Positions 1-43,245 of a stretch of DNA of 43,245 bases are shown here, one piece after another. The notes under the pieces were generated by a model. It was not told where the DNA came from. It searched no databases and saw nothing but the letters and a program-made list of their open reading frames with translations. Each line of letters begins with the position of its first letter. Position 1 is the first letter of the stretch. Origin of the DNA: a virus; the IMG/VR virus record IMGVR_UViG_3300035670_000445, positions 1-43,245 of that record, one strand, 5' to 3'. The translations under genes and the position numbers were made by a program.

Positions 1-70
1 AATTCAGACGATAGGTACACCGCCGGGCTGCAGGAAACTCCCACCCCCTATCCCCTTTTGGCAGTGCCAT
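1..70 (-). other. Possible 5' end of the gene cut off at 43245, if the window is circular
   Basis: If base 43245 is followed by base 1, the open frame of the gene at 41930-43245 continues without a stop into this segment and reaches an ATG at 70-68 on the minus strand. The added residues would read roughly MALPKGDRGWEFPAARRCTY. No Shine-Dalgarno sequence is visible before that ATG. Whether the ends join is inference; if they do not, this stretch is simply regulatory or intergenic DNA. Confidence 0.35.
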
Positions 71-129
71 AATGACATGTGCCAAACTGGCAAGGCATGC
101 CATTCCTGCAGTGCCACAATGACATATGC
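61..129. repeat. Imperfect 22-bp direct repeats, possible operators
   Basis: GCAGTGCCATAATGACATGT(GC) at 61-82 recurs at 108-129 with two differences, 47 bases apart. Each is followed by TTGGCA or CTGGCA. Paired 22-bp sites just upstream of a promoter-like sequence are typical of operators for a repressor or activator; the bound protein is unknown. Confidence 0.55.
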
Positions 130-152
130 TGAATTGGCAGATTGTATGTTTC

Positions 153-168
153 TGGCATGCCTTTTGCG
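153..168 (+). promoter_or_regulatory. Sigma-54-type (-24/-12) promoter-like sequence
   Basis: TGGCATGCCTTTTGCG matches the -24/-12 consensus TGGCAYRNNNNTTGCW at every defined position except the final W, with correct spacing between GG and GC. It points towards the first + strand genes at 314 and 548 and lies just after the 22-bp direct repeats, where an activator could bind. A chance match in a single sequence cannot be excluded. Confidence 0.4.
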
Positions 169-279
169 ATACGCGTGCACGTGCGAATTCTATCGTCTGA
201 ATTATTTTCCGGAAAATTGTTGTTGTGGCTCTTGCTTCGTCGAAGCTAAAAGCCTATCATGCCGATATGTGTGAAACAG

Positions 280-316
280 TTTCCGTTCACTTCTGATACA
301 GGAACCTCGCCCAATG
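280..316 (+). promoter_or_regulatory. Translation leader, copy 1 of 2
   Basis: The segment starts GTTTCCGTTCAC and ends AGGAACCTCGCCCAATGTC. The same blocks occur at 508-550, and both end in a start codon. The AGGA serves as Shine-Dalgarno sequence for the ATG at 314. Confidence 0.6.
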
Positions 317-514
317 TCATACAACGAAATTAGGAACCAGGTAGGTAACCCGAAGAAAACGCCCCATTGGGCGCAATTGTCCGGAGAAACCGGCAGTGTC
401 CGAGTCATTGGGTTTATCGACAGTCTGCAATTGGTACGAGTATTGCGGTTCAACGGCGATACGCTGAAATTGTCTGCAGACCGTATTTCAATTGTTTGGT
501 CTGCAACTTGGTAG
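314..514 (+). CDS. Hypothetical small protein (66 aa)
   Basis: Unrecognised protein of 66 residues, predicted soluble, with alternating hydrophobic stretches in the middle (VRVIGFIDSLQLVRVLRF) suggestive of a beta-rich fold. The start is supported by AGGAA eight to nine bases before the ATG and by the leader, which is repeated before the next gene. It is the first gene of the rightward arm, downstream of the promoter-like site at 153. Other frames overlap here, but only this one has the duplicated leader. Confidence 0.6.
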   Translation: MSYNEIRNQVGNPKKTPHWAQLSGETGSVRVIGFIDSLQLVRVLRFNGDTLKLSADRISIVWSATW

Positions 515-550
515 TTTCCGTTCACCCGTCCCAAGGAACCTCGCCCAATG
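508..550 (+). promoter_or_regulatory. Translation leader, copy 2 of 2
   Basis: GTTTCCGTTCAC, a short divergent stretch, then AAGGAACCTCGCCCAATGTC, matching the leader at 280-316. It overlaps the end of the first small gene and supplies the ribosome binding site of the gene starting at 548. Confidence 0.6.
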
Positions 551-808
551 TCTCACAAGCTTGCTAAGTACCAGTACAGTCTCCGTCACATCGTCGCATT
601 GGTCGACGATCTTAAGCACCAAGCAGCTAAGCTGTCTGCGGTGGTGGACGGAGACACCAAGGAAGCGCTGGAAGAAACACTTCCAGTGCTGGATGAATTG
701 TCCAGGCTGAAGACTTTGCTTGGTCAGGAACTGGCCGATATTTACTGGACACGTGAATGTGCCATTCAGTCACTAGACACCGAAGACTGTTCAGTGTCGT
801 TCCTCTAG
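548..808 (+). CDS. Hypothetical helical protein (86 aa)
   Basis: Unrecognised protein of 86 residues. Residues about 8-70 are heptad-rich and probably form two long helices or a coiled coil (IVALVDDLKHQAAKLSAVV, then LEETLPVLDELSRLKTLL). The start has AAGGAA upstream and the duplicated leader. It ends just before a perfect stem-loop terminator at 817, so the first two genes probably form one short early transcript. Function unknown. Confidence 0.7.
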   Translation: MSHKLAKYQYSLRHIVALVDDLKHQAAKLSAVVDGDTKEALEETLPVLDELSRLKTLLGQELADIYWTRECAIQSLDTEDCSVSFL

Positions 809-816
809 TCTAGTTC

Positions 817-852
817 AAGGCAGTACCTAACGTTAGGTACTGCCTTTTTTGT
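817..852 (+). terminator. Rho-independent terminator, 30-bp perfect palindrome
   Basis: AAGGCAGTACCTAAC at 817-831 pairs exactly with GTTAGGTACTGCCTT at 832-846, followed by a T run up to about 852. It ends the transcript of the two leading small genes. Confidence 0.85.
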
Positions 853-880
853 TTGTGTCCCCTAGTTTGGAGTTTGACCG

Positions 881-2479
881 ATGAAACGTGTTTCTATTCA
901 GTCTCTTCTCTCTCTGGTCTCTCACCTTGAACGGTTCAGGGTTCCTGACGTGTTTGCCTTGGTGTCAGCCTATCGTCAGTTTTGTCAATTGCAGATTGCA
1001 AACCGCAATATTGCGATTGGCCTGAAGAAGGAACTGAATACTATCCTTCATGCCAGTTTGCAGCGCGTCCGGGTTGCCGATTGTGAACCCGGCAGCGGTT
1101 CAAGGTACAATAGAACGGCTGCTGAAACTCCCAGGGAAGTCAAATCTTCGCATTGGTACACCCTGGAAGTACTGGCAGGATTCCCTGACAAGTACAGGGA
1201 AATCGTAACGGAGAAGTCTGAATTGGTGAACCAAGACCTTATCCTTCTGTCTTCAATCGGTGAACGGCTGGCGAAACTTCGCAGTCGCTGCCTTGAAGTC
1301 TGGAAACCGGTTAACGCCATTCAGGCTGAATTGTTGTCTGTTCTCTCTGCTTCAATCCCGCATTGGAGGTGGAGCACCTATCGTGCGGAAAAACACCATA
1401 CCGATAATGTGCATGGGCATGCTATTGAATTGTTGGCTAAGTACTCACCTGTACTCCCAAGCCGGAAACTTAGATACAAGCGCGGCAAGCTTGAGGGCAG
1501 GGTGTCAGTTGTCAGGGGCACCGGTACACTCAATAGGGTGAGACATGCGGACTATGCTCCCGAAAAGACTCCGGCTGTGCGCTGGCAGGATATGTTTGCA
1601 GACTGTCGCAAGAGGGATGGCATGCTGTGGCGATTGGCCAATCAATTGTTTCGGCACAGCGCTATTGCCCAAGGTGTCGCACTTTGTGGCAAATCAATTT
1701 CACGTGCGGCTCACTACCTGGTTTCCAATGCTGCAGACTACGATAGACTTCCACCATACGCGTGCACTACACGAAGTGAATACTGCAAAGCGGTTGTGGC
1801 GGAATATGTTAGCAAATCCCGACACCTCAAACTTGCACCTAATCAGCCGGTCTGCAGTCCGGGTGTGGTACACCAAATCGTTCTGACGGATTGGGAACCG
1901 GTCTCTTTTGTGGGGATTGTGCCAGAACCCGATAAGGCGTCAGGAATGGGATTGGTGTCGCGACGTGTTCTGTGTCACGATTTCCGAACAGGGTTTACCC
2001 TGTATCGGGAATACGCGTTAGACTCCACAGGACAGGACAGGGAAACACTCGATATTCTTCGCAGGGTGGAAACCTATCATGAAGTCTGCAAACCGCTTGT
2101 CATGCCGAACTACGCTCGAATTGTGGAAACTCTTGGTTTCCGTTTCAGAGATCGGAAGTCTAGCATGGAATATCGTTCATACGACGGACTGACGGAGAGA
2201 GAGCGCTCCCGCAAGAAAACCGCTTCTGTACTTGTCAGACTTCGTCGAATCCCGGAAGTGAGTCTGCAGGATTCTTATTCTGCCGGAAACTGCAAACCAG
2301 GTACTTCACAGTTCTGCCGTTCTATCGGTGTCGATACTGAGAAGGTATCGGGGCGGGAATTGGCTAAGCGCTGGCAAGCTGCAGGATATCCAATGCAGCA
2401 AATCGGGTTATTCCTGGCCACAATTGCCATGGCCGAAGAGAGAAGCGGCGATAATAAAGAAGAGGTGGTATCATGCTGA
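881..2479 (+). CDS. Large protein of unknown function (532 aa)
   Basis: The longest gene of the left arm, with no family I can name. It is basic, rich in Arg, Tyr and Cys, with helical N- and C-terminal parts and no visible signal peptide or membrane span. Cysteines are scattered and I see no clear zinc ribbon, Walker or nuclease motif. The start is backed by TTTGGAG eleven bases upstream. It sits between two terminators with one overlapping small partner (2473), an autonomous two-gene unit beside the repeat-rich region at 2698-3514, so an origin-linked or replication-initiation role is conceivable but only inferred. Confidence 0.75.
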   Translation: MKRVSIQSLLSLVSHLERFRVPDVFALVSAYRQFCQLQIANRNIAIGLKKELNTILHASLQRVRVADCEPGSGSRYNRTAAETPREVKSSHWYTLEVLAGFPDKYREIVTEKSELVNQDLILLSSIGERLAKLRSRCLEVWKPVNAIQAELLSVLSASIPHWRWSTYRAEKHHTDNVHGHAIELLAKYSPVLPSRKLRYKRGKLEGRVSVVRGTGTLNRVRHADYAPEKTPAVRWQDMFADCRKRDGMLWRLANQLFRHSAIAQGVALCGKSISRAAHYLVSNAADYDRLPPYACTTRSEYCKAVVAEYVSKSRHLKLAPNQPVCSPGVVHQIVLTDWEPVSFVGIVPEPDKASGMGLVSRRVLCHDFRTGFTLYREYALDSTGQDRETLDILRRVETYHEVCKPLVMPNYARIVETLGFRFRDRKSSMEYRSYDGLTERERSRKKTASVLVRLRRIPEVSLQDSYSAGNCKPGTSQFCRSIGVDTEKVSGRELAKRWQAAGYPMQQIGLFLATIAMAEERSGDNKEEVVSC

Positions 2480-2697
2480 ATTATCTGCAGTGTTCAACAA
2501 CGGCTGATGGTACGATGCTCAAACGAATCAATTACAGGGATTTTTGCGGTGAAGTCTCTCTGCAGTTCACATCATACGGGCACGATGCCGAAGGGATTGA
2601 AGCTACAGAAGAAGACATTACCCGATATGCTGGCCAATCGGCTCTTGGTACTGCCGATCGGATTCTTTTGGCGCTGCTGAAACGGATTCCCCAGTAG
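2473..2697 (+). CDS. Hypothetical protein (74 aa), overlaps upstream gene
   Basis: Small acidic protein of 74 residues with no recognised family. Its ATG lies seven bases inside the end of the 532-residue gene and is preceded by AGAGGTGG, so the pair is translationally coupled. A terminator follows 33 bases after its stop, closing the unit. Confidence 0.7.
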   Translation: MLNYLQCSTTADGTMLKRINYRDFCGEVSLQFTSYGHDAEGIEATEEDITRYAGQSALGTADRILLALLKRIPQ

Positions 2698-2730
2698 ACT
2701 TCAACGGCATCAACAATTCAAACCAATCTT

Positions 2731-2767
2731 CACCCTAGGCTGTTGTCAGCCTAGGGTGTTTCGTTTT
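2731..2767 (+). terminator. Terminator hairpin with perfect 12-bp stem
   Basis: CACCCTAGGCTG (2731-2742), loop TTGT, CAGCCTAGGGTG (2747-2758), then TTTCGTTTT. It closes the unit 881-2697. The CCTAGG palindrome in its stem recurs twice at about 2971-2996, so the hairpin may also belong to the structured region downstream. Confidence 0.8.
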
Positions 2768-2783
2768 CATTATTCCCATTGGT

Positions 2784-2853
2784 TCCACACTCCACACTCC
2801 ACACTCCACACTCCACACTCCACACTCCACGCTCCACACTCCACGCTCCAAAC
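2784..2853. repeat. Tandem array of ten 7-bp units (TCCACAC)
   Basis: Units begin at 2784, 2791, 2798, 2805, 2812, 2819, 2826, 2833, 2840 and 2847. Seven are TCCACAC, two are TCCACGC and the last is TCCAAAC. The complementary strand is G-rich (GTGTGGA). Alternating variant units near the right end show sequence decay at one side. Confidence 0.9.
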
Positions 2854-2856
2854 TTC

Positions 2857-2912
2857 AACCCGGGTTTCCTGACGATGCCGCTTCAATGCAGCTTGGCCAG
2901 GGAACCCGGGTT
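2857..2912. repeat. Inverted repeat around AACCCGGGTT
   Basis: AACCCGGGTTTCC at 2857-2869 and GGAACCCGGGTT at 2901-2912 pair with one bulged base. Each arm is itself a palindrome over AACCCGGGTT. Confidence 0.75.
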
Positions 2913-2948
2913 CTCGTTTGAATATACGGGAAACCACTAACGCTCTAA

Positions 2949-3045
2949 AATCGCATTATTTGCCCAATGCAGCCTAGGGTGCAAATCAGCCTAGGTAACA
3001 TCGTCCGAAGAATTCCAGGCTGTTCTAGGGGCAAATAATGCGATT
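2949..3045. repeat. 17-bp perfect inverted repeat with nested CAGCCTAGG repeats
   Basis: AATCGCATTATTTGCCC at 2949-2965 is exactly complementary to 3029-3045. The enclosed 63 bases contain CAGCCTAGG twice (2970 and 2988), the same block as in the terminator at 2731. Long perfect arms with structured interiors point to selection on RNA or cruciform structure. Confidence 0.8.
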
Positions 3046-3060
3046 GTAGGGGGATTGGTT

Positions 3061-3131
3061 CCAGCATGCTGGAAACCGGTTTCCCTGCAGGATATCGGGA
3101 GCGCTCGCAATAAGGGAAACCAGTATGCTGG
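3061..3131. repeat. Compound inverted repeat with internal palindromes
   Basis: The left arm 3061-3085 (CCAGCATGCTGG, AAACCGG, TTTCCC) pairs with the right arm 3114-3131 (GGGAAACCAGTATGCTGG) with one mismatch and a 7-base bulge. The loop contains GATATC and GAGCGCTC palindromes. Confidence 0.7.
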
Positions 3132-3288
3132 TAAAATAGGTAAACTGGAATACTTGTGACAACTACAGGGATTACAGAACATAGGCTATTTGTAACAAAT
3201 AGGCTATTTGCTGGGGGATTCCCTACAGTCTCTGTGAATTCTGGTAAAATAGGGTATTTGCACAATTCGGGTAAAATAGGTACTTTGC
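3131..3288 (+). repeat. Iteron-like repeats (GTAAAATAGG / ATAGGCTATTTG)
   Basis: GTAAAATAGG occurs at 3131, 3244 and 3271; ATAGGCTATTTG at 3181 and 3199. All five fit a loose common form, AATAGG followed by a TA-containing segment and TTTG or similar, all in the same orientation. Short same-strand repeats of this kind bind initiator proteins in many phage and plasmid origins. Confidence 0.6.
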
Positions 3289-3335
3289 CAGATTGGCAGG
3301 GTGCCTATCCCGAAGCTAGGAGTATTCCAACTTCC

Positions 3336-3365
3336 GGGGCAGTCTATCCCGGGGCAGTCTATCCC
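3336..3365. repeat. 15-bp tandem duplication GGGGCAGTCTATCCC
   Basis: Two exact head-to-tail copies at 3336-3350 and 3351-3365, each with complementary GGGG and CCC ends. A weaker relative (GTGCCTATCCCG) lies at 3301. Confidence 0.8.
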
Positions 3366-3384
3366 GGGACCAAACAACGATCAG

Positions 3385-3411
3385 ACCCCCCATAGGATTT
3401 TTTGGAAAAAA
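3385..3411 (+). promoter_or_regulatory. Orphan copy of the left-arm gene leader
   Basis: CCCCCCATAGGATTTTTTGGAAAA resembles the gene leaders further right but has no GGAG and no gene after it: the nearest TTG is followed by a stop after five codons. It may mark a decayed gene, or the element may have a role apart from translation. Confidence 0.5.
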
Positions 3412-3514
3412 ATTGCAGCCTACCCGTTGACTGGTTCGATATTGTTGCTACACTTTTCATCGCCGCAGCAAACTGCAGCGAACACCCCCTACAGATTTTT
3501 TGGGAGTAAAACCA

Positions 3515-3754
3515 ATGCGAATTCGTGCCCGTATGTCTGATCTTACAAACGACGGTTGTGGTTGGTCTGAGAACGCTTCATTTTGCCGTCAGGTTGAATT
3601 CACTGTTCCTGATAACACTTCAGACCTGGCGGTATCCCGACGCATTATGCGGGAATTGGGTGCGGTCGGCATGAAGCGTGATAGTTGGTGTGTGTCAGAC
3701 TTCGGACCGTGGCGGGATGGTTGTATCGGTGTTTATGCTGACATTGTGGAATAG
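3515..3754 (+). CDS. Hypothetical protein (79 aa)
   Basis: Small protein starting MRIRARMSDL, with GGGAG eight bases before the ATG at 3515. The TTG at 3500 is in frame but lies within the leader motif and is not a likely start. The C-terminal half (SRRIMRELGAVGMKRDSW, then WRDGCIGVYADIVE) looks like a compact alpha/beta domain. No family recognised. First gene of the leader-repeat cassette. Confidence 0.7.
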   Translation: MRIRARMSDLTNDGCGWSENASFCRQVEFTVPDNTSDLAVSRRIMRELGAVGMKRDSWCVSDFGPWRDGCIGVYADIVE

Positions 3755-3785
3755 TGCCCGTACAGATTTTTTGGGAGTAACGACG

Positions 3786-4064
3786 ATGACAGTTCGATAT
3801 GCCGTTGACGAGTTTGGTCCGTCCGTAGTGTACCGCGATAACACTGTGAAGCGGGGACCGTCTCCGCTTCACTTGCTGCCCGGCCAGAATCAGGAGGGAT
3901 ATGGCTCTAAAATCCGTATGCCCTACACTGTGCAATTTCTGGGAGAGAAAAAACGTTACCCGATGTATTGCGTGTGCTGGTCGAATTCTGGTTCACTGTA
4001 CATCATTCGCGATAAACAGAAGTACTTTCTGCCAGACTTCGACCAGAGTGACGTAGTAGGCTGA
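3786..4064 (+). CDS. Hypothetical protein (92 aa)
   Basis: Starts MTVRYAVDEF at the ATG following TTTTTTGGGAGTAACGACG. Beta-rich composition with several Tyr and Cys (YPMYCVCW); no recognised domain. The coding region contains an internal TTTCTGGGAGAG at 3936-3947, a member of the dispersed repeat family. Confidence 0.7.
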   Translation: MTVRYAVDEFGPSVVYRDNTVKRGPSPLHLLPGQNQEGYGSKIRMPYTVQFLGEKKRYPMYCVCWSNSGSLYIIRDKQKYFLPDFDQSDVVG

Positions 4065-4097
4065 TTCCCCTTCAGTGATTTTTTGGGAGTAACGACG

Positions 4098-4328
4098 ATG
4101 ATTGTTACGTTTATCGGTCGTCCAATTGGGTCTTCCGGGCTTTCCCGGGTACTGTCTCATGACGCACCGGAAAGACTCACAGATGACCAATTGCGGGAGT
4201 ATCTTTCGCGGGTTTACCAAGATGTGTGTTTCGTTAAGCCTTGTTTGCCTGAACTTTATGAAGCGGTACTCGTTACTTGTTACGGGCGATACACTGCAGA
4301 AACTATTTTGAAGGGAGTGATTCGATGA
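4098..4328 (+). CDS. Hypothetical protein (76 aa)
   Basis: Starts MIVTFIGRPIG behind TTTTTTGGGAGTAACGACG, the same 19-base leader end as the preceding gene. Probable alpha/beta protein with a helical C-terminal half (LREYLSRVYQDV). Its stop overlaps the next start as ATGA, so the two are coupled. Unrecognised. Confidence 0.7.
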   Translation: MIVTFIGRPIGSSGLSRVLSHDAPERLTDDQLREYLSRVYQDVCFVKPCLPELYEAVLVTCYGRYTAETILKGVIR

Positions 4329-4627
4329 TTCTGGCAAACCGCAAAAACTGTGTAGCGACGTGGGGTATTGAAAAGGGCAATTCGGTTTTCAACCAATTGG
4401 AATTGTGCGAACTCCGTCGGTTGAACCGTTGTCAGACGATGCTCAGTGTGAGTGATATCATTGGCGGGCATGGGGTTGAACATACCCCGGCTGGCCGTGG
4501 GAGTAAATCACCTTCAATCACATACGTGAACATGGGGGACACATACGACACGACCATTCTTTGGGTGAATGGCAAGTTTCGGATTGGTGATTGGGGTTCC
4601 ATCGTGGAACGTGGTAACTACGATTGA
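4325..4627 (+). CDS. Hypothetical protein (100 aa)
   Basis: Starts at the ATG of an ATGA overlap with the preceding gene, with AAGGGAG upstream. Residues about 28-37 (CELRRLNRCQ) look helical and the rest beta-rich; no family recognised. It is the only gene in this stretch that lacks its own copy of the leader, consistent with coupling to its neighbour. Confidence 0.7.
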   Translation: MILANRKNCVATWGIEKGNSVFNQLELCELRRLNRCQTMLSVSDIIGGHGVEHTPAGRGSKSPSITYVNMGDTYDTTILWVNGKFRIGDWGSIVERGNYD

Positions 4628-4648
4628 AGTCTGTTTTGTGGCCTGGAC

Positions 4649-4672
4649 GGCAGCATCCTGCGGGGTGCTGTC
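4649..4672 (+). other. Hairpin with C(UGCG)G tetraloop
   Basis: GGCAGCATCC (4649-4658), loop TGCG, GGGTGCTGTC (4663-4672): ten pairs including two G-U pairs, closed by an exceptionally stable UNCG-class tetraloop. No T run follows, so it is more likely an RNA-stability or processing hairpin than a terminator. A sister hairpin lies at 5494. Confidence 0.6.
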
Positions 4673-4715
4673 ATCGTGTTCACAATACCCCTTCAGTGAT
4701 TTCTGGGAGAAGATA

Positions 4716-4985
4716 ATGTTCGCGACACACGAAAACCGTAAGGTCGATTCTGGTAACGGCTATTGGTCTCTGGTGTTGTTCGGATTTGAACTGCGGAATA
4801 ATGCCGTGGTTCCCGCGTACAGGTTGTATTGTGACGGAGCGATTATTCGCCATTCCGATATGGACGAAGTGCCCAAGCACGTGAAGCGGCATCTTCTTCG
4901 ACGGGCAATCAAACTGCAGCCTCGTGTGCACAGGACCGCTGTTGCAGTAGCTTGCCAGTTCAAGAAACGTCCATTACACGGGTGA
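4716..4985 (+). CDS. Hypothetical protein (89 aa)
   Basis: Starts MFATHENRKV after TTTCTGGGAGAAGATA; this leader has the TTTCTGGG form rather than TTTTTTGGG and so links the two repeat variants. Beta-rich N-terminus (YWSLVLFGFEL) and basic, helical C-terminus (VKRHLLRRAIKLQ) that could contact nucleic acid. Unrecognised. Confidence 0.65.
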   Translation: MFATHENRKVDSGNGYWSLVLFGFELRNNAVVPAYRLYCDGAIIRHSDMDEVPKHVKRHLLRRAIKLQPRVHRTAVAVACQFKKRPLHG

Positions 4986-5040
4986 TTCCGGCAGTGTAAT
5001 TTTCTGTACCCCCGTGAATGATTTTTTGGGAGCGATGACA

Positions 5041-5460
5041 ATGACTAAGATTTATGTACAGGTCGGCACCAATGTTTACGAACTGGACAAGGGGCAGGAA
5101 AATCTGTTTTCAAGCGGCACTGTCTTGAAGCCCAAGGAGGGCAAAGCGAAGTACTTGGCTCAGTGTAAAGCTGATTTGAGGAAGTACTTAATTCAGGTTG
5201 TCAGCGGTAACAGTGTCATGTTTGCTATTGTTCGCAGTGTCGCACCTTCTGGTATGTCCCGGATGATTAGTTTTCACGTCTACTGCGGGATTGGCATGCA
5301 GAACATTAGTGCCCTTGTGGCTGCTGTGCTGGGATGGCAGCACAGGGACGGGGCAGTAGTGGTGAAGGGCTGCGGAATGGATATGGTTCACCATACTGCA
5401 GAATCACTCAGCAGGGTGCTGTACGACGGGCCAGACCGTATTCCCACACAGACTTTGTAA
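5041..5460 (+). CDS. Conserved phage protein, SGMSR / CGMDM family (139 aa)
   Basis: The motifs VRSVAPSGMSR (residues about 60-70) and GAVVVKGCGMDM (about 103-114) match a small uncharacterised family common in phages and prophages, where the usual forms are SRSGMSR and CGMDMGFH. Function is unknown. The start at 5041 is preferred over the ATG at 5035 because GGGAG then lies eight bases upstream. It is the most widely conserved of the left-arm small genes, judging from motif recognition only. Confidence 0.7.
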   Translation: MTKIYVQVGTNVYELDKGQENLFSSGTVLKPKEGKAKYLAQCKADLRKYLIQVVSGNSVMFAIVRSVAPSGMSRMISFHVYCGIGMQNISALVAAVLGWQHRDGAVVVKGCGMDMVHHTAESLSRVLYDGPDRIPTQTL

Positions 5461-5486
5461 CCCGTTGAATGTTTCTGGGAGAGAAT
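5461..5486 (+). promoter_or_regulatory. Leader copy without an adjacent gene
   Basis: CCCGTTGAATGTTTCTGGGAGAG is a full copy, but no start codon opens a usable frame after it. A hairpin follows at 5494, then a second complete leader at 5534 that serves the gene at 5566. Confidence 0.6.
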
Positions 5487-5493
5487 TCAAAAC

Positions 5494-5517
5494 GCTGGGT
5501 TCCTGCGGGAATTCAGC
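5494..5517 (+). other. Second hairpin with C(UGCG)G tetraloop
   Basis: GCTGGGTTCC (5494-5503), TGCG, GGAATTCAGC (5508-5517): ten pairs with two G-U pairs. Same stem length, loop and number of wobble pairs as 4649-4672 despite a different stem sequence, which suggests that structure is what is conserved. Confidence 0.6.
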
Positions 5518-5565
5518 ATTGTGATTTCTCAATACCCCTCGAATGATTTTTTGGAGAATGATGAT

Positions 5566-5778
5566 ATGGAAGCAAGTGTAGTGGCCTATGGTGAAACGCT
5601 TACAGTTCGCCAGGATGACAGTAACGGGCTTTGGGTTACGTCGTGCGGGAATCAGTACTCCAGCCCGTTCGACGCCTTGAAGGAAGAAATCAGAACGCTT
5701 GTTTCAGCGTCAGGCGAGAACCCTGATGATTGCCGTAATGAGATTGAGGATATTCTGTTTGATACAATCTACTATTGA
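5566..5778 (+). CDS. Hypothetical protein (70 aa)
   Basis: Starts MEASVVAYGE; of three nearby ATGs only 5566 is in frame, and GGAG lies nine bases before it. Short beta-strand N-terminus then acidic helical C-terminus (DDCRNEIEDILFDTIYY). No family recognised. Confidence 0.65.
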   Translation: MEASVVAYGETLTVRQDDSNGLWVTSCGNQYSSPFDALKEEIRTLVSASGENPDDCRNEIEDILFDTIYY

Positions 5779-5787
5779 GAATTAGTA

Positions 5788-5949
5788 ATGCTGCAGAGAA
5801 TCATTCTTTCCCCAGAAGATATCGACGGGATATCGGATTTGTTTTCCTTTCCTTGTGTGGGAGATGTTTGGTACCATAAGGGCAGGCAATACAGGATTGC
5901 CAAAATCCGATTGCTGGCCAATGGTGGATATGATCTTGTGATGGAATGA
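5788..5949 (+). CDS. Hypothetical protein (53 aa)
   Basis: Open frame of 53 residues, start MLQRIILSPED, end YDLVME. It begins ten bases after the preceding stop with only a weak GAGA upstream and ends directly before the next leader copy, filling the gap between genes exactly. Central VGDVWYHKGRQYRIAKI suggests a small beta-barrel. Unrecognised; existence inferred from fit and amino-acid plausibility. Confidence 0.5.
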   Translation: MLQRIILSPEDIDGISDLFSFPCVGDVWYHKGRQYRIAKIRLLANGGYDLVME

Positions 5950-5980
5950 CCCCCTTCAATGATTTTTTGGGAGTAACGAT

Positions 5981-6553
5981 ATGACTAAGAAATACGAAAC
6001 GCTTGCCGATGCCATGTACCGCTGGTTGGAATACCAGGCGAAGACTTCGGCAATCCCAGAGGCTATGGCAAACTGGATGAGTGAATACGTTGATGCTCCT
6101 GAGTACAGGATCTTAGAGGCTATTCTGGAACCATCGAAGCATCAGATCAAAAACGGTCTGAAGTCTGTGGTGCTTGAAGAGGGCACCATCGTCAAGTTCT
6201 TCCCAGATCCTTTGGTAAGGACTATCAGGAACGTAGATAAGCGGGATGAATCTGAAGTGCTTCGGGCAATCCGTAAAATTACACTTGGCCGATTTGTACT
6301 CAGCCGAGGTGAGTTCATTGTGTGGCGAATGTTCTGGTCGCCGGTGCATAACAACACAATTGTGCTGGGAGCGTTTCAGCACATATCGAAGCACTTGCCG
6401 GAGTACCCGGTCAGTGAGGTGAACATCGACGTGGATGACATGAGTGAGGTAGTCTACGGGTTCTTAATGCTCGATGATATCAGCGATATGCTGATTCGTG
6501 GTGAGGTCTGCTATCTTGGCAAGGTCGATACTGAAACACGGACCCAGCAATAG
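5981..6553 (+). CDS. Hypothetical protein (190 aa)
   Basis: Second-longest left-arm gene, start MTKKYETLAD behind a full TTTTTTGGGAGTAACG leader. Mixed alpha/beta composition with an acidic C-terminal part (VNIDVDDMSEVV, LMLDDISDML). No motif recognised. The leader copy at 6554 starts immediately after its stop. Confidence 0.7.
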   Translation: MTKKYETLADAMYRWLEYQAKTSAIPEAMANWMSEYVDAPEYRILEAILEPSKHQIKNGLKSVVLEEGTIVKFFPDPLVRTIRNVDKRDESEVLRAIRKITLGRFVLSRGEFIVWRMFWSPVHNNTIVLGAFQHISKHLPEYPVSEVNIDVDDMSEVVYGFLMLDDISDMLIRGEVCYLGKVDTETRTQQ

Positions 6554-6582
6554 CCCCGTTTAGATTTTTCTGGGAGAAAATA

Positions 6583-6783
6583 ATGTCAAAGACAAAAAAG
6601 CGTAGTGTTGGACGACCCCGGACAATGCCGTCAGACGCCGTGTACTTCAGGTTCTGGCTGCCTGCAGAACTGGTGCAATGGTTGGATGACCAAGGGCCGT
6701 CGAGGCAGAGAACAATACAGTTGATCATCGAGGCTGCAGTCGAACGATTGCAGCGAAAGGCACCAAGGACTAGTACCCCTTGA
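6583..6783 (+). CDS. Probable ribbon-helix-helix DNA-binding protein (66 aa)
   Basis: Basic N-terminus with an AT-hook-like GRPR (residues about 10-13), then a beta strand VYFRFWLP and two helices (AELVQWLDDQ and RTIQLIIEAAVERLQ), the layout of a ribbon-helix-helix repressor. Such proteins bind operators as dimers and are common phage regulators. It could be the protein that binds one of the repeat families here; this is inference. The leader has the TTTCTGGGAG variant. Confidence 0.65.
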   Translation: MSKTKKRSVGRPRTMPSDAVYFRFWLPAELVQWLDDQGPSRQRTIQLIIEAAVERLQRKAPRTSTP

Positions 6784-6802
6784 ATGATTTTTTGGAGCAA
6801 CA

Positions 6803-7084
6803 ATGTCAGAAGCCGTCTTGATAGAGCATGAAGGACAGTTCGGAGTTTTCATTCCTCTAAACGGAAAGGTGAAGGTGTCGTTGAAGCTGCACCAGCCACA
6901 TAATCCTCATCAAGTCATACCCGATATGCGGTGTGATGCTTATGTTACTTCCCAAGTCATTTTAACTTCTGCCGCATATACAGAGGTTAAGGAACCAACC
7001 TCTGTACATGGGCAAACAAAATCAGTTTCAATGCCGAACTTAAGTCTTGTGTCTCACGGAAAATGGGAACTTGAGTGTTACTGA
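6803..7084 (+). CDS. Hypothetical protein (93 aa)
   Basis: Starts MSEAVLIEHE after TTTTTTGGAGCAACA. Beta-rich with several His-Pro pairs (HQPHNPHQV), possibly a small beta-barrel. The stop of the preceding gene (6781-6783) lies inside the leader copy. Unrecognised. Confidence 0.7.
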   Translation: MSEAVLIEHEGQFGVFIPLNGKVKVSLKLHQPHNPHQVIPDMRCDAYVTSQVILTSAAYTEVKEPTSVHGQTKSVSMPNLSLVSHGKWELECY

Positions 7085-7134
7085 CTCGTTGATCGTTGAC
7101 CAGTACCCCCTTGAATGATTTTTTGGAGATGACC

Positions 7135-7335
7135 ATGAACCGCATGCTTGCTCTTGTTGTCTGCTGTGTTGCTGCTGGTTGTGTGAAGACTGGTGTTCAC
7201 ACGCAGGAAGCGTATTTGTACCGCTGTGTACCGCCCAGACCTACAGGCCATTACGAAAGGAATCCCCGTGAAGGAATTATTAGTGATAGCCGTCGTGGTG
7301 GCCTTGTCAATCGTCATCGCAGAACCATTCACTGA
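7135..7335 (+). CDS. Probable small lipoprotein (66 aa)
   Basis: MNRMLALVVCCVAAGC is a short signal peptide ending in a lipobox-like AAGC, predicting lipid attachment at Cys16 after export. The rest is short, basic and rich in Arg and Pro. It overlaps a second membrane-type frame at 7268-7405. A lipoprotein overlapping a one-helix membrane protein recalls spanin pairs (Rz/Rz1), but the order and the small size are atypical, so a lysis role is only a possibility. Confidence 0.6.
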   Translation: MNRMLALVVCCVAAGCVKTGVHTQEAYLYRCVPPRPTGHYERNPREGIISDSRRGGLVNRHRRTIH

Positions 7336-7405
7336 GTACCGGAATGAGATGATCAGGCTGCAGCAAGAGATTGCAGCCAGTGTTGAGTGTTACCCCCTTG
7401 AATGA
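7268..7405 (+). CDS. Small single-pass membrane protein (45 aa), GTG start, overlapping
   Basis: Starts at GTG 7268 with AAAGGAA eight bases upstream and reads VKELLVIAVVVALSIVIAE, an N-terminal membrane span, followed by an acidic amphipathic helix (FTEYRNEMIRLQQEI). It overlaps the lipoprotein gene by 68 bases in another frame and ends inside the next leader copy. Holin-like or inner-membrane spanin-like by layout, though 45 residues is very short for either. Confidence 0.5.
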   Translation: MKELLVIAVVVALSIVIAEPFTEYRNEMIRLQQEIAASVECYPLE

Positions 7406-7428
7406 TTTTTTGCAGAAACAGAGGAACA

Positions 7429-7629
7429 ATGGATGAGTTTAGCTGGGCTGTGAAGCAAGCCCGGAAGTGGGCTAAAAAGCGTAAGGCACAAATCTGGAGA
7501 CTTGAAAGACTGCCTGACGGTTACTGGGAAGTGAGAACAATTGAGACAAGCACTGGGTTTGATGGCACAGTCTATGAAGTTTGGATGAGCCATTGTCTTG
7601 GTCCTGTAGAAATTGGTTTGAGGCATTAA
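7429..7629 (+). CDS. Hypothetical protein (66 aa), paralogue of the next gene
   Basis: Starts MDEFSWAVKQARKWAKK with AGAGGA upstream; the leader's own GGAG is mutated to GCAG here. It shares the pattern ME..W...A..WA....A then P.G.W.V....ET with the gene at 7653, so the two arose by duplication. Basic N-terminal helix and short beta hairpin (GYWEVRTIET). Function unknown. Confidence 0.65.
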   Translation: MDEFSWAVKQARKWAKKRKAQIWRLERLPDGYWEVRTIETSTGFDGTVYEVWMSHCLGPVEIGLRH

Positions 7630-7652
7630 ACAACCTGTTTGGAGAATGAATG

Positions 7653-7820
7653 ATGAATGAAATGGAGTGGTTACTTATGGCGGCTAAGTCTTGGGCAGCA
7701 AGGAACAATGCTGTTGTCACAAATCTGAAGAAGAAACCTAACGGGGATTGGGTGGTCACTGGGATAGTCGAGACAGAAGCTGTTCTTGGAAGCCCACCGG
7801 AACCTGATCCTGAAGAATGA
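7653..7820 (+). CDS. Hypothetical protein (55 aa), paralogue of the preceding gene
   Basis: MNEMEWLLMAAKSWAARN, then KKKPNGDWVVTGIVETE, aligns with the preceding gene along its length and ends in an acidic PEPDPEE tail. The likely ribosome site is TTTGGAG, a remnant of the leader (CCTGTTTGGAG). Several ATGs cluster at 7646-7655; 7653 is the one in frame. Last gene of the + arm, just before the terminator. Confidence 0.6.
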   Translation: MNEMEWLLMAAKSWAARNNAVVTNLKKKPNGDWVVTGIVETEAVLGSPPEPDPEE

Positions 7821-7841
7821 TCCTGTGTGCAAACAAAACAA

Positions 7842-7875
7842 CCCCTGCAAGGTGTAATGCCCTGCAGGGGTTTTT
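7842..7875. terminator. Bidirectional terminator between converging arms
   Basis: CCCCTGCA (7842-7849) pairs with TGCAGGGG (7863-7870), followed by TTTTT on the + strand; on the - strand the stem is followed by TTGTTTTGTTTG. It separates the rightward arm from the 35-kb leftward block. Confidence 0.8.
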
Positions 7876-7897
7876 CGTTGAATGTTTCTGGGGAATA
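7875..7897 (+). repeat. Dispersed repeat copy in the convergence zone
   Basis: CGTTGAATGTTTCTGGGGAATAG, with the octamer at 7885-7892, sits between the terminator and the stop of the MazG-like gene. No + strand gene follows, so it cannot act as a ribosome binding site here. Confidence 0.65.
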
Positions 7898-7899
7898 GA

Positions 7900-8310
7900 T
7901 CAGGCCAGCTTGCCGTGCTTGTGTGGTCGAGTGTGGTTGTATCCCATCTTTGCAATGATTGCTCCAGGTACGTCGTACCCGTACTCAGCACTCATCTGAA
8001 GTACCCGGATGATAGCATCAGCCAGTTCCTCTTCAGCGTTTGTGTAGCACTCCATGCCCGGCTTGTCGCACACGGGGTTGCCGGTCCTGTAGGCTTCGCA
8101 GGCTTCTCCCAGTTCGCTTGTAATGAGCATCAGGAGTTCATAGGGGTTTCGCTGAACCCCATCTACCAGCCAGCCCTTGCTCTTTGCCCAGCGGGCAATA
8201 CAGGACTGTAGACAGTACAACCCGTGAAGGATCTCGAAGGCTTCTCCGTCGTTAAACAGCGGGTTTCCCATAACCCCCGCTTCGGGTTTTTTGGCTTCAT
8301 TCTCGGACAT
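7900..8310 (-). CDS. MazG-like nucleotide pyrophosphohydrolase (136 aa)
   Basis: All-alpha NTP pyrophosphatase fold, which hydrolyses nucleoside triphosphates to monophosphates with Mg2+. The signature acidic motifs are present: SELGEACEAYR (Glu66, Glu69) and EEELADAIIRVL (Glu93-95, Asp98). Phage versions clean nucleotide pools or lower host alarmones. The start MSENEAKK at 8310 is chosen because GAAGGA lies just before it; an upstream in-frame ATG at 8325 would put that sequence inside the gene. It is the distal gene of the leftward transcript. Confidence 0.8.
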   Translation of the reverse strand: MSENEAKKPEAGVMGNPLFNDGEAFEILHGLYCLQSCIARWAKSKGWLVDGVQRNPYELLMLITSELGEACEAYRTGNPVCDKPGMECYTNAEEELADAIIRVLQMSAEYGYDVPGAIIAKMGYNHTRPHKHGKLA

Positions 8311-8512
8311 GTCGTTTCCTTCCATTCACCAGTGATGGATCGGGGCACTCGGACAACAGATCCAAGTGAGATGTTCCCCCGCTCCAGTATCTGCCTTGCA
8401 ATTCACACAGGTACTGATGGTCTCCGGCTTTGAAGTACAAGCCGTCGCTGTACCTGACTTTCACAGTATTGCCGTCTGCACGCTTGTACCAGTTGCCCTC
8501 TTTGATGGTCAT
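8297..8512 (-). CDS. Hypothetical protein (71 aa), paralogue of 8509-8730
   Basis: MTIKEGNWYKRADGNTVKV with GRYWSGGTSHLDL aligns with its upstream neighbour (HKWYQRRDGKIMK, GRYSYTQETMQLDL), showing a tandem duplication. Likely a small beta-barrel-type domain with conserved WY, DG, GRY and LDL positions. It overlaps the MazG-like start by 14 bases and is joined to the upstream gene by ATGA. Function unknown. Confidence 0.65.
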   Translation of the reverse strand: MTIKEGNWYKRADGNTVKVRYSDGLYFKAGDHQYLCELQGRYWSGGTSHLDLLSECPDPSLVNGRKRHVRE

Positions 8513-8730
8513 TGCTGTCCCTCCTTCTTAGGCTTAGGTGCTGGCACTTCTTTCATGAGATCAAGCTGCATTGTCTCTTGTGTGTAAGAGTACCTACCAT
8601 GCAGGGCTTGAGGATACATGTTGCCGCCGATCATGTAGTAAGTGTTGGCGTACACTTGTGTGCACTTCATGATCTTACCGTCACGTCGCTGGTACCACTT
8701 ATGCAGGGTCAGGTTTAATTGCTCAGTCAT
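8509..8730 (-). CDS. Hypothetical protein (73 aa), paralogue of 8297-8512
   Basis: Starts MTEQLNLTLHKWYQRRDG with AAAGGAGA six bases upstream; a longer in-frame version lacks a ribosome site and would overlap the HTH gene deeply. Lys/Pro-rich C-terminus (PAPKPKKEGQQ). It shares the WY.R.DG, GRY and LDL pattern with the downstream gene. Confidence 0.7.
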   Translation of the reverse strand: MTEQLNLTLHKWYQRRDGKIMKCTQVYANTYYMIGGNMYPQALHGRYSYTQETMQLDLMKEVPAPKPKKEGQQ

Positions 8731-8929
8731 CGCTGTCTCCTTTCGGTACCAGTTTCCATTCCATTCCCAGTGCTTCAGCAATCTTATCTGCTGTTTCAGC
8801 ACTACCAACATGTCTCTTCTTTATCAGGTACCAGATTGTTGTTTTGCTGATACCCGCTGACCTAGCAAGACCCCTTTGACTTTGTTCCATCAAAATCAGA
8901 GCTTCGCTTAGTTGGTGTGCGATACTCAT
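8723..8929 (-). CDS. Cro/C1-type helix-turn-helix protein (68 aa)
   Basis: Short DNA-binding protein: residues about 14-40 (QRGLARSAGISKTTIWYLIK) form a classic helix-turn-helix of the XRE/Cro family, followed by ADKIAEALGM. Likely a transcription regulator of the phage. No dimerisation or cleavage domain is present, so it is Cro-like in size. Its ends overlap both neighbours by a few bases, so it is co-expressed with late or replication genes rather than divergently from a promoter. Confidence 0.8.
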   Translation of the reverse strand: MSIAHQLSEALILMEQSQRGLARSAGISKTTIWYLIKKRHVGSAETADKIAEALGMEWKLVPKGDSDD

Positions 8930-9219
8930 TCCTCAGTGCTTTCATTCTCGGGTTCTGCCATATCATCCAGAGTCAGGTCAACGACTTCCACACACTGCAT
9001 TTGAGCCTGAATGGCATTTGATATTTCAGTGACGCTGTGTGCCAGTACAACAGATGTTTGTGGTCTATTTTGTGGCGTGTGCTCAATCTTGTAGTAGGCA
9101 GTGCACTGACTCCGGTTAAATGGATCTTCATAAAATCCTTGGATAATGGATAGATCCAAAAGTACAATTTTACCACCCACTCTACCGTCTACTTGTTTTA
9201 CTTTGATGAACACTGTCAT
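8926..9219 (-). CDS. Hypothetical protein (97 aa)
   Basis: Beta-rich N-terminal half (MTVFIKVKQVDGRVGGKIVLL) and acidic tail (DDMAEPENESTEE). The pattern of strands ending in a helix (AHSVTEISNAIQAQ) is seen in small phage proteins, but I cannot assign a family. It overlaps genes on both sides by four bases, so it is part of a tight operon. Confidence 0.65.
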   Translation of the reverse strand: MTVFIKVKQVDGRVGGKIVLLDLSIIQGFYEDPFNRSQCTAYYKIEHTPQNRPQTSVVLAHSVTEISNAIQAQMQCVEVVDLTLDDMAEPENESTEE

Positions 9220-9512
9220 CGTACAATTCTCCTGCCTTGAGACTCAGTTGCTGTCTTTGCTGCATGACAGGCTTTGCATAACGTCTGCATGTTGCTGTCA
9301 TTGTCTGGACCATTCTGATGCAGCGGAATGATATGATCCACTTCGAGGTTCGATTCAGGATAAGGCTGGCCGCACTTCTTGCAAGTGAAGTCGTCCCTAT
9401 TCAGCACCCACATTCTGTGCTTCTGCCTGGTCCTACGTTTCTGGTGAGGGAGCTTTGCCGGGGGGACGCGGCCTTTTTGGCCGGGGAGTTTGACGGTCTT
9501 CATTCTTGCCAT
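9216..9512 (-). CDS. HNH endonuclease (98 aa)
   Basis: A standard HNH nuclease module: CKKCGQ, then LEVDHIIPLHQNGPDNDSN and LCKACHAAK give the two CxxC zinc knuckles, the DH catalytic pair, Asn and the final His. Basic N-terminus (MARMKTVKLPGQKG). The start at 9512 follows AAGGTGG and overlaps the end of the helicase-like gene by 80 bases; that gene's C-terminus in the other frame is Pro/Arg/Lys low complexity. Could act in packaging or recombination, or be a homing nuclease. Confidence 0.8.
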   Translation of the reverse strand: MARMKTVKLPGQKGRVPPAKLPHQKRRTRQKHRMWVLNRDDFTCKKCGQPYPESNLEVDHIIPLHQNGPDNDSNMQTLCKACHAAKTATESQGRRIVR

Positions 9513-10785
9513 ATTGTTCCACCTTTCTGAAAGCGTCCTGAATCCAGTCATCACACTTGAGTGTTGGTATACTACGTCCTCGTTCTGGCCTGTTCTGCGT
9601 GTCATCAGCCACAAGGATCTTCAGGCTGAGCAGATCGTCAATACGCCTACCAATGGTCTCCAGTGGGATCTCAGTCAGTACTGCAATCGTTTGCCGGTTT
9701 AAAGGTTTCTGGGAAAGAGCAACAGCACGGATGACCCGGTGCTGGCGACTGTAGGAAGTGTCCAGAGCCACTTTAACGATGAGCCTGCGAATGGTAGGTG
9801 TAATGTGGTCTACGCCAAAGACGTAGCACAGGCAGTATGCCAGACGGCTTAACTGCTTCACTACACGGGTGGATGCTTCAGGCAGTGCGTCATACAACAG
9901 TTCATTGCTGCCGTATTCCCTGCTTCGAGGTGCTTGAGCACGACTGCAGGCAATCACGTCACCACAAGCCTGGATCAGTTGCTCATCCTCTTCAGTGTAT
10001 CGAGGACGAAGCAATTCACCATCACGAATGGTTGTGTGTAAGTGGCTCAGGAAGCCAGCAGTGTATGCACGTTGCTTAGGGAATGATCGGCTGTCTCCAG
10101 TGTCATTGCCCTCGTAGTTGGTCCTGTTGCTACGCTCGAAGATAGACTGGATGGCACGGACATTACGACTGCGTTCAACTTCCCTGCTGGTCTCCAGTCT
10201 GCAATGCAGGAAGCGTTCACCTAACGCTGACATGTTCAGCGAATAGATACGTTCTGTAATACCGATGACCATACCGAATGATATGTTGCTGAATGAGGCT
10301 GATACACCATTGCGGTACTCAGCATTCAATGAGCCGTCGAATATGTCACGCAGTTCGCCGTAGACGTTGGCAAGCTGTTGGGGAGTCGATTCGAGAAGCA
10401 GAGTGCCGTCTTTAATGACGACACACTTGCCCTGCAGCATAGGAATAAGGTGCTGACCCTGACGACTGCCAGATACCAGTCCTGTGAACTTACTGAGTGC
10501 CCGAGTGTGGATCTCATCCGAAGCCAGCAGTTCACAGATTGTAGACTTACCGCTTGATGAAGCACCAACAAGATACAACCACAATGGGTCTCCATCAAGT
10601 ACTACAGCAATGTGAGTGGCCATACACAAAGCCAGACAGTCCTGGAATGACTGAGTAATGGTCATGTCCTGACTGTATATTTCCATCAGCGTAGCGAATG
10701 ACTCGCAGTGCTGTGGTTGAATGCTGACCACTTCATCCATGCGAACTTCGGTAAGGTGTTGTTTGATAAGGTCGATGATGTTCAT
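9433..10785 (-). CDS. AAA+ ATPase, probable replicative helicase or helicase-like protein (450 aa)
   Basis: Walker A GASSSGKST at residues about 74-82, a Walker B-like CVVIKDGTLLL around 119-129, and a conserved ALGERF with an arginine-finger-type residue near 190. The C-terminal third (LNRQTIAVLTEIPLETIGRRIDDLL) is a winged helix. With the primase gene two genes upstream and no other helicase visible, it is the best candidate for the DNA-unwinding ATPase. The Walker B lacks the usual DE pair, so family assignment is uncertain. The C-terminus is a PKRPRPPGK tail overlapping the HNH gene. The start forms TAATG with the preceding gene. Confidence 0.75.
   Translation of the reverse strand: MNIIDLIKQHLTEVRMDEVVSIQPQHCESFATLMEIYSQDMTITQSFQDCLALCMATHIAVVLDGDPLWLYLVGASSSGKSTICELLASDEIHTRALSKFTGLVSGSRQGQHLIPMLQGKCVVIKDGTLLLESTPQQLANVYGELRDIFDGSLNAEYRNGVSASFSNISFGMVIGITERIYSLNMSALGERFLHCRLETSREVERSRNVRAIQSIFERSNRTNYEGNDTGDSRSFPKQRAYTAGFLSHLHTTIRDGELLRPRYTEEDEQLIQACGDVIACSRAQAPRSREYGSNELLYDALPEASTRVVKQLSRLAYCLCYVFGVDHITPTIRRLIVKVALDTSYSRQHRVIRAVALSQKPLNRQTIAVLTEIPLETIGRRIDDLLSLKILVADDTQNRPERGRSIPTLKCDDWIQDAFRKVEQYGKNEDRQTPRPKRPRPPGKAPSPET
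9706..9713 (+). repeat. Dispersed TTTCTGGG repeat
   Basis: GGTTTCTGGGAAAGAGC inside the helicase-like gene, where the opposite strand encodes SQK. It reads from the + strand, antisense to the gene. Confidence 0.7.
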
Positions 10786-11354
10786 TAAAGATTACCCCAT
10801 TGTTCAGCCATTGCCTCAGCAATGCCGGTGTAGGTTATGCTTCTCAGTTTGCCCCTATCTGGTGATGGGGGCATTTTCCAGATTCGTTGTTCTCTACCCT
10901 CAACAATGTTTGTTGGTGTAAGCAATGGCAGGTTCTTGAGCCACAAGCATGTTTTCTTTGTCTCACCGTGGCCAAACATCCATGGCTGGATTATCTGGTC
11001 AGGCTTCCTGTATACCCGGGACATGATGCAGACAGGATTCTCAACACATACCCGCTTGGCATTTGCATTGATGCAGTGCATGAAGAATTCGATGGCCGCT
11101 TGCTGCTCTACCTGTTTCTCTTTGAACCATCGAGCACCAGATACAGCAAGATGAGTGCATGGTGGATGAGCAATAACAAGATCCCATTTGTATCTCGGAT
11201 TTGTCAGCCACTTCAATGCGTCCCCTTGAAAGTGATGGCTTATGTACTTGGACGGTTCTGAGGGAAGTAAGTCGCATGAGTATGCGTCATGCCCACGTTT
11301 CCTGAAAGCATCACGAACAACACCACTGAATTCACACGCTACCAGAATACGCAT
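10785..11354 (-). CDS. Dcm-like DNA cytosine methyltransferase-type protein (189 aa)
   Basis: N-terminal MRILVACEFSG (SAM-binding start), HPPCTHLAVSG at residues 63-73 with the catalytic-type Pro-Pro-Cys, and CVENPV near 99-104 match the core of C5-cytosine methyltransferases. At 189 residues it is half the usual size, lacks an obvious target-recognition domain, and ends in MFGHGETKKTCLWL, a form common in short phage members. It may methylate phage DNA, or a nucleotide, or be a derived protein without that activity. The start overlaps the primase gene by 23 bases. Confidence 0.75.
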   Translation of the reverse strand: MRILVACEFSGVVRDAFRKRGHDAYSCDLLPSEPSKYISHHFQGDALKWLTNPRYKWDLVIAHPPCTHLAVSGARWFKEKQVEQQAAIEFFMHCINANAKRVCVENPVCIMSRVYRKPDQIIQPWMFGHGETKKTCLWLKNLPLLTPTNIVEGREQRIWKMPPSPDRGKLRSITYTGIAEAMAEQWGNL

Positions 11355-12111
11355 TGTTCAAGTCTCGCAGGTCAAAGCCAGACGGAATCTCAGTCATGCC
11401 GGGTACAGGTATTGTAGTCCAGTCGAGGTACTTGATCGACTTTACATTGATACCCGATGTTTTGATCCTGCGGGCTACAGACTGAATACCAGTCCTGCCT
11501 GCATCGTCATTGTCAAATAGCAGAATAATGTTCCTGTCACTCAACAGATGCAGGTATGAACCGCTGAAGCCTGCACCACAAGTACCAATGCTGTCCTGTG
11601 GTTCTTTCATCTTTGCCATAAGACCACGCAGGATCAGATAATCTGCATGTCCTTCAGCAATCCAGAGTTCCTCAGTCTTGCCAGTGTTGTGCTGCATACC
11701 GAGGATACTGCAATTGAATGGCTTAGGACTGGCATAGATGATGCCTGATGTTGTGTCGAACTTATGTAGAGCGGTGATATCACCTTTGGTATTGCGAACA
11801 GGGAACCAGAAGTTCCTGTTGTCGTACCTGATATCTTCTGACTTCAGCACTGATGGAACGACTCCCTTCTTTCTACTCACAAAGTCCCGGGCTTGTGCCA
11901 CGGTAATTTCTGGGAGAAGATTGAACCACTTACGCATGAAGGACAAGCCGTTGCCCTTCTCATGACACTTCCAACACTGGAATACGTTGCCCTCTTCCTT
12001 GCTGATGGACAGCTTGCTTTCAGCACCACACCACAAACAGTGAGTGATGTAATCGTTTGTTGTGCTGTGGGTGTAATCGACTTCGAGGTGTTCGAGTAGT
12101 GACGACTTCAT
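11332..12111 (-). CDS. DNA primase, zinc ribbon plus Toprim (259 aa)
   Basis: Zinc-binding motif with Cys25, Cys28, Cys46 and Cys49 (CLWC and CWKC) followed by a Toprim domain: WIAEGHADYL near residue 147 carries the conserved Glu, and ILLFDNDDAGRTG near 198 the DxD metal ligands. It synthesises primers for the phage polymerase. At 259 residues it has no helicase domain, so it must work with a separate unwinding ATPase, probably the product of 9433-10785. The TTTCTGGG repeat at 11907 lies inside this gene. Confidence 0.9.
   Translation of the reverse strand: MKSSLLEHLEVDYTHSTTNDYITHCLWCGAESKLSISKEEGNVFQCWKCHEKGNGLSFMRKWFNLLPEITVAQARDFVSRKKGVVPSVLKSEDIRYDNRNFWFPVRNTKGDITALHKFDTTSGIIYASPKPFNCSILGMQHNTGKTEELWIAEGHADYLILRGLMAKMKEPQDSIGTCGAGFSGSYLHLLSDRNIILLFDNDDAGRTGIQSVARRIKTSGINVKSIKYLDWTTIPVPGMTEIPSGFDLRDLNNAYSGSV
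11907..11914 (+). repeat. Dispersed TTTCTGGG repeat
   Basis: AATTTCTGGGAGAAGATTG inside the primase gene; the coding strand reads LLPEI here, a different reading frame from the copy at 9706. Confidence 0.7.
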
Positions 12112-12320
12112 GTGTCCACAATCTCCTTCAATGCTGCTTCAGCGTACAGACGTGCTCTTCGGGCAAGGTGTTCAGGATGCCATTCGAGGTCACTGCGTTG
12201 TGTCAGACCTGACAAGCACGCTGCATACAAACGGTAGAACAAATCGTCTGTATCGTGCATTACAGCTTTCTTCTCCAGAGCAGGTACTTGTGGTGGCATT
12301 TGTTTTTTCTGATTGCTCAT
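12108..12320 (-). CDS. Hypothetical protein (70 aa)
   Basis: Small mostly helical protein (residues 20-70) with a Lys/Pro-rich start, linked to both neighbours by four-base ATGA overlaps. No family recognised. Its place between methyltransferase and primase suggests a minor replication-module accessory. Confidence 0.65.
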   Translation of the reverse strand: MSNQKKQMPPQVPALEKKAVMHDTDDLFYRLYAACLSGLTQRSDLEWHPEHLARRARLYAEAALKEIVDT

Positions 12321-14053
12321 TTCACTCCCTTTGCAGATTTGATACGGGTACGGGCAATAGCATAATACTCAGCATTCATCTCAATTCCGATGAAACTGAA
12401 TTCTTCAAGGACTGCGGCTTTACCTGTTGAGCCACTGCCCATGTATGGATCGAGTACAGTTCCGTTAGGTGGTGTTACCAGACGGCATAGATACCGCATG
12501 AGGTCAGTTGGTTTTACTGTTGGATGATTGTTACCTTCACCACGATCCTTCTTGCTGGATTTAGCACAGTAGAAGAATCGGGCTGCTGATCCACCGTTGT
12601 CGTTGTGTCCTCGAACACCAGATTCCTGCCCTGCAGCATGCCGAAATGTAGGTCCGTCAATGCCTTTACCTCTGTCAGTTTTCCTTGCTGGTGCTGTGCT
12701 GGGAAACAGCCCCACAACTTCGTCAGATCCGTCGTGGATGAAATTGGCGGGCCATCGGCCTTGTGTTGGGTTGTAGTGGCTCATTTCCGTTTCGGTATCC
12801 GCTGCTGCATGAAACTTACCACCACGCATAATCTTCTTTGGGGCATTTCGCGGGGCAGGCGGTTCCGTTCCCACCCGACACCCATCCACATTCAACCCGC
12901 CGGTTCCATGCTGCAGGACGTTTTCCGCCACGGTGCCGCATAGGGGCTTGCGTGCGACAACTATTGGGTCAAGGTTTGGGCTTACGTCCACGTCCTGGAA
13001 GTTTGTGCGAGCCAGCGATGTAGCACTTTCTGTTGCAGAAAGTTCGCGGGTGGCTTGCAGTGACAACAGCCAGCCGTTCAAAACCTTTCCCGCAGTGCAG
13101 GCATTCACAAGATACCCACCGGGAAGGCTGCTTGCCGCGAGCATGGACTCTGGCGTGATCGCCAACAGACAAGACTTCAAGGTTTTCCAGTCGATTATCG
13201 TGCTTGACTCCGTTGACGTGGTGGACGTGCTCGTATTGCTCCAGGCGTCTGCCAAGATGCTTTTCCATAACCACACGGTGTTCAAGCTCATACTGATCGC
13301 CGACGCGAACACTGACATACCCATCTGATCGCACAAACCGGCCTGTGTATTGATGCAGTCGTCTACAGTCCATTGAGCAGTACTTAACGCCTCTGCGAAT
13401 TCGCTTTGGCTTGACGGTGAATTCGATTTGACAGCATTGACATGTTGCAACAGCCATAGTTTCGACTCCAATCGTAAAAGGCTCGCAACTATTGTACGCC
13501 GTTCCTCTTCGGCTGGCAATGGCTTTCTCGCCCATGTCACGCTTTCCCAACTCGGCTTCAGGGCTGTGCCCCAGCCTTGCCATTGCTTTGCGGCTTCGGT
13601 TGCGGGGGCTGTGATCGTTGGATTCCCGGTGTTTGAGCCGTGATACACACCATCGTATACCACACCGGATACTCCTCGATGGTTTGGATTTTTACCAACC
13701 ACTTCCCTTTCAGCCCCAGCCGCCTTGTCAATCGCCTTGCTCACGTCCAGTGATTTCGGAAATCCACTTCCATAGCACCAGGCAATCATATCTCTGATCT
13801 CGAACCCTGCATCCTCGATCCGCACCGCCATCCGGTGTTGTGTCCGAGTGCCAGCAAATGCGAGCAGATGCCCGCCGGGTTTCAGCACCCGAAGACACTC
13901 CTGCCAAACTTCGACCGATGGAACGTCGTAGTCCCACCGCTTGCCCATGAAGGATAGACCATAGGGCGGGTCAGTAACAATAGAATCTACGCTGCAATCA
14001 GGCATACCTTTGAGGATCTTGAGACAGTCAGCGTTGTGAATAGATACTTTCAT
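12317..14053 (-). CDS. DNA adenine/N4-cytosine methyltransferase with an internal insertion (578 aa)
   Basis: Beta-class amino methyltransferase: catalytic DPPYG at residues 28-32, [12 protein letters not shown] near 57, and the SAM-binding [10 protein letters not shown] near 537. The family normally runs from [10 protein letters not shown] directly into IVVARKPL and GTVAENVL. Here about 195 residues separate GTALKPSWE (about 164) from [12 protein letters not shown] (about 359), and this insert coincides with an HNH gene in another frame. The insert reads as Ser/Thr-rich unlikely protein but has no stop, so the methyltransferase frame survives. Near-duplicate ARKPL segments flank it. Presumably protects phage DNA from host restriction or forms part of its own modification. 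Confidence 0.8.
12969..13457 (-). CDS. HNH homing-type endonuclease nested within the methyltransferase gene (162 aa)
   Basis: Zinc knuckles CQCC and CSMDC near the start, then the HNH_3-type core [42 protein letters not shown], and a second Cys cluster ([14 protein letters not shown]). It starts at the ATG behind GATTGGAGTCGAAACT. Its stop (12969-12971) falls exactly where the methyltransferase sequence resumes. It is read in a different frame on the same strand, so the insert encodes two products at once. Homing nucleases usually sit in introns or inteins or between genes; this is a frame-preserving nested insertion. Confidence 0.8.
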
Positions 14054-14063
14054 CGGTTTGTCC

Positions 14064-16079
14064 TCAAAATGGAATGATAGGGACTGACTTGTCCCAGCGG
14101 GTTGTAATCAGTTCAGGATCAACAGGAGCGTGCATTCCGTATTCCTTTGCTGCCGCCATCATGCAGTCAGCCAGACCGAATGCGTGCCTCTTTGGGAAGT
14201 ATGCTGGCATCTCGAATACCAGTTCATCGTGAACCTGTAAAACGATTCGCCCTTCAGGATAGTTCTGGTAAAGATAGTCATCACACAAACGCATGGCTCG
14301 TTTGACGATGATCCCTTCAGCCCCCTGAACCAGATAGTTTACTCCAGCATGGGCTGCCTTTTCAAATCGACCAGTCCAGATATTCAGCATATCCTTCAGG
14401 TCGAGTGGATAGCCGCCGATGGTATGTACCGTACCGCATTCAGCAATGGTCTGTTTGGTCTGCTCGATGAAGGTATGAGCGTTTGGGAATAATGCGAGTA
14501 CGGTATCCCACAATCCGGGGATACCGGCTGTGAGTTCGATCTTCTTCGGGCTGGCACCAAAGATGAATCCGAAGTTTACGTTCTTTGCAATGCGACGCTG
14601 AGCCTTTGTGGGCTTATCAGAGTCCGGTACATTGAAGATCCTGCGGGCAACATAATCGTGTGCGTCCCAGCCACGATCAAATGCAGCAATCATATCCTGT
14701 TCATCAGTCAGGTATGCAAAGATACGCAACTGAAGTTGTGAGTAGTCGGCCGACACCCACCACTTGCCCGGGGCAGGACCAAACACACTACGCATAGACG
14801 GAGACTTAGCCAACCATTCTGCAATGTCTGGTGCATCATCCTCGTAAGGGTTGCCTGCCTTGGCAATGTTCTGGGCGTTAGGATTGCTGCTGCTGAATCG
14901 AGTAGTGGCGGTACCCGTCATGTTGAACGACGGGTGCATGTAGCCGCCGTTGCTGCTTTGACCGCTGATGTTGTTTTTGTATGACAGTAATGAAGTACGT
15001 TTCTTTTCGTACTTCTTCAATGCCAGATAGGCACCGAGGAATTGATGGATCTTAGATCCCGGTCTTTCTTCGTTGTGTAACTTCAAGATTACTGAAGCAT
15101 CGACTGAAAAGTTACCAGTCTTTGTCTGTTTGGGCGGTTCGAGCTTCCAGCGGTCAAACAACAATTCGCGGAGTTTTGTATCCGTGATATGGTCAATGCC
15201 TGACAAGGTCTGACAGGTACTTGTAAGGATGCCGATGTACTCATCGCACGCTTCAATACCTTTGTTCAGTTCAGGCAACCGGACCCACAAACCCTTGGTT
15301 TCCATTTTCCAGATGACATGCTGAATATCACGGTTGACGTTCAGGATGGATTCGGCTTGCTCCCCGCATCGTTCGTAGACCAGTGGGAGTAATGCGTTTG
15401 CGAGGTCATAGGTGTTGACGCAGTCTGCTCGCAGATACTGCTTAAGGACTCCGCCAAGTAGATCATCCGGGAGTTCCGGGCGTTGCGACGCCGGTATGCC
15501 CGCAAGAACTGCTCTTGGAAGCCAGAAGTCCATTCGATTCCACTTGGTATTGCTTCCACAACCAAGGAAGGGGGAATGTTGTTTCCGTCGTTTGTCTTCT
15601 GCAATGATCCAGTCTGGCTTGAGTTTGCGTACCAATCGTCGGCATTTGTCAACGGTTTCGATGAGTCGGTCATCCTCTTCGTATCCTTTACCGAGGTACT
15701 TCTGGGTAAGAAAATCCAAAGACATCTGATTCAGATTGCAGGCTGCATGAGCCAACATTTGAGTGTCGATAACACGCTGCCAGAATTCAGGAGTGGCTGG
15801 TTCATCCCAATCGTAGATGCTTGCCTCACACAATGCCTTAAAGTCAAATGCTGCATTGTGGGCTACCAACCAGTCTGCTTCGTCGAATGCTGATCGGATA
15901 GGGTCTTTGCGGAATTCACATACACGTAACCGAACTTCAGGGTCGATGAAGATCTCGGTTGATCGGAATGTGTTTCCATCGTATGCACCGATTGCAAAAC
16001 AGGTTGATCCGTTCTGCAGGAATAATCCAGTTGTTTCTGTGTCAAAGGCCAGCATGGGGTGTTGGGCCTTTCTATTCAC
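14064..16079 (-). CDS. Family A DNA polymerase with 3'-5' exonuclease (671 aa)
   Basis: T7/Pol I-type replicative polymerase. The N-terminal exonuclease has FDTETTG (Asp13, Glu15) and LVAHNAAFDF; the polymerase has motif A SADYSQLQLR near residue 443, motif B (QRRIAKNVNFGFIFG) near 497 and motif C LQVHDELVFE near 615. Size is close to T7 DNA polymerase; there is no 5' nuclease domain. It begins eight bases inside the small membrane protein gene. The motif A residue after Ser-Gln is Leu-Gln rather than Ile-Glu: the usual DYSQIE glutamate (dNTP-selecting) is replaced by Gln, worth noting. Confidence 0.95.
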   Translation of the reverse strand: MNRKAQHPMLAFDTETTGLFLQNGSTCFAIGAYDGNTFRSTEIFIDPEVRLRVCEFRKDPIRSAFDEADWLVAHNAAFDFKALCEASIYDWDEPATPEFWQRVIDTQMLAHAACNLNQMSLDFLTQKYLGKGYEEDDRLIETVDKCRRLVRKLKPDWIIAEDKRRKQHSPFLGCGSNTKWNRMDFWLPRAVLAGIPASQRPELPDDLLGGVLKQYLRADCVNTYDLANALLPLVYERCGEQAESILNVNRDIQHVIWKMETKGLWVRLPELNKGIEACDEYIGILTSTCQTLSGIDHITDTKLRELLFDRWKLEPPKQTKTGNFSVDASVILKLHNEERPGSKIHQFLGAYLALKKYEKKRTSLLSYKNNISGQSSNGGYMHPSFNMTGTATTRFSSSNPNAQNIAKAGNPYEDDAPDIAEWLAKSPSMRSVFGPAPGKWWVSADYSQLQLRIFAYLTDEQDMIAAFDRGWDAHDYVARRIFNVPDSDKPTKAQRRIAKNVNFGFIFGASPKKIELTAGIPGLWDTVLALFPNAHTFIEQTKQTIAECGTVHTIGGYPLDLKDMLNIWTGRFEKAAHAGVNYLVQGAEGIIVKRAMRLCDDYLYQNYPEGRIVLQVHDELVFEMPAYFPKRHAFGLADCMMAAAKEYGMHAPVDPELITTRWDKSVPIIPF
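14982..14991 (+). repeat. TGACAGTAAT decamer (first of the right-arm copies)
   Basis: One of nine + strand copies of TGACAGTAA, at 5616, 14982, 25227, 25599, 28339, 33125, 35640, 39417 and 40810; the reverse complement was not found by eye. In seven of the right-arm copies the coding strand reads TTA CTG TCA, Leu-Leu-Ser, so codon-pair habit may explain part of it. Confidence 0.5.
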
Positions 16080-16278
16080 AGTGGTGAATGGCGTTTACGA
16101 CGATTGCACAAGCTACTGCGAATACAGCAAAATCCAGAAGTGCCTGTCCTATGTAAATGGCTGATAGCCTTTTACTGAAAGACTGGCAGTACTCGCAGTA
16201 GATGAAACATGCTGACGATGCAGTCATGAATGCAACACCTAGCCAAAGCAACACGAAAGACAGAGATTCCAGATTCAT
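16072..16278 (-). CDS. Small membrane protein, two spans (68 aa)
   Basis: Two hydrophobic segments, LSFVLLWLGVAFMTASSACF (about 5-24) and LLDFAVFAVACAIVVNAI (about 47-64), separated by a short basic and polar loop. Good ribosome site AAGGA before the ATG. Sitting between the tRNA-like element and DNA polymerase it could be a holin, but that is only by topology and size. Confidence 0.65.
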   Translation of the reverse strand: MNLESLSFVLLWLGVAFMTASSACFIYCEYCQSFSKRLSAIYIGQALLDFAVFAVACAIVVNAIHHCE

Positions 16279-16295
16279 CGTTTTGTCCTTAAAGA

Positions 16296-16303
16296 GTTCT
16301 GGG
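16296..16303 (+). repeat. Variant dispersed repeat (GTTCTGGG)
   Basis: CTTAAAGAGTTCTGGGCGAGAAA, one mismatch to the octamer, intergenic between the small membrane protein gene and the tRNA-like element. Confidence 0.45.
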
Positions 16304-16310
16304 CGAGAAA

Positions 16311-16382
16311 TGGATCAGGCAGGAGTCGAACCTGCATTTCTGAAGCGTCAGACAGCGTGTTGGCCTTTTACACCACTGATCC
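16311..16382 (-). tRNA. tRNA-like element, amino acid not assignable
   Basis: On the minus strand, 72 nucleotides with a perfect 7-bp acceptor stem (GGATCAG with CTGATCC), A at the discriminator, a 4-bp D stem (GTGT/ACAC) with GG in the loop, and a perfect T arm GCAGG TTCGACT CCTGC. The anticodon arm is abnormal: the 16 bases between position 26 and the variable loop give only three good pairs, or a 5-bp stem with a 4-base loop, so no anticodon can be read safely. No CCA is encoded. It is either a degenerate or unusual tRNA, or a tRNA mimic. Confidence 0.55.
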
Positions 16383-16385
16383 ATA

Positions 16386-16504
16386 AAGAGTCTTGAGGGG
16401 CTTTCGTGGATATCGCACTATGATGCTAACTTGCCTCTTAATTCCCAGAGGTCGCCCAGCCATCCATCCCGTTACCAGTCTGAACCGCTTACCTCAAGAC
16501 TCTT
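16386..16504 (-). ncRNA. Structured non-coding segment next to the tRNA-like element
   Basis: AAGAGTCTTGAGG (16386-16398) and CCTCAAGACTCTT (16492-16504) are perfect 13-bp arms enclosing 93 bases that contain further short stems (CCTCT/AGAGG, GCA/TGC). No open frame fills it. It lies between the SSB-like gene and the tRNA-like element, where phage operons often carry tRNA or ncRNA genes. Identity unknown. Confidence 0.45.
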
Positions 16505-16516
16505 GTGAGTAATAAA

Positions 16517-17311
16517 CTATTCGAGGATCAGATCGTCGAATTTAGCCTTGATCTTCTTCCCTTCGCGTTCCAGTACCACGGTACCGGCGGCGTCGTCTGC
16601 ACTGAGTACTTTGAATGTCAGTGGCTTTGGTGCCTTGAGGGGTTTGTACTGAACATCGAATCCAACCCACTCTGACGGTTTCGCCTCCTCCTCATCGCTC
16701 GCAGCGTCCGCCTGGAGTTCGTCATCCCACTCCTCCGAAACATCAGACTGCGAAGCGTCATCACCAGAGTCGTCAGCAGTAGCACTACTGTCTTCATCGT
16801 CGCTTTCTGCAAATGGGGGTGTTGTTGATCCGGCTGCGGCCAGACCTTTTATGTTGGTGTAGGTACCGTCGCCACGCTTGTTGGGCACCACCTTCATTGT
16901 AACCAGCTTGCCGACCAAGCCCTTCAGAGCCGCCTCAATCTGCTCCAGCGATGCTTCGGCAGTGTCGATGCCAAGCCGCTGAATGTCTGCAAAGAACCGC
17001 TCAAGGTTCTGTTCGGCAGTAGAGTTGGGACCATCCTGAAGACCATGGAGACAGGCAAGCGATTGCCCGTTGTATTGTTTCTGACCATCGACTGATCCGT
17101 CAATACGGAAATCGAGGATCATGTAGGTGTTGTTGTTTTTCTGGCTGATTCGCAAGCCAGCAAACTTGCAGATGTAATCACCCGGAGGGCCAGCAAAGTT
17201 CTGACTGCTGGGTACCTGAACCTGCTTCGCAGTTGCCACTGCTGCTTTGAGACGGGCATTGGACTTCATCAATGCTGTGAGACTGACCTGTTGTTGTGGC
17301 TGTTGAGCCAT
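16517..17311 (-). CDS. Single-stranded DNA-binding-like protein (264 aa)
   Basis: The N-terminal 25-160 region, with GDYICKFAGLRIS, NNTYMILDFRIDG and KLVTMKVVPNKRGDGTYTNIKGL, fits the phage OB-fold protein group that includes DUF669-type single-stranded DNA binders. A strongly acidic Asp/Ser/Glu stretch follows (about 168-215) and then a second short beta domain (FDVQYKPLKAPKPLTFKVL). Acidic regions in SSBs recruit partner proteins; here it is internal instead of C-terminal. Excellent AAGGAG before the ATG. Downstream of the Sak4-like ATPase and nucleases, it belongs to the recombination module. Confidence 0.7.
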   Translation of the reverse strand: MAQQPQQQVSLTALMKSNARLKAAVATAKQVQVPSSQNFAGPPGDYICKFAGLRISQKNNNTYMILDFRIDGSVDGQKQYNGQSLACLHGLQDGPNSTAEQNLERFFADIQRLGIDTAEASLEQIEAALKGLVGKLVTMKVVPNKRGDGTYTNIKGLAAAGSTTPPFAESDDEDSSATADDSGDDASQSDVSEEWDDELQADAASDEEEAKPSEWVGFDVQYKPLKAPKPLTFKVLSADDAAGTVVLEREGKKIKAKFDDLILE

Positions 17312-17337
17312 TCTACAAACTCCTTAAACCTTGAAAC

Positions 17338-17345
17338 TTTCTGGG
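17338..17345 (+). repeat. Dispersed TTTCTGGG repeat with full flanks, intergenic
   Basis: CCTTGAAACTTTCTGGGAAAG, in the gap between the SSB-like and Sak4-like genes. With its CCTTGAA prefix it is one of the copies that link this family to the left-arm leaders. Confidence 0.7.
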
Positions 17346-17369
17346 AAAGAAATACCGCTTAAAACGATA

Positions 17370-18302
17370 TCACATGCTGAGTACTTCAGCGAGTTTGGTG
17401 TAAGTCTCGGCTGCAGTTTCTCCGCAGTCGATTTCGGTCACACCTTCCGTTGTGCACCACGATTTTGCAATGTAGTAGGTTGACGGTGTCAGGCCGACGA
17501 ATCGACGTTCAGCCTGAGCTTTCTTCGTCTTGGCTTTGTTGTCCACTGCAACAAGAATCTGCTGACCGAGGAAGTAGCAACCGTGCAGATCCTTCTTGGT
17601 GCGTTCCCAGATTTGCTTGTTCAAAGCCGGCTCGTACCGGTTGTAATTCGGACCAGTCGGATTGTCCACTTCCTTTGACGTGCTGTGGGCAATCAGCACT
17701 ACGTTGTAGCCCTTCTTCACGATTGCCAGGCACAACGGCAGAAACTCACCAGACCAGAACTGCTCAGCGGCTTTCGTGTAGCCACGGTAAAAATCGGTGT
17801 AGTCCTTGCTGTTCATTCTGCCGCCGAACAGTTTGCTGGCACAATGCTGAAAGCAAAGATCCTGCAATCCAGATACGCTGTCGATGACCAGCGTTTTCTT
17901 TGTATGCTCCCCTTCGAGGAACCGCTTCATTGCGTCGATGAGTTTCAGCCATCCCGGGGCACCATCGTCAATTGGAATTTCGTCATCAGGCTGCAGGGCT
18001 GGCAAGCTGATGACCGGCATCTTCTTATCCACAATGCCTTTCTGCTTGTAAATGTGGATGCCCTGTTCGCCAGCGGTTGTAATGAAAATCGGGTCCGGGA
18101 AGCAACTGGCAAGAGTTGTCTTTCCCATACCGGCTTCGCTGTACAGCATCAGGAACTTGCCATGATCCGGCACTTCTTCTACCAAATCGTCGAATACGCT
18201 GCTAGGCTTTGGAATGGTCATTGCGGGACGACTGGCAGGTTTTGTTGCAGCAGCCGGTGCTGCACCGGGAGGACGGGGACGGGGTCTTGTTGGGGTGTTC
18301 AT
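17370..18302 (-). CDS. Sak4-like RecA-fold ATPase (310 aa)
   Basis: A single RecA-type ATPase core: Walker A SEAGMGKTT at residues 55-63, Walker B TLVIDSVSG around 137-145, and VVLIAHSTSKE as the sensor strand. The N-terminus is a 30-residue Pro/Arg/Ala linker. Phage proteins of this type (Sak4) promote single-strand annealing together with an SSB, and here the SSB-like gene is directly downstream and two nucleases upstream. No clear Shine-Dalgarno sequence precedes the start. Confidence 0.8.
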   Translation of the reverse strand: MNTPTRPRPRPPGAAPAAATKPASRPAMTIPKPSSVFDDLVEEVPDHGKFLMLYSEAGMGKTTLASCFPDPIFITTAGEQGIHIYKQKGIVDKKMPVISLPALQPDDEIPIDDGAPGWLKLIDAMKRFLEGEHTKKTLVIDSVSGLQDLCFQHCASKLFGGRMNSKDYTDFYRGYTKAAEQFWSGEFLPLCLAIVKKGYNVVLIAHSTSKEVDNPTGPNYNRYEPALNKQIWERTKKDLHGCYFLGQQILVAVDNKAKTKKAQAERRFVGLTPSTYYIAKSWCTTEGVTEIDCGETAAETYTKLAEVLSM

Positions 18303-18319
18303 TTTTGGCTTTCAAAACG

Positions 18320-19282
18320 TTATCGGTAACTGACTTTCTTACGCATTCCCATGGTTGATCCGGTAAGCCGGAACTCTCTGAACTTTTCCTGTGTACCCTC
18401 CATAAAAGGATTGTAAAGACCGTAGGGTGTAATCCAATGAAACTTATTCACCAGATTGTCTCGGTTAGGACTTGTCATGTAACTGTACCAATCGAGGAAT
18501 GCTTCCAACATTGGTACCAGACACTGATACAGGAACATGTCGAACAATTGTTCATTCGGTCGAACCATGTACCGAAAGAAATAGTAACCGATATTGTTCT
18601 TCATGTGCTCGATGATACGCCTACCGTAGTCATCGCTCGTTTCGTTTGTCCTCTTTCGAGGACCATGATACCCGAATGCTCCCGGACGCCTAACATTCTG
18701 ATACCAGACACGACTTGGTAGTCTGCCGTATCGTGCTTTGAACATCAGCATGTAAAAGTTGATTTGAAGATTTCGTTCGATTTCACGGGCGATGGCATTG
18801 GTGTCCCAATCACCACGGCACTTGTTCTCGAAGATAATGTCTTCCCCATCGCCGTCCATATATCCGTGCAACACAATGGTTCGACCAGAAGGAAGTTCCA
18901 GATCAATCTTGTAGTGCTCTTCGGCTTTTAGAACTCCATACTTCTTCAAGTCTTTGCTGTAGAGTTTATCAAACTCAATCAGCGTGCCTTGAGCAAGTTT
19001 GGTCCACCAGCCGATCTCAGGATCATCGTATTCGGCAGCTTGTTTCTGATACTGCAGATCAATGAATTTTGCAGCACCACGAAGCTGCTGTGTTTTAATC
19101 AGCCCTTCAATTCCGTTACCTACCAGTAACCCGTAGTGAAGATTCTTGTTCCAAGGTTCAACCACTTCGAGATTGCGGAGATAACTTAACTCGAATGCCA
19201 CACGGTCAACCAACCAGAGTTCAAGTCCGCTCAGGCTTAGTCCGTTTTTTATCGGAGACCAGACCGACTTCGATTGACCCAT
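18320..19282 (-). CDS. PD-(D/E)XK nuclease, RecB/YqaJ/Cas4-like (320 aa)
   Basis: Catalytic core HGYMDGDGEDIIFENKC gives Asp143, Glu152 and Lys154 (G-x-x-D ... E-x-K), with a downstream Gln (NLQINFYML) typical of the RecB-type motif IV. This is probably the phage exonuclease that makes 3' single strands for annealing. The start at 19282 overlaps the upstream gene by 62 bases but has GAGGCGGTG before it. It lies just before the Sak4-like ATPase, as expected for a recombination pair. Confidence 0.8.
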   Translation of the reverse strand: MGQSKSVWSPIKNGLSLSGLELWLVDRVAFELSYLRNLEVVEPWNKNLHYGLLVGNGIEGLIKTQQLRGAAKFIDLQYQKQAAEYDDPEIGWWTKLAQGTLIEFDKLYSKDLKKYGVLKAEEHYKIDLELPSGRTIVLHGYMDGDGEDIIFENKCRGDWDTNAIAREIERNLQINFYMLMFKARYGRLPSRVWYQNVRRPGAFGYHGPRKRTNETSDDYGRRIIEHMKNNIGYYFFRYMVRPNEQLFDMFLYQCLVPMLEAFLDWYSYMTSPNRDNLVNKFHWITPYGLYNPFMEGTQEKFREFRLTGSTMGMRKKVSYR

Positions 19283-19592
19283 TTTTCACCGCCTCGCAAA
19301 ACGCTGCCATGTCTTGTAAATGAATGGCAACAAATGAATTCTGCTTGTCGTCGAATTCGCCGATTACACAAACGGCAAACTTATCTTCCAGTTTGGCTTT
19401 CCTGCGTTCCTCTGCGATTAGAGTACGCAGGGTCTTATGATTGCCCCGCGTGTACTTACAGGAAAGGAACATGTCCTTATGGAAGGAGTCACTGCGGGTA
19501 ACTTTTCCGTTGCCACCACTAAGCGGTGCCCTGGTTGTTTTGAAGATACCGGCTATGAAGCGTTCAAAGTTCTTCCATGTATTCCTGTGCAT
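19221..19592 (-). CDS. Holliday-junction-resolvase-like PD-(D/E)XK protein (123 aa)
   Basis: NTWKNFERFIAGIF, then PLSGGNGKVTRSDSFHKDMFLSCKYTRG, matches the phage endonuclease/resolvase group with N-terminal Glu, RSD Asp and the (E)xK strand. The usual acidic residue before x-Lys appears as Ser (LSCK instead of ECK), so activity may be reduced or the ligand may come from elsewhere. AACCAGGATTTTGTA precedes the ATG. Preceded by a 160-base hairpin-rich leader. Confidence 0.7.
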   Translation of the reverse strand: MHRNTWKNFERFIAGIFKTTRAPLSGGNGKVTRSDSFHKDMFLSCKYTRGNHKTLRTLIAEERRKAKLEDKFAVCVIGEFDDKQNSFVAIHLQDMAAFCEAVKNGSIEVGLVSDKKRTKPERT

Positions 19593-19755
19593 TACAAAAT
19601 CCTGGTTAAAGAAAAGGAACAGGCAGTTTTCGACCGATGACTGTCAGAATCGTTGGAGGTGACTGACTGCCTGTTCCGGGAATACGGTCTTGAGGAGACC
19701 GTCACTGACTGCTTATCCCCGTTCACGATTCCCTCAAACGGGGGCAGTCAATGAA
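19593..19755 (-). promoter_or_regulatory. Hairpin-rich intergenic leader
   Basis: Three inverted repeats stand in 163 bases: GGAACAGGCAGT (19616-19627) with ACTGCCTGTTCC (19666-19677), ACGGTCT with AGACCGT around 19684-19703, and CCCCGTT with AACGGGG around 19717-19743. They lie between the ParB-like stop and the resolvase-like start and may terminate or attenuate the late transcript before the recombination genes. Confidence 0.5.
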
Positions 19756-21045
19756 TCAAAATGTCTCGCTATCGTCAGAACCCCAGTCGTGGTTGTCGTC
19801 ATCCTCGGGGATATCAACAGGTTCAACCACTTTAGGCTTACGAGGTTTCCGCTTAGCCGCCTTGGGCGGTTCTGGGGAAGGAATAGGTTCTTCCTCCGGT
19901 TCCGGTGCTGCTTCAGCCTTGGCCTTGCGTGCTTCACGAATGCGAGCAGCGTTCTCGAATGAGGCTGTCATGAAGCCGGGCAGCAACTGCGGGAAGCTGT
20001 TGTAGTTATCCCGTTCCTTTTTGCTCAGAGCAATGTCAGAAACCTTGAGACCCGTTCGGCCATCGAGGAATGCCGCAATAGCTTTGACGAACGGACCAAC
20101 CCAATCGCGGTCACGGTCTTTGCTGCCAGACTCAGCCTTGAGTTTGTTCCAGTAGGCAGCCAGTGCCCATTCGGGGCTACCTTTATCGTAGCCGGTGCCG
20201 ACCGACACACGATTGAGAAATTCGTCGATCAGTTCCATAGTCGAGGAATCGAAGTCGCCATCAGCGTCAACACACGCCACGTAGGACAGGGCTGCGACAT
20301 AAGCCAGAGACATTTTCAGTCCCTTGTTACCGCCGTCGCTTTCACTGGCGTCGAGCACTGCGGTAACGGCATCAGCGAGCCGAGGATGCTGTTCCTGAAT
20401 GAATGTCAGCATTTCGCTGATGACAAACTTCGGGGCCGAGGAAACAGTCTCTCCGCCTTGAATGAGCCACACAAGACGGGCTGCACCGGCAAGAGTCTTG
20501 GTCCAGAGTTTCCGGCGAGCGATGGTCGAGTTCCAGATGTTGATTCTGGTCACGTTCGCTAATGTTGCAGACTTTTCGGACTTGGCATTCTTGCCCTCCA
20601 GGATGGCGAAGTACTGGTCAACCCACGGGTCACGAAACAGCACGTCGGAGTGGCTGCGGGAACGACCGGTATCGACCGTGTCGGCAGTGCTGTGCTGAAC
20701 ACCGGAAATGACCACAACATCGAGTTCCGTCTGTGCGTCAGGCCATGTGCCGTCTGCTGCAGTTTCGTTGCAAAGAAGCAGACCATGAAGCCGGTGCTGC
20801 CCACTGATCAGGTGAACTTTGCCAGTTTCGTCAACAGAAAAAATGATGGGTTCGCCATTGCATTCCCACTTGCCACGAAGCATCTCGTTGGCGTAAAGAT
20901 GACTCACGCCTTTACTCAGTGGGCGGTTGCTGTCATTGAAGTCCTTCAATGCCATTTCCGCAAACGGAGCACCGATACGCACGGTGGTGCACTTGACAGG
21001 ACTTTCAGCTTTCTTCACCTTCTTCAACAGACTCTCAAACGACAT
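19756..21045 (-). CDS. ParB/sulfiredoxin-like phage protein (429 aa)
   Basis: IIFSVDETGKVHLISGQHRLHG (residues about 67-88) contains the GQHR signature of the ParB/Srx fold found in many phage proteins with nuclease or NTPase activity. A long helical middle follows, and the C-terminus (from about 360) is a Pro/Lys/Glu tail ending in an acidic DDDDNHDWGSDDSETF-like stretch. The start MSFESLLKK at 21045 is chosen for GAGGAA eight bases upstream; the longer frame from 21087 lacks one. Confidence 0.7.
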   Translation of the reverse strand: MSFESLLKKVKKAESPVKCTTVRIGAPFAEMALKDFNDSNRPLSKGVSHLYANEMLRGKWECNGEPIIFSVDETGKVHLISGQHRLHGLLLCNETAADGTWPDAQTELDVVVISGVQHSTADTVDTGRSRSHSDVLFRDPWVDQYFAILEGKNAKSEKSATLANVTRINIWNSTIARRKLWTKTLAGAARLVWLIQGGETVSSAPKFVISEMLTFIQEQHPRLADAVTAVLDASESDGGNKGLKMSLAYVAALSYVACVDADGDFDSSTMELIDEFLNRVSVGTGYDKGSPEWALAAYWNKLKAESGSKDRDRDWVGPFVKAIAAFLDGRTGLKVSDIALSKKERDNYNSFPQLLPGFMTASFENAARIREARKAKAEAAPEPEEEPIPSPEPPKAAKRKPRKPKVVEPVDIPEDDDNHDWGSDDSETF

Positions 21046-21148
21046 GGGGTGTTCCTCAAAAGGACCAAAGTGAAACGGGTAAACCACGAACGTGGCGAAA
21101 TCTTAGTCGGCAATCAGCAGCCGTCAAGTCAAATTCAAATAAAATCTT

Positions 21149-21928
21149 TCACAGTTTTTCAGATTGGTAAGACTTGCTGGCTTGCCGTTGCCTGATCATG
21201 TGCCGCAAAGCAGCAATCCGTTCTGATGCTTCAGGCGGTACAGTGCCGTCCAACATCGGGGTTGCTCGACCACACCAGTTCATTCCCGCCTTGCCTAGAT
21301 GCAGGCAAGAGAATGGTGGTCGCAGTTTGTTCTCTTTTGGCCACTTCATCTGGAAGAATGAATCGGCACCACCAGCATGTCTCCAGTTAGTCTGGTGCCA
21401 TGGAGCGGATACCAGATGAGGGTCAGACCCATGGAAGATTTGCGAGTACCCTGCCCACTCTACTTGCTGTGGGTGTAATGGAAACTGTGACCAGTACGGT
21501 TCCTGTGGCAAGTTAGGTGTTACCTCTTCCCACATTCTCCGAAGCGGAGTGTACAGATTACCCATCTGCATCTGGTACTTTGTGCCCCGAGAAACGTCTT
21601 GAGGTTTCTCAGGATCTTGAAATTCCCAGTCAATATGTTTTGGCCAGAGAACATCAGCATCCATTATGCAGATCCAACCTGACCTACCGTATGCGTCGAG
21701 TGCTTCCTCCATAGCAGCGAACTTATTGAAGTTTGCCCCATTGCGGTAGAAAGCATCAGTCCAAAAAACATTTGCGGAGTTTTTATAGGCAACTTCAAAT
21801 GTTTTCTCATCTGACTCAGTTGTGATTACCAGTACATTGTCGAAGTGATGCCGGTTGTACGGCAATGTCAAAGCAAGGTAGTCATGGTAATCAACACAGA
21901 CAATGAATGCAGTAAGGGGGGTGCTCAT
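21149..21928 (-). CDS. Glycosyltransferase, GT-A type (259 aa)
   Basis: Nucleotide-sugar-binding GT-A fold suggested by the N-terminal VCVDYHDYLALTLP strand-helix and CIMDADVLWP, a DxD motif at Asp90/Asp92 for the metal. The usual role is transfer of a sugar to DNA bases, capsid proteins or host surface glycans. Third glycosyltransferase of the cassette, overlapped by the PP-loop gene by four bases. Confidence 0.75.
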   Translation of the reverse strand: MSTPLTAFIVCVDYHDYLALTLPYNRHHFDNVLVITTESDEKTFEVAYKNSANVFWTDAFYRNGANFNKFAAMEEALDAYGRSGWICIMDADVLWPKHIDWEFQDPEKPQDVSRGTKYQMQMGNLYTPLRRMWEEVTPNLPQEPYWSQFPLHPQQVEWAGYSQIFHGSDPHLVSAPWHQTNWRHAGGADSFFQMKWPKENKLRPPFSCLHLGKAGMNWCGRATPMLDGTVPPEASERIAALRHMIRQRQASKSYQSEKL

Positions 21929-22922
21929 GTTTCTTCACTCGCATCAGCTAAAGACATAGAAGTATTGCAAGCACACTGCATTGCGTCTACGGTATCTTCT
22001 GATTCCGGTTCGTAAAAAAAAGACTCTTCTACCAAATCTTGAATCGAAAAGTTTCTGTTGAATTGTCCGCCTTGAGGCGTTTTAGTCGTCTTTCCTTTTT
22101 GTTCTTCAATCTGTCTCCACCATTCTGCTAGTTCTGGTTTTTCGTGTATCAGTCTCAACAATGACCTGCGTTTCTTCAGGAAACATAAATGACAATTTCC
22201 TTCATAAGACTGAATACCTAGATCAAAGTTTTGCTGTTTCCAAAATAGGTCAACGTCTTCTTTTGTCATTCCCATACGCATCAATGGAAATTCCAAATGA
22301 CAGTCTTTGTTTCTGTCGCTGGAATAAATCAAATCGTATGCCCTATCAGGCTCATCACTTCTGAACCCTATAGCATTGCGAAATCTATAAATTCCGTTAT
22401 GCCATAAGTACCGCTGCATTGTTCTTACTTTCATTTCTGAAGAACAATATCTGGATACGGCATTCGGCAAAATTGCTCTATTTGCTATCACTTTGTCAAA
22501 AGGAGAGTCATTGTCCTTGTGCCTGCACGCAGAAGCGTAATCAACTTGTTCATACCAAAACACTTGTTTTGCTTTCGCATAGCCAACTCTTGTCCTTTCA
22601 GATGGTATACATTTGATGAAACTAATGTCGGGCCGCACTAAAGTAAGCTGTAACCAGACAACGGGACAGCCCCATTGTTTTTCTACGTTATGTACGAAGT
22701 CTAAGGTTTCGTCTCTCTCTCTCTTCCAGTATTAGCAAACAGCACCAAAGGTTGCTGTTCTTCGGTATCGAGTATGTACCGAAGCATCATTCCTGAAGTT
22801 CTACCACCAGAAAAAGCAACTACTAACTTTTCATTTTTCGGATCTGGAAGTTGACATTTTTTGTCGGGTATTCGGAACTTATGCCCCGTGCCTAAAGATT
22901 TCCAGTGTTTAAGCGTGCTCAT
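21925..22922 (-). pseudogene. PP-loop ATPase, PAPS-reductase-like, split by a frameshift in a GA repeat
   Basis: Two fragments of one gene: 22701-22922 reads LVVAFSGGRTSGMMLRYI (PP-loop SGGRTSG) to LFANTGRE, and the frame carrying 21925-22638 continues with DETLDFVHNVE, LPNAVSRYCSSEMKVRTM, IGFRSDEPDR and NCHLCF. They belong together in the PAPS reductase/DndC-type family. The break lies at the run AGAGAGAGAGAG (+ strand 22712-22724): one GA unit too many, or a -1 shift, separates the frames. Repair gives about 332 residues. Such enzymes activate substrates by adenylation, often for sulfur transfer; here the substrate is unknown. It may be inactive, a sequencing error, or phase-variable. Confidence 0.75.
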
Positions 22923-22923
22923 G

Positions 22924-23934
22924 TTACTTTCCTAAGTAGTCGATGACCCGTCGAGAAGTTTCTGGGCGAAGAGAAGTACTGCCGTCGTTGATTACCAGCC
23001 CGTGCTGACCTTTGGTTCTAAGATCAGCATACTCGCTGGTAACGGTGGTAACGCGTTCCTGTTGAGCCAGAGCACCATGACCACGCAGGGGGACAAGGCA
23101 GTTCACGCAGTGCTGTTTGACCTGATCTCCAAAGGCTTGCATTGGTCGCTTCCACCAAGCTACACCGTCACAGCCGTCGCACGCAACAAATTCAGTGCCT
23201 TGAGAGGGTTCCCCGCGATAGGCTTCGAGTCTGCCTGTACCATTACAGAATTCGCAGATTCGCATTCCGGTATCGGGGTAGTCGGGGTTGAACTGGTTCA
23301 AAATTGCCTGACCACCAGCAACCTCACAGAAGAAGCCACGCAGTTCACCACGGAACTGGCACAGCATTGCAGACCAGTGGCGGTTGATATCGCAGTTGGC
23401 AATCAGGTTCCATCTATCGCTTTCGTAGGGCACAAAGTGATGAAGAGCACCGTGGACCGGGGAATGCCGAGAATCCTGAGTCAATCCGAACGGTCTTGAG
23501 GCAGGCCATTCGCCCTTGAAACTATCATAAGCATCCTGGCTGAGATGCACGTTGAGATTGCTCATGGCAGGGTTGAAAGTCACCGCCATGTGTCGCCCTT
23601 TTCCGTGCGGGTGATTACACCAGATACCGCACTGCTCTTGCGGAAAGTACCTGCGGAGAATGCTACAGACAATAGCAAACTGTGGGTGTAATGCAGGATT
23701 ACCGCCGAAGATACCGATCAACCCAAAGTACCCCTGCATTGACTTGCAGGCACGCTCGAAGTTTTCCAGTGACATGTAAGCGTGCTTACCGCCAAACTGA
23801 GAACCCTGAGTGCAGTTGCTGCAGGCTAAGTCACAGATACGGTTGAGGTGAATCTGCATCACTCCTTCACGCCACTTACCGGGGCGTCTTTCGGAGGGCG
23901 ATACCATTTCAGCAATAGCTTCATCAGCGTTCAT
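22924..23934 (-). CDS. Radical SAM protein (336 aa)
   Basis: CDLACSNCT at Cys34, Cys38 and Cys41 is the CxxxCxxC cluster that binds the 4Fe-4S of radical SAM enzymes. The C-terminal part has extra cysteines (CEFCNGTG, CDGCDG, HCVNCL) that look like a zinc ribbon or auxiliary iron-sulfur site, as in SPASM or DnaJ-type modules. Substrate unknown. The start MNADEA at 23934 lies eleven bases inside the upstream gene; the longer frame to 23976 would overlap more. Located between a glycosyltransferase and the PP-loop gene, it is probably part of one modification pathway. The TTTCTGGG repeat at 22959 is inside it. Confidence 0.8.
   Translation of the reverse strand: MNADEAIAEMVSPSERRPGKWREGVMQIHLNRICDLACSNCTQGSQFGGKHAYMSLENFERACKSMQGYFGLIGIFGGNPALHPQFAIVCSILRRYFPQEQCGIWCNHPHGKGRHMAVTFNPAMSNLNVHLSQDAYDSFKGEWPASRPFGLTQDSRHSPVHGALHHFVPYESDRWNLIANCDINRHWSAMLCQFRGELRGFFCEVAGGQAILNQFNPDYPDTGMRICEFCNGTGRLEAYRGEPSQGTEFVACDGCDGVAWWKRPMQAFGDQVKQHCVNCLVPLRGHGALAQQERVTTVTSEYADLRTKGQHGLVINDGSTSLRPETSRRVIDYLGK
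22959..22966 (+). repeat. Dispersed TTTCTGGG repeat
   Basis: AGTTTCTGGGCGAAGAGAAG near the C-terminus of the radical SAM gene; the coding strand reads LRPETS. Confidence 0.7.
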
Positions 23935-24997
23935 TGTGCAATTCTTTCGCGGCAAGGATTTTGATGTTGGCAGCAAGTGTGCCAGTCTGTGCGTACATAT
24001 CGTAGTGCATAATCGTTCTGGTTGCTATTTCCAGTTGGGTTTGGTGGTCCCAACTTTGCTCTGCTCCACGAATGATATCTCGTAAAGCCCTCATGTCTAT
24101 ATCCGGCGATACTCGGATAAGGTTTTCGTCCACAAAGTCCAGTACGTCATCAGTTGGCAGGTCGGTAATGACTTTGCATCCAGCTACTGTTGCTTCGATG
24201 ATCTTTCGTAAAGCGTAACCGTACTGACTGGAAGTACAGATTGCCACTTTGTACTGTGACAATGTCTTTATGTAGTCAGGAGTGGCACAGCCTTTACGGT
24301 GGTACCCCGGATGCCGCAGAACTGTGATCGGCAGACTACCACGCATAATACGCTGACGAAGCGGGTACACGTTGCTGACAGCACCAGACATGACTGTGCC
24401 TTTCCGGCACTCAAGCCACTCCGTAGGCAGGTCTTGGTACTTAACCGTGTGGTATGTTCGGATCAGTCGATCAGACAACAAGTATGGCTGCAGGTGTTTA
24501 ACCAGTTTTTCGTGGTAGTAAATGATCCACGCATGACAACCGATTTCTTCAGCAAAGTGCTTGTGCCATTCAGGACGCTGGTGTGCGTCTTTCAGAATAG
24601 TCACTTTGAAGATATCATCGTAAAGTGCCAGGTCCTGATAGTGCACAAACTCAGCATTGCGATCTCTGAAGTCATTCGAGGGGAACCATTCCCGTTTATC
24701 TTGAATGACAACGATAGGAGGGTTGTACTTACGAATCAGGTATCGAACGTCTGTGCTGGGTTCTTCAAGACCATAACCGCAGTGCAGGAAATTGTGCTTA
24801 GACAAACCGTGAGTAATCTGGTATCCCTCATCGGTCATGTGGTCCTTCATGCTCGATACCCCGAGGACAAGCGGAGTGCCTTTTCTTCGAGCACGGTATG
24901 GGTACCTCGGGATTTCAATCTTTGCAGCAGAGAACGTATCGCACAACGGTGGATACCTGTTGATTACATCATCTGTTGTCCGCAGGGGTGTTGACAT
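23924..24997 (-). CDS. Glycosyltransferase-like, GT-B type (357 aa)
   Basis: The C-terminal half resembles GT-B sugar transferases: YHRKGCATPDYIKTLSQYKVAICT, SQYGYALRKIIEATVAGCKVITD and LPTDD contain the conserved Glu/Ala-containing donor-site region. The N-terminal half has Rossmann-type strands (LVLGVSS, IVVIQDKREW). Likely transfers a sugar in the same modification cassette. It overlaps the upstream gene by 29 bases. Only weak GAAAGA before its start. Confidence 0.7.
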   Translation of the reverse strand: MSTPLRTTDDVINRYPPLCDTFSAAKIEIPRYPYRARRKGTPLVLGVSSMKDHMTDEGYQITHGLSKHNFLHCGYGLEEPSTDVRYLIRKYNPPIVVIQDKREWFPSNDFRDRNAEFVHYQDLALYDDIFKVTILKDAHQRPEWHKHFAEEIGCHAWIIYYHEKLVKHLQPYLLSDRLIRTYHTVKYQDLPTEWLECRKGTVMSGAVSNVYPLRQRIMRGSLPITVLRHPGYHRKGCATPDYIKTLSQYKVAICTSSQYGYALRKIIEATVAGCKVITDLPTDDVLDFVDENLIRVSPDIDMRALRDIIRGAEQSWDHQTQLEIATRTIMHYDMYAQTGTLAANIKILAAKELHNER

Positions 24998-26351
24998 GGG
25001 GGGTGTCTTTCAAAAGAGTCATCAAATCGAAATCATCACCGGGATAGGTTTTAGCTTGTTCGTGTTGCTTGTTTCCCATCGAAGATACATGTCCGGTGTG
25101 CTGCACCAGCGATGGATTGTGAATGTACTCCCTGTAGCCAGCTTGAGTCATTGCTTCGACGATAGCACCATCAAGCGAAGTGTTGCCTCGCTTGTAGTTC
25201 AATCTTCTCATGAGCATGTGCTGCTGTGACAGTAATGCGGTCAGTGCATCATGCCTGAACATGAGACACACACCACCTCGACCAAACTGTACCCCTTTCT
25301 TCGTTTTGTAGGCTTCAATCCAACCAGTACTTGATTCAGCAGCAACCTGTTCGTTCTCCATGAAAGTAAACAAGTTGAAGTACGCTTTAGGCGGCAGCTT
25401 ACTATTGAGAATATACTGTAGCAGAGTTTTCGGGCAAGTCAAGTCGTCTTGAAATACAACGTACCACTGTGACCATGGATGCTGCATGAACATGGTCAGG
25501 ACTGATCGGTACCAATGACTGAATGGCTGCACGTTATGCCCGTCATGAACTTTGGCTTGCTCGCTAAGCAATACCTGAATGCCAGCCTTTTGTTCCTGTG
25601 ACAGTAATCCATCTGCGTAAATATCAGGATCAAAACCAGCAGCCCTTACCGCCCTGATAGTTTCTGGGAGAAGAGTAGACAGCCGGGCAGGGCAGGTTGT
25701 CACAATGGAAGTGACTCGGTTAGGTACCCATGGGGTCTGGTACTTTGGTATCTCAGATCCATCGTTCCATTTGAAAATCTCATTGCGTATCAATGCGTGA
25801 TACAGCGGATTGTGGCTGACAATCCTTCGAGCATAGGTATGTGGTGGTGCTTCACCAATCTCAATACCAGATACTCCGAGAGACTTCATATAGGATAAAA
25901 ACTGATTCATAGTCCCGTCATGCACGGCACCGCACACAGCGGGAATTGGTTTGCTATCGGCCGCAAACGGCATTTTAGACGCAATACCTTTCGCTATGTC
26001 TGCTGCCCATCTACCAAGTCTGTTTAGTTTTTCTTCTCGTTCTGCACAACCACAGGGGGCACCCAGCCAAGACGTGACCGCTTCTTCTGTTATACCTACC
26101 ATTGTCAAAGCGTTTTTTACTAATGTACCAAGACCGGTTTTAGGCTCTGCTGGTTGTTCAGACACCAAAACGGTACTGCTCGAATTGATATTAGTGAATT
26201 CCTTTTTATCTTCTTCGAGCAATGCGTCAGTTGCTGTACTGTATACTCGCCTCATATTGTTCAAAGTGAGGCTGCCAAGTACGCAGTGTGGTCTTGCTAA
26301 TACAAAAAAATCTGCGTCTAATTTATCGCAGGTGCCTAGATAAAATTTCAT
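24969..26351 (-). CDS. Glycosyltransferase with an extra N-terminal domain (460 aa)
   Basis: Residues about 205-450 form a glycosyltransferase: VTSIVTTCPARLSTLLPETI, WYVVFQDDLTCPKTLL (DD metal motif near 300), then RGGVCLMFRHDALTALL. The first 150 residues are a separate part including GAPCGCAEREEKLNRLG (about 97-113), a small Cys motif that also occurs as a stand-alone short phage protein. The fusion is unusual. First gene of the cassette after the tail genes. Confidence 0.75.
   Translation of the reverse strand: MKFYLGTCDKLDADFFVLARPHCVLGSLTLNNMRRVYSTATDALLEEDKKEFTNINSSSTVLVSEQPAEPKTGLGTLVKNALTMVGITEEAVTSWLGAPCGCAEREEKLNRLGRWAADIAKGIASKMPFAADSKPIPAVCGAVHDGTMNQFLSYMKSLGVSGIEIGEAPPHTYARRIVSHNPLYHALIRNEIFKWNDGSEIPKYQTPWVPNRVTSIVTTCPARLSTLLPETIRAVRAAGFDPDIYADGLLSQEQKAGIQVLLSEQAKVHDGHNVQPFSHWYRSVLTMFMQHPWSQWYVVFQDDLTCPKTLLQYILNSKLPPKAYFNLFTFMENEQVAAESSTGWIEAYKTKKGVQFGRGGVCLMFRHDALTALLSQQHMLMRRLNYKRGNTSLDGAIVEAMTQAGYREYIHNPSLVQHTGHVSSMGNKQHEQAKTYPGDDFDLMTLLKDTPHVNTPADNR
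25661..25668 (+). repeat. Dispersed TTTCTGGG repeat
   Basis: ATAGTTTCTGGGAGAAGAG inside the glycosyltransferase gene; the coding strand reads LLPET. Confidence 0.7.
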
Positions 26352-26355
26352 TGTG

Positions 26356-27084
26356 TCATAACCCTCTGATTGTCATGAAGTCACTTGGAAAACCACCCGG
26401 TCCTGTTGTTATTGGACTCCATATCAGTCTTCCTTGAGAGTCCGTGGTTCTGTAGTACGCCGCTTTATAAGTACCCTTACAGTCAAGTCCTTTACCACCT
26501 TGACTTTGTCGAGGCTGGTACTCTGTTCTGTAATGTAACTCTTTTACAGTAGTCGTTTGCAGTGCATTGTCCTGGTAGTATGCTACTATTGTCCACCACT
26601 TGTAATAGTTATTGTTTGATACTGTTGCTTTCCATCTGTACGGAGAGCTGGTAGTTGATACGTCAGAGCATCTAACGTACTCACCGCCAATAAGTCTTGG
26701 TCCGAGTGGTGGAACACCAACACTTCTATACTCTGGTTGACATTTACTGTACGATGCGTTTGAAAGAAGATAGGTTCCGCCGTAACCGCATATCCAAGGA
26801 TGGAGTTCCAAAGACACAGCCAAAGGTGGGGCGACAACAGTAAGTTCCAGAAACGGCGTCCATGTATCCTCGCAGTCCAGTGGTGGGTTTGGGAAATTGT
26901 TGATAGTCCATGTATCGCACGGTCTGTTTCCACAAGGACCAGTTTCACAACCCGGTATTCTCACTGCAGGTTGAACGCACACAGGGCACTCTTTCGTGCC
27001 CTGTTCTGGTTCATAAAGTTCGGTACACAGCGGTCTGTGCTTGCTTTCCGGGTATGACCATGTTTTGCAATATGTTTCAGCCAT
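26356..27084 (-). CDS. Cysteine-rich structural or secreted protein (242 aa)
   Basis: Unrecognised; 242 residues with many cysteines in the first half (ECPVCVQPAVRIPGCETGPCG) and a beta-rich second half with many Tyr, Trp and Thr (YRWKATVSNNNYYKWW). GAGG precedes the ATG. Lying at the end of the tail genes, it may be a tail-tip or receptor-binding component stabilised by disulfides. Confidence 0.65.
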   Translation of the reverse strand: MAETYCKTWSYPESKHRPLCTELYEPEQGTKECPVCVQPAVRIPGCETGPCGNRPCDTWTINNFPNPPLDCEDTWTPFLELTVVAPPLAVSLELHPWICGYGGTYLLSNASYSKCQPEYRSVGVPPLGPRLIGGEYVRCSDVSTTSSPYRWKATVSNNNYYKWWTIVAYYQDNALQTTTVKELHYRTEYQPRQSQGGKGLDCKGTYKAAYYRTTDSQGRLIWSPITTGPGGFPSDFMTIRGL

Positions 27085-27091
27085 GTTAGCC

Positions 27092-28177
27092 TCACGGGAA
27101 AGTAGTTCCGGTGCCTACAAAAGTTCCTGTTTCGTTATAAACGTCCAACCCTAACTGATAGCCAACATCATAGCCAATCCGATATCCGGCATAAAATCCT
27201 TCTTCGTAATCTGACCACTGGAATGTTCCTGTGCCAGTACCAGTTCCTGTTTCTTCTCCATAGGTTCCTGTTCCCGGTTCCAGCACAGTGCCTGTCCCGA
27301 AGTTTTGAAATGTTCCTACTCCACCACCGGTACCTACAGAACCGGTAAACAAAACAGTGTTATTGTACTCCCCATTTACCAAACCGTCAGCATACCCATT
27401 TTCGGAACCATACTGGTACCCAACAGAATATCCGGCTGCGTAGTCTAAAGGCGGTGTGCTGGTTTGTTGTCCGTTGTACGTCACACAGATTCTTAATTGT
27501 GGATCTCCAGACTCAGGGTAAGTTATCGTTGCTTCCCCTTCTACAGAAACTGCAGACGTGACTTCGCTGCCGCCCTTGTCGTAAACTTCCAGCAAATGCC
27601 CTATATCCACAACCCACAAACCCCGGGATTCATCCCACGATAAAAACAAAGCAGGGTTTGTCGGAAGGACTATGTTTACGTCCTTCAGTTCCCAAACAAG
27701 CCTCGGTACGTTTATCGAGTAGTAAAATGGTGCCATTTCTCCGCGAACAAGTATGTCACCGATGTTCAAGCAGTAGCATGGACATTTTTCTTCTGCACTG
27801 TTGCCGCCCCCGGCAGCATGAATGGGTGCCCACTCAGAGTTTACACGATGAACCTGAATGACATTTCCCAAACTAGCCGAGAATGATTCACTTCTGTTTG
27901 TGACAATAATCGGTGGATTGCTGGCATCCTCAACTATATCCATATCCAGCGAATCCTGTCCGGGGACATACCGAACAGGTCTGGCTTCAGCTTGGGTATA
28001 CCCAGTTAGGGGGTTCGTGGCTTGGGCTAAGTCCTGATCCAGACGGACGTAATACTTGTCCGCCTGACCCAACATCTTCCTTGCCTCATCGAACGGTTTC
28101 TGGGAGGAAGAACTATTGAGTACCCGGCGTTTGATTTCAAGGGCATCATCGTAACTGAATGCACCGAATGTGCTCAT
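27092..28177 (-). CDS. Virion-associated repeat protein, possible tail fibre (361 aa)
   Basis: The C-terminal half contains GT-rich repeats (GTGTVLEPGTGTY, GTGTGTGTFQW) and repeats of the form GYxxGYxxGxxxGY (AAGYSVGYQYGSENGYADG; EGFYAGYRIGYDVGYQLG), features of trimeric fibre or adhesin shafts. N-terminal region more ordinary alpha/beta. It overlaps the next tail gene by four bases. Function inferred from position and low complexity. Confidence 0.65.
   Translation of the reverse strand: MSTFGAFSYDDALEIKRRVLNSSSSQKPFDEARKMLGQADKYYVRLDQDLAQATNPLTGYTQAEARPVRYVPGQDSLDMDIVEDASNPPIIVTNRSESFSASLGNVIQVHRVNSEWAPIHAAGGGNSAEEKCPCYCLNIGDILVRGEMAPFYYSINVPRLVWELKDVNIVLPTNPALFLSWDESRGLWVVDIGHLLEVYDKGGSEVTSAVSVEGEATITYPESGDPQLRICVTYNGQQTSTPPLDYAAGYSVGYQYGSENGYADGLVNGEYNNTVLFTGSVGTGGGVGTFQNFGTGTVLEPGTGTYGEETGTGTGTGTFQWSDYEEGFYAGYRIGYDVGYQLGLDVYNETGTFVGTGTTFP
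28097..28104 (+). repeat. Dispersed TTTCTGGG repeat
   Basis: CGGTTTCTGGGAGGAAGAAC near the start of the repeat-protein gene; the coding strand reads SSQKPF, the SQK frame as at 9706. Confidence 0.7.
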
Positions 28178-29301
28178 GGTATCACCAAATCGTTGTCGTC
28201 TCGGAAGTCTTCCAAGTCTGCGGACTCAGGAAGTAATAGATCTATGTAGTGAAAATCTGTAAGCGGATCAATTGTATCCATGATGGCGTATGGTACCGCC
28301 TGACCTAACTGCTTACCTAAAGCAGCAGCCTTGGTAGATGACAGTAATGGCCAAGGTGCTTCTGCTACGTCACCACGGGCATTTATGTTGATAGGTAAGT
28401 AGGTTGCCTCAACAATACCGGTTACGGGGTTTGGAAGTAAGATTCTTTCCACTGTGTGCATTGACACACGCCGGTAGGCTTCACGAAAGTAACTAAATGA
28501 ATTTGCAAATGCCTGTCTACGGTCAATTACGAATGTGGCATTCAACGTAACGAAGTGGTACGTCTGTATTGTTGTTGATTGCCCGTCAGGGGTAGGTACG
28601 GTGGCGTCACGGTAGTTTTCTGTGCATGTAATGGACTCGCACAAAACATATCCGGGAGGTCTACCAAAACACGTCGTGCTGTTTAGTTTATTGATGAACG
28701 GCCTTACTTTTGTTGTGTAAGTAAACGTCGAATACCTTACGTTCCAAGTAAACTGATGTACTTCCAAAATTATTTCGCTTTGAATACCTTCCGTCAATGG
28801 TAATCCGTTTGCGTGCCGTAACAGTACGTTGTTAGCATCGTGGTACCTTGTGACCTGAACTGTTCTGGTAGAAGAGGACCATGTTGGTGGTTCATTCCAT
28901 GGTTCTATAATCGAGTCATTTGTTGCAGGGTCAATTCTCTTCTTACGAGCGATATTACCTTTCCCTTGGTCCTCTCTAGGGAAAGATAAGTTCCCTTCAT
29001 TCATGAATTGCGGTGTTTCATACGTAACACTTACAACCCAGAACGGTCTACCGTCAGGGGCTTCGCGAATACCGTCGCAACTCTTTAGGACCAGATCAGG
29101 TCGACTGGGATGAGGCGACCTACCAATTGTAAATGTTGGTTCTGTTTGACCGTAAGCAGGCAGATAGAGTGCGACAGTAGCCTGATCTTCAAGAGGGCTG
29201 TCCATCTCGACCAGCCACTCTTCAGTGCATGTATTGACTCCCCAGGTTGCTGTGAAGTTCTGAGATTCGAGTTTACGACCCAAGATTGCTTTCAGTGGCA
29301 T
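28174..29301 (-). CDS. Tail protein, distal or baseplate component (375 aa)
   Basis: Directly follows the tape measure gene, where distal-tail or baseplate proteins lie. Beta-rich with several Thr/Val runs (ILEVHQFTWNVRYSTFTYTT) and no recognisable catalytic motif; ends SADLEDFRDDNDLVIP. AAGGTTT lies before the ATG. Function by position only. Confidence 0.65.
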   Translation of the reverse strand: MPLKAILGRKLESQNFTATWGVNTCTEEWLVEMDSPLEDQATVALYLPAYGQTEPTFTIGRSPHPSRPDLVLKSCDGIREAPDGRPFWVVSVTYETPQFMNEGNLSFPREDQGKGNIARKKRIDPATNDSIIEPWNEPPTWSSSTRTVQVTRYHDANNVLLRHANGLPLTEGIQSEIILEVHQFTWNVRYSTFTYTTKVRPFINKLNSTTCFGRPPGYVLCESITCTENYRDATVPTPDGQSTTIQTYHFVTLNATFVIDRRQAFANSFSYFREAYRRVSMHTVERILLPNPVTGIVEATYLPININARGDVAEAPWPLLSSTKAAALGKQLGQAVPYAIMDTIDPLTDFHYIDLLLPESADLEDFRDDNDLVIP

Positions 29302-29311
29302 GACTTAAACC

Positions 29312-31714
29312 TTACGGTACGACTTTGATAACGCCACCATTTCTCAAAGCAGCGTCGATGCTTGTAATGAGATTGATAATTCGAGTAGTCTGCGGATTCG
29401 GTCTGTTGCTCATATTTTCGACGATTTGTTTGAATGCGTCAGCCTGTGCTTGGAACGCATTCTGCTCCAGTTGACCAGCGGGTTTGACTTCCTTCTGCAT
29501 CAACGTATTCAGTTCTTGCTGAAGCTGCTGTCGCTGTGCCTGAAGAAATTCCAGCCGTCGTTGTTCCGCTTCAGCATTTGCAGCGTCGATTGCCATTTGC
29601 ATGGCACCGCCCATCATTGCACCACCAATGCCGCCTACAGGCATAGGCAACCCAGCAGCACCAGGACCGGCAAATGCCTGAGTTTCTTTCTTAAGCCGCA
29701 GGAGTTCTTTCTCATGTTCTGTGGCAGTAACAAGAAACAGCAATTCTTTCCTTTGCAGTTCTTCGTTATGCTGGTTCAATTGAAACTGTTTTTGCTGTTC
29801 AATAAAGCGTTCTGCCTCAATCTCTCTGCGTCTGAGTTCAAGATCTGCAAGTTCTGCTAAACGAATTTTTTCCTTGTCCTGTTCAGTCGCCAGATCCTTA
29901 TTGATTGCTTCTCCGATAGTTCTGATCTCTCGAAGTTTTTCGGCTGATTCACCAGCTAAAAGTGCATTTTTTTCAAAGTACTCTTCGAGAGCATTCAAAG
30001 CAGTTCTATCAAACAACATACTTCTGAAATCTTCAATGGCAGCCCCACCAAACATAACTGTAGGTAGCTTTGCCATTGCTGCTATTGATTCAGAGTTCAG
30101 AAACTCGAACACTTTACGCATTTCGGCAATTGCAGTTTCTGCATTGCCTTCGGATATCAATCGTTGAGCATTAGCAATGTTCTTTTGTAGTTCAATTGCG
30201 ACACGGGCAGCTTCTTCATTACCGGAGGACTCCATCTTTGCCAACATGTTTTCGATATCAACACGGGCTTCAGCACCACCCATCATTGAGTCGATAGTCT
30301 CTTTTGCTTTACGCTGAGCATCCTGCCTGACTTGAAATATACGATCTTCATTTTCAAGCTGCTTCAAAGCATTCTGTTCTTCTTTGGCAGTAATCTCATC
30401 AAGCGTTTTAATTCTCTTGATATCGTAAGACTGTTGGCGTATCTGTGCTCTGGTGCTTACCGAATCCATCATTCGGCCAAAGCCTATAGTGGCGTCTTTG
30501 ATTGCGTCTGTAAGTGATCGAGTATCTCGAATTGCCTGACTGAGCCAGTTCAGGTAATAGGCTAAGGCACCACCGGCAACTATTGCTCCACCTACTATGC
30601 CGACGAATTTACCAACAGCCATCCCGGCAATCTTTGTTTCGCCAGCCATGTCGATCAGACCACGGGCAACCATGGTCATGTTGTTGGAGGCACCAAGCAA
30701 TGCTGATCGAAGGTCGCCCATGACAATACCTTGAGCGAAGTCTTCAATACCGAAAGATAACTGAGCTAGCACGCCTGTCATCTTTCCAGCACCGGCAGCA
30801 CTCGACCGCATTACACCTTCAGATTGTTTTACAGCAGCATTAAACCGATCTTGATTTATTTTGCCACGGCCAAGTAAATTCTTAAAGATAACCAATCGAG
30901 CATTGTGTGCTTCCTGCGGTGTCTGAAGCATTGCCAGGATTTGTGCGGCTTGTTTGTTTGCAGTATTCGCTTCATTCTGTTGTCTGCGAATTCTATGAAT
31001 CAGCGTTTCAGCTTTTATACGTTCTTGGTTAAGCTGTGCAAGTCTTGCTCGCTCTGCCTCAGCAAGCCGCACTGCTTCTCTTTGTGCTTGCTGATCTCGA
31101 TACGCAGCACTCATTCCTGCAGCAACAGGATCAACACGACCGGTACTGCTCATGCCTGCAATCATTACATTGCTGGCTGAGCGTTCCAGTATTGCACGAT
31201 TCTGAATTGCTGTGCGAAGATCAGAGATTCTTTCTTCATTGGCTTTCTTTTCTGCTTCCAATGATCTCTGAATAATGTCGTCACGCAAAGCAGCACTTCG
31301 ACGAAGAATCTCTGTTTCTTCGTCAGCAATTTTTTGCATGTTTGCGAGTTCTTCACGACGGGAAGCCAACTCACGATTACGAACATTTTCCCGTTCAGCA
31401 AAGAGTTCATGCCAGATTCTTTGTTCGGCAAGCAAATCAGACATGATCTTTTCTTCGACCATCTGAACTTCTTTGCCGTACTTCTTGTACTCGCCGATAT
31501 GTGCTGTTAATTGAGCAGAAGCCAGTTGAGGCATTCTGGCAAAGTTTTCAGCAGCCTCTTGATTACCTTTCTCAAGTTCACGGTTCAGGCCGTCCATGAG
31601 TGCTTTAGTCATCGCCCGAGACGATGCTGAAGCACTCATGAAGCCCGTGGTCATGGCACTGGAGTCTACACCAAGCATCAAAGCCAGATTGTCGAGCGAT
31701 ATACCAGTGCTCAT
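29312..31714 (-). CDS. Tail tape measure protein (800 aa)
   Basis: Longest gene of the window, mostly alpha-helical coiled coil with Ala, Glu, Gln and Lys, and a hydrophobic, Gly-rich region around residues 330-400 (VGKFVGIVGGAIVAGGALAY). It lies after the tail chaperone. Its length sets tail length: about 1.5 angstrom per residue predicts a tail of roughly 120 nm, in the siphovirus range. Start overlaps the chaperone end by four bases. Confidence 0.9.
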   Translation of the reverse strand: MSTGISLDNLALMLGVDSSAMTTGFMSASASSRAMTKALMDGLNRELEKGNQEAAENFARMPQLASAQLTAHIGEYKKYGKEVQMVEEKIMSDLLAEQRIWHELFAERENVRNRELASRREELANMQKIADEETEILRRSAALRDDIIQRSLEAEKKANEERISDLRTAIQNRAILERSASNVMIAGMSSTGRVDPVAAGMSAAYRDQQAQREAVRLAEAERARLAQLNQERIKAETLIHRIRRQQNEANTANKQAAQILAMLQTPQEAHNARLVIFKNLLGRGKINQDRFNAAVKQSEGVMRSSAAGAGKMTGVLAQLSFGIEDFAQGIVMGDLRSALLGASNNMTMVARGLIDMAGETKIAGMAVGKFVGIVGGAIVAGGALAYYLNWLSQAIRDTRSLTDAIKDATIGFGRMMDSVSTRAQIRQQSYDIKRIKTLDEITAKEEQNALKQLENEDRIFQVRQDAQRKAKETIDSMMGGAEARVDIENMLAKMESSGNEEAARVAIELQKNIANAQRLISEGNAETAIAEMRKVFEFLNSESIAAMAKLPTVMFGGAAIEDFRSMLFDRTALNALEEYFEKNALLAGESAEKLREIRTIGEAINKDLATEQDKEKIRLAELADLELRRREIEAERFIEQQKQFQLNQHNEELQRKELLFLVTATEHEKELLRLKKETQAFAGPGAAGLPMPVGGIGGAMMGGAMQMAIDAANAEAEQRRLEFLQAQRQQLQQELNTLMQKEVKPAGQLEQNAFQAQADAFKQIVENMSNRPNPQTTRIINLITSIDAALRNGGVIKVVP

Positions 31715-32486
31715 TTGCTTTGACCTTTCAGCATTTCAAATATGGCAAAGAACCCGCTTCTGATTGCAGAAACGGGTTTCTGTGCTAACCGTCTAACCTG
31801 ATGGGTAAAGTTTGCTTGCAGAGTCCACTCTTTAACCATCCACGGTTCGACCTTTGATTTTGGAACCTTCGTTTTGATGTGGTTGCTGATTGCAATTGCT
31901 TGCAAGTCATCAGACATACCCCATCTGAACTTATCCCAGAACAGCCTATGCCCCTCGAACTCCGATGCTGGCATATCGGCTATCTCATTGTATGTCTTTC
32001 CCCAGCGACTGCACAGGAACCAGATGAACCATGTGCGGTCGCCGGGGGAACTCAGTTTTTTGTCATCGCCTCGATGTTAGGCCAAACGTCGCCGATGAGG
32101 TGATTCAGCCGACGATATTCAGGGGATGAGATTTTGTCCATGAAATGATCGACGACGCGAATCAGGTAACTGACTTCAAGGGCTTCAAGAATCTGACGAA
32201 TTGAGTCTGACTCCATGACCGTGATTGGCCACTCGTTCGGGCTTTCTTCGTTCAGGCTGTTGATGAGATTGGGCAGAAAGGCTTTGCCGTCTTCATGCAA
32301 GCAGATCAGAATTCGCAGTGCAGTGAAGTGGCCGATTGATACCTGTTCCCCTTCTTTGTCGATTTTGGGGAAAGCGGAGAGCTTATCCACAAAGGCTGAC
32401 ATCAATCCAGCAGAAGGTTCCAGAAGATAACCAGTTTCGTTTGGTTCTTCTGATACAGGCTTACGTTTGAGAGGAGCGAATTTCAT
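31711..32486 (-). CDS. Tail assembly chaperone fusion produced by -1 frameshift (G-GT type)
   Basis: The slippery heptamer A AAA AAC (complement of 32055-32061) lies immediately before the stop of the upstream frame. After a -1 shift the frame is open from LSSPGDRTWFIWFLCSRWGK through DMPASEFEGHRLFW to the stop at 31711, giving about 257 residues. The C-terminal part has the typical GT-domain EMPASEF-type motif. The low-level fusion chaperones the tape measure protein during tail assembly. The apparent ATG of the 87-residue frame at 31974 is internal and has no ribosome site. Confidence 0.85.
32052..32486 (-). CDS. Tail assembly chaperone, unshifted product (144 aa)
   Basis: Helical protein of 144 residues between tail tube and tape measure genes, the G-protein position of lambda. 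It ends MTKN at a TGA that abuts the slippery site. AAGGA precedes its ATG. The gap upstream carries a full copy of the dispersed repeat (32496-32519). Confidence 0.8.
   Translation of the reverse strand: MKFAPLKRKPVSEEPNETGYLLEPSAGLMSAFVDKLSAFPKIDKEGEQVSIGHFTALRILICLHEDGKAFLPNLINSLNEESPNEWPITVMESDSIRQILEALEVSYLIRVVDHFMDKISSPEYRRLNHLIGDVWPNIEAMTKN
32055..32061 (-). promoter_or_regulatory. -1 ribosomal frameshift slippery site A AAA AAC
   Basis: The + strand GTTTTTT reads A AAA AAC in the gene, with zero-frame codons ACA AAA AAC TGA. It is a canonical -1 heptamer directly followed by the stop. Confidence 0.85.
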
Positions 32487-32504
32487 GGGGGTGTTCCTTG
32501 AAAG

Positions 32505-32512
32505 TTTCTGGG
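32505..32512 (+). repeat. Dispersed TTTCTGGG repeat with full flanks, intergenic
   Basis: CCTTGAAAGTTTCTGGGGAAAG between the tail tube and chaperone genes. On the minus strand it overlaps the chaperone's ribosome site AAGGA. Confidence 0.7.
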
Positions 32513-32519
32513 GAAAGGA

Positions 32520-33023
32520 TTATGCAGGAGCAGTAACAGAGATGTTGTTCAGTTTGTAAACCAACTGAGCAGAAGATCGGGAAGCATTGTCGTCGGTAAG
32601 CACCGTACCAGCGGGAGTAAAGTTGTTACAGTACCCAGTGAGTGTAAGAATGGGGCCAGTAGTCTCGTTTCCTTCAGGCGGGAAGTACAACTTCAGATCG
32701 CCGACTCGACCATCCATGAATGCAGCGAACTCACGACCGCCATACTGGTTGTCAGGGTCCCAGTCAACAGTGAATGTGATGGTTCCGAAGTCGATCATCA
32801 TACCGGGACGGTACTTACGAACGAGGTTCCCCCAGCCATCAAGGGCTGTTTCGGTACAGGTTGTTTCTACGTCACCACGGGTGAAGCCGGACCACGTAGG
32901 ACCGTCGAACACACACACGTAGGAATCACTTCCTGGTGTTACTGCTTCCATTGCAGGACCACTGCCCGTAGGGTCGGTGTCCTGAGCAAAGAACTGAACT
33001 CGAATACGACTGGCATCACGCAT
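32520..33023 (-). CDS. Major tail tube protein (167 aa)
   Basis: Beta-rich 167-residue protein with the tail-tube pattern: PGMMIDFGTITFTVDWDPDN, LKLYFPPEG, and LTLTGYCNNFTPAGTVL near the end. It polymerises into the tail tube. TAGGAG precedes the ATG. Position between tail terminator and chaperone is canonical. Confidence 0.85.
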   Translation of the reverse strand: MRDASRIRVQFFAQDTDPTGSGPAMEAVTPGSDSYVCVFDGPTWSGFTRGDVETTCTETALDGWGNLVRKYRPGMMIDFGTITFTVDWDPDNQYGGREFAAFMDGRVGDLKLYFPPEGNETTGPILTLTGYCNNFTPAGTVLTDDNASRSSAQLVYKLNNISVTAPA

Positions 33024-33034
33024 TGAACAAACTC

Positions 33035-33496
33035 CTAACAGGTTGCTTTACCAGAGAAACTCAGGACGATCATAGTCATATCTGGTGTAGACTGTCCTGT
33101 TTTCGGCGAGGTGTTTTCGACTGTTGACAGTAATCGGATGTAGTTGATGAACACTCCGGTTTCTGCAACGTTGTAGGCTGTCAACTGTTGCCTACGTCCT
33201 GAAGATACTGGTTGTAACACATTCAGCACTGAATTGTGCAATGCTTTACGATCAGTATTCTTATGAGCTACGCAGGCTACGTCAAGCATAAATGATACAG
33301 TTTCCTTGCCGTTCGTACCCTCCAATCCCTCGCTGCATTGCAGAGGCATAATGTCCTGGATATCCCAGAACACAAACCCTTTGGGTGTACTCTTCAGATC
33401 GTAGGACGGCATGAACTGAGACTTTGTAACTGGAACATCTGTTGCTATTCCAGCACGTAAAATCTTTTGAATGGCTTCGTCGATATTGTAACTCAT
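33035..33496 (-). CDS. Tail terminator or neck protein (153 aa)
   Basis: Alpha/beta protein whose N-terminal helix (IDEAIQKILRAGI) and central strands match the tail terminator position upstream of the tube gene. It overlaps the gp10-like gene by four bases. Family assignment rests mainly on gene order. Confidence 0.65.
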   Translation of the reverse strand: MSYNIDEAIQKILRAGIATDVPVTKSQFMPSYDLKSTPKGFVFWDIQDIMPLQCSEGLEGTNGKETVSFMLDVACVAHKNTDRKALHNSVLNVLQPVSSGRRQQLTAYNVAETGVFINYIRLLSTVENTSPKTGQSTPDMTMIVLSFSGKATC

Positions 33497-34161
33497 CGAG
33501 GGAATTCCTTCTGCATGAGTTGACGGAATCGGTCAATAAAAATCTGTCGTGATTCTGCTCGCTTCTCCGTTAGTACTCGCTCCAACCATCGGTACCCCGG
33601 GAATGGTCTTCTGGTTGTTCCAGCCCGCCTACCTTTGTTGATATCTGCCCCAAAGCCGTACAAAACCAAGTGCCAGTACTTCGACGGTCTACGCATTCGG
33701 TGTCTGTTGTAGATACTATCCGGGTCTACTCCATACCGTCTGCGAAGTTTACTGTAAACTTCCTTCGGCTGATACTTCTTCGAGTAAACCCGAGTACCGT
33801 TCTTACGCTGCATCAGGATGCCCAAACTGACTTGCCGGATACGAGTTGAATCCAGCGGTGATGTTTCGTTTGGGCTAATGTATTCGCGGTACTTCTTGTT
33901 GACACCAACAATCCCGTAAAACTTGTTTGGGTTGCTGTCAGACTGCTTTACTTTCTGTGATAGTGCTCGCTCTGTCGCACCAGAAGTCTGAGGCGTGTTC
34001 AGGGCCATCACATGAGCCTGCAGACCATTACGCAAAGGCACAATGGCAGAGCGTATTGCTTGCTTGATAATGTGCTTACGAATCTTTTCAGCCATTTTGT
34101 TGAAGACGGCTTCGAGATCTGTTGGCACAGTGTACGAGACTTTTATGAATCCACGTTTCAT
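33493..34161 (-). CDS. HK97 gp10-like neck/tail completion protein (222 aa)
   Basis: Long N-terminal helix (LEAVFNKMAEKIRKHIIKQA) then basic region and helix (RWLERVLTEKRAESRQIF), in the place of the HK97 gp10 family between head-tail adaptor and tail terminator. Strongly basic, with a Tyr- and Arg-rich centre. Start has only a weak upstream site. Confidence 0.65.
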   Translation of the reverse strand: MKRGFIKVSYTVPTDLEAVFNKMAEKIRKHIIKQAIRSAIVPLRNGLQAHVMALNTPQTSGATERALSQKVKQSDSNPNKFYGIVGVNKKYREYISPNETSPLDSTRIRQVSLGILMQRKNGTRVYSKKYQPKEVYSKLRRRYGVDPDSIYNRHRMRRPSKYWHLVLYGFGADINKGRRAGTTRRPFPGYRWLERVLTEKRAESRQIFIDRFRQLMQKEFPR

Positions 34162-34168
34162 TGCAGTC

Positions 34169-34564
34169 TCAGTATGTTGTTGGGAGTAATTCGACCGTCA
34201 GATGCTGAGATACGTTATCCACGATTCGTATGTGAACTTTACGTCTGTCTCCCCATGGGTCTGTTGCAGGACCGAGGACAGCGTACACTTTCTGCATCGA
34301 GGGTATTACGCAGAACATACCAGCAGTTACAGACGCTGACGGCTTGCACCACTGACCGATGAGAATGAATGTCTGTTCCGACTGGATACGCCCTGCATCA
34401 GTTATCTCTACCGGCTTTACAGGCACTTCCATTGAGAAAGCAGCCTTGTAATGCAGATCGAACTTCTGCTGCATTTCTCCGGCTGCGTCAGGCTCTGTAC
34501 TCGGTATCCAGAACTCGCAGACATGTCGCAAATTCGGTCGAGCACGGCGGTTGTACTTGTTCAT
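34169..34564 (-). CDS. Head-tail adaptor, SPP1 gp16-like (131 aa)
   Basis: Small beta-barrel protein: LRHVCEFWIPS, then AFSMEVPVKPVE and TFILIGQWCKPS, fits the phage head-tail joining family. It seals the connector after packaging. It overlaps the upstream connector gene by four bases. Confidence 0.7.
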   Translation of the reverse strand: MNKYNRRARPNLRHVCEFWIPSTEPDAAGEMQQKFDLHYKAAFSMEVPVKPVEITDAGRIQSEQTFILIGQWCKPSASVTAGMFCVIPSMQKVYAVLGPATDPWGDRRKVHIRIVDNVSQHLTVELLPTTY

Positions 34565-35223
34565 CCCCGACTCACTTTCGACCAGTCATCCACAACGTAC
34601 TTGATTGCTCGATGGTCATTGAGCATGTTGTGGTCTCTAAGAGCAGCGTAGCCTTGAGGCAGACCAACCATTGCAGCTTCAGAAACAGCATCTCTATACT
34701 CGAAGAAGTGGTACGCCAGAATCATCAGTGCCCGGACTGTGCTCTTGGGTATTTCTGGGAAGGAAGAGTAGCCCGTGGTGTATGACAGCGTTATGGGGTA
34801 CGGGTGCTCTTCATGAATGTCAGCGAAGACTTCTTCCCAATCAGCACACCAAAGTTTCGATGGCTCTTCAGACAAGATAGAATAATCGGCTGAAGAAATG
34901 CTGACGATTGTGTTGTCGCTCTTCCTGTAATTGAATGAAGCCAGTTCGGTAACTCGGCCAAACGGCAGGAAGCACAATGCGTCGTGGTTTGTAAAAGCGG
35001 AGTATGGGAGCGTGAGAGTAACGGTTTTACGAAGGATAAACCGCCACTGTTCACGCTCGCATATCTGAATGCACTCATGCAACAGATCCGTGATGTTTAC
35101 TGGCAATGATTCATCCGGGGTTTCAGGATCGAAGCCGATTTGCTGTTTCACCGCTTTGACAAATGCAGTAGTTGCGAGAGTGCTAACAGCGGCTTCTGAT
35201 CCCAGATTGATGAACATCGGCAT
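34561..35223 (-). CDS. Head-tail connector, HK97 gp6-like (220 aa)
   Basis: Helix-rich protein with LLHECIQICEREQWRFILRKTVTL near the N-terminus and PKSTVRALMILAYHFFEYRD near the C-terminus, the usual two parts of the gp6-like connector family. The start MPMFINLGSE is preferred at 35223 because GGAG stands nine bases before it; the frame extends to 35328 without support. The copy of TTTCTGGG at 34752 lies inside. Confidence 0.75.
   Translation of the reverse strand: MPMFINLGSEAAVSTLATTAFVKAVKQQIGFDPETPDESLPVNITDLLHECIQICEREQWRFILRKTVTLTLPYSAFTNHDALCFLPFGRVTELASFNYRKSDNTIVSISSADYSILSEEPSKLWCADWEEVFADIHEEHPYPITLSYTTGYSSFPEIPKSTVRALMILAYHFFEYRDAVSEAAMVGLPQGYAALRDHNMLNDHRAIKYVVDDWSKVSRG
34752..34759 (+). 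repeat. Dispersed TTTCTGGG repeat
   Basis: GTATTTCTGGGAAGGAAGAG inside the connector gene; the coding strand reads SSFPEI. Confidence 0.7.
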
Positions 35224-35297
35224 ATCACGGACTCCAAAGTACCCGCCCTTAATGCACGTCACTGTAAACAGGATAGGTGCGACGGGTGTGTTAAAGA

Positions 35298-35331
35298 CCG
35301 GTGCATGGAAACACCCCGAACCATGCACCGG
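35298..35331 (-). terminator. Hairpin after the decoration-type gene, probable terminator or attenuator
   Basis: CCGGTGCATGG (35298-35308) and CCATGCACCGG (35321-35331) form a perfect 11-bp stem with a 12-base loop, followed on the minus strand by TCTTTAAC. A second small stem (ATTCC/GGAAT, 35336-35349) lies beside it. Likely lowers read-through from abundant capsid genes into connectors. Confidence 0.6.
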
Positions 35332-35352
35332 CTACATTCCCGTAGGAATGTT

Positions 35353-35805
35353 TCAGGTCAGCGTACCGGTGCCTGTGGGGGTCAGGTCGCCACGCTGATG
35401 GAAGGTCTGGGCCACAACAGCAACTTTCGCCGTGTCAGTGTTGGTACCGGTCAGCCGGAACACAACAGTCTTGAACTCGACCTTGCTGCCAGCAGAAATG
35501 CCAGCCTGATCCTGTGCGTAGGACACTTCCTCACTGTCAACTTCAACAGCAAAGTTTGCCTGACCAGCCGACTTGAAGACGTGAGTCTTGATCGTGGTAA
35601 AGCCGGAAGTACCGACAGCAGAGGTAGAGCCGACAACTGTGACAGTAAAGTCGCCAGTCAGCACGGCGTCGTTGACAACGAGAATCGCTTTGTCGAACGC
35701 CTCTGTGATAACGTAAGCATTGCCGATGCTTCCGTTCATAGTCAGCGTTCCAAGTGCTTTGATGAGCATCCTGGAGCTAAGGTGAGTAAACTTCAAAGTG
35801 GTCAT
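35353..35805 (-). CDS. Probable capsid decoration or head-associated protein (150 aa)
   Basis: Beta-rich, Thr/Val/Ala-rich 150-residue protein (FTVTVVGSTSAVG, VAVVAQTFHQRG) directly after the major capsid gene and enclosed by hairpins on both sides, as expected for a highly expressed virion protein. Start MTTLKFTHL at 35805 has AAAGGA upstream. No family recognised. Confidence 0.6.
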   Translation of the reverse strand: MTTLKFTHLSSRMLIKALGTLTMNGSIGNAYVITEAFDKAILVVNDAVLTGDFTVTVVGSTSAVGTSGFTTIKTHVFKSAGQANFAVEVDSEEVSYAQDQAGISAGSKVEFKTVVFRLTGTNTDTAKVAVVAQTFHQRGDLTPTGTGTLT

Positions 35806-35846
35806 TATCAATGATCCTTTCAGGATTGAATTTCAGAGGAGGATTC

Positions 35847-35888
35847 GGGGGGACGACTGATGGCTTTTGGCTTCATCGGTGTCCCCCC
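35847..35888 (-). terminator. Strong hairpin after the major capsid gene
   Basis: GGGGGGAC (35847-35854) pairs with GTCCCCCC (35881-35888), with an inner stem ACTGATG/CATCGGT. There is no T run, so it is probably an attenuator or RNA-stabilising element separating capsid from the next gene. Confidence 0.55.
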
Positions 35889-35911
35889 TAGCCCAAGAGG
35901 ACACAAGTAGA

Positions 35912-37369
35912 TCAGGTAGCAGCAGTCTTGCTCAGCGTGACGAATGGGGACAGCGACAGGCCACCATTCTTCGGCTGGAACGTAGACTTCCACCATGGAC
36001 GGGCATCGTCAAAGCTGGTGAAGAGAAAGACTTCTTCACGCTCAAGGAAGCGGACATGGATGCTGCGAGTAATCTCGCCAGTACCGCGTTCGCCGTAGAG
36101 CATCTGGGTGGCATTGACGCAAGCCAGGAAGTTGTCCTTCCATTCGCTAATGACACTGCCGTCTCCGGTGTCGATGCCATTCATGTACTCAGTCCAGATA
36201 ACCGGACGACCGAGAAGGGTATCGGGAAGACCAGCACCAGTCGAGGGGTAGAACAACTTGGTCAGACCAGCGTTGTTCGGCGACTCGATGACCAGCGTGA
36301 AGATTGTGGGGTACAGATCCTGCGAGCAAAGCCATACGGCATTCTCGTAACCCCAGACACGCTGACGCATCTTGATGACATTCATACCGTTGACAATGTC
36401 ACCGTTGTCCTGACCAACTTCGCGAAAGACAGTCAGCAGAGCAGCGTTGTTGCTGTTGAGGCAACCAAGGGGACGGCCCATACCGTTGCCGTTGAGAAAC
36501 TCATCCATACGGTAAGATCGGGCTTCCTGACGCAACCCTTCATCAATCAGAGAAGCAATGGAAATCGGGCTGTCTGCCATCAACTGATTGGTGACTGCAC
36601 AAGCACCATTCAGTTCATGAGCCTTCAGCGAGACGATTTCCATCTCTGTTTTGCTGAATGTCGGTGTTGCCGTTTCCTTACCACGGTAGACTCGGAAGCC
36701 GCCAGTAACGCTGTTACGGTGGTCCTTGTCAACACGGCAGGGAATGTCAACTACCGGAGCAGTCATGCTGATTCGAGTCATGAGTGACGTGAATCGGTCA
36801 GCCTCAGGCTCAAGCTGCATCACGCTGGCAATGAACCCGCGAGGTACCATAAGACCCTGGGCTTCCCAGTTGGCCTTGGTAAACTCATCGGTTCCAACAG
36901 CGTCCATGACCAGCCGCTGAATGCGAGGATCGACTTCATTGGGACGACGGTAGGTGTTGACAACCGCTCGCAGGTAATCCTGTTGGTTTTTGAAGCCATA
37001 GAATTCCTTGTCATCTTCCCAGCGAGGACGAACAGTAATACCGCCACTCAGATTGGCAACAATACCGGCTGTGGCATTGCTGATCTTCTGGGTAGCAGTA
37101 AGGGCAGCCACTCGTTCAGCAAGACCTGCGGCAGTTCGACTGTGGGCATTAACCACCGCTTCAAGTCGATCAACAGCATCGGCATACTGCTGAGTTTCAG
37201 CAGCAGTCAACTTGTCCCCTTTGTTGAAGAAACTTTCCGTCAGGGTCGTAAGTCGAGTACGCTCATCCTGAAGCTGGTTGACCGTCATGCCAACAACGTC
37301 AGCATTCTTGGTCGGAGTGTCGTTGAAGAACAAGCTGTGCATTGCAGCAGCGAACAAACGATAGAACAT
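35912..37369 (-). CDS. Major capsid protein, HK97 fold (485 aa)
   Basis: N-terminal helical scaffold-like region (about 1-110; LAERVAALTATQ) followed by the HK97 capsid domain: VPRGFIASVM, FRVYRGKETATPTFSKTEME, IASLIDEGLRQEARSY, NGNGMGRPLG and the C-terminal GEITRSIHVRFLER. The N-terminal region probably acts as the delta domain removed by the protease next door. The start MFYRLF at 37369 follows AAAGGAG. Confidence 0.9.
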   Translation of the reverse strand: MFYRLFAAAMHSLFFNDTPTKNADVVGMTVNQLQDERTRLTTLTESFFNKGDKLTAAETQQYADAVDRLEAVVNAHSRTAAGLAERVAALTATQKISNATAGIVANLSGGITVRPRWEDDKEFYGFKNQQDYLRAVVNTYRRPNEVDPRIQRLVMDAVGTDEFTKANWEAQGLMVPRGFIASVMQLEPEADRFTSLMTRISMTAPVVDIPCRVDKDHRNSVTGGFRVYRGKETATPTFSKTEMEIVSLKAHELNGACAVTNQLMADSPISIASLIDEGLRQEARSYRMDEFLNGNGMGRPLGCLNSNNAALLTVFREVGQDNGDIVNGMNVIKMRQRVWGYENAVWLCSQDLYPTIFTLVIESPNNAGLTKLFYPSTGAGLPDTLLGRPVIWTEYMNGIDTGDGSVISEWKDNFLACVNATQMLYGERGTGEITRSIHVRFLEREEVFLFTSFDDARPWWKSTFQPKNGGLSLSPFVTLSKTAAT

Positions 37370-37387
37370 TGGGTACTCCTTTGACAT

Positions 37388-37400
37388 GGGCTTAAAGCCC
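37388..37400. other. Palindrome GGGCTTAAAGCCC before the capsid gene
   Basis: A 6-bp stem with single-base centre in the 110-base gap between protease and capsid genes. A second hairpin (TGTCAA with TTGACA, 37478-37495) overlaps the protease stop. Together they may shape the capsid mRNA leader. Confidence 0.4.
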
Positions 37401-37479
37401 GAACGGTTGAATGTGTTATCCGCTTATGTGCGTTGCTTTGGGCAGATGAACAACAGTGTGAAAAGCTTACAGCGTAATG

Positions 37480-38196
37480 TCAACTATTGATTGACATTTT
37501 TCTACGAATGTTCAGCATTCTCTGATGGAGTGCCTGAACATCAGGACGGGGGATATCAACCATATTGCGAACAGCCGCAGGCAATTCAACATAGTTGAGC
37601 ATGGCGGTCGATGCAGTTGTGTTGCGGACTGAATGGAACAGCCCCTTCTTTACAGCATCTTGAGCACCGAGATAAGTCTCGGCTTGTAGCATGTTGCGGA
37701 TTTCATCTTCCTTCAGTTCAGTCCGATCCTTGAAGATGTTGACGATGGAATCCCGATGAGCAACCCACTTACTGCGGACTTGGTCAATGGACTCTTCGCT
37801 ATTGATCATCGCGTAAGTCCATGGATTGTGCATCATGAACAATCCGCCATTGCAAATCTGGCGATTGTTTCCAGCCAATGCCAACCAACCGGCTGAAGAG
37901 AATGCGTACCCATCAACGATGGTTGTAACATTTCCGTGTTCCATGAGCGTGTTGTAGATAGCCAAAGCCGCCCCAACATCGCCCCCGCTGGAATTGATTC
38001 TTACAGTCAATTCGGAACCGGCATTCTTCATGAACTCCTGTACCTGATTGGGAGTAACGGAAGTGTCTCCCTCATAACTGGTGTAGGGCATGATGTAGTC
38101 ATAGATCATTAACTCACCGGCTGAGTTGAAAGTAGCCTGAGCCTCGACCATCTGATCCCCATCAGCCAGTCGTTTACGATTCAGTACGAGCATCAT
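37480..38196 (-). CDS. ClpP-like prohead protease (238 aa)
   Basis: ClpP/crotonase-type serine protease: VRINSSGGDVGAALAIYN, active-site serine in YAFSSAGWLAL near residue 102, histidine in MMHNPW near 122. It matures the prohead by cutting the capsid N-terminal domain. The start forms ATGA with the portal stop. Confidence 0.9.
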   Translation of the reverse strand: MMLVLNRKRLADGDQMVEAQATFNSAGELMIYDYIMPYTSYEGDTSVTPNQVQEFMKNAGSELTVRINSSGGDVGAALAIYNTLMEHGNVTTIVDGYAFSSAGWLALAGNNRQICNGGLFMMHNPWTYAMINSEESIDQVRSKWVAHRDSIVNIFKDRTELKEDEIRNMLQAETYLGAQDAVKKGLFHSVRNTTASTAMLNYVELPAAVRNMVDIPRPDVQALHQRMLNIRRKMSINS

Positions 38197-40022
38197 TGTT
38201 CAGCCCCTTCGGGTACTTCTGGGAAGAGAATCAGTGTCTCAGGCTTAGACCTGTTTGACAGCCACGAATCCACAAATGAATCCACCGCTTCGGGCGATTC
38301 TACAACGTCACGGAATTTAAGAACCTGTTCAGCAAGCATGTTACGGAACTTGCTGTTCTCAGCATAGAACTCTGCTACGGCAGCGTCGTAGTCATCAGGG
38401 CGAGACTCACGCTTCTGAGCCAGCACGCGAGCTTCATACTGAGCCAGAGAATTGATTGTGTGGTCGAACGACCATTGAATCGAAGCGTTGGCATTGCGTA
38501 GGCGTTTATCAATGCCGGACTGTGACGGAGACTTGTCCATTCGTCCTGATGGTGGTTCAGCTTCTGTGCTGCCAGTCGCTGCTGTAGGTTCCGGTGCGGG
38601 GACCATACCGTCCAATGTCTTTTGGGCAGTCTCGATGGATTTCTGTTGCATCTCATTTGCCAGTCGTGCTCCTTCTTCGAGGTGCAGAGAATGCTCAACA
38701 GTCATCAGATTGACAGGAACATACCGTGGGTTCGCTGCAGCGTCAGACGGGTCAATGTGCATACCCAAAAGGTCTGCGGCTTTCTTACGGTCGATGATAC
38801 CAGTCTCGAACAAGTTACGAAGTGAAATCGTAAACTTGTCGATGACGTTTCGGTACAGGTACAACTGCTCAAACTCGAATGCGTAAAGCATCTGGCTGGG
38901 CAGTGGGAGTAACTCAGAACGAAACTGATTTCCGAGTCGAGTCAGAAATGGTCCGATACCAGTCTGAACAAAGCTGGTAATGGCTTCAGTAAGCCCGGGC
39001 AGGCTTTGCTGACCACCCATGTACGAATGAAGCAGGACTGTTGGAATGTTGAAGTACCGGGCAACATCCTCGATGCTGAATGCTCTGGTCTCGATGAACT
39101 GCAAGTGCTGCATCGGGATACCAGTGTTGACCGGCTTCAATCCCTGTTCGAGTACCCGGGTACGGAATATTGATTCCAGCGGAGCATTAGGATCTTGCTC
39201 GAAGTTCGCCTCGATACGTTTGAGGACTTCCGGGGCCAGACGATTCTCAGTGGTCAGGTACAACTGACTTGCATAGCCTTTTGTGTAGAACTTCCAGCCA
39301 AACTCTTCAGCAGCATCGTACAGGCTCATCGAGCGTTCGCTGTTGAAGATAAATCCCTGACCACGATGGTATTCCATGTCCTGCACAGAGTTCTTGAAGT
39401 GAACAATCTCAGAGCGTGACAGTAACAGCGGCTCAGTCTTTATGTCACGGCTGCTGGTACCTGTGTCGATTCGGTACAACAGTTCTCCAGAAGTAGCCTG
39501 TCTACCAGAACTCAATCGTTCCTGACCAGATGCCCGGAATATGTTCCCCCGAGGGATACGAGACGGATGAACATAATAGATCCTGGACGTTCTGCCCTGT
39601 CCATCCAGTTCTCTGACAAAGTAAGCATTGCCGTCCATGAGGATATCATAGACGATTGCCAGTAACCCATTGTCCGCAGACATTTCTGGGTGGAAATAAT
39701 GACTAAAGATTCTGCTCGCTGGATGAGACGTAGTGCCGACTATTCGTACTTTTTCACCAGTCTCGCTGTCAATAGAGTACATACGCCGAGGCACAGCACT
39801 CACCATTCCGGTGTAGATGTTCATGCTGCACATTACGGCACTCAGTTTCAGGGCTGCTCCAGTGTTGTCAGCATATGCCCGTTCATGACCGAGAACACCG
39901 AACAGGCGTTTCCATGTCAGGGTATCTGCAGCATTGTAGACAACGTCAGCCAAACCACGAACGAAGTTCTTCACGGTCGAGACCGGCATGGTTTGTTCGG
40001 GTTTTCTGAACAGTCTGAGCAT
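38193..40022 (-). CDS. Portal protein, HK97 gp3-like (609 aa)
   Basis: Portal core with SAVMCSMNIYTGMVSAVPRR, LLAIVYDILMDGNAYFV, YYVHPSRI, VHFKNSVQDMEYHRGQG and VARYFNIPTVLLHSYMGG. It forms the dodecameric DNA gate. The last ~140 residues are an extra charged, helical tail. It starts two bases after the terminase stop. Repeat copies lie at 38216 (variant) and 39683. Confidence 0.9.
   Translation of the reverse strand: MLRLFRKPEQTMPVSTVKNFVRGLADVVYNAADTLTWKRLFGVLGHERAYADNTGAALKLSAVMCSMNIYTGMVSAVPRRMYSIDSETGEKVRIVGTTSHPASRIFSHYFHPEMSADNGLLAIVYDILMDGNAYFVRELDGQGRTSRIYYVHPSRIPRGNIFRASGQERLSSGRQATSGELLYRIDTGTSSRDIKTEPLLLSRSEIVHFKNSVQDMEYHRGQGFIFNSERSMSLYDAAEEFGWKFYTKGYASQLYLTTENRLAPEVLKRIEANFEQDPNAPLESIFRTRVLEQGLKPVNTGIPMQHLQFIETRAFSIEDVARYFNIPTVLLHSYMGGQQSLPGLTEAITSFVQTGIGPFLTRLGNQFRSELLPLPSQMLYAFEFEQLYLYRNVIDKFTISLRNLFETGIIDRKKAADLLGMHIDPSDAAANPRYVPVNLMTVEHSLHLEEGARLANEMQQKSIETAQKTLDGMVPAPEPTAATGSTEAEPPSGRMDKSPSQSGIDKRLRNANASIQWSFDHTINSLAQYEARVLAQKRESRPDDYDAAVAEFYAENSKFRNMLAEQVLKFRDVVESPEAVDSFVDSWLSNRSKPETLILFPEVPEGAEQ
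38216..38223 (+). repeat. Variant dispersed repeat (CTTCTGGG)
   Basis: CCCCTTCGGGTACTTCTGGGAAG at the end of the portal gene; the coding strand reads LFPEVPEG. One mismatch in the octamer, but the C-rich prefix and purine tail are kept. Confidence 0.5.
39683..39690 (+). repeat. Dispersed TTTCTGGG repeat
   Basis: ACATTTCTGGGTGGAAATAATG inside the portal gene; the coding strand reads FHPEMS. Confidence 0.7.
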
Positions 40023-40023
40023 T

Positions 40024-41922
40024 TCAATCGCCCTTCAGAGCACGTATGTCGGTGATTGTTTCTACTTCGGGGTACATCCACGATCCCATTGCCATCAGCG
40101 AAGCAACAATCCCGTCAATCTTGTTTGTTGATTTTGCTTTGTTGGGCCTCATTTCGCCATTGCTGGATTGATGAGTCACCACGTTTCCGATTTCCCATTC
40201 CAGCACTGGATTGCCGCCATGGAATAGTTGCTTGTCGATTGCAAAAGATTCCATCTTACGGCAAGGTTCGTTCATTCCAGCAAAGGATTGAGGATAGGCT
40301 CTTGCCGGGAACCCATACTCAGTAAGACGTTTGTGAATATGATAGGATGCCAGACGGTCAAAACACAACTCTCTGCACCCACGAAAATGAGTCAATATGC
40401 CTGAAAAGTTTTCGCTTCCCAGTAAGGCACTTACAATCTGGTCTTCGTCAATCGTTTCCGATGGAGAAGTAGAATTCAGAATCCCCGCTTCCCACCACAA
40501 GCTGTAAGGAAGATTCTGTTCTGTACTTCTTCTGTAAATGGAAGCCGCTGGACACCATGCCCAGTGAAGCAAAACTTGTTTTGTCGGGAACCAAAGAGCA
40601 ACTGATGCAAGGTCATCCACCCGGGAGTTATCGAATCCTGCGTAACACTCTTCTTCCCTGAGTTCAGTGCATTTATCAATGAACCAGGACCAGTACAGTT
40701 GATGCCGGGCTATGTAAACGTCAACAACTGAAGAAGCAGTAAACTTAGGATCGAATGCAATGTTTGACCAGTAAGGATGTTCCAACATCCACTTCTTAAT
40801 GTCAAGTACTGACAGTAATCGAACTTCGTCTTCGCGAGGATTGCTTCCAGCCCAGACATGGGCAGGAATCCATGCAGTCTCGGTTTTGGTTCTGATGTTC
40901 AGATGCAGACGCAGAAACCTGTTGAGTTCAACAGGATTGTTCTTTGCGTTGTGAACCATTCTGCGGAAGTAATCTCTGGGGATGGAGATATCCAGATTCG
41001 GATTTGCCAATGCCCATACATGCTCATCCTCAAAGTCAGCGTCGGCTGGTGCCTCGAAGATGACTGGCAGGAATGCAGGGTCGAATTGCTTACCGCAAGC
41101 GATGGCTTTGGCTTTCTCGTACAGGCTGTTACAGACCGAAGGACGGTCGTAGTCTGCAGTCGTTGTGTACAGCGTGAGTGCCTGTTTTCGGGCAGCAGTA
41201 CCAGTCAACATAACGTCGATAAGTTCGCTGCTGCCATGAGCATGTACTTCGTCAACGTAAACAAAGTTTGGACTGAGTCCGTGTTTCGTATCGGCAACTG
41301 AAGACAATACTTTGAATGTTGCTCCGTCTTTGTGCTCAAATGATCGGTATGACCGAGATACTTTCCTGTCTCGTAGTTTACTCAGCAGGGTATTGTTGTT
41401 CTCGATCATGTACTGAATGTGTCTGAAGTTTACCGATGCTTGTTCAATGTCCGCAGCACAGCAGAAGTTCTGTGCTCGCTGTTCCATATCGCAGTAGAAC
41501 ATGATGAGACTAATCACTGCACCAAAGGCAGTTGTCTTCCCGTTCTTTCGAGGAATGTAGATAAAGCATTCCTTGTACCTACGGCGATGAGTTGTTTCAT
41601 CTTTCCAGCAGAACAAGTTGGCGTAGATGGCACTTTGCCATAGTTCTGGTATGAACGGCAGCCCAGTGTTTTCACCTTCCGGGTACGTGCAGTTATTGAC
41701 AACAAAATGGGCGATACGCTCCCACTCTTCAGTGTCAAAGTAGTAACCTTTGGCTGATGCAAAAGGATCGTACCCAGGAAGCATCTTCAGCAATCGAACA
41801 GCAGACACTCCGGTCCACTGCCATCCTTCGAGTTTACCATTCTGGTAAATCGGTTCAGGTACTTCGATATTGCGAGTGCCCCGGATAAACGAAACTGCGG
41901 GGTCAGTTTCGAGTTCCAGCAT
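40024..41922 (-). CDS. Terminase large subunit (632 aa)
   Basis: DNA packaging motor: ATPase Walker A IPRKNGKT near residue 125, Walker B FVYVDEVHAH near 226, and a nuclease domain with AGFDNSRVDDLASV near 430 and KIDGIVASL near 604 supplying acidic ligands. The start MLELETDPAV at 41922 is preferred, since GAGGA stands just before it and the preceding gene stops at 41930; a longer frame to 41976 would overlap that gene. No small terminase gene was recognised. Confidence 0.95.
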   Translation of the reverse strand: MLELETDPAVSFIRGTRNIEVPEPIYQNGKLEGWQWTGVSAVRLLKMLPGYDPFASAKGYYFDTEEWERIAHFVVNNCTYPEGENTGLPFIPELWQSAIYANLFCWKDETTHRRRYKECFIYIPRKNGKTTAFGAVISLIMFYCDMEQRAQNFCCAADIEQASVNFRHIQYMIENNNTLLSKLRDRKVSRSYRSFEHKDGATFKVLSSVADTKHGLSPNFVYVDEVHAHGSSELIDVMLTGTAARKQALTLYTTTADYDRPSVCNSLYEKAKAIACGKQFDPAFLPVIFEAPADADFEDEHVWALANPNLDISIPRDYFRRMVHNAKNNPVELNRFLRLHLNIRTKTETAWIPAHVWAGSNPREDEVRLLSVLDIKKWMLEHPYWSNIAFDPKFTASSVVDVYIARHQLYWSWFIDKCTELREEECYAGFDNSRVDDLASVALWFPTKQVLLHWAWCPAASIYRRSTEQNLPYSLWWEAGILNSTSPSETIDEDQIVSALLGSENFSGILTHFRGCRELCFDRLASYHIHKRLTEYGFPARAYPQSFAGMNEPCRKMESFAIDKQLFHGGNPVLEWEIGNVVTHQSSNGEMRPNKAKSTNKIDGIVASLMAMGSWMYPEVETITDIRALKGD

Positions 41923-41929
41923 GGTATCC

Positions 41930-43245
41930 TCAATCGTTAAAAGTGACTTGTCCGGTCTCGAAGGAAACAACTTCATCAGAAGTGCCGGGCCATGTGAATG
42001 TGAGTAATCCGGTGTACCGGTACTTCACGATACCTTTTGTAGTCTCCTCTGACGCCAGTTCAATTGTAACATATGGTCCCTGATTTTCACCAGTGCCCGC
42101 AGGATTGGTAACTTCAGCGGTACCAACAATGATCCGGGATGAGTCTGTTTCACCTGATCTACGAATCTTGAACTCAACAACAGCGTCGGTGAAAAGTAAT
42201 GATCCAGACTGTTCAATTGGATCTCCGTTTGTATCCAACAACTGAACAGTAATGGCTCTACCATTTTCTGTTGTGTACGAATCCCCTGCCCGAAGTGTTT
42301 CTGGGAAGGAAGAGATGGTCCCAGGCTGAAGTGATGCCACAGCAACCAAGGCAGCCGCGTTGCCGATAAGATCGGTCTTAGCCTGAATGAGATCCAACTG
42401 ATCCAGGATCAATTCTTGATTGGCCTCAGTTGCATCACCACTACCGCCACCACCTCCACCAGCCGGGGCCAACTCCAGCATGTTGGCCGTGAATTGAAAC
42501 AACTGCCCATCGGCCACAAGCCCTGTGTTGAGCTTATCGGTGACGGCTTTGATAGCAGCGATTTCGGTGTCTAGGTATCCGGAAATAATCACTTGATTTG
42601 CAAGTGTTGCCAACCCCGCCTGAATCGACGCAATCGAATACACCTGCTGCGGAAGGATCAGAAATTCATCTTCATCAGCAGGTGCCGAGGTAAACGCCCG
42701 CTGCATTGTCAGCGTCAGTACTCCGCCCGATTCAGCGCAATCGTCAATCGGTCTTGCTTCGCCTGTCAGCGTTCCCGAAGTGAACACCAACACTTGCCCA
42801 TTGTACTCGTCAGCCACACCTGTGAGATTGGTTGTGAACTGCGAAGCGGTGGCGCTCGCATCATCCACTTCGCCATCTGCGGATGCGTTGGTTTTATCGA
42901 GTTTCCAGAGGGTGTTTTCGATGGTTCCAGGGCTGCCTTTGGTAAGGACGTGAGCGAGGAAGTCGGAGCCGATTTGGTCGATGCTGGATTGCGTGATAAC
43001 GACTTGCCCGCTGATCCCGGCAGCCGATGTCACTACAGTCACAGTTGCCGGAATGCAGCCCGATTTCGATGCCACCAGAATGAATGACGTGTAATTCGTC
43101 TCTGCCTGCGTCGGCGTATAGAGCACCACACCATCCGCGGAATAGGCGACAGTCCCGGCACCGCTTGATTCACTGCCGCCGAATGGAATCACCTTCACAT
43201 CGACACCAGACGACTGCACAGCACCATCACTGATCTGTACCACGG
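41930..43245 (-). CDS. Fibre- or baseplate-like protein, cut by the window edge (at least 438 aa)
   Basis: Modular beta-rich protein with no stop before base 43245. An N-terminal part ends near ASKSGCIPATVTVVTSAAG; a middle module reads GQVLVFTSGTLTGEARPIDDC, LTLTMQRAFTSAPADEDEF; then a helical linker, a GGGGGGSG hinge, and a C-terminal domain (AITVQLLDTNGDPIEQSG, AVVEFKIRRSGE) resembling the BppU-type N-terminal fold. Suggests a receptor-binding or baseplate protein located before terminase. If the ends join it starts at 70 (461 residues). Stop is at 41930-41932. Confidence 0.65.
   Translation of the reverse strand, partial: VVQISDGAVQSSGVDVKVIPFGGSESSGAGTVAYSADGVVLYTPTQAETNYTSFILVASKSGCIPATVTVVTSAAGISGQVVITQSSIDQIGSDFLAHVLTKGSPGTIENTLWKLDKTNASADGEVDDASATASQFTTNLTGVADEYNGQVLVFTSGTLTGEARPIDDCAESGGVLTLTMQRAFTSAPADEDEFLILPQQVYSIASIQAGLATLANQVIISGYLDTEIAAIKAVTDKLNTGLVADGQLFQFTANMLELAPAGGGGGGSGDATEANQELILDQLDLIQAKTDLIGNAAALVAVASLQPGTISSFPETLRAGDSYTTENGRAITVQLLDTNGDPIEQSGSLLFTDAVVEFKIRRSGETDSSRIIVGTAEVTNPAGTGENQGPYVTIELASEETTKGIVKYRYTGLLTFTWPGTSDEVVSFETGQVTFND
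42298..42305 (+). repeat. Dispersed TTTCTGGG repeat
   Basis: GTGTTTCTGGGAAGGAAGAG inside the fibre-like gene; the coding strand reads SSFPET. Tail nearly identical to the copy at 34752 (TTTCTGGGAAGGAAGAG in both). Confidence 0.7.

What the first reader, a model, noticed from the sequence alone, without database searches (positions are those of the whole stretch)
12317..14053. HNH endonuclease encoded out of frame inside a DNA methyltransferase whose own frame stays open
Seen: between GTALKPSWE and [12 protein letters not shown], adjacent in normal family members, sit about 195 codons. In another frame of the same strand this insert is a full HNH_3-type nuclease with its own ribosome site, ending exactly at the junction. 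The methyltransferase frame has no stop throughout, and ARKPL appears on both sides (WARKPLP and VARKPLC) with different codons, as if the insertion carried or duplicated its target. That gives a homing-type gene tolerated as an in-frame insertion rather than within an intron or intein.
Basis: partly seen in the sequence, partly recalled or inferred. Interest (0 to 1): 0.65.

Follow-up and report, generated by a model that had tools for sequence, protein, structure and literature searches.

The report
Out-of-frame homing nuclease inside phage methyltransferase
A selfish DNA-cutting gene (an HNH nuclease with its own promoter-like and ribosome sites) sits inside a virus's DNA-methylase gene in another reading frame without breaking that gene; the arrangement was first described in 2025 as the 'ShiLan domain' of mycobacterial viruses, and this copy and its relatives show that it is more widespread and suggest how it is switched on.

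Summary
A phage N6/N4 methyltransferase (MTase) gene (12317-14053, minus) carries a 576-nt insert (13543-12968) that leaves its frame open. In the third frame the insert encodes a 162-aa HNH_3 nuclease whose stop lies one base before the junction. This is a member of a published kind, the 'ShiLan domain' hidden HNH of mycobacteriophage methylases (PMC11855218, PMC9957025): same site, same frame offset. New here: (1) the arrangement occurs in a cyanophage and about 30 non-redundant, mostly metagenomic loci; (2) across 35 such nucleases the MTase frame has 0 stops against about 55 expected, while free-standing relatives show no avoidance (family-level evidence; the window alone gives P = 0.08); (3) selection acts on the HNH frame, the MTase-frame peptide is apparently constrained only to lack stops; (4) many copies carry a sigma-70-like promoter and a Shine-Dalgarno site, a likely answer to how the nuclease is expressed; (5) nucleases 92-99% identical sit in MTases 54-68% identical, so the element is mobile; (6) relatives hold other hidden nucleases at other sites, in either sense frame or antisense. 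No intron or intein signature was found. That the MTase is made full-length and active is inferred.

The parts
12317..14053 (-). N6/N4 DNA methyltransferase ORF, open through the insert (578 aa)
   Evidence: PF01555 E 3.8e-32; phrog_67
13544..14053 (-). native N-terminal MTase part (aa 1-170)
12968..13543 (-). 576-nt insert (192 codons of the MTase frame)
   Evidence: absent from uninterrupted relatives
13517..13543 (-). left edge SVTWARKPL, mimics the 3' host flank PIVVARKPL; conserved as protein across the family
13514..13519 (-). -35-like TTGCCA
13491..13496 (-). -10-like TACAAT, 17-nt spacer
13466..13469 (-). Shine-Dalgarno GGAG, 8 nt before ATG
12969..13457 (-). HNH_3 homing-type endonuclease gene (162 aa plus TGA), third frame relative to the MTase
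13149..13280 (-). HNH_3 domain (residues 60-103), flanked by CxxC zinc-finger-like pairs
12968..12985 (-). right edge VSPNLD, weakly mimics the 5' host flank LKPSWE (clearer in homologues, e.g. VKPNLD)
12317..12967 (-). native C-terminal MTase part ([17 protein letters not shown]... to the end)

Best explanation
A mobile HNH homing-endonuclease cassette of the ShiLan-domain kind. The cassette brings its own promoter and ribosome site, so the nuclease is made independently in its own frame (inferred from sequence). The nuclease cuts uninterrupted alleles of the methylase site, and repair copies the cassette in (inferred). The methylase frame is read straight through the cassette (inferred from the absence of stops). 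The methylase then carries an extra, apparently unconstrained loop of about 190 aa, and both insert edges restate the host sequence KPxxEPxxxARKPL, which may let each half finish its local fold. Neither RNA nor protein splicing is needed.
For: Same site, frame offset and stop position as ShiLan. HNHs scoring at least 183 on the family profile are spanned by an open MTase frame wherever the locus can show it (L014, L142, L160 and L163 lie at contig ends), while nearly all more distant ones are not. Stops in the MTase frame: 0 observed against about 55 expected for nested copies; 343 against 331 for mostly free-standing controls. Close copies differ at HNH codon positions 1/2/3 in 133/50/305 cases; in distant pairs MTase-frame identity (0.45-0.58) is about that of the unused third frame (0.42-0.53) while HNH identity is 0.70-0.75. 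Summed promoter score 264 against 209 in shuffles and Shine-Dalgarno match 4.5 against 3.3 nt. HNHs 92-99% identical sit in MTases 54-68% identical (trees). The left edge shows an MTase-frame codon signature (entropy 0.87/0.79/1.68) that ends at the KP motif. HNH model pLDDT 88, best PDB match I-HmuI.
Against: No direct evidence of cutting, homing, nuclease expression or MTase activity. The MTase model is poor (mean pLDDT 54), so tolerance of the insert is not shown structurally. The I-HmuI fold match is weak (E 0.08, probability 0.80). Several family members lack a good promoter match (L018, L020, L154, L157 among others). Homologues are related, so the combined statistics are not independent tests.
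Confidence: 0.8

Rival explanations
1. A self-splicing intron carrying the HNH gene; the MTase mRNA is restored by splicing.
For: HNH homing endonucleases are often intron-borne (own knowledge), and the edges resemble the flanks.
Against: No Rfam intron hit; fold energy of the insert is average (z 0.15); only 86 nt lie before the HNH start and 1 nt after its stop; an intron need not keep the MTase frame open, yet it is open in every homologue that can show it.
Confidence: 0.05
2. An intein-like element removed from the protein after translation.
For: The MTase frame is open, and a true intein occurs elsewhere in the same MTase family (ShiLan, L004).
Against: The MTase-frame peptide has no significant family hit and is no more conserved than the unused frame; its last residue is Asp, not Asn or Gln.
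Confidence: 0.03
3. Ribosomes bypass the insert between the two similar edges, as in phage T4 gene 60, or the two MTase halves are made separately.
For: AxKP-type motifs lie on both sides and are conserved.
Against: Bypassing needs no open frame, but stops are absent; codons at the two edges differ and the DNA there is 36% identical.
Confidence: 0.05
4. The insertion inactivates a dispensable MTase and the open frame is a leftover or a composition effect.
For: The MTase is dispensable in some phages (PMC11855218), and this single gene alone gives P 0.08.
Against: Zero stops across deep divergence and across GC 31-67%, with normal stop counts in the other frame; the left edge keeps an MTase-frame codon signature; both MTase halves stay conserved.
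Confidence: 0.07

Closest known systems
ShiLan domain / hidden HNH in mycobacteriophage methylases (Arsenault 2025 PMC11855218; Gosselin 2023 PMC9957025)
   Different: HNH only about 50% identical to the ShiLan-type ones; not in a mycobacteriophage-like genome; start is ATG with a clear ribosome site and a sigma-70-like promoter, whereas the paper saw no ribosome site and proposed leaderless GTG initiation
Cylindrospermopsis phage Cr-LKS3 'DNA methylase' (OM373202)
   Same: Same arrangement; HNH 72% identical, MTase frame open
   Different: Annotated only as DNA methylase, the hidden HNH is not annotated; MTase itself 65% identical to the window's
I-HmuI, HNH homing endonuclease (PDB 1u3e)
   Same: Top fold match, weak
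   Different: Encoded in a group I intron (own knowledge); 16% sequence identity
mobA and the bypass element of phage T4 gene 60 (own knowledge, not tested)
   Same: HNH homing gene linked to an in-gene insertion that the host tolerates
   Different: There the ribosome skips a short sequence; here the frame is open across the whole nuclease gene

Membership tests
ShiLan-domain hidden HNH element | Insert in a phage DNA methylase at the KPxxE/PxxxARKPL site | tested here: met
ShiLan-domain hidden HNH element | No stop in the MTase frame | tested here: met
[quoted passage not shown]
   TGAC here, TAAC in ShiLan
ShiLan-domain hidden HNH element | Start of insert resembles the 3' host flank as protein | tested here: met
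   SVTWARKPL vs PIVVARKPL
ShiLan-domain hidden HNH element | Spread among divergent methylases | tested here: met
   family level
ShiLan-domain hidden HNH element | Active homing (site-specific cutting and copying) | not testable with these tools
   needs biochemistry
HNH_3 (PF13392) | Profile score above gathering cut-off with conserved His-Asn-His residues | tested here: met
   40.9 vs 24.8 bits; invariant H79 H80 N88 H101
Group I or II intron | Catalytic RNA core | tested here: not met
   no Rfam match, fold z 0.15
Intein | Splicing blocks in the host frame | tested here: not met
   no significant Pfam hit in the MTase-frame insert; ends in Asp

The most novel reading that the evidence does not exclude
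Besides introns and inteins there is a third general way for a homing nuclease to live in a conserved gene: a compact cassette with its own promoter and ribosome site, coded out of frame, that keeps the host frame free of stops and restates the host sequence at both edges. It arose repeatedly in this methylase family, at several sites, in either sense frame and once antisense, with more than one nuclease family, and once inside an intein.
Probability: 0.5. Interest if true: 0.65.

Novelty: new member of a known kind. Interest (0 to 1): 0.5.

Why it matters
It shows that a recently described oddity of mycobacteriophages is widespread, that the host frame is kept open by selection rather than luck, and that many copies carry the signals to express the nuclease themselves. 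It gives a testable case of two proteins coded in one stretch of DNA where only one frame is constrained in sequence, and it warns that gene callers hide such nucleases inside 'DNA methylase' annotations.

Tried and rejected
Intron: no Rfam match and average folding energy. Intein: no significant splicing-domain hit. Chance open frame: rejected at family level, not by this gene alone. Insert as a genuine conserved MTase domain: rejected, its MTase-frame peptide is no more conserved than the unused frame. Structure prediction of the whole MTase: too low in confidence to place the duplicated strand. A profile search of the HNH family against sequences of solved structures found nothing up to E 0.1. 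Searches with the MTase-frame insert peptide found only one closest copy each.

Full report
Observation. The minus-strand ORF 14053-12317 is a DNA methyltransferase (MTase; PF01555, E 3.8e-32; phrog_67) with no internal stop. Between E170 and P363 lie 192 codons (13543-12968) that uninterrupted relatives lack; those read straight through the site, e.g. GTALKPALEPITVARKPLIGTVAENV. In the third frame the insert encodes a 162-aa HNH_3 protein (13457-12969; 40.9 bits against a cut-off of 24.8), with ribosome site GGAG 8 nt before its ATG and its TGA one base before the junction.

Prior knowledge. The arrangement is published. Gosselin et al. 2023 (PMC9957025) described the 'ShiLan domain' as a mobile insertion in mycobacteriophage methylases, and Arsenault et al. 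2025 (PMC11855218) showed that it hides an out-of-frame HNH nuclease, with no sign of intron or intein, and that phage Pacc40 has another in a different methylase. A 2025 genome announcement (PMC12613952, abstract seen) reports one more. I confirmed that ShiLan, MISSy and Pollywog have the same site and the same frame offset as the window.

Distribution. A cyanophage, Cr-LKS3, has the same arrangement with an HNH 72% identical. Scans of viral contigs and of bacterial genomes gave about 30 further non-redundant cases at the same site. HNHs scoring at least 183 against the family profile lie inside an open MTase frame, always at offset +2, wherever the locus is long enough to tell; L014, L142, L160 and L163 lie at contig ends (L014 read open), and for L163 the site could not be checked. 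Nearly all more distant HNHs are not nested; several of those that are turned out to be other hidden copies described below.

The open frame is selected. With the HNH proteins and their own codon usage held fixed, shuffling synonymous codons predicts about 55 stops in the MTase frame over 35 non-redundant nested copies (my sum of the per-copy values); none is observed, while the other frame shows 2-25 stops per copy. The control set shows 343 against 331 expected. The window alone gives P 0.08, so the claim rests on the family, whose members are related. In a close group, differences at HNH codon positions 1/2/3 are 133/50/305, and in distant pairs the MTase-frame peptide (identity 0.45-0.58) is hardly more alike than the unused frame (0.42-0.53), against 0.70-0.75 for the HNH. 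So the HNH protein is under selection, and the MTase frame of the insert seems required only to lack stops.

Expression signals. The window has TTGCCA-17-TACAAT, the best promoter-like site of its region. Upstream of the HNH start the summed promoter score over 32 loci is 264 against 209 in shuffles, with the -10 element ending 33 nt before the start in most window-like copies; L013 and L147 have perfect TTGACA and TATAAT hexamers (17 and 16 nt apart). The longest Shine-Dalgarno match averages 4.5 nt against 3.3 at other ATG/GTG codons. ShiLan-type copies have a GTG preceded by GGAGG with four nt between, at about the position where the other members start. The paper proposed a GTG 18 bp into the insert and found no ribosome site; the GTG seen here is a candidate alternative start. 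This is a proposal from sequence only.

Edges. The MTase profile matches up to position about 184 on the left side and again from about 168 on the right side in nearly all copies: the insert restates part of KPxxEPxxxARKPL at each end. In the left copy the MTase-frame codon signature is clear (entropy 0.87, 0.79, 1.68 at positions 1, 2, 3) and ends at the KP motif. At DNA level the two copies in the window are only 36% identical, so if they began as a duplication it is old or was remade by selection.

Mobility. HNHs 92-99% identical sit in MTases 54-68% identical, and most interrupted MTases are closer to an uninterrupted one than to another interrupted one. On trees the HNH distances of such pairs are 0.01-0.09 while the MTase distances are 0.7-2.6 (the uninterrupted sample is biased towards relatives of the window).

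Other hidden nucleases in the same MTase family. L005 (E. coli phage BUCT618) has an HNH_2/HNH protein at the SKAID site; L073, L149, L156, L202 and L224 (Oceanobacillus) have HNH_3-like proteins at later sites, all at offset +2; L017 and L153 have second HNH_3 genes in the other sense frame; L016 has a second, weakly classified zinc-finger-like protein at the RFF/YCAKA site; L009 has an antisense protein with weak Vsr-like similarity at DPPYG; L161 has an HNH_3 gene inside an intein homologous to ShiLan's. For most of the single +2 copies the stop counts alone are not significant; L017, L153 and L161 each show 0 stops where 6-7.5 are expected.

Structure. The HNH model is good (pLDDT 88) and its best PDB match is I-HmuI, weak by E-value. 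The MTase model is poor, with the insert mostly at pLDDT 30-54, so structural tolerance is not shown.

Conclusion. This is a ShiLan-type, frame-preserving homing cassette; membership is supported by every sequence feature that could be tested. Expression, cutting, homing and activity of the interrupted MTase are inferred.

Noticed in passing
L161:1239-2162 and 1588-2085 (+): An MTase intein homologous to ShiLan's (C-terminal 36 aa 72% identical) carries an out-of-frame HNH_3 gene (+1 frame) between its splicing parts, with the intein frame open (0 stops, 6 expected).
   Followed up: partly
L009:1457-2254 (-): Antisense 266-aa protein with weak Vsr/PvuRts1I-like similarity inside an MTase insertion at the DPPYG motif, the MTase frame staying open.
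   Followed up: partly
L005:3396-3998 (+), E. coli phage BUCT618: A different HNH protein (HNH_2/HNH) hidden at offset +2 in an MTase at another site; annotated only as methyltransferase.
   Followed up: partly
L017:1885-2538, L153:3301-3882 (+): MTases with a second hidden HNH_3 gene in the other sense frame at a second site.
   Followed up: partly
L016:3919-4323 (+): Second out-of-frame ORF at the RFF/YCAKA site, zinc-finger-like, with edge repeats of the host motif; only a sub-threshold Pfam hit.
   Followed up: partly
L191:1986-3497 (+): An HNH_3-like gene spanned by an open frame of 504 aa with no Pfam, PHROG or phage match (0 stops, 3.3 expected); the host ORF may not be a real gene.
   Followed up: partly
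window 16310-16383 (-): tRNA-like gene that ARAGORN reports with a four-base anticodon (gacg).
   Followed up: no
window 10785-11354 (-): A second, different DNA methyltransferase (phrog_757) a few genes downstream of the interrupted one.
   Followed up: no
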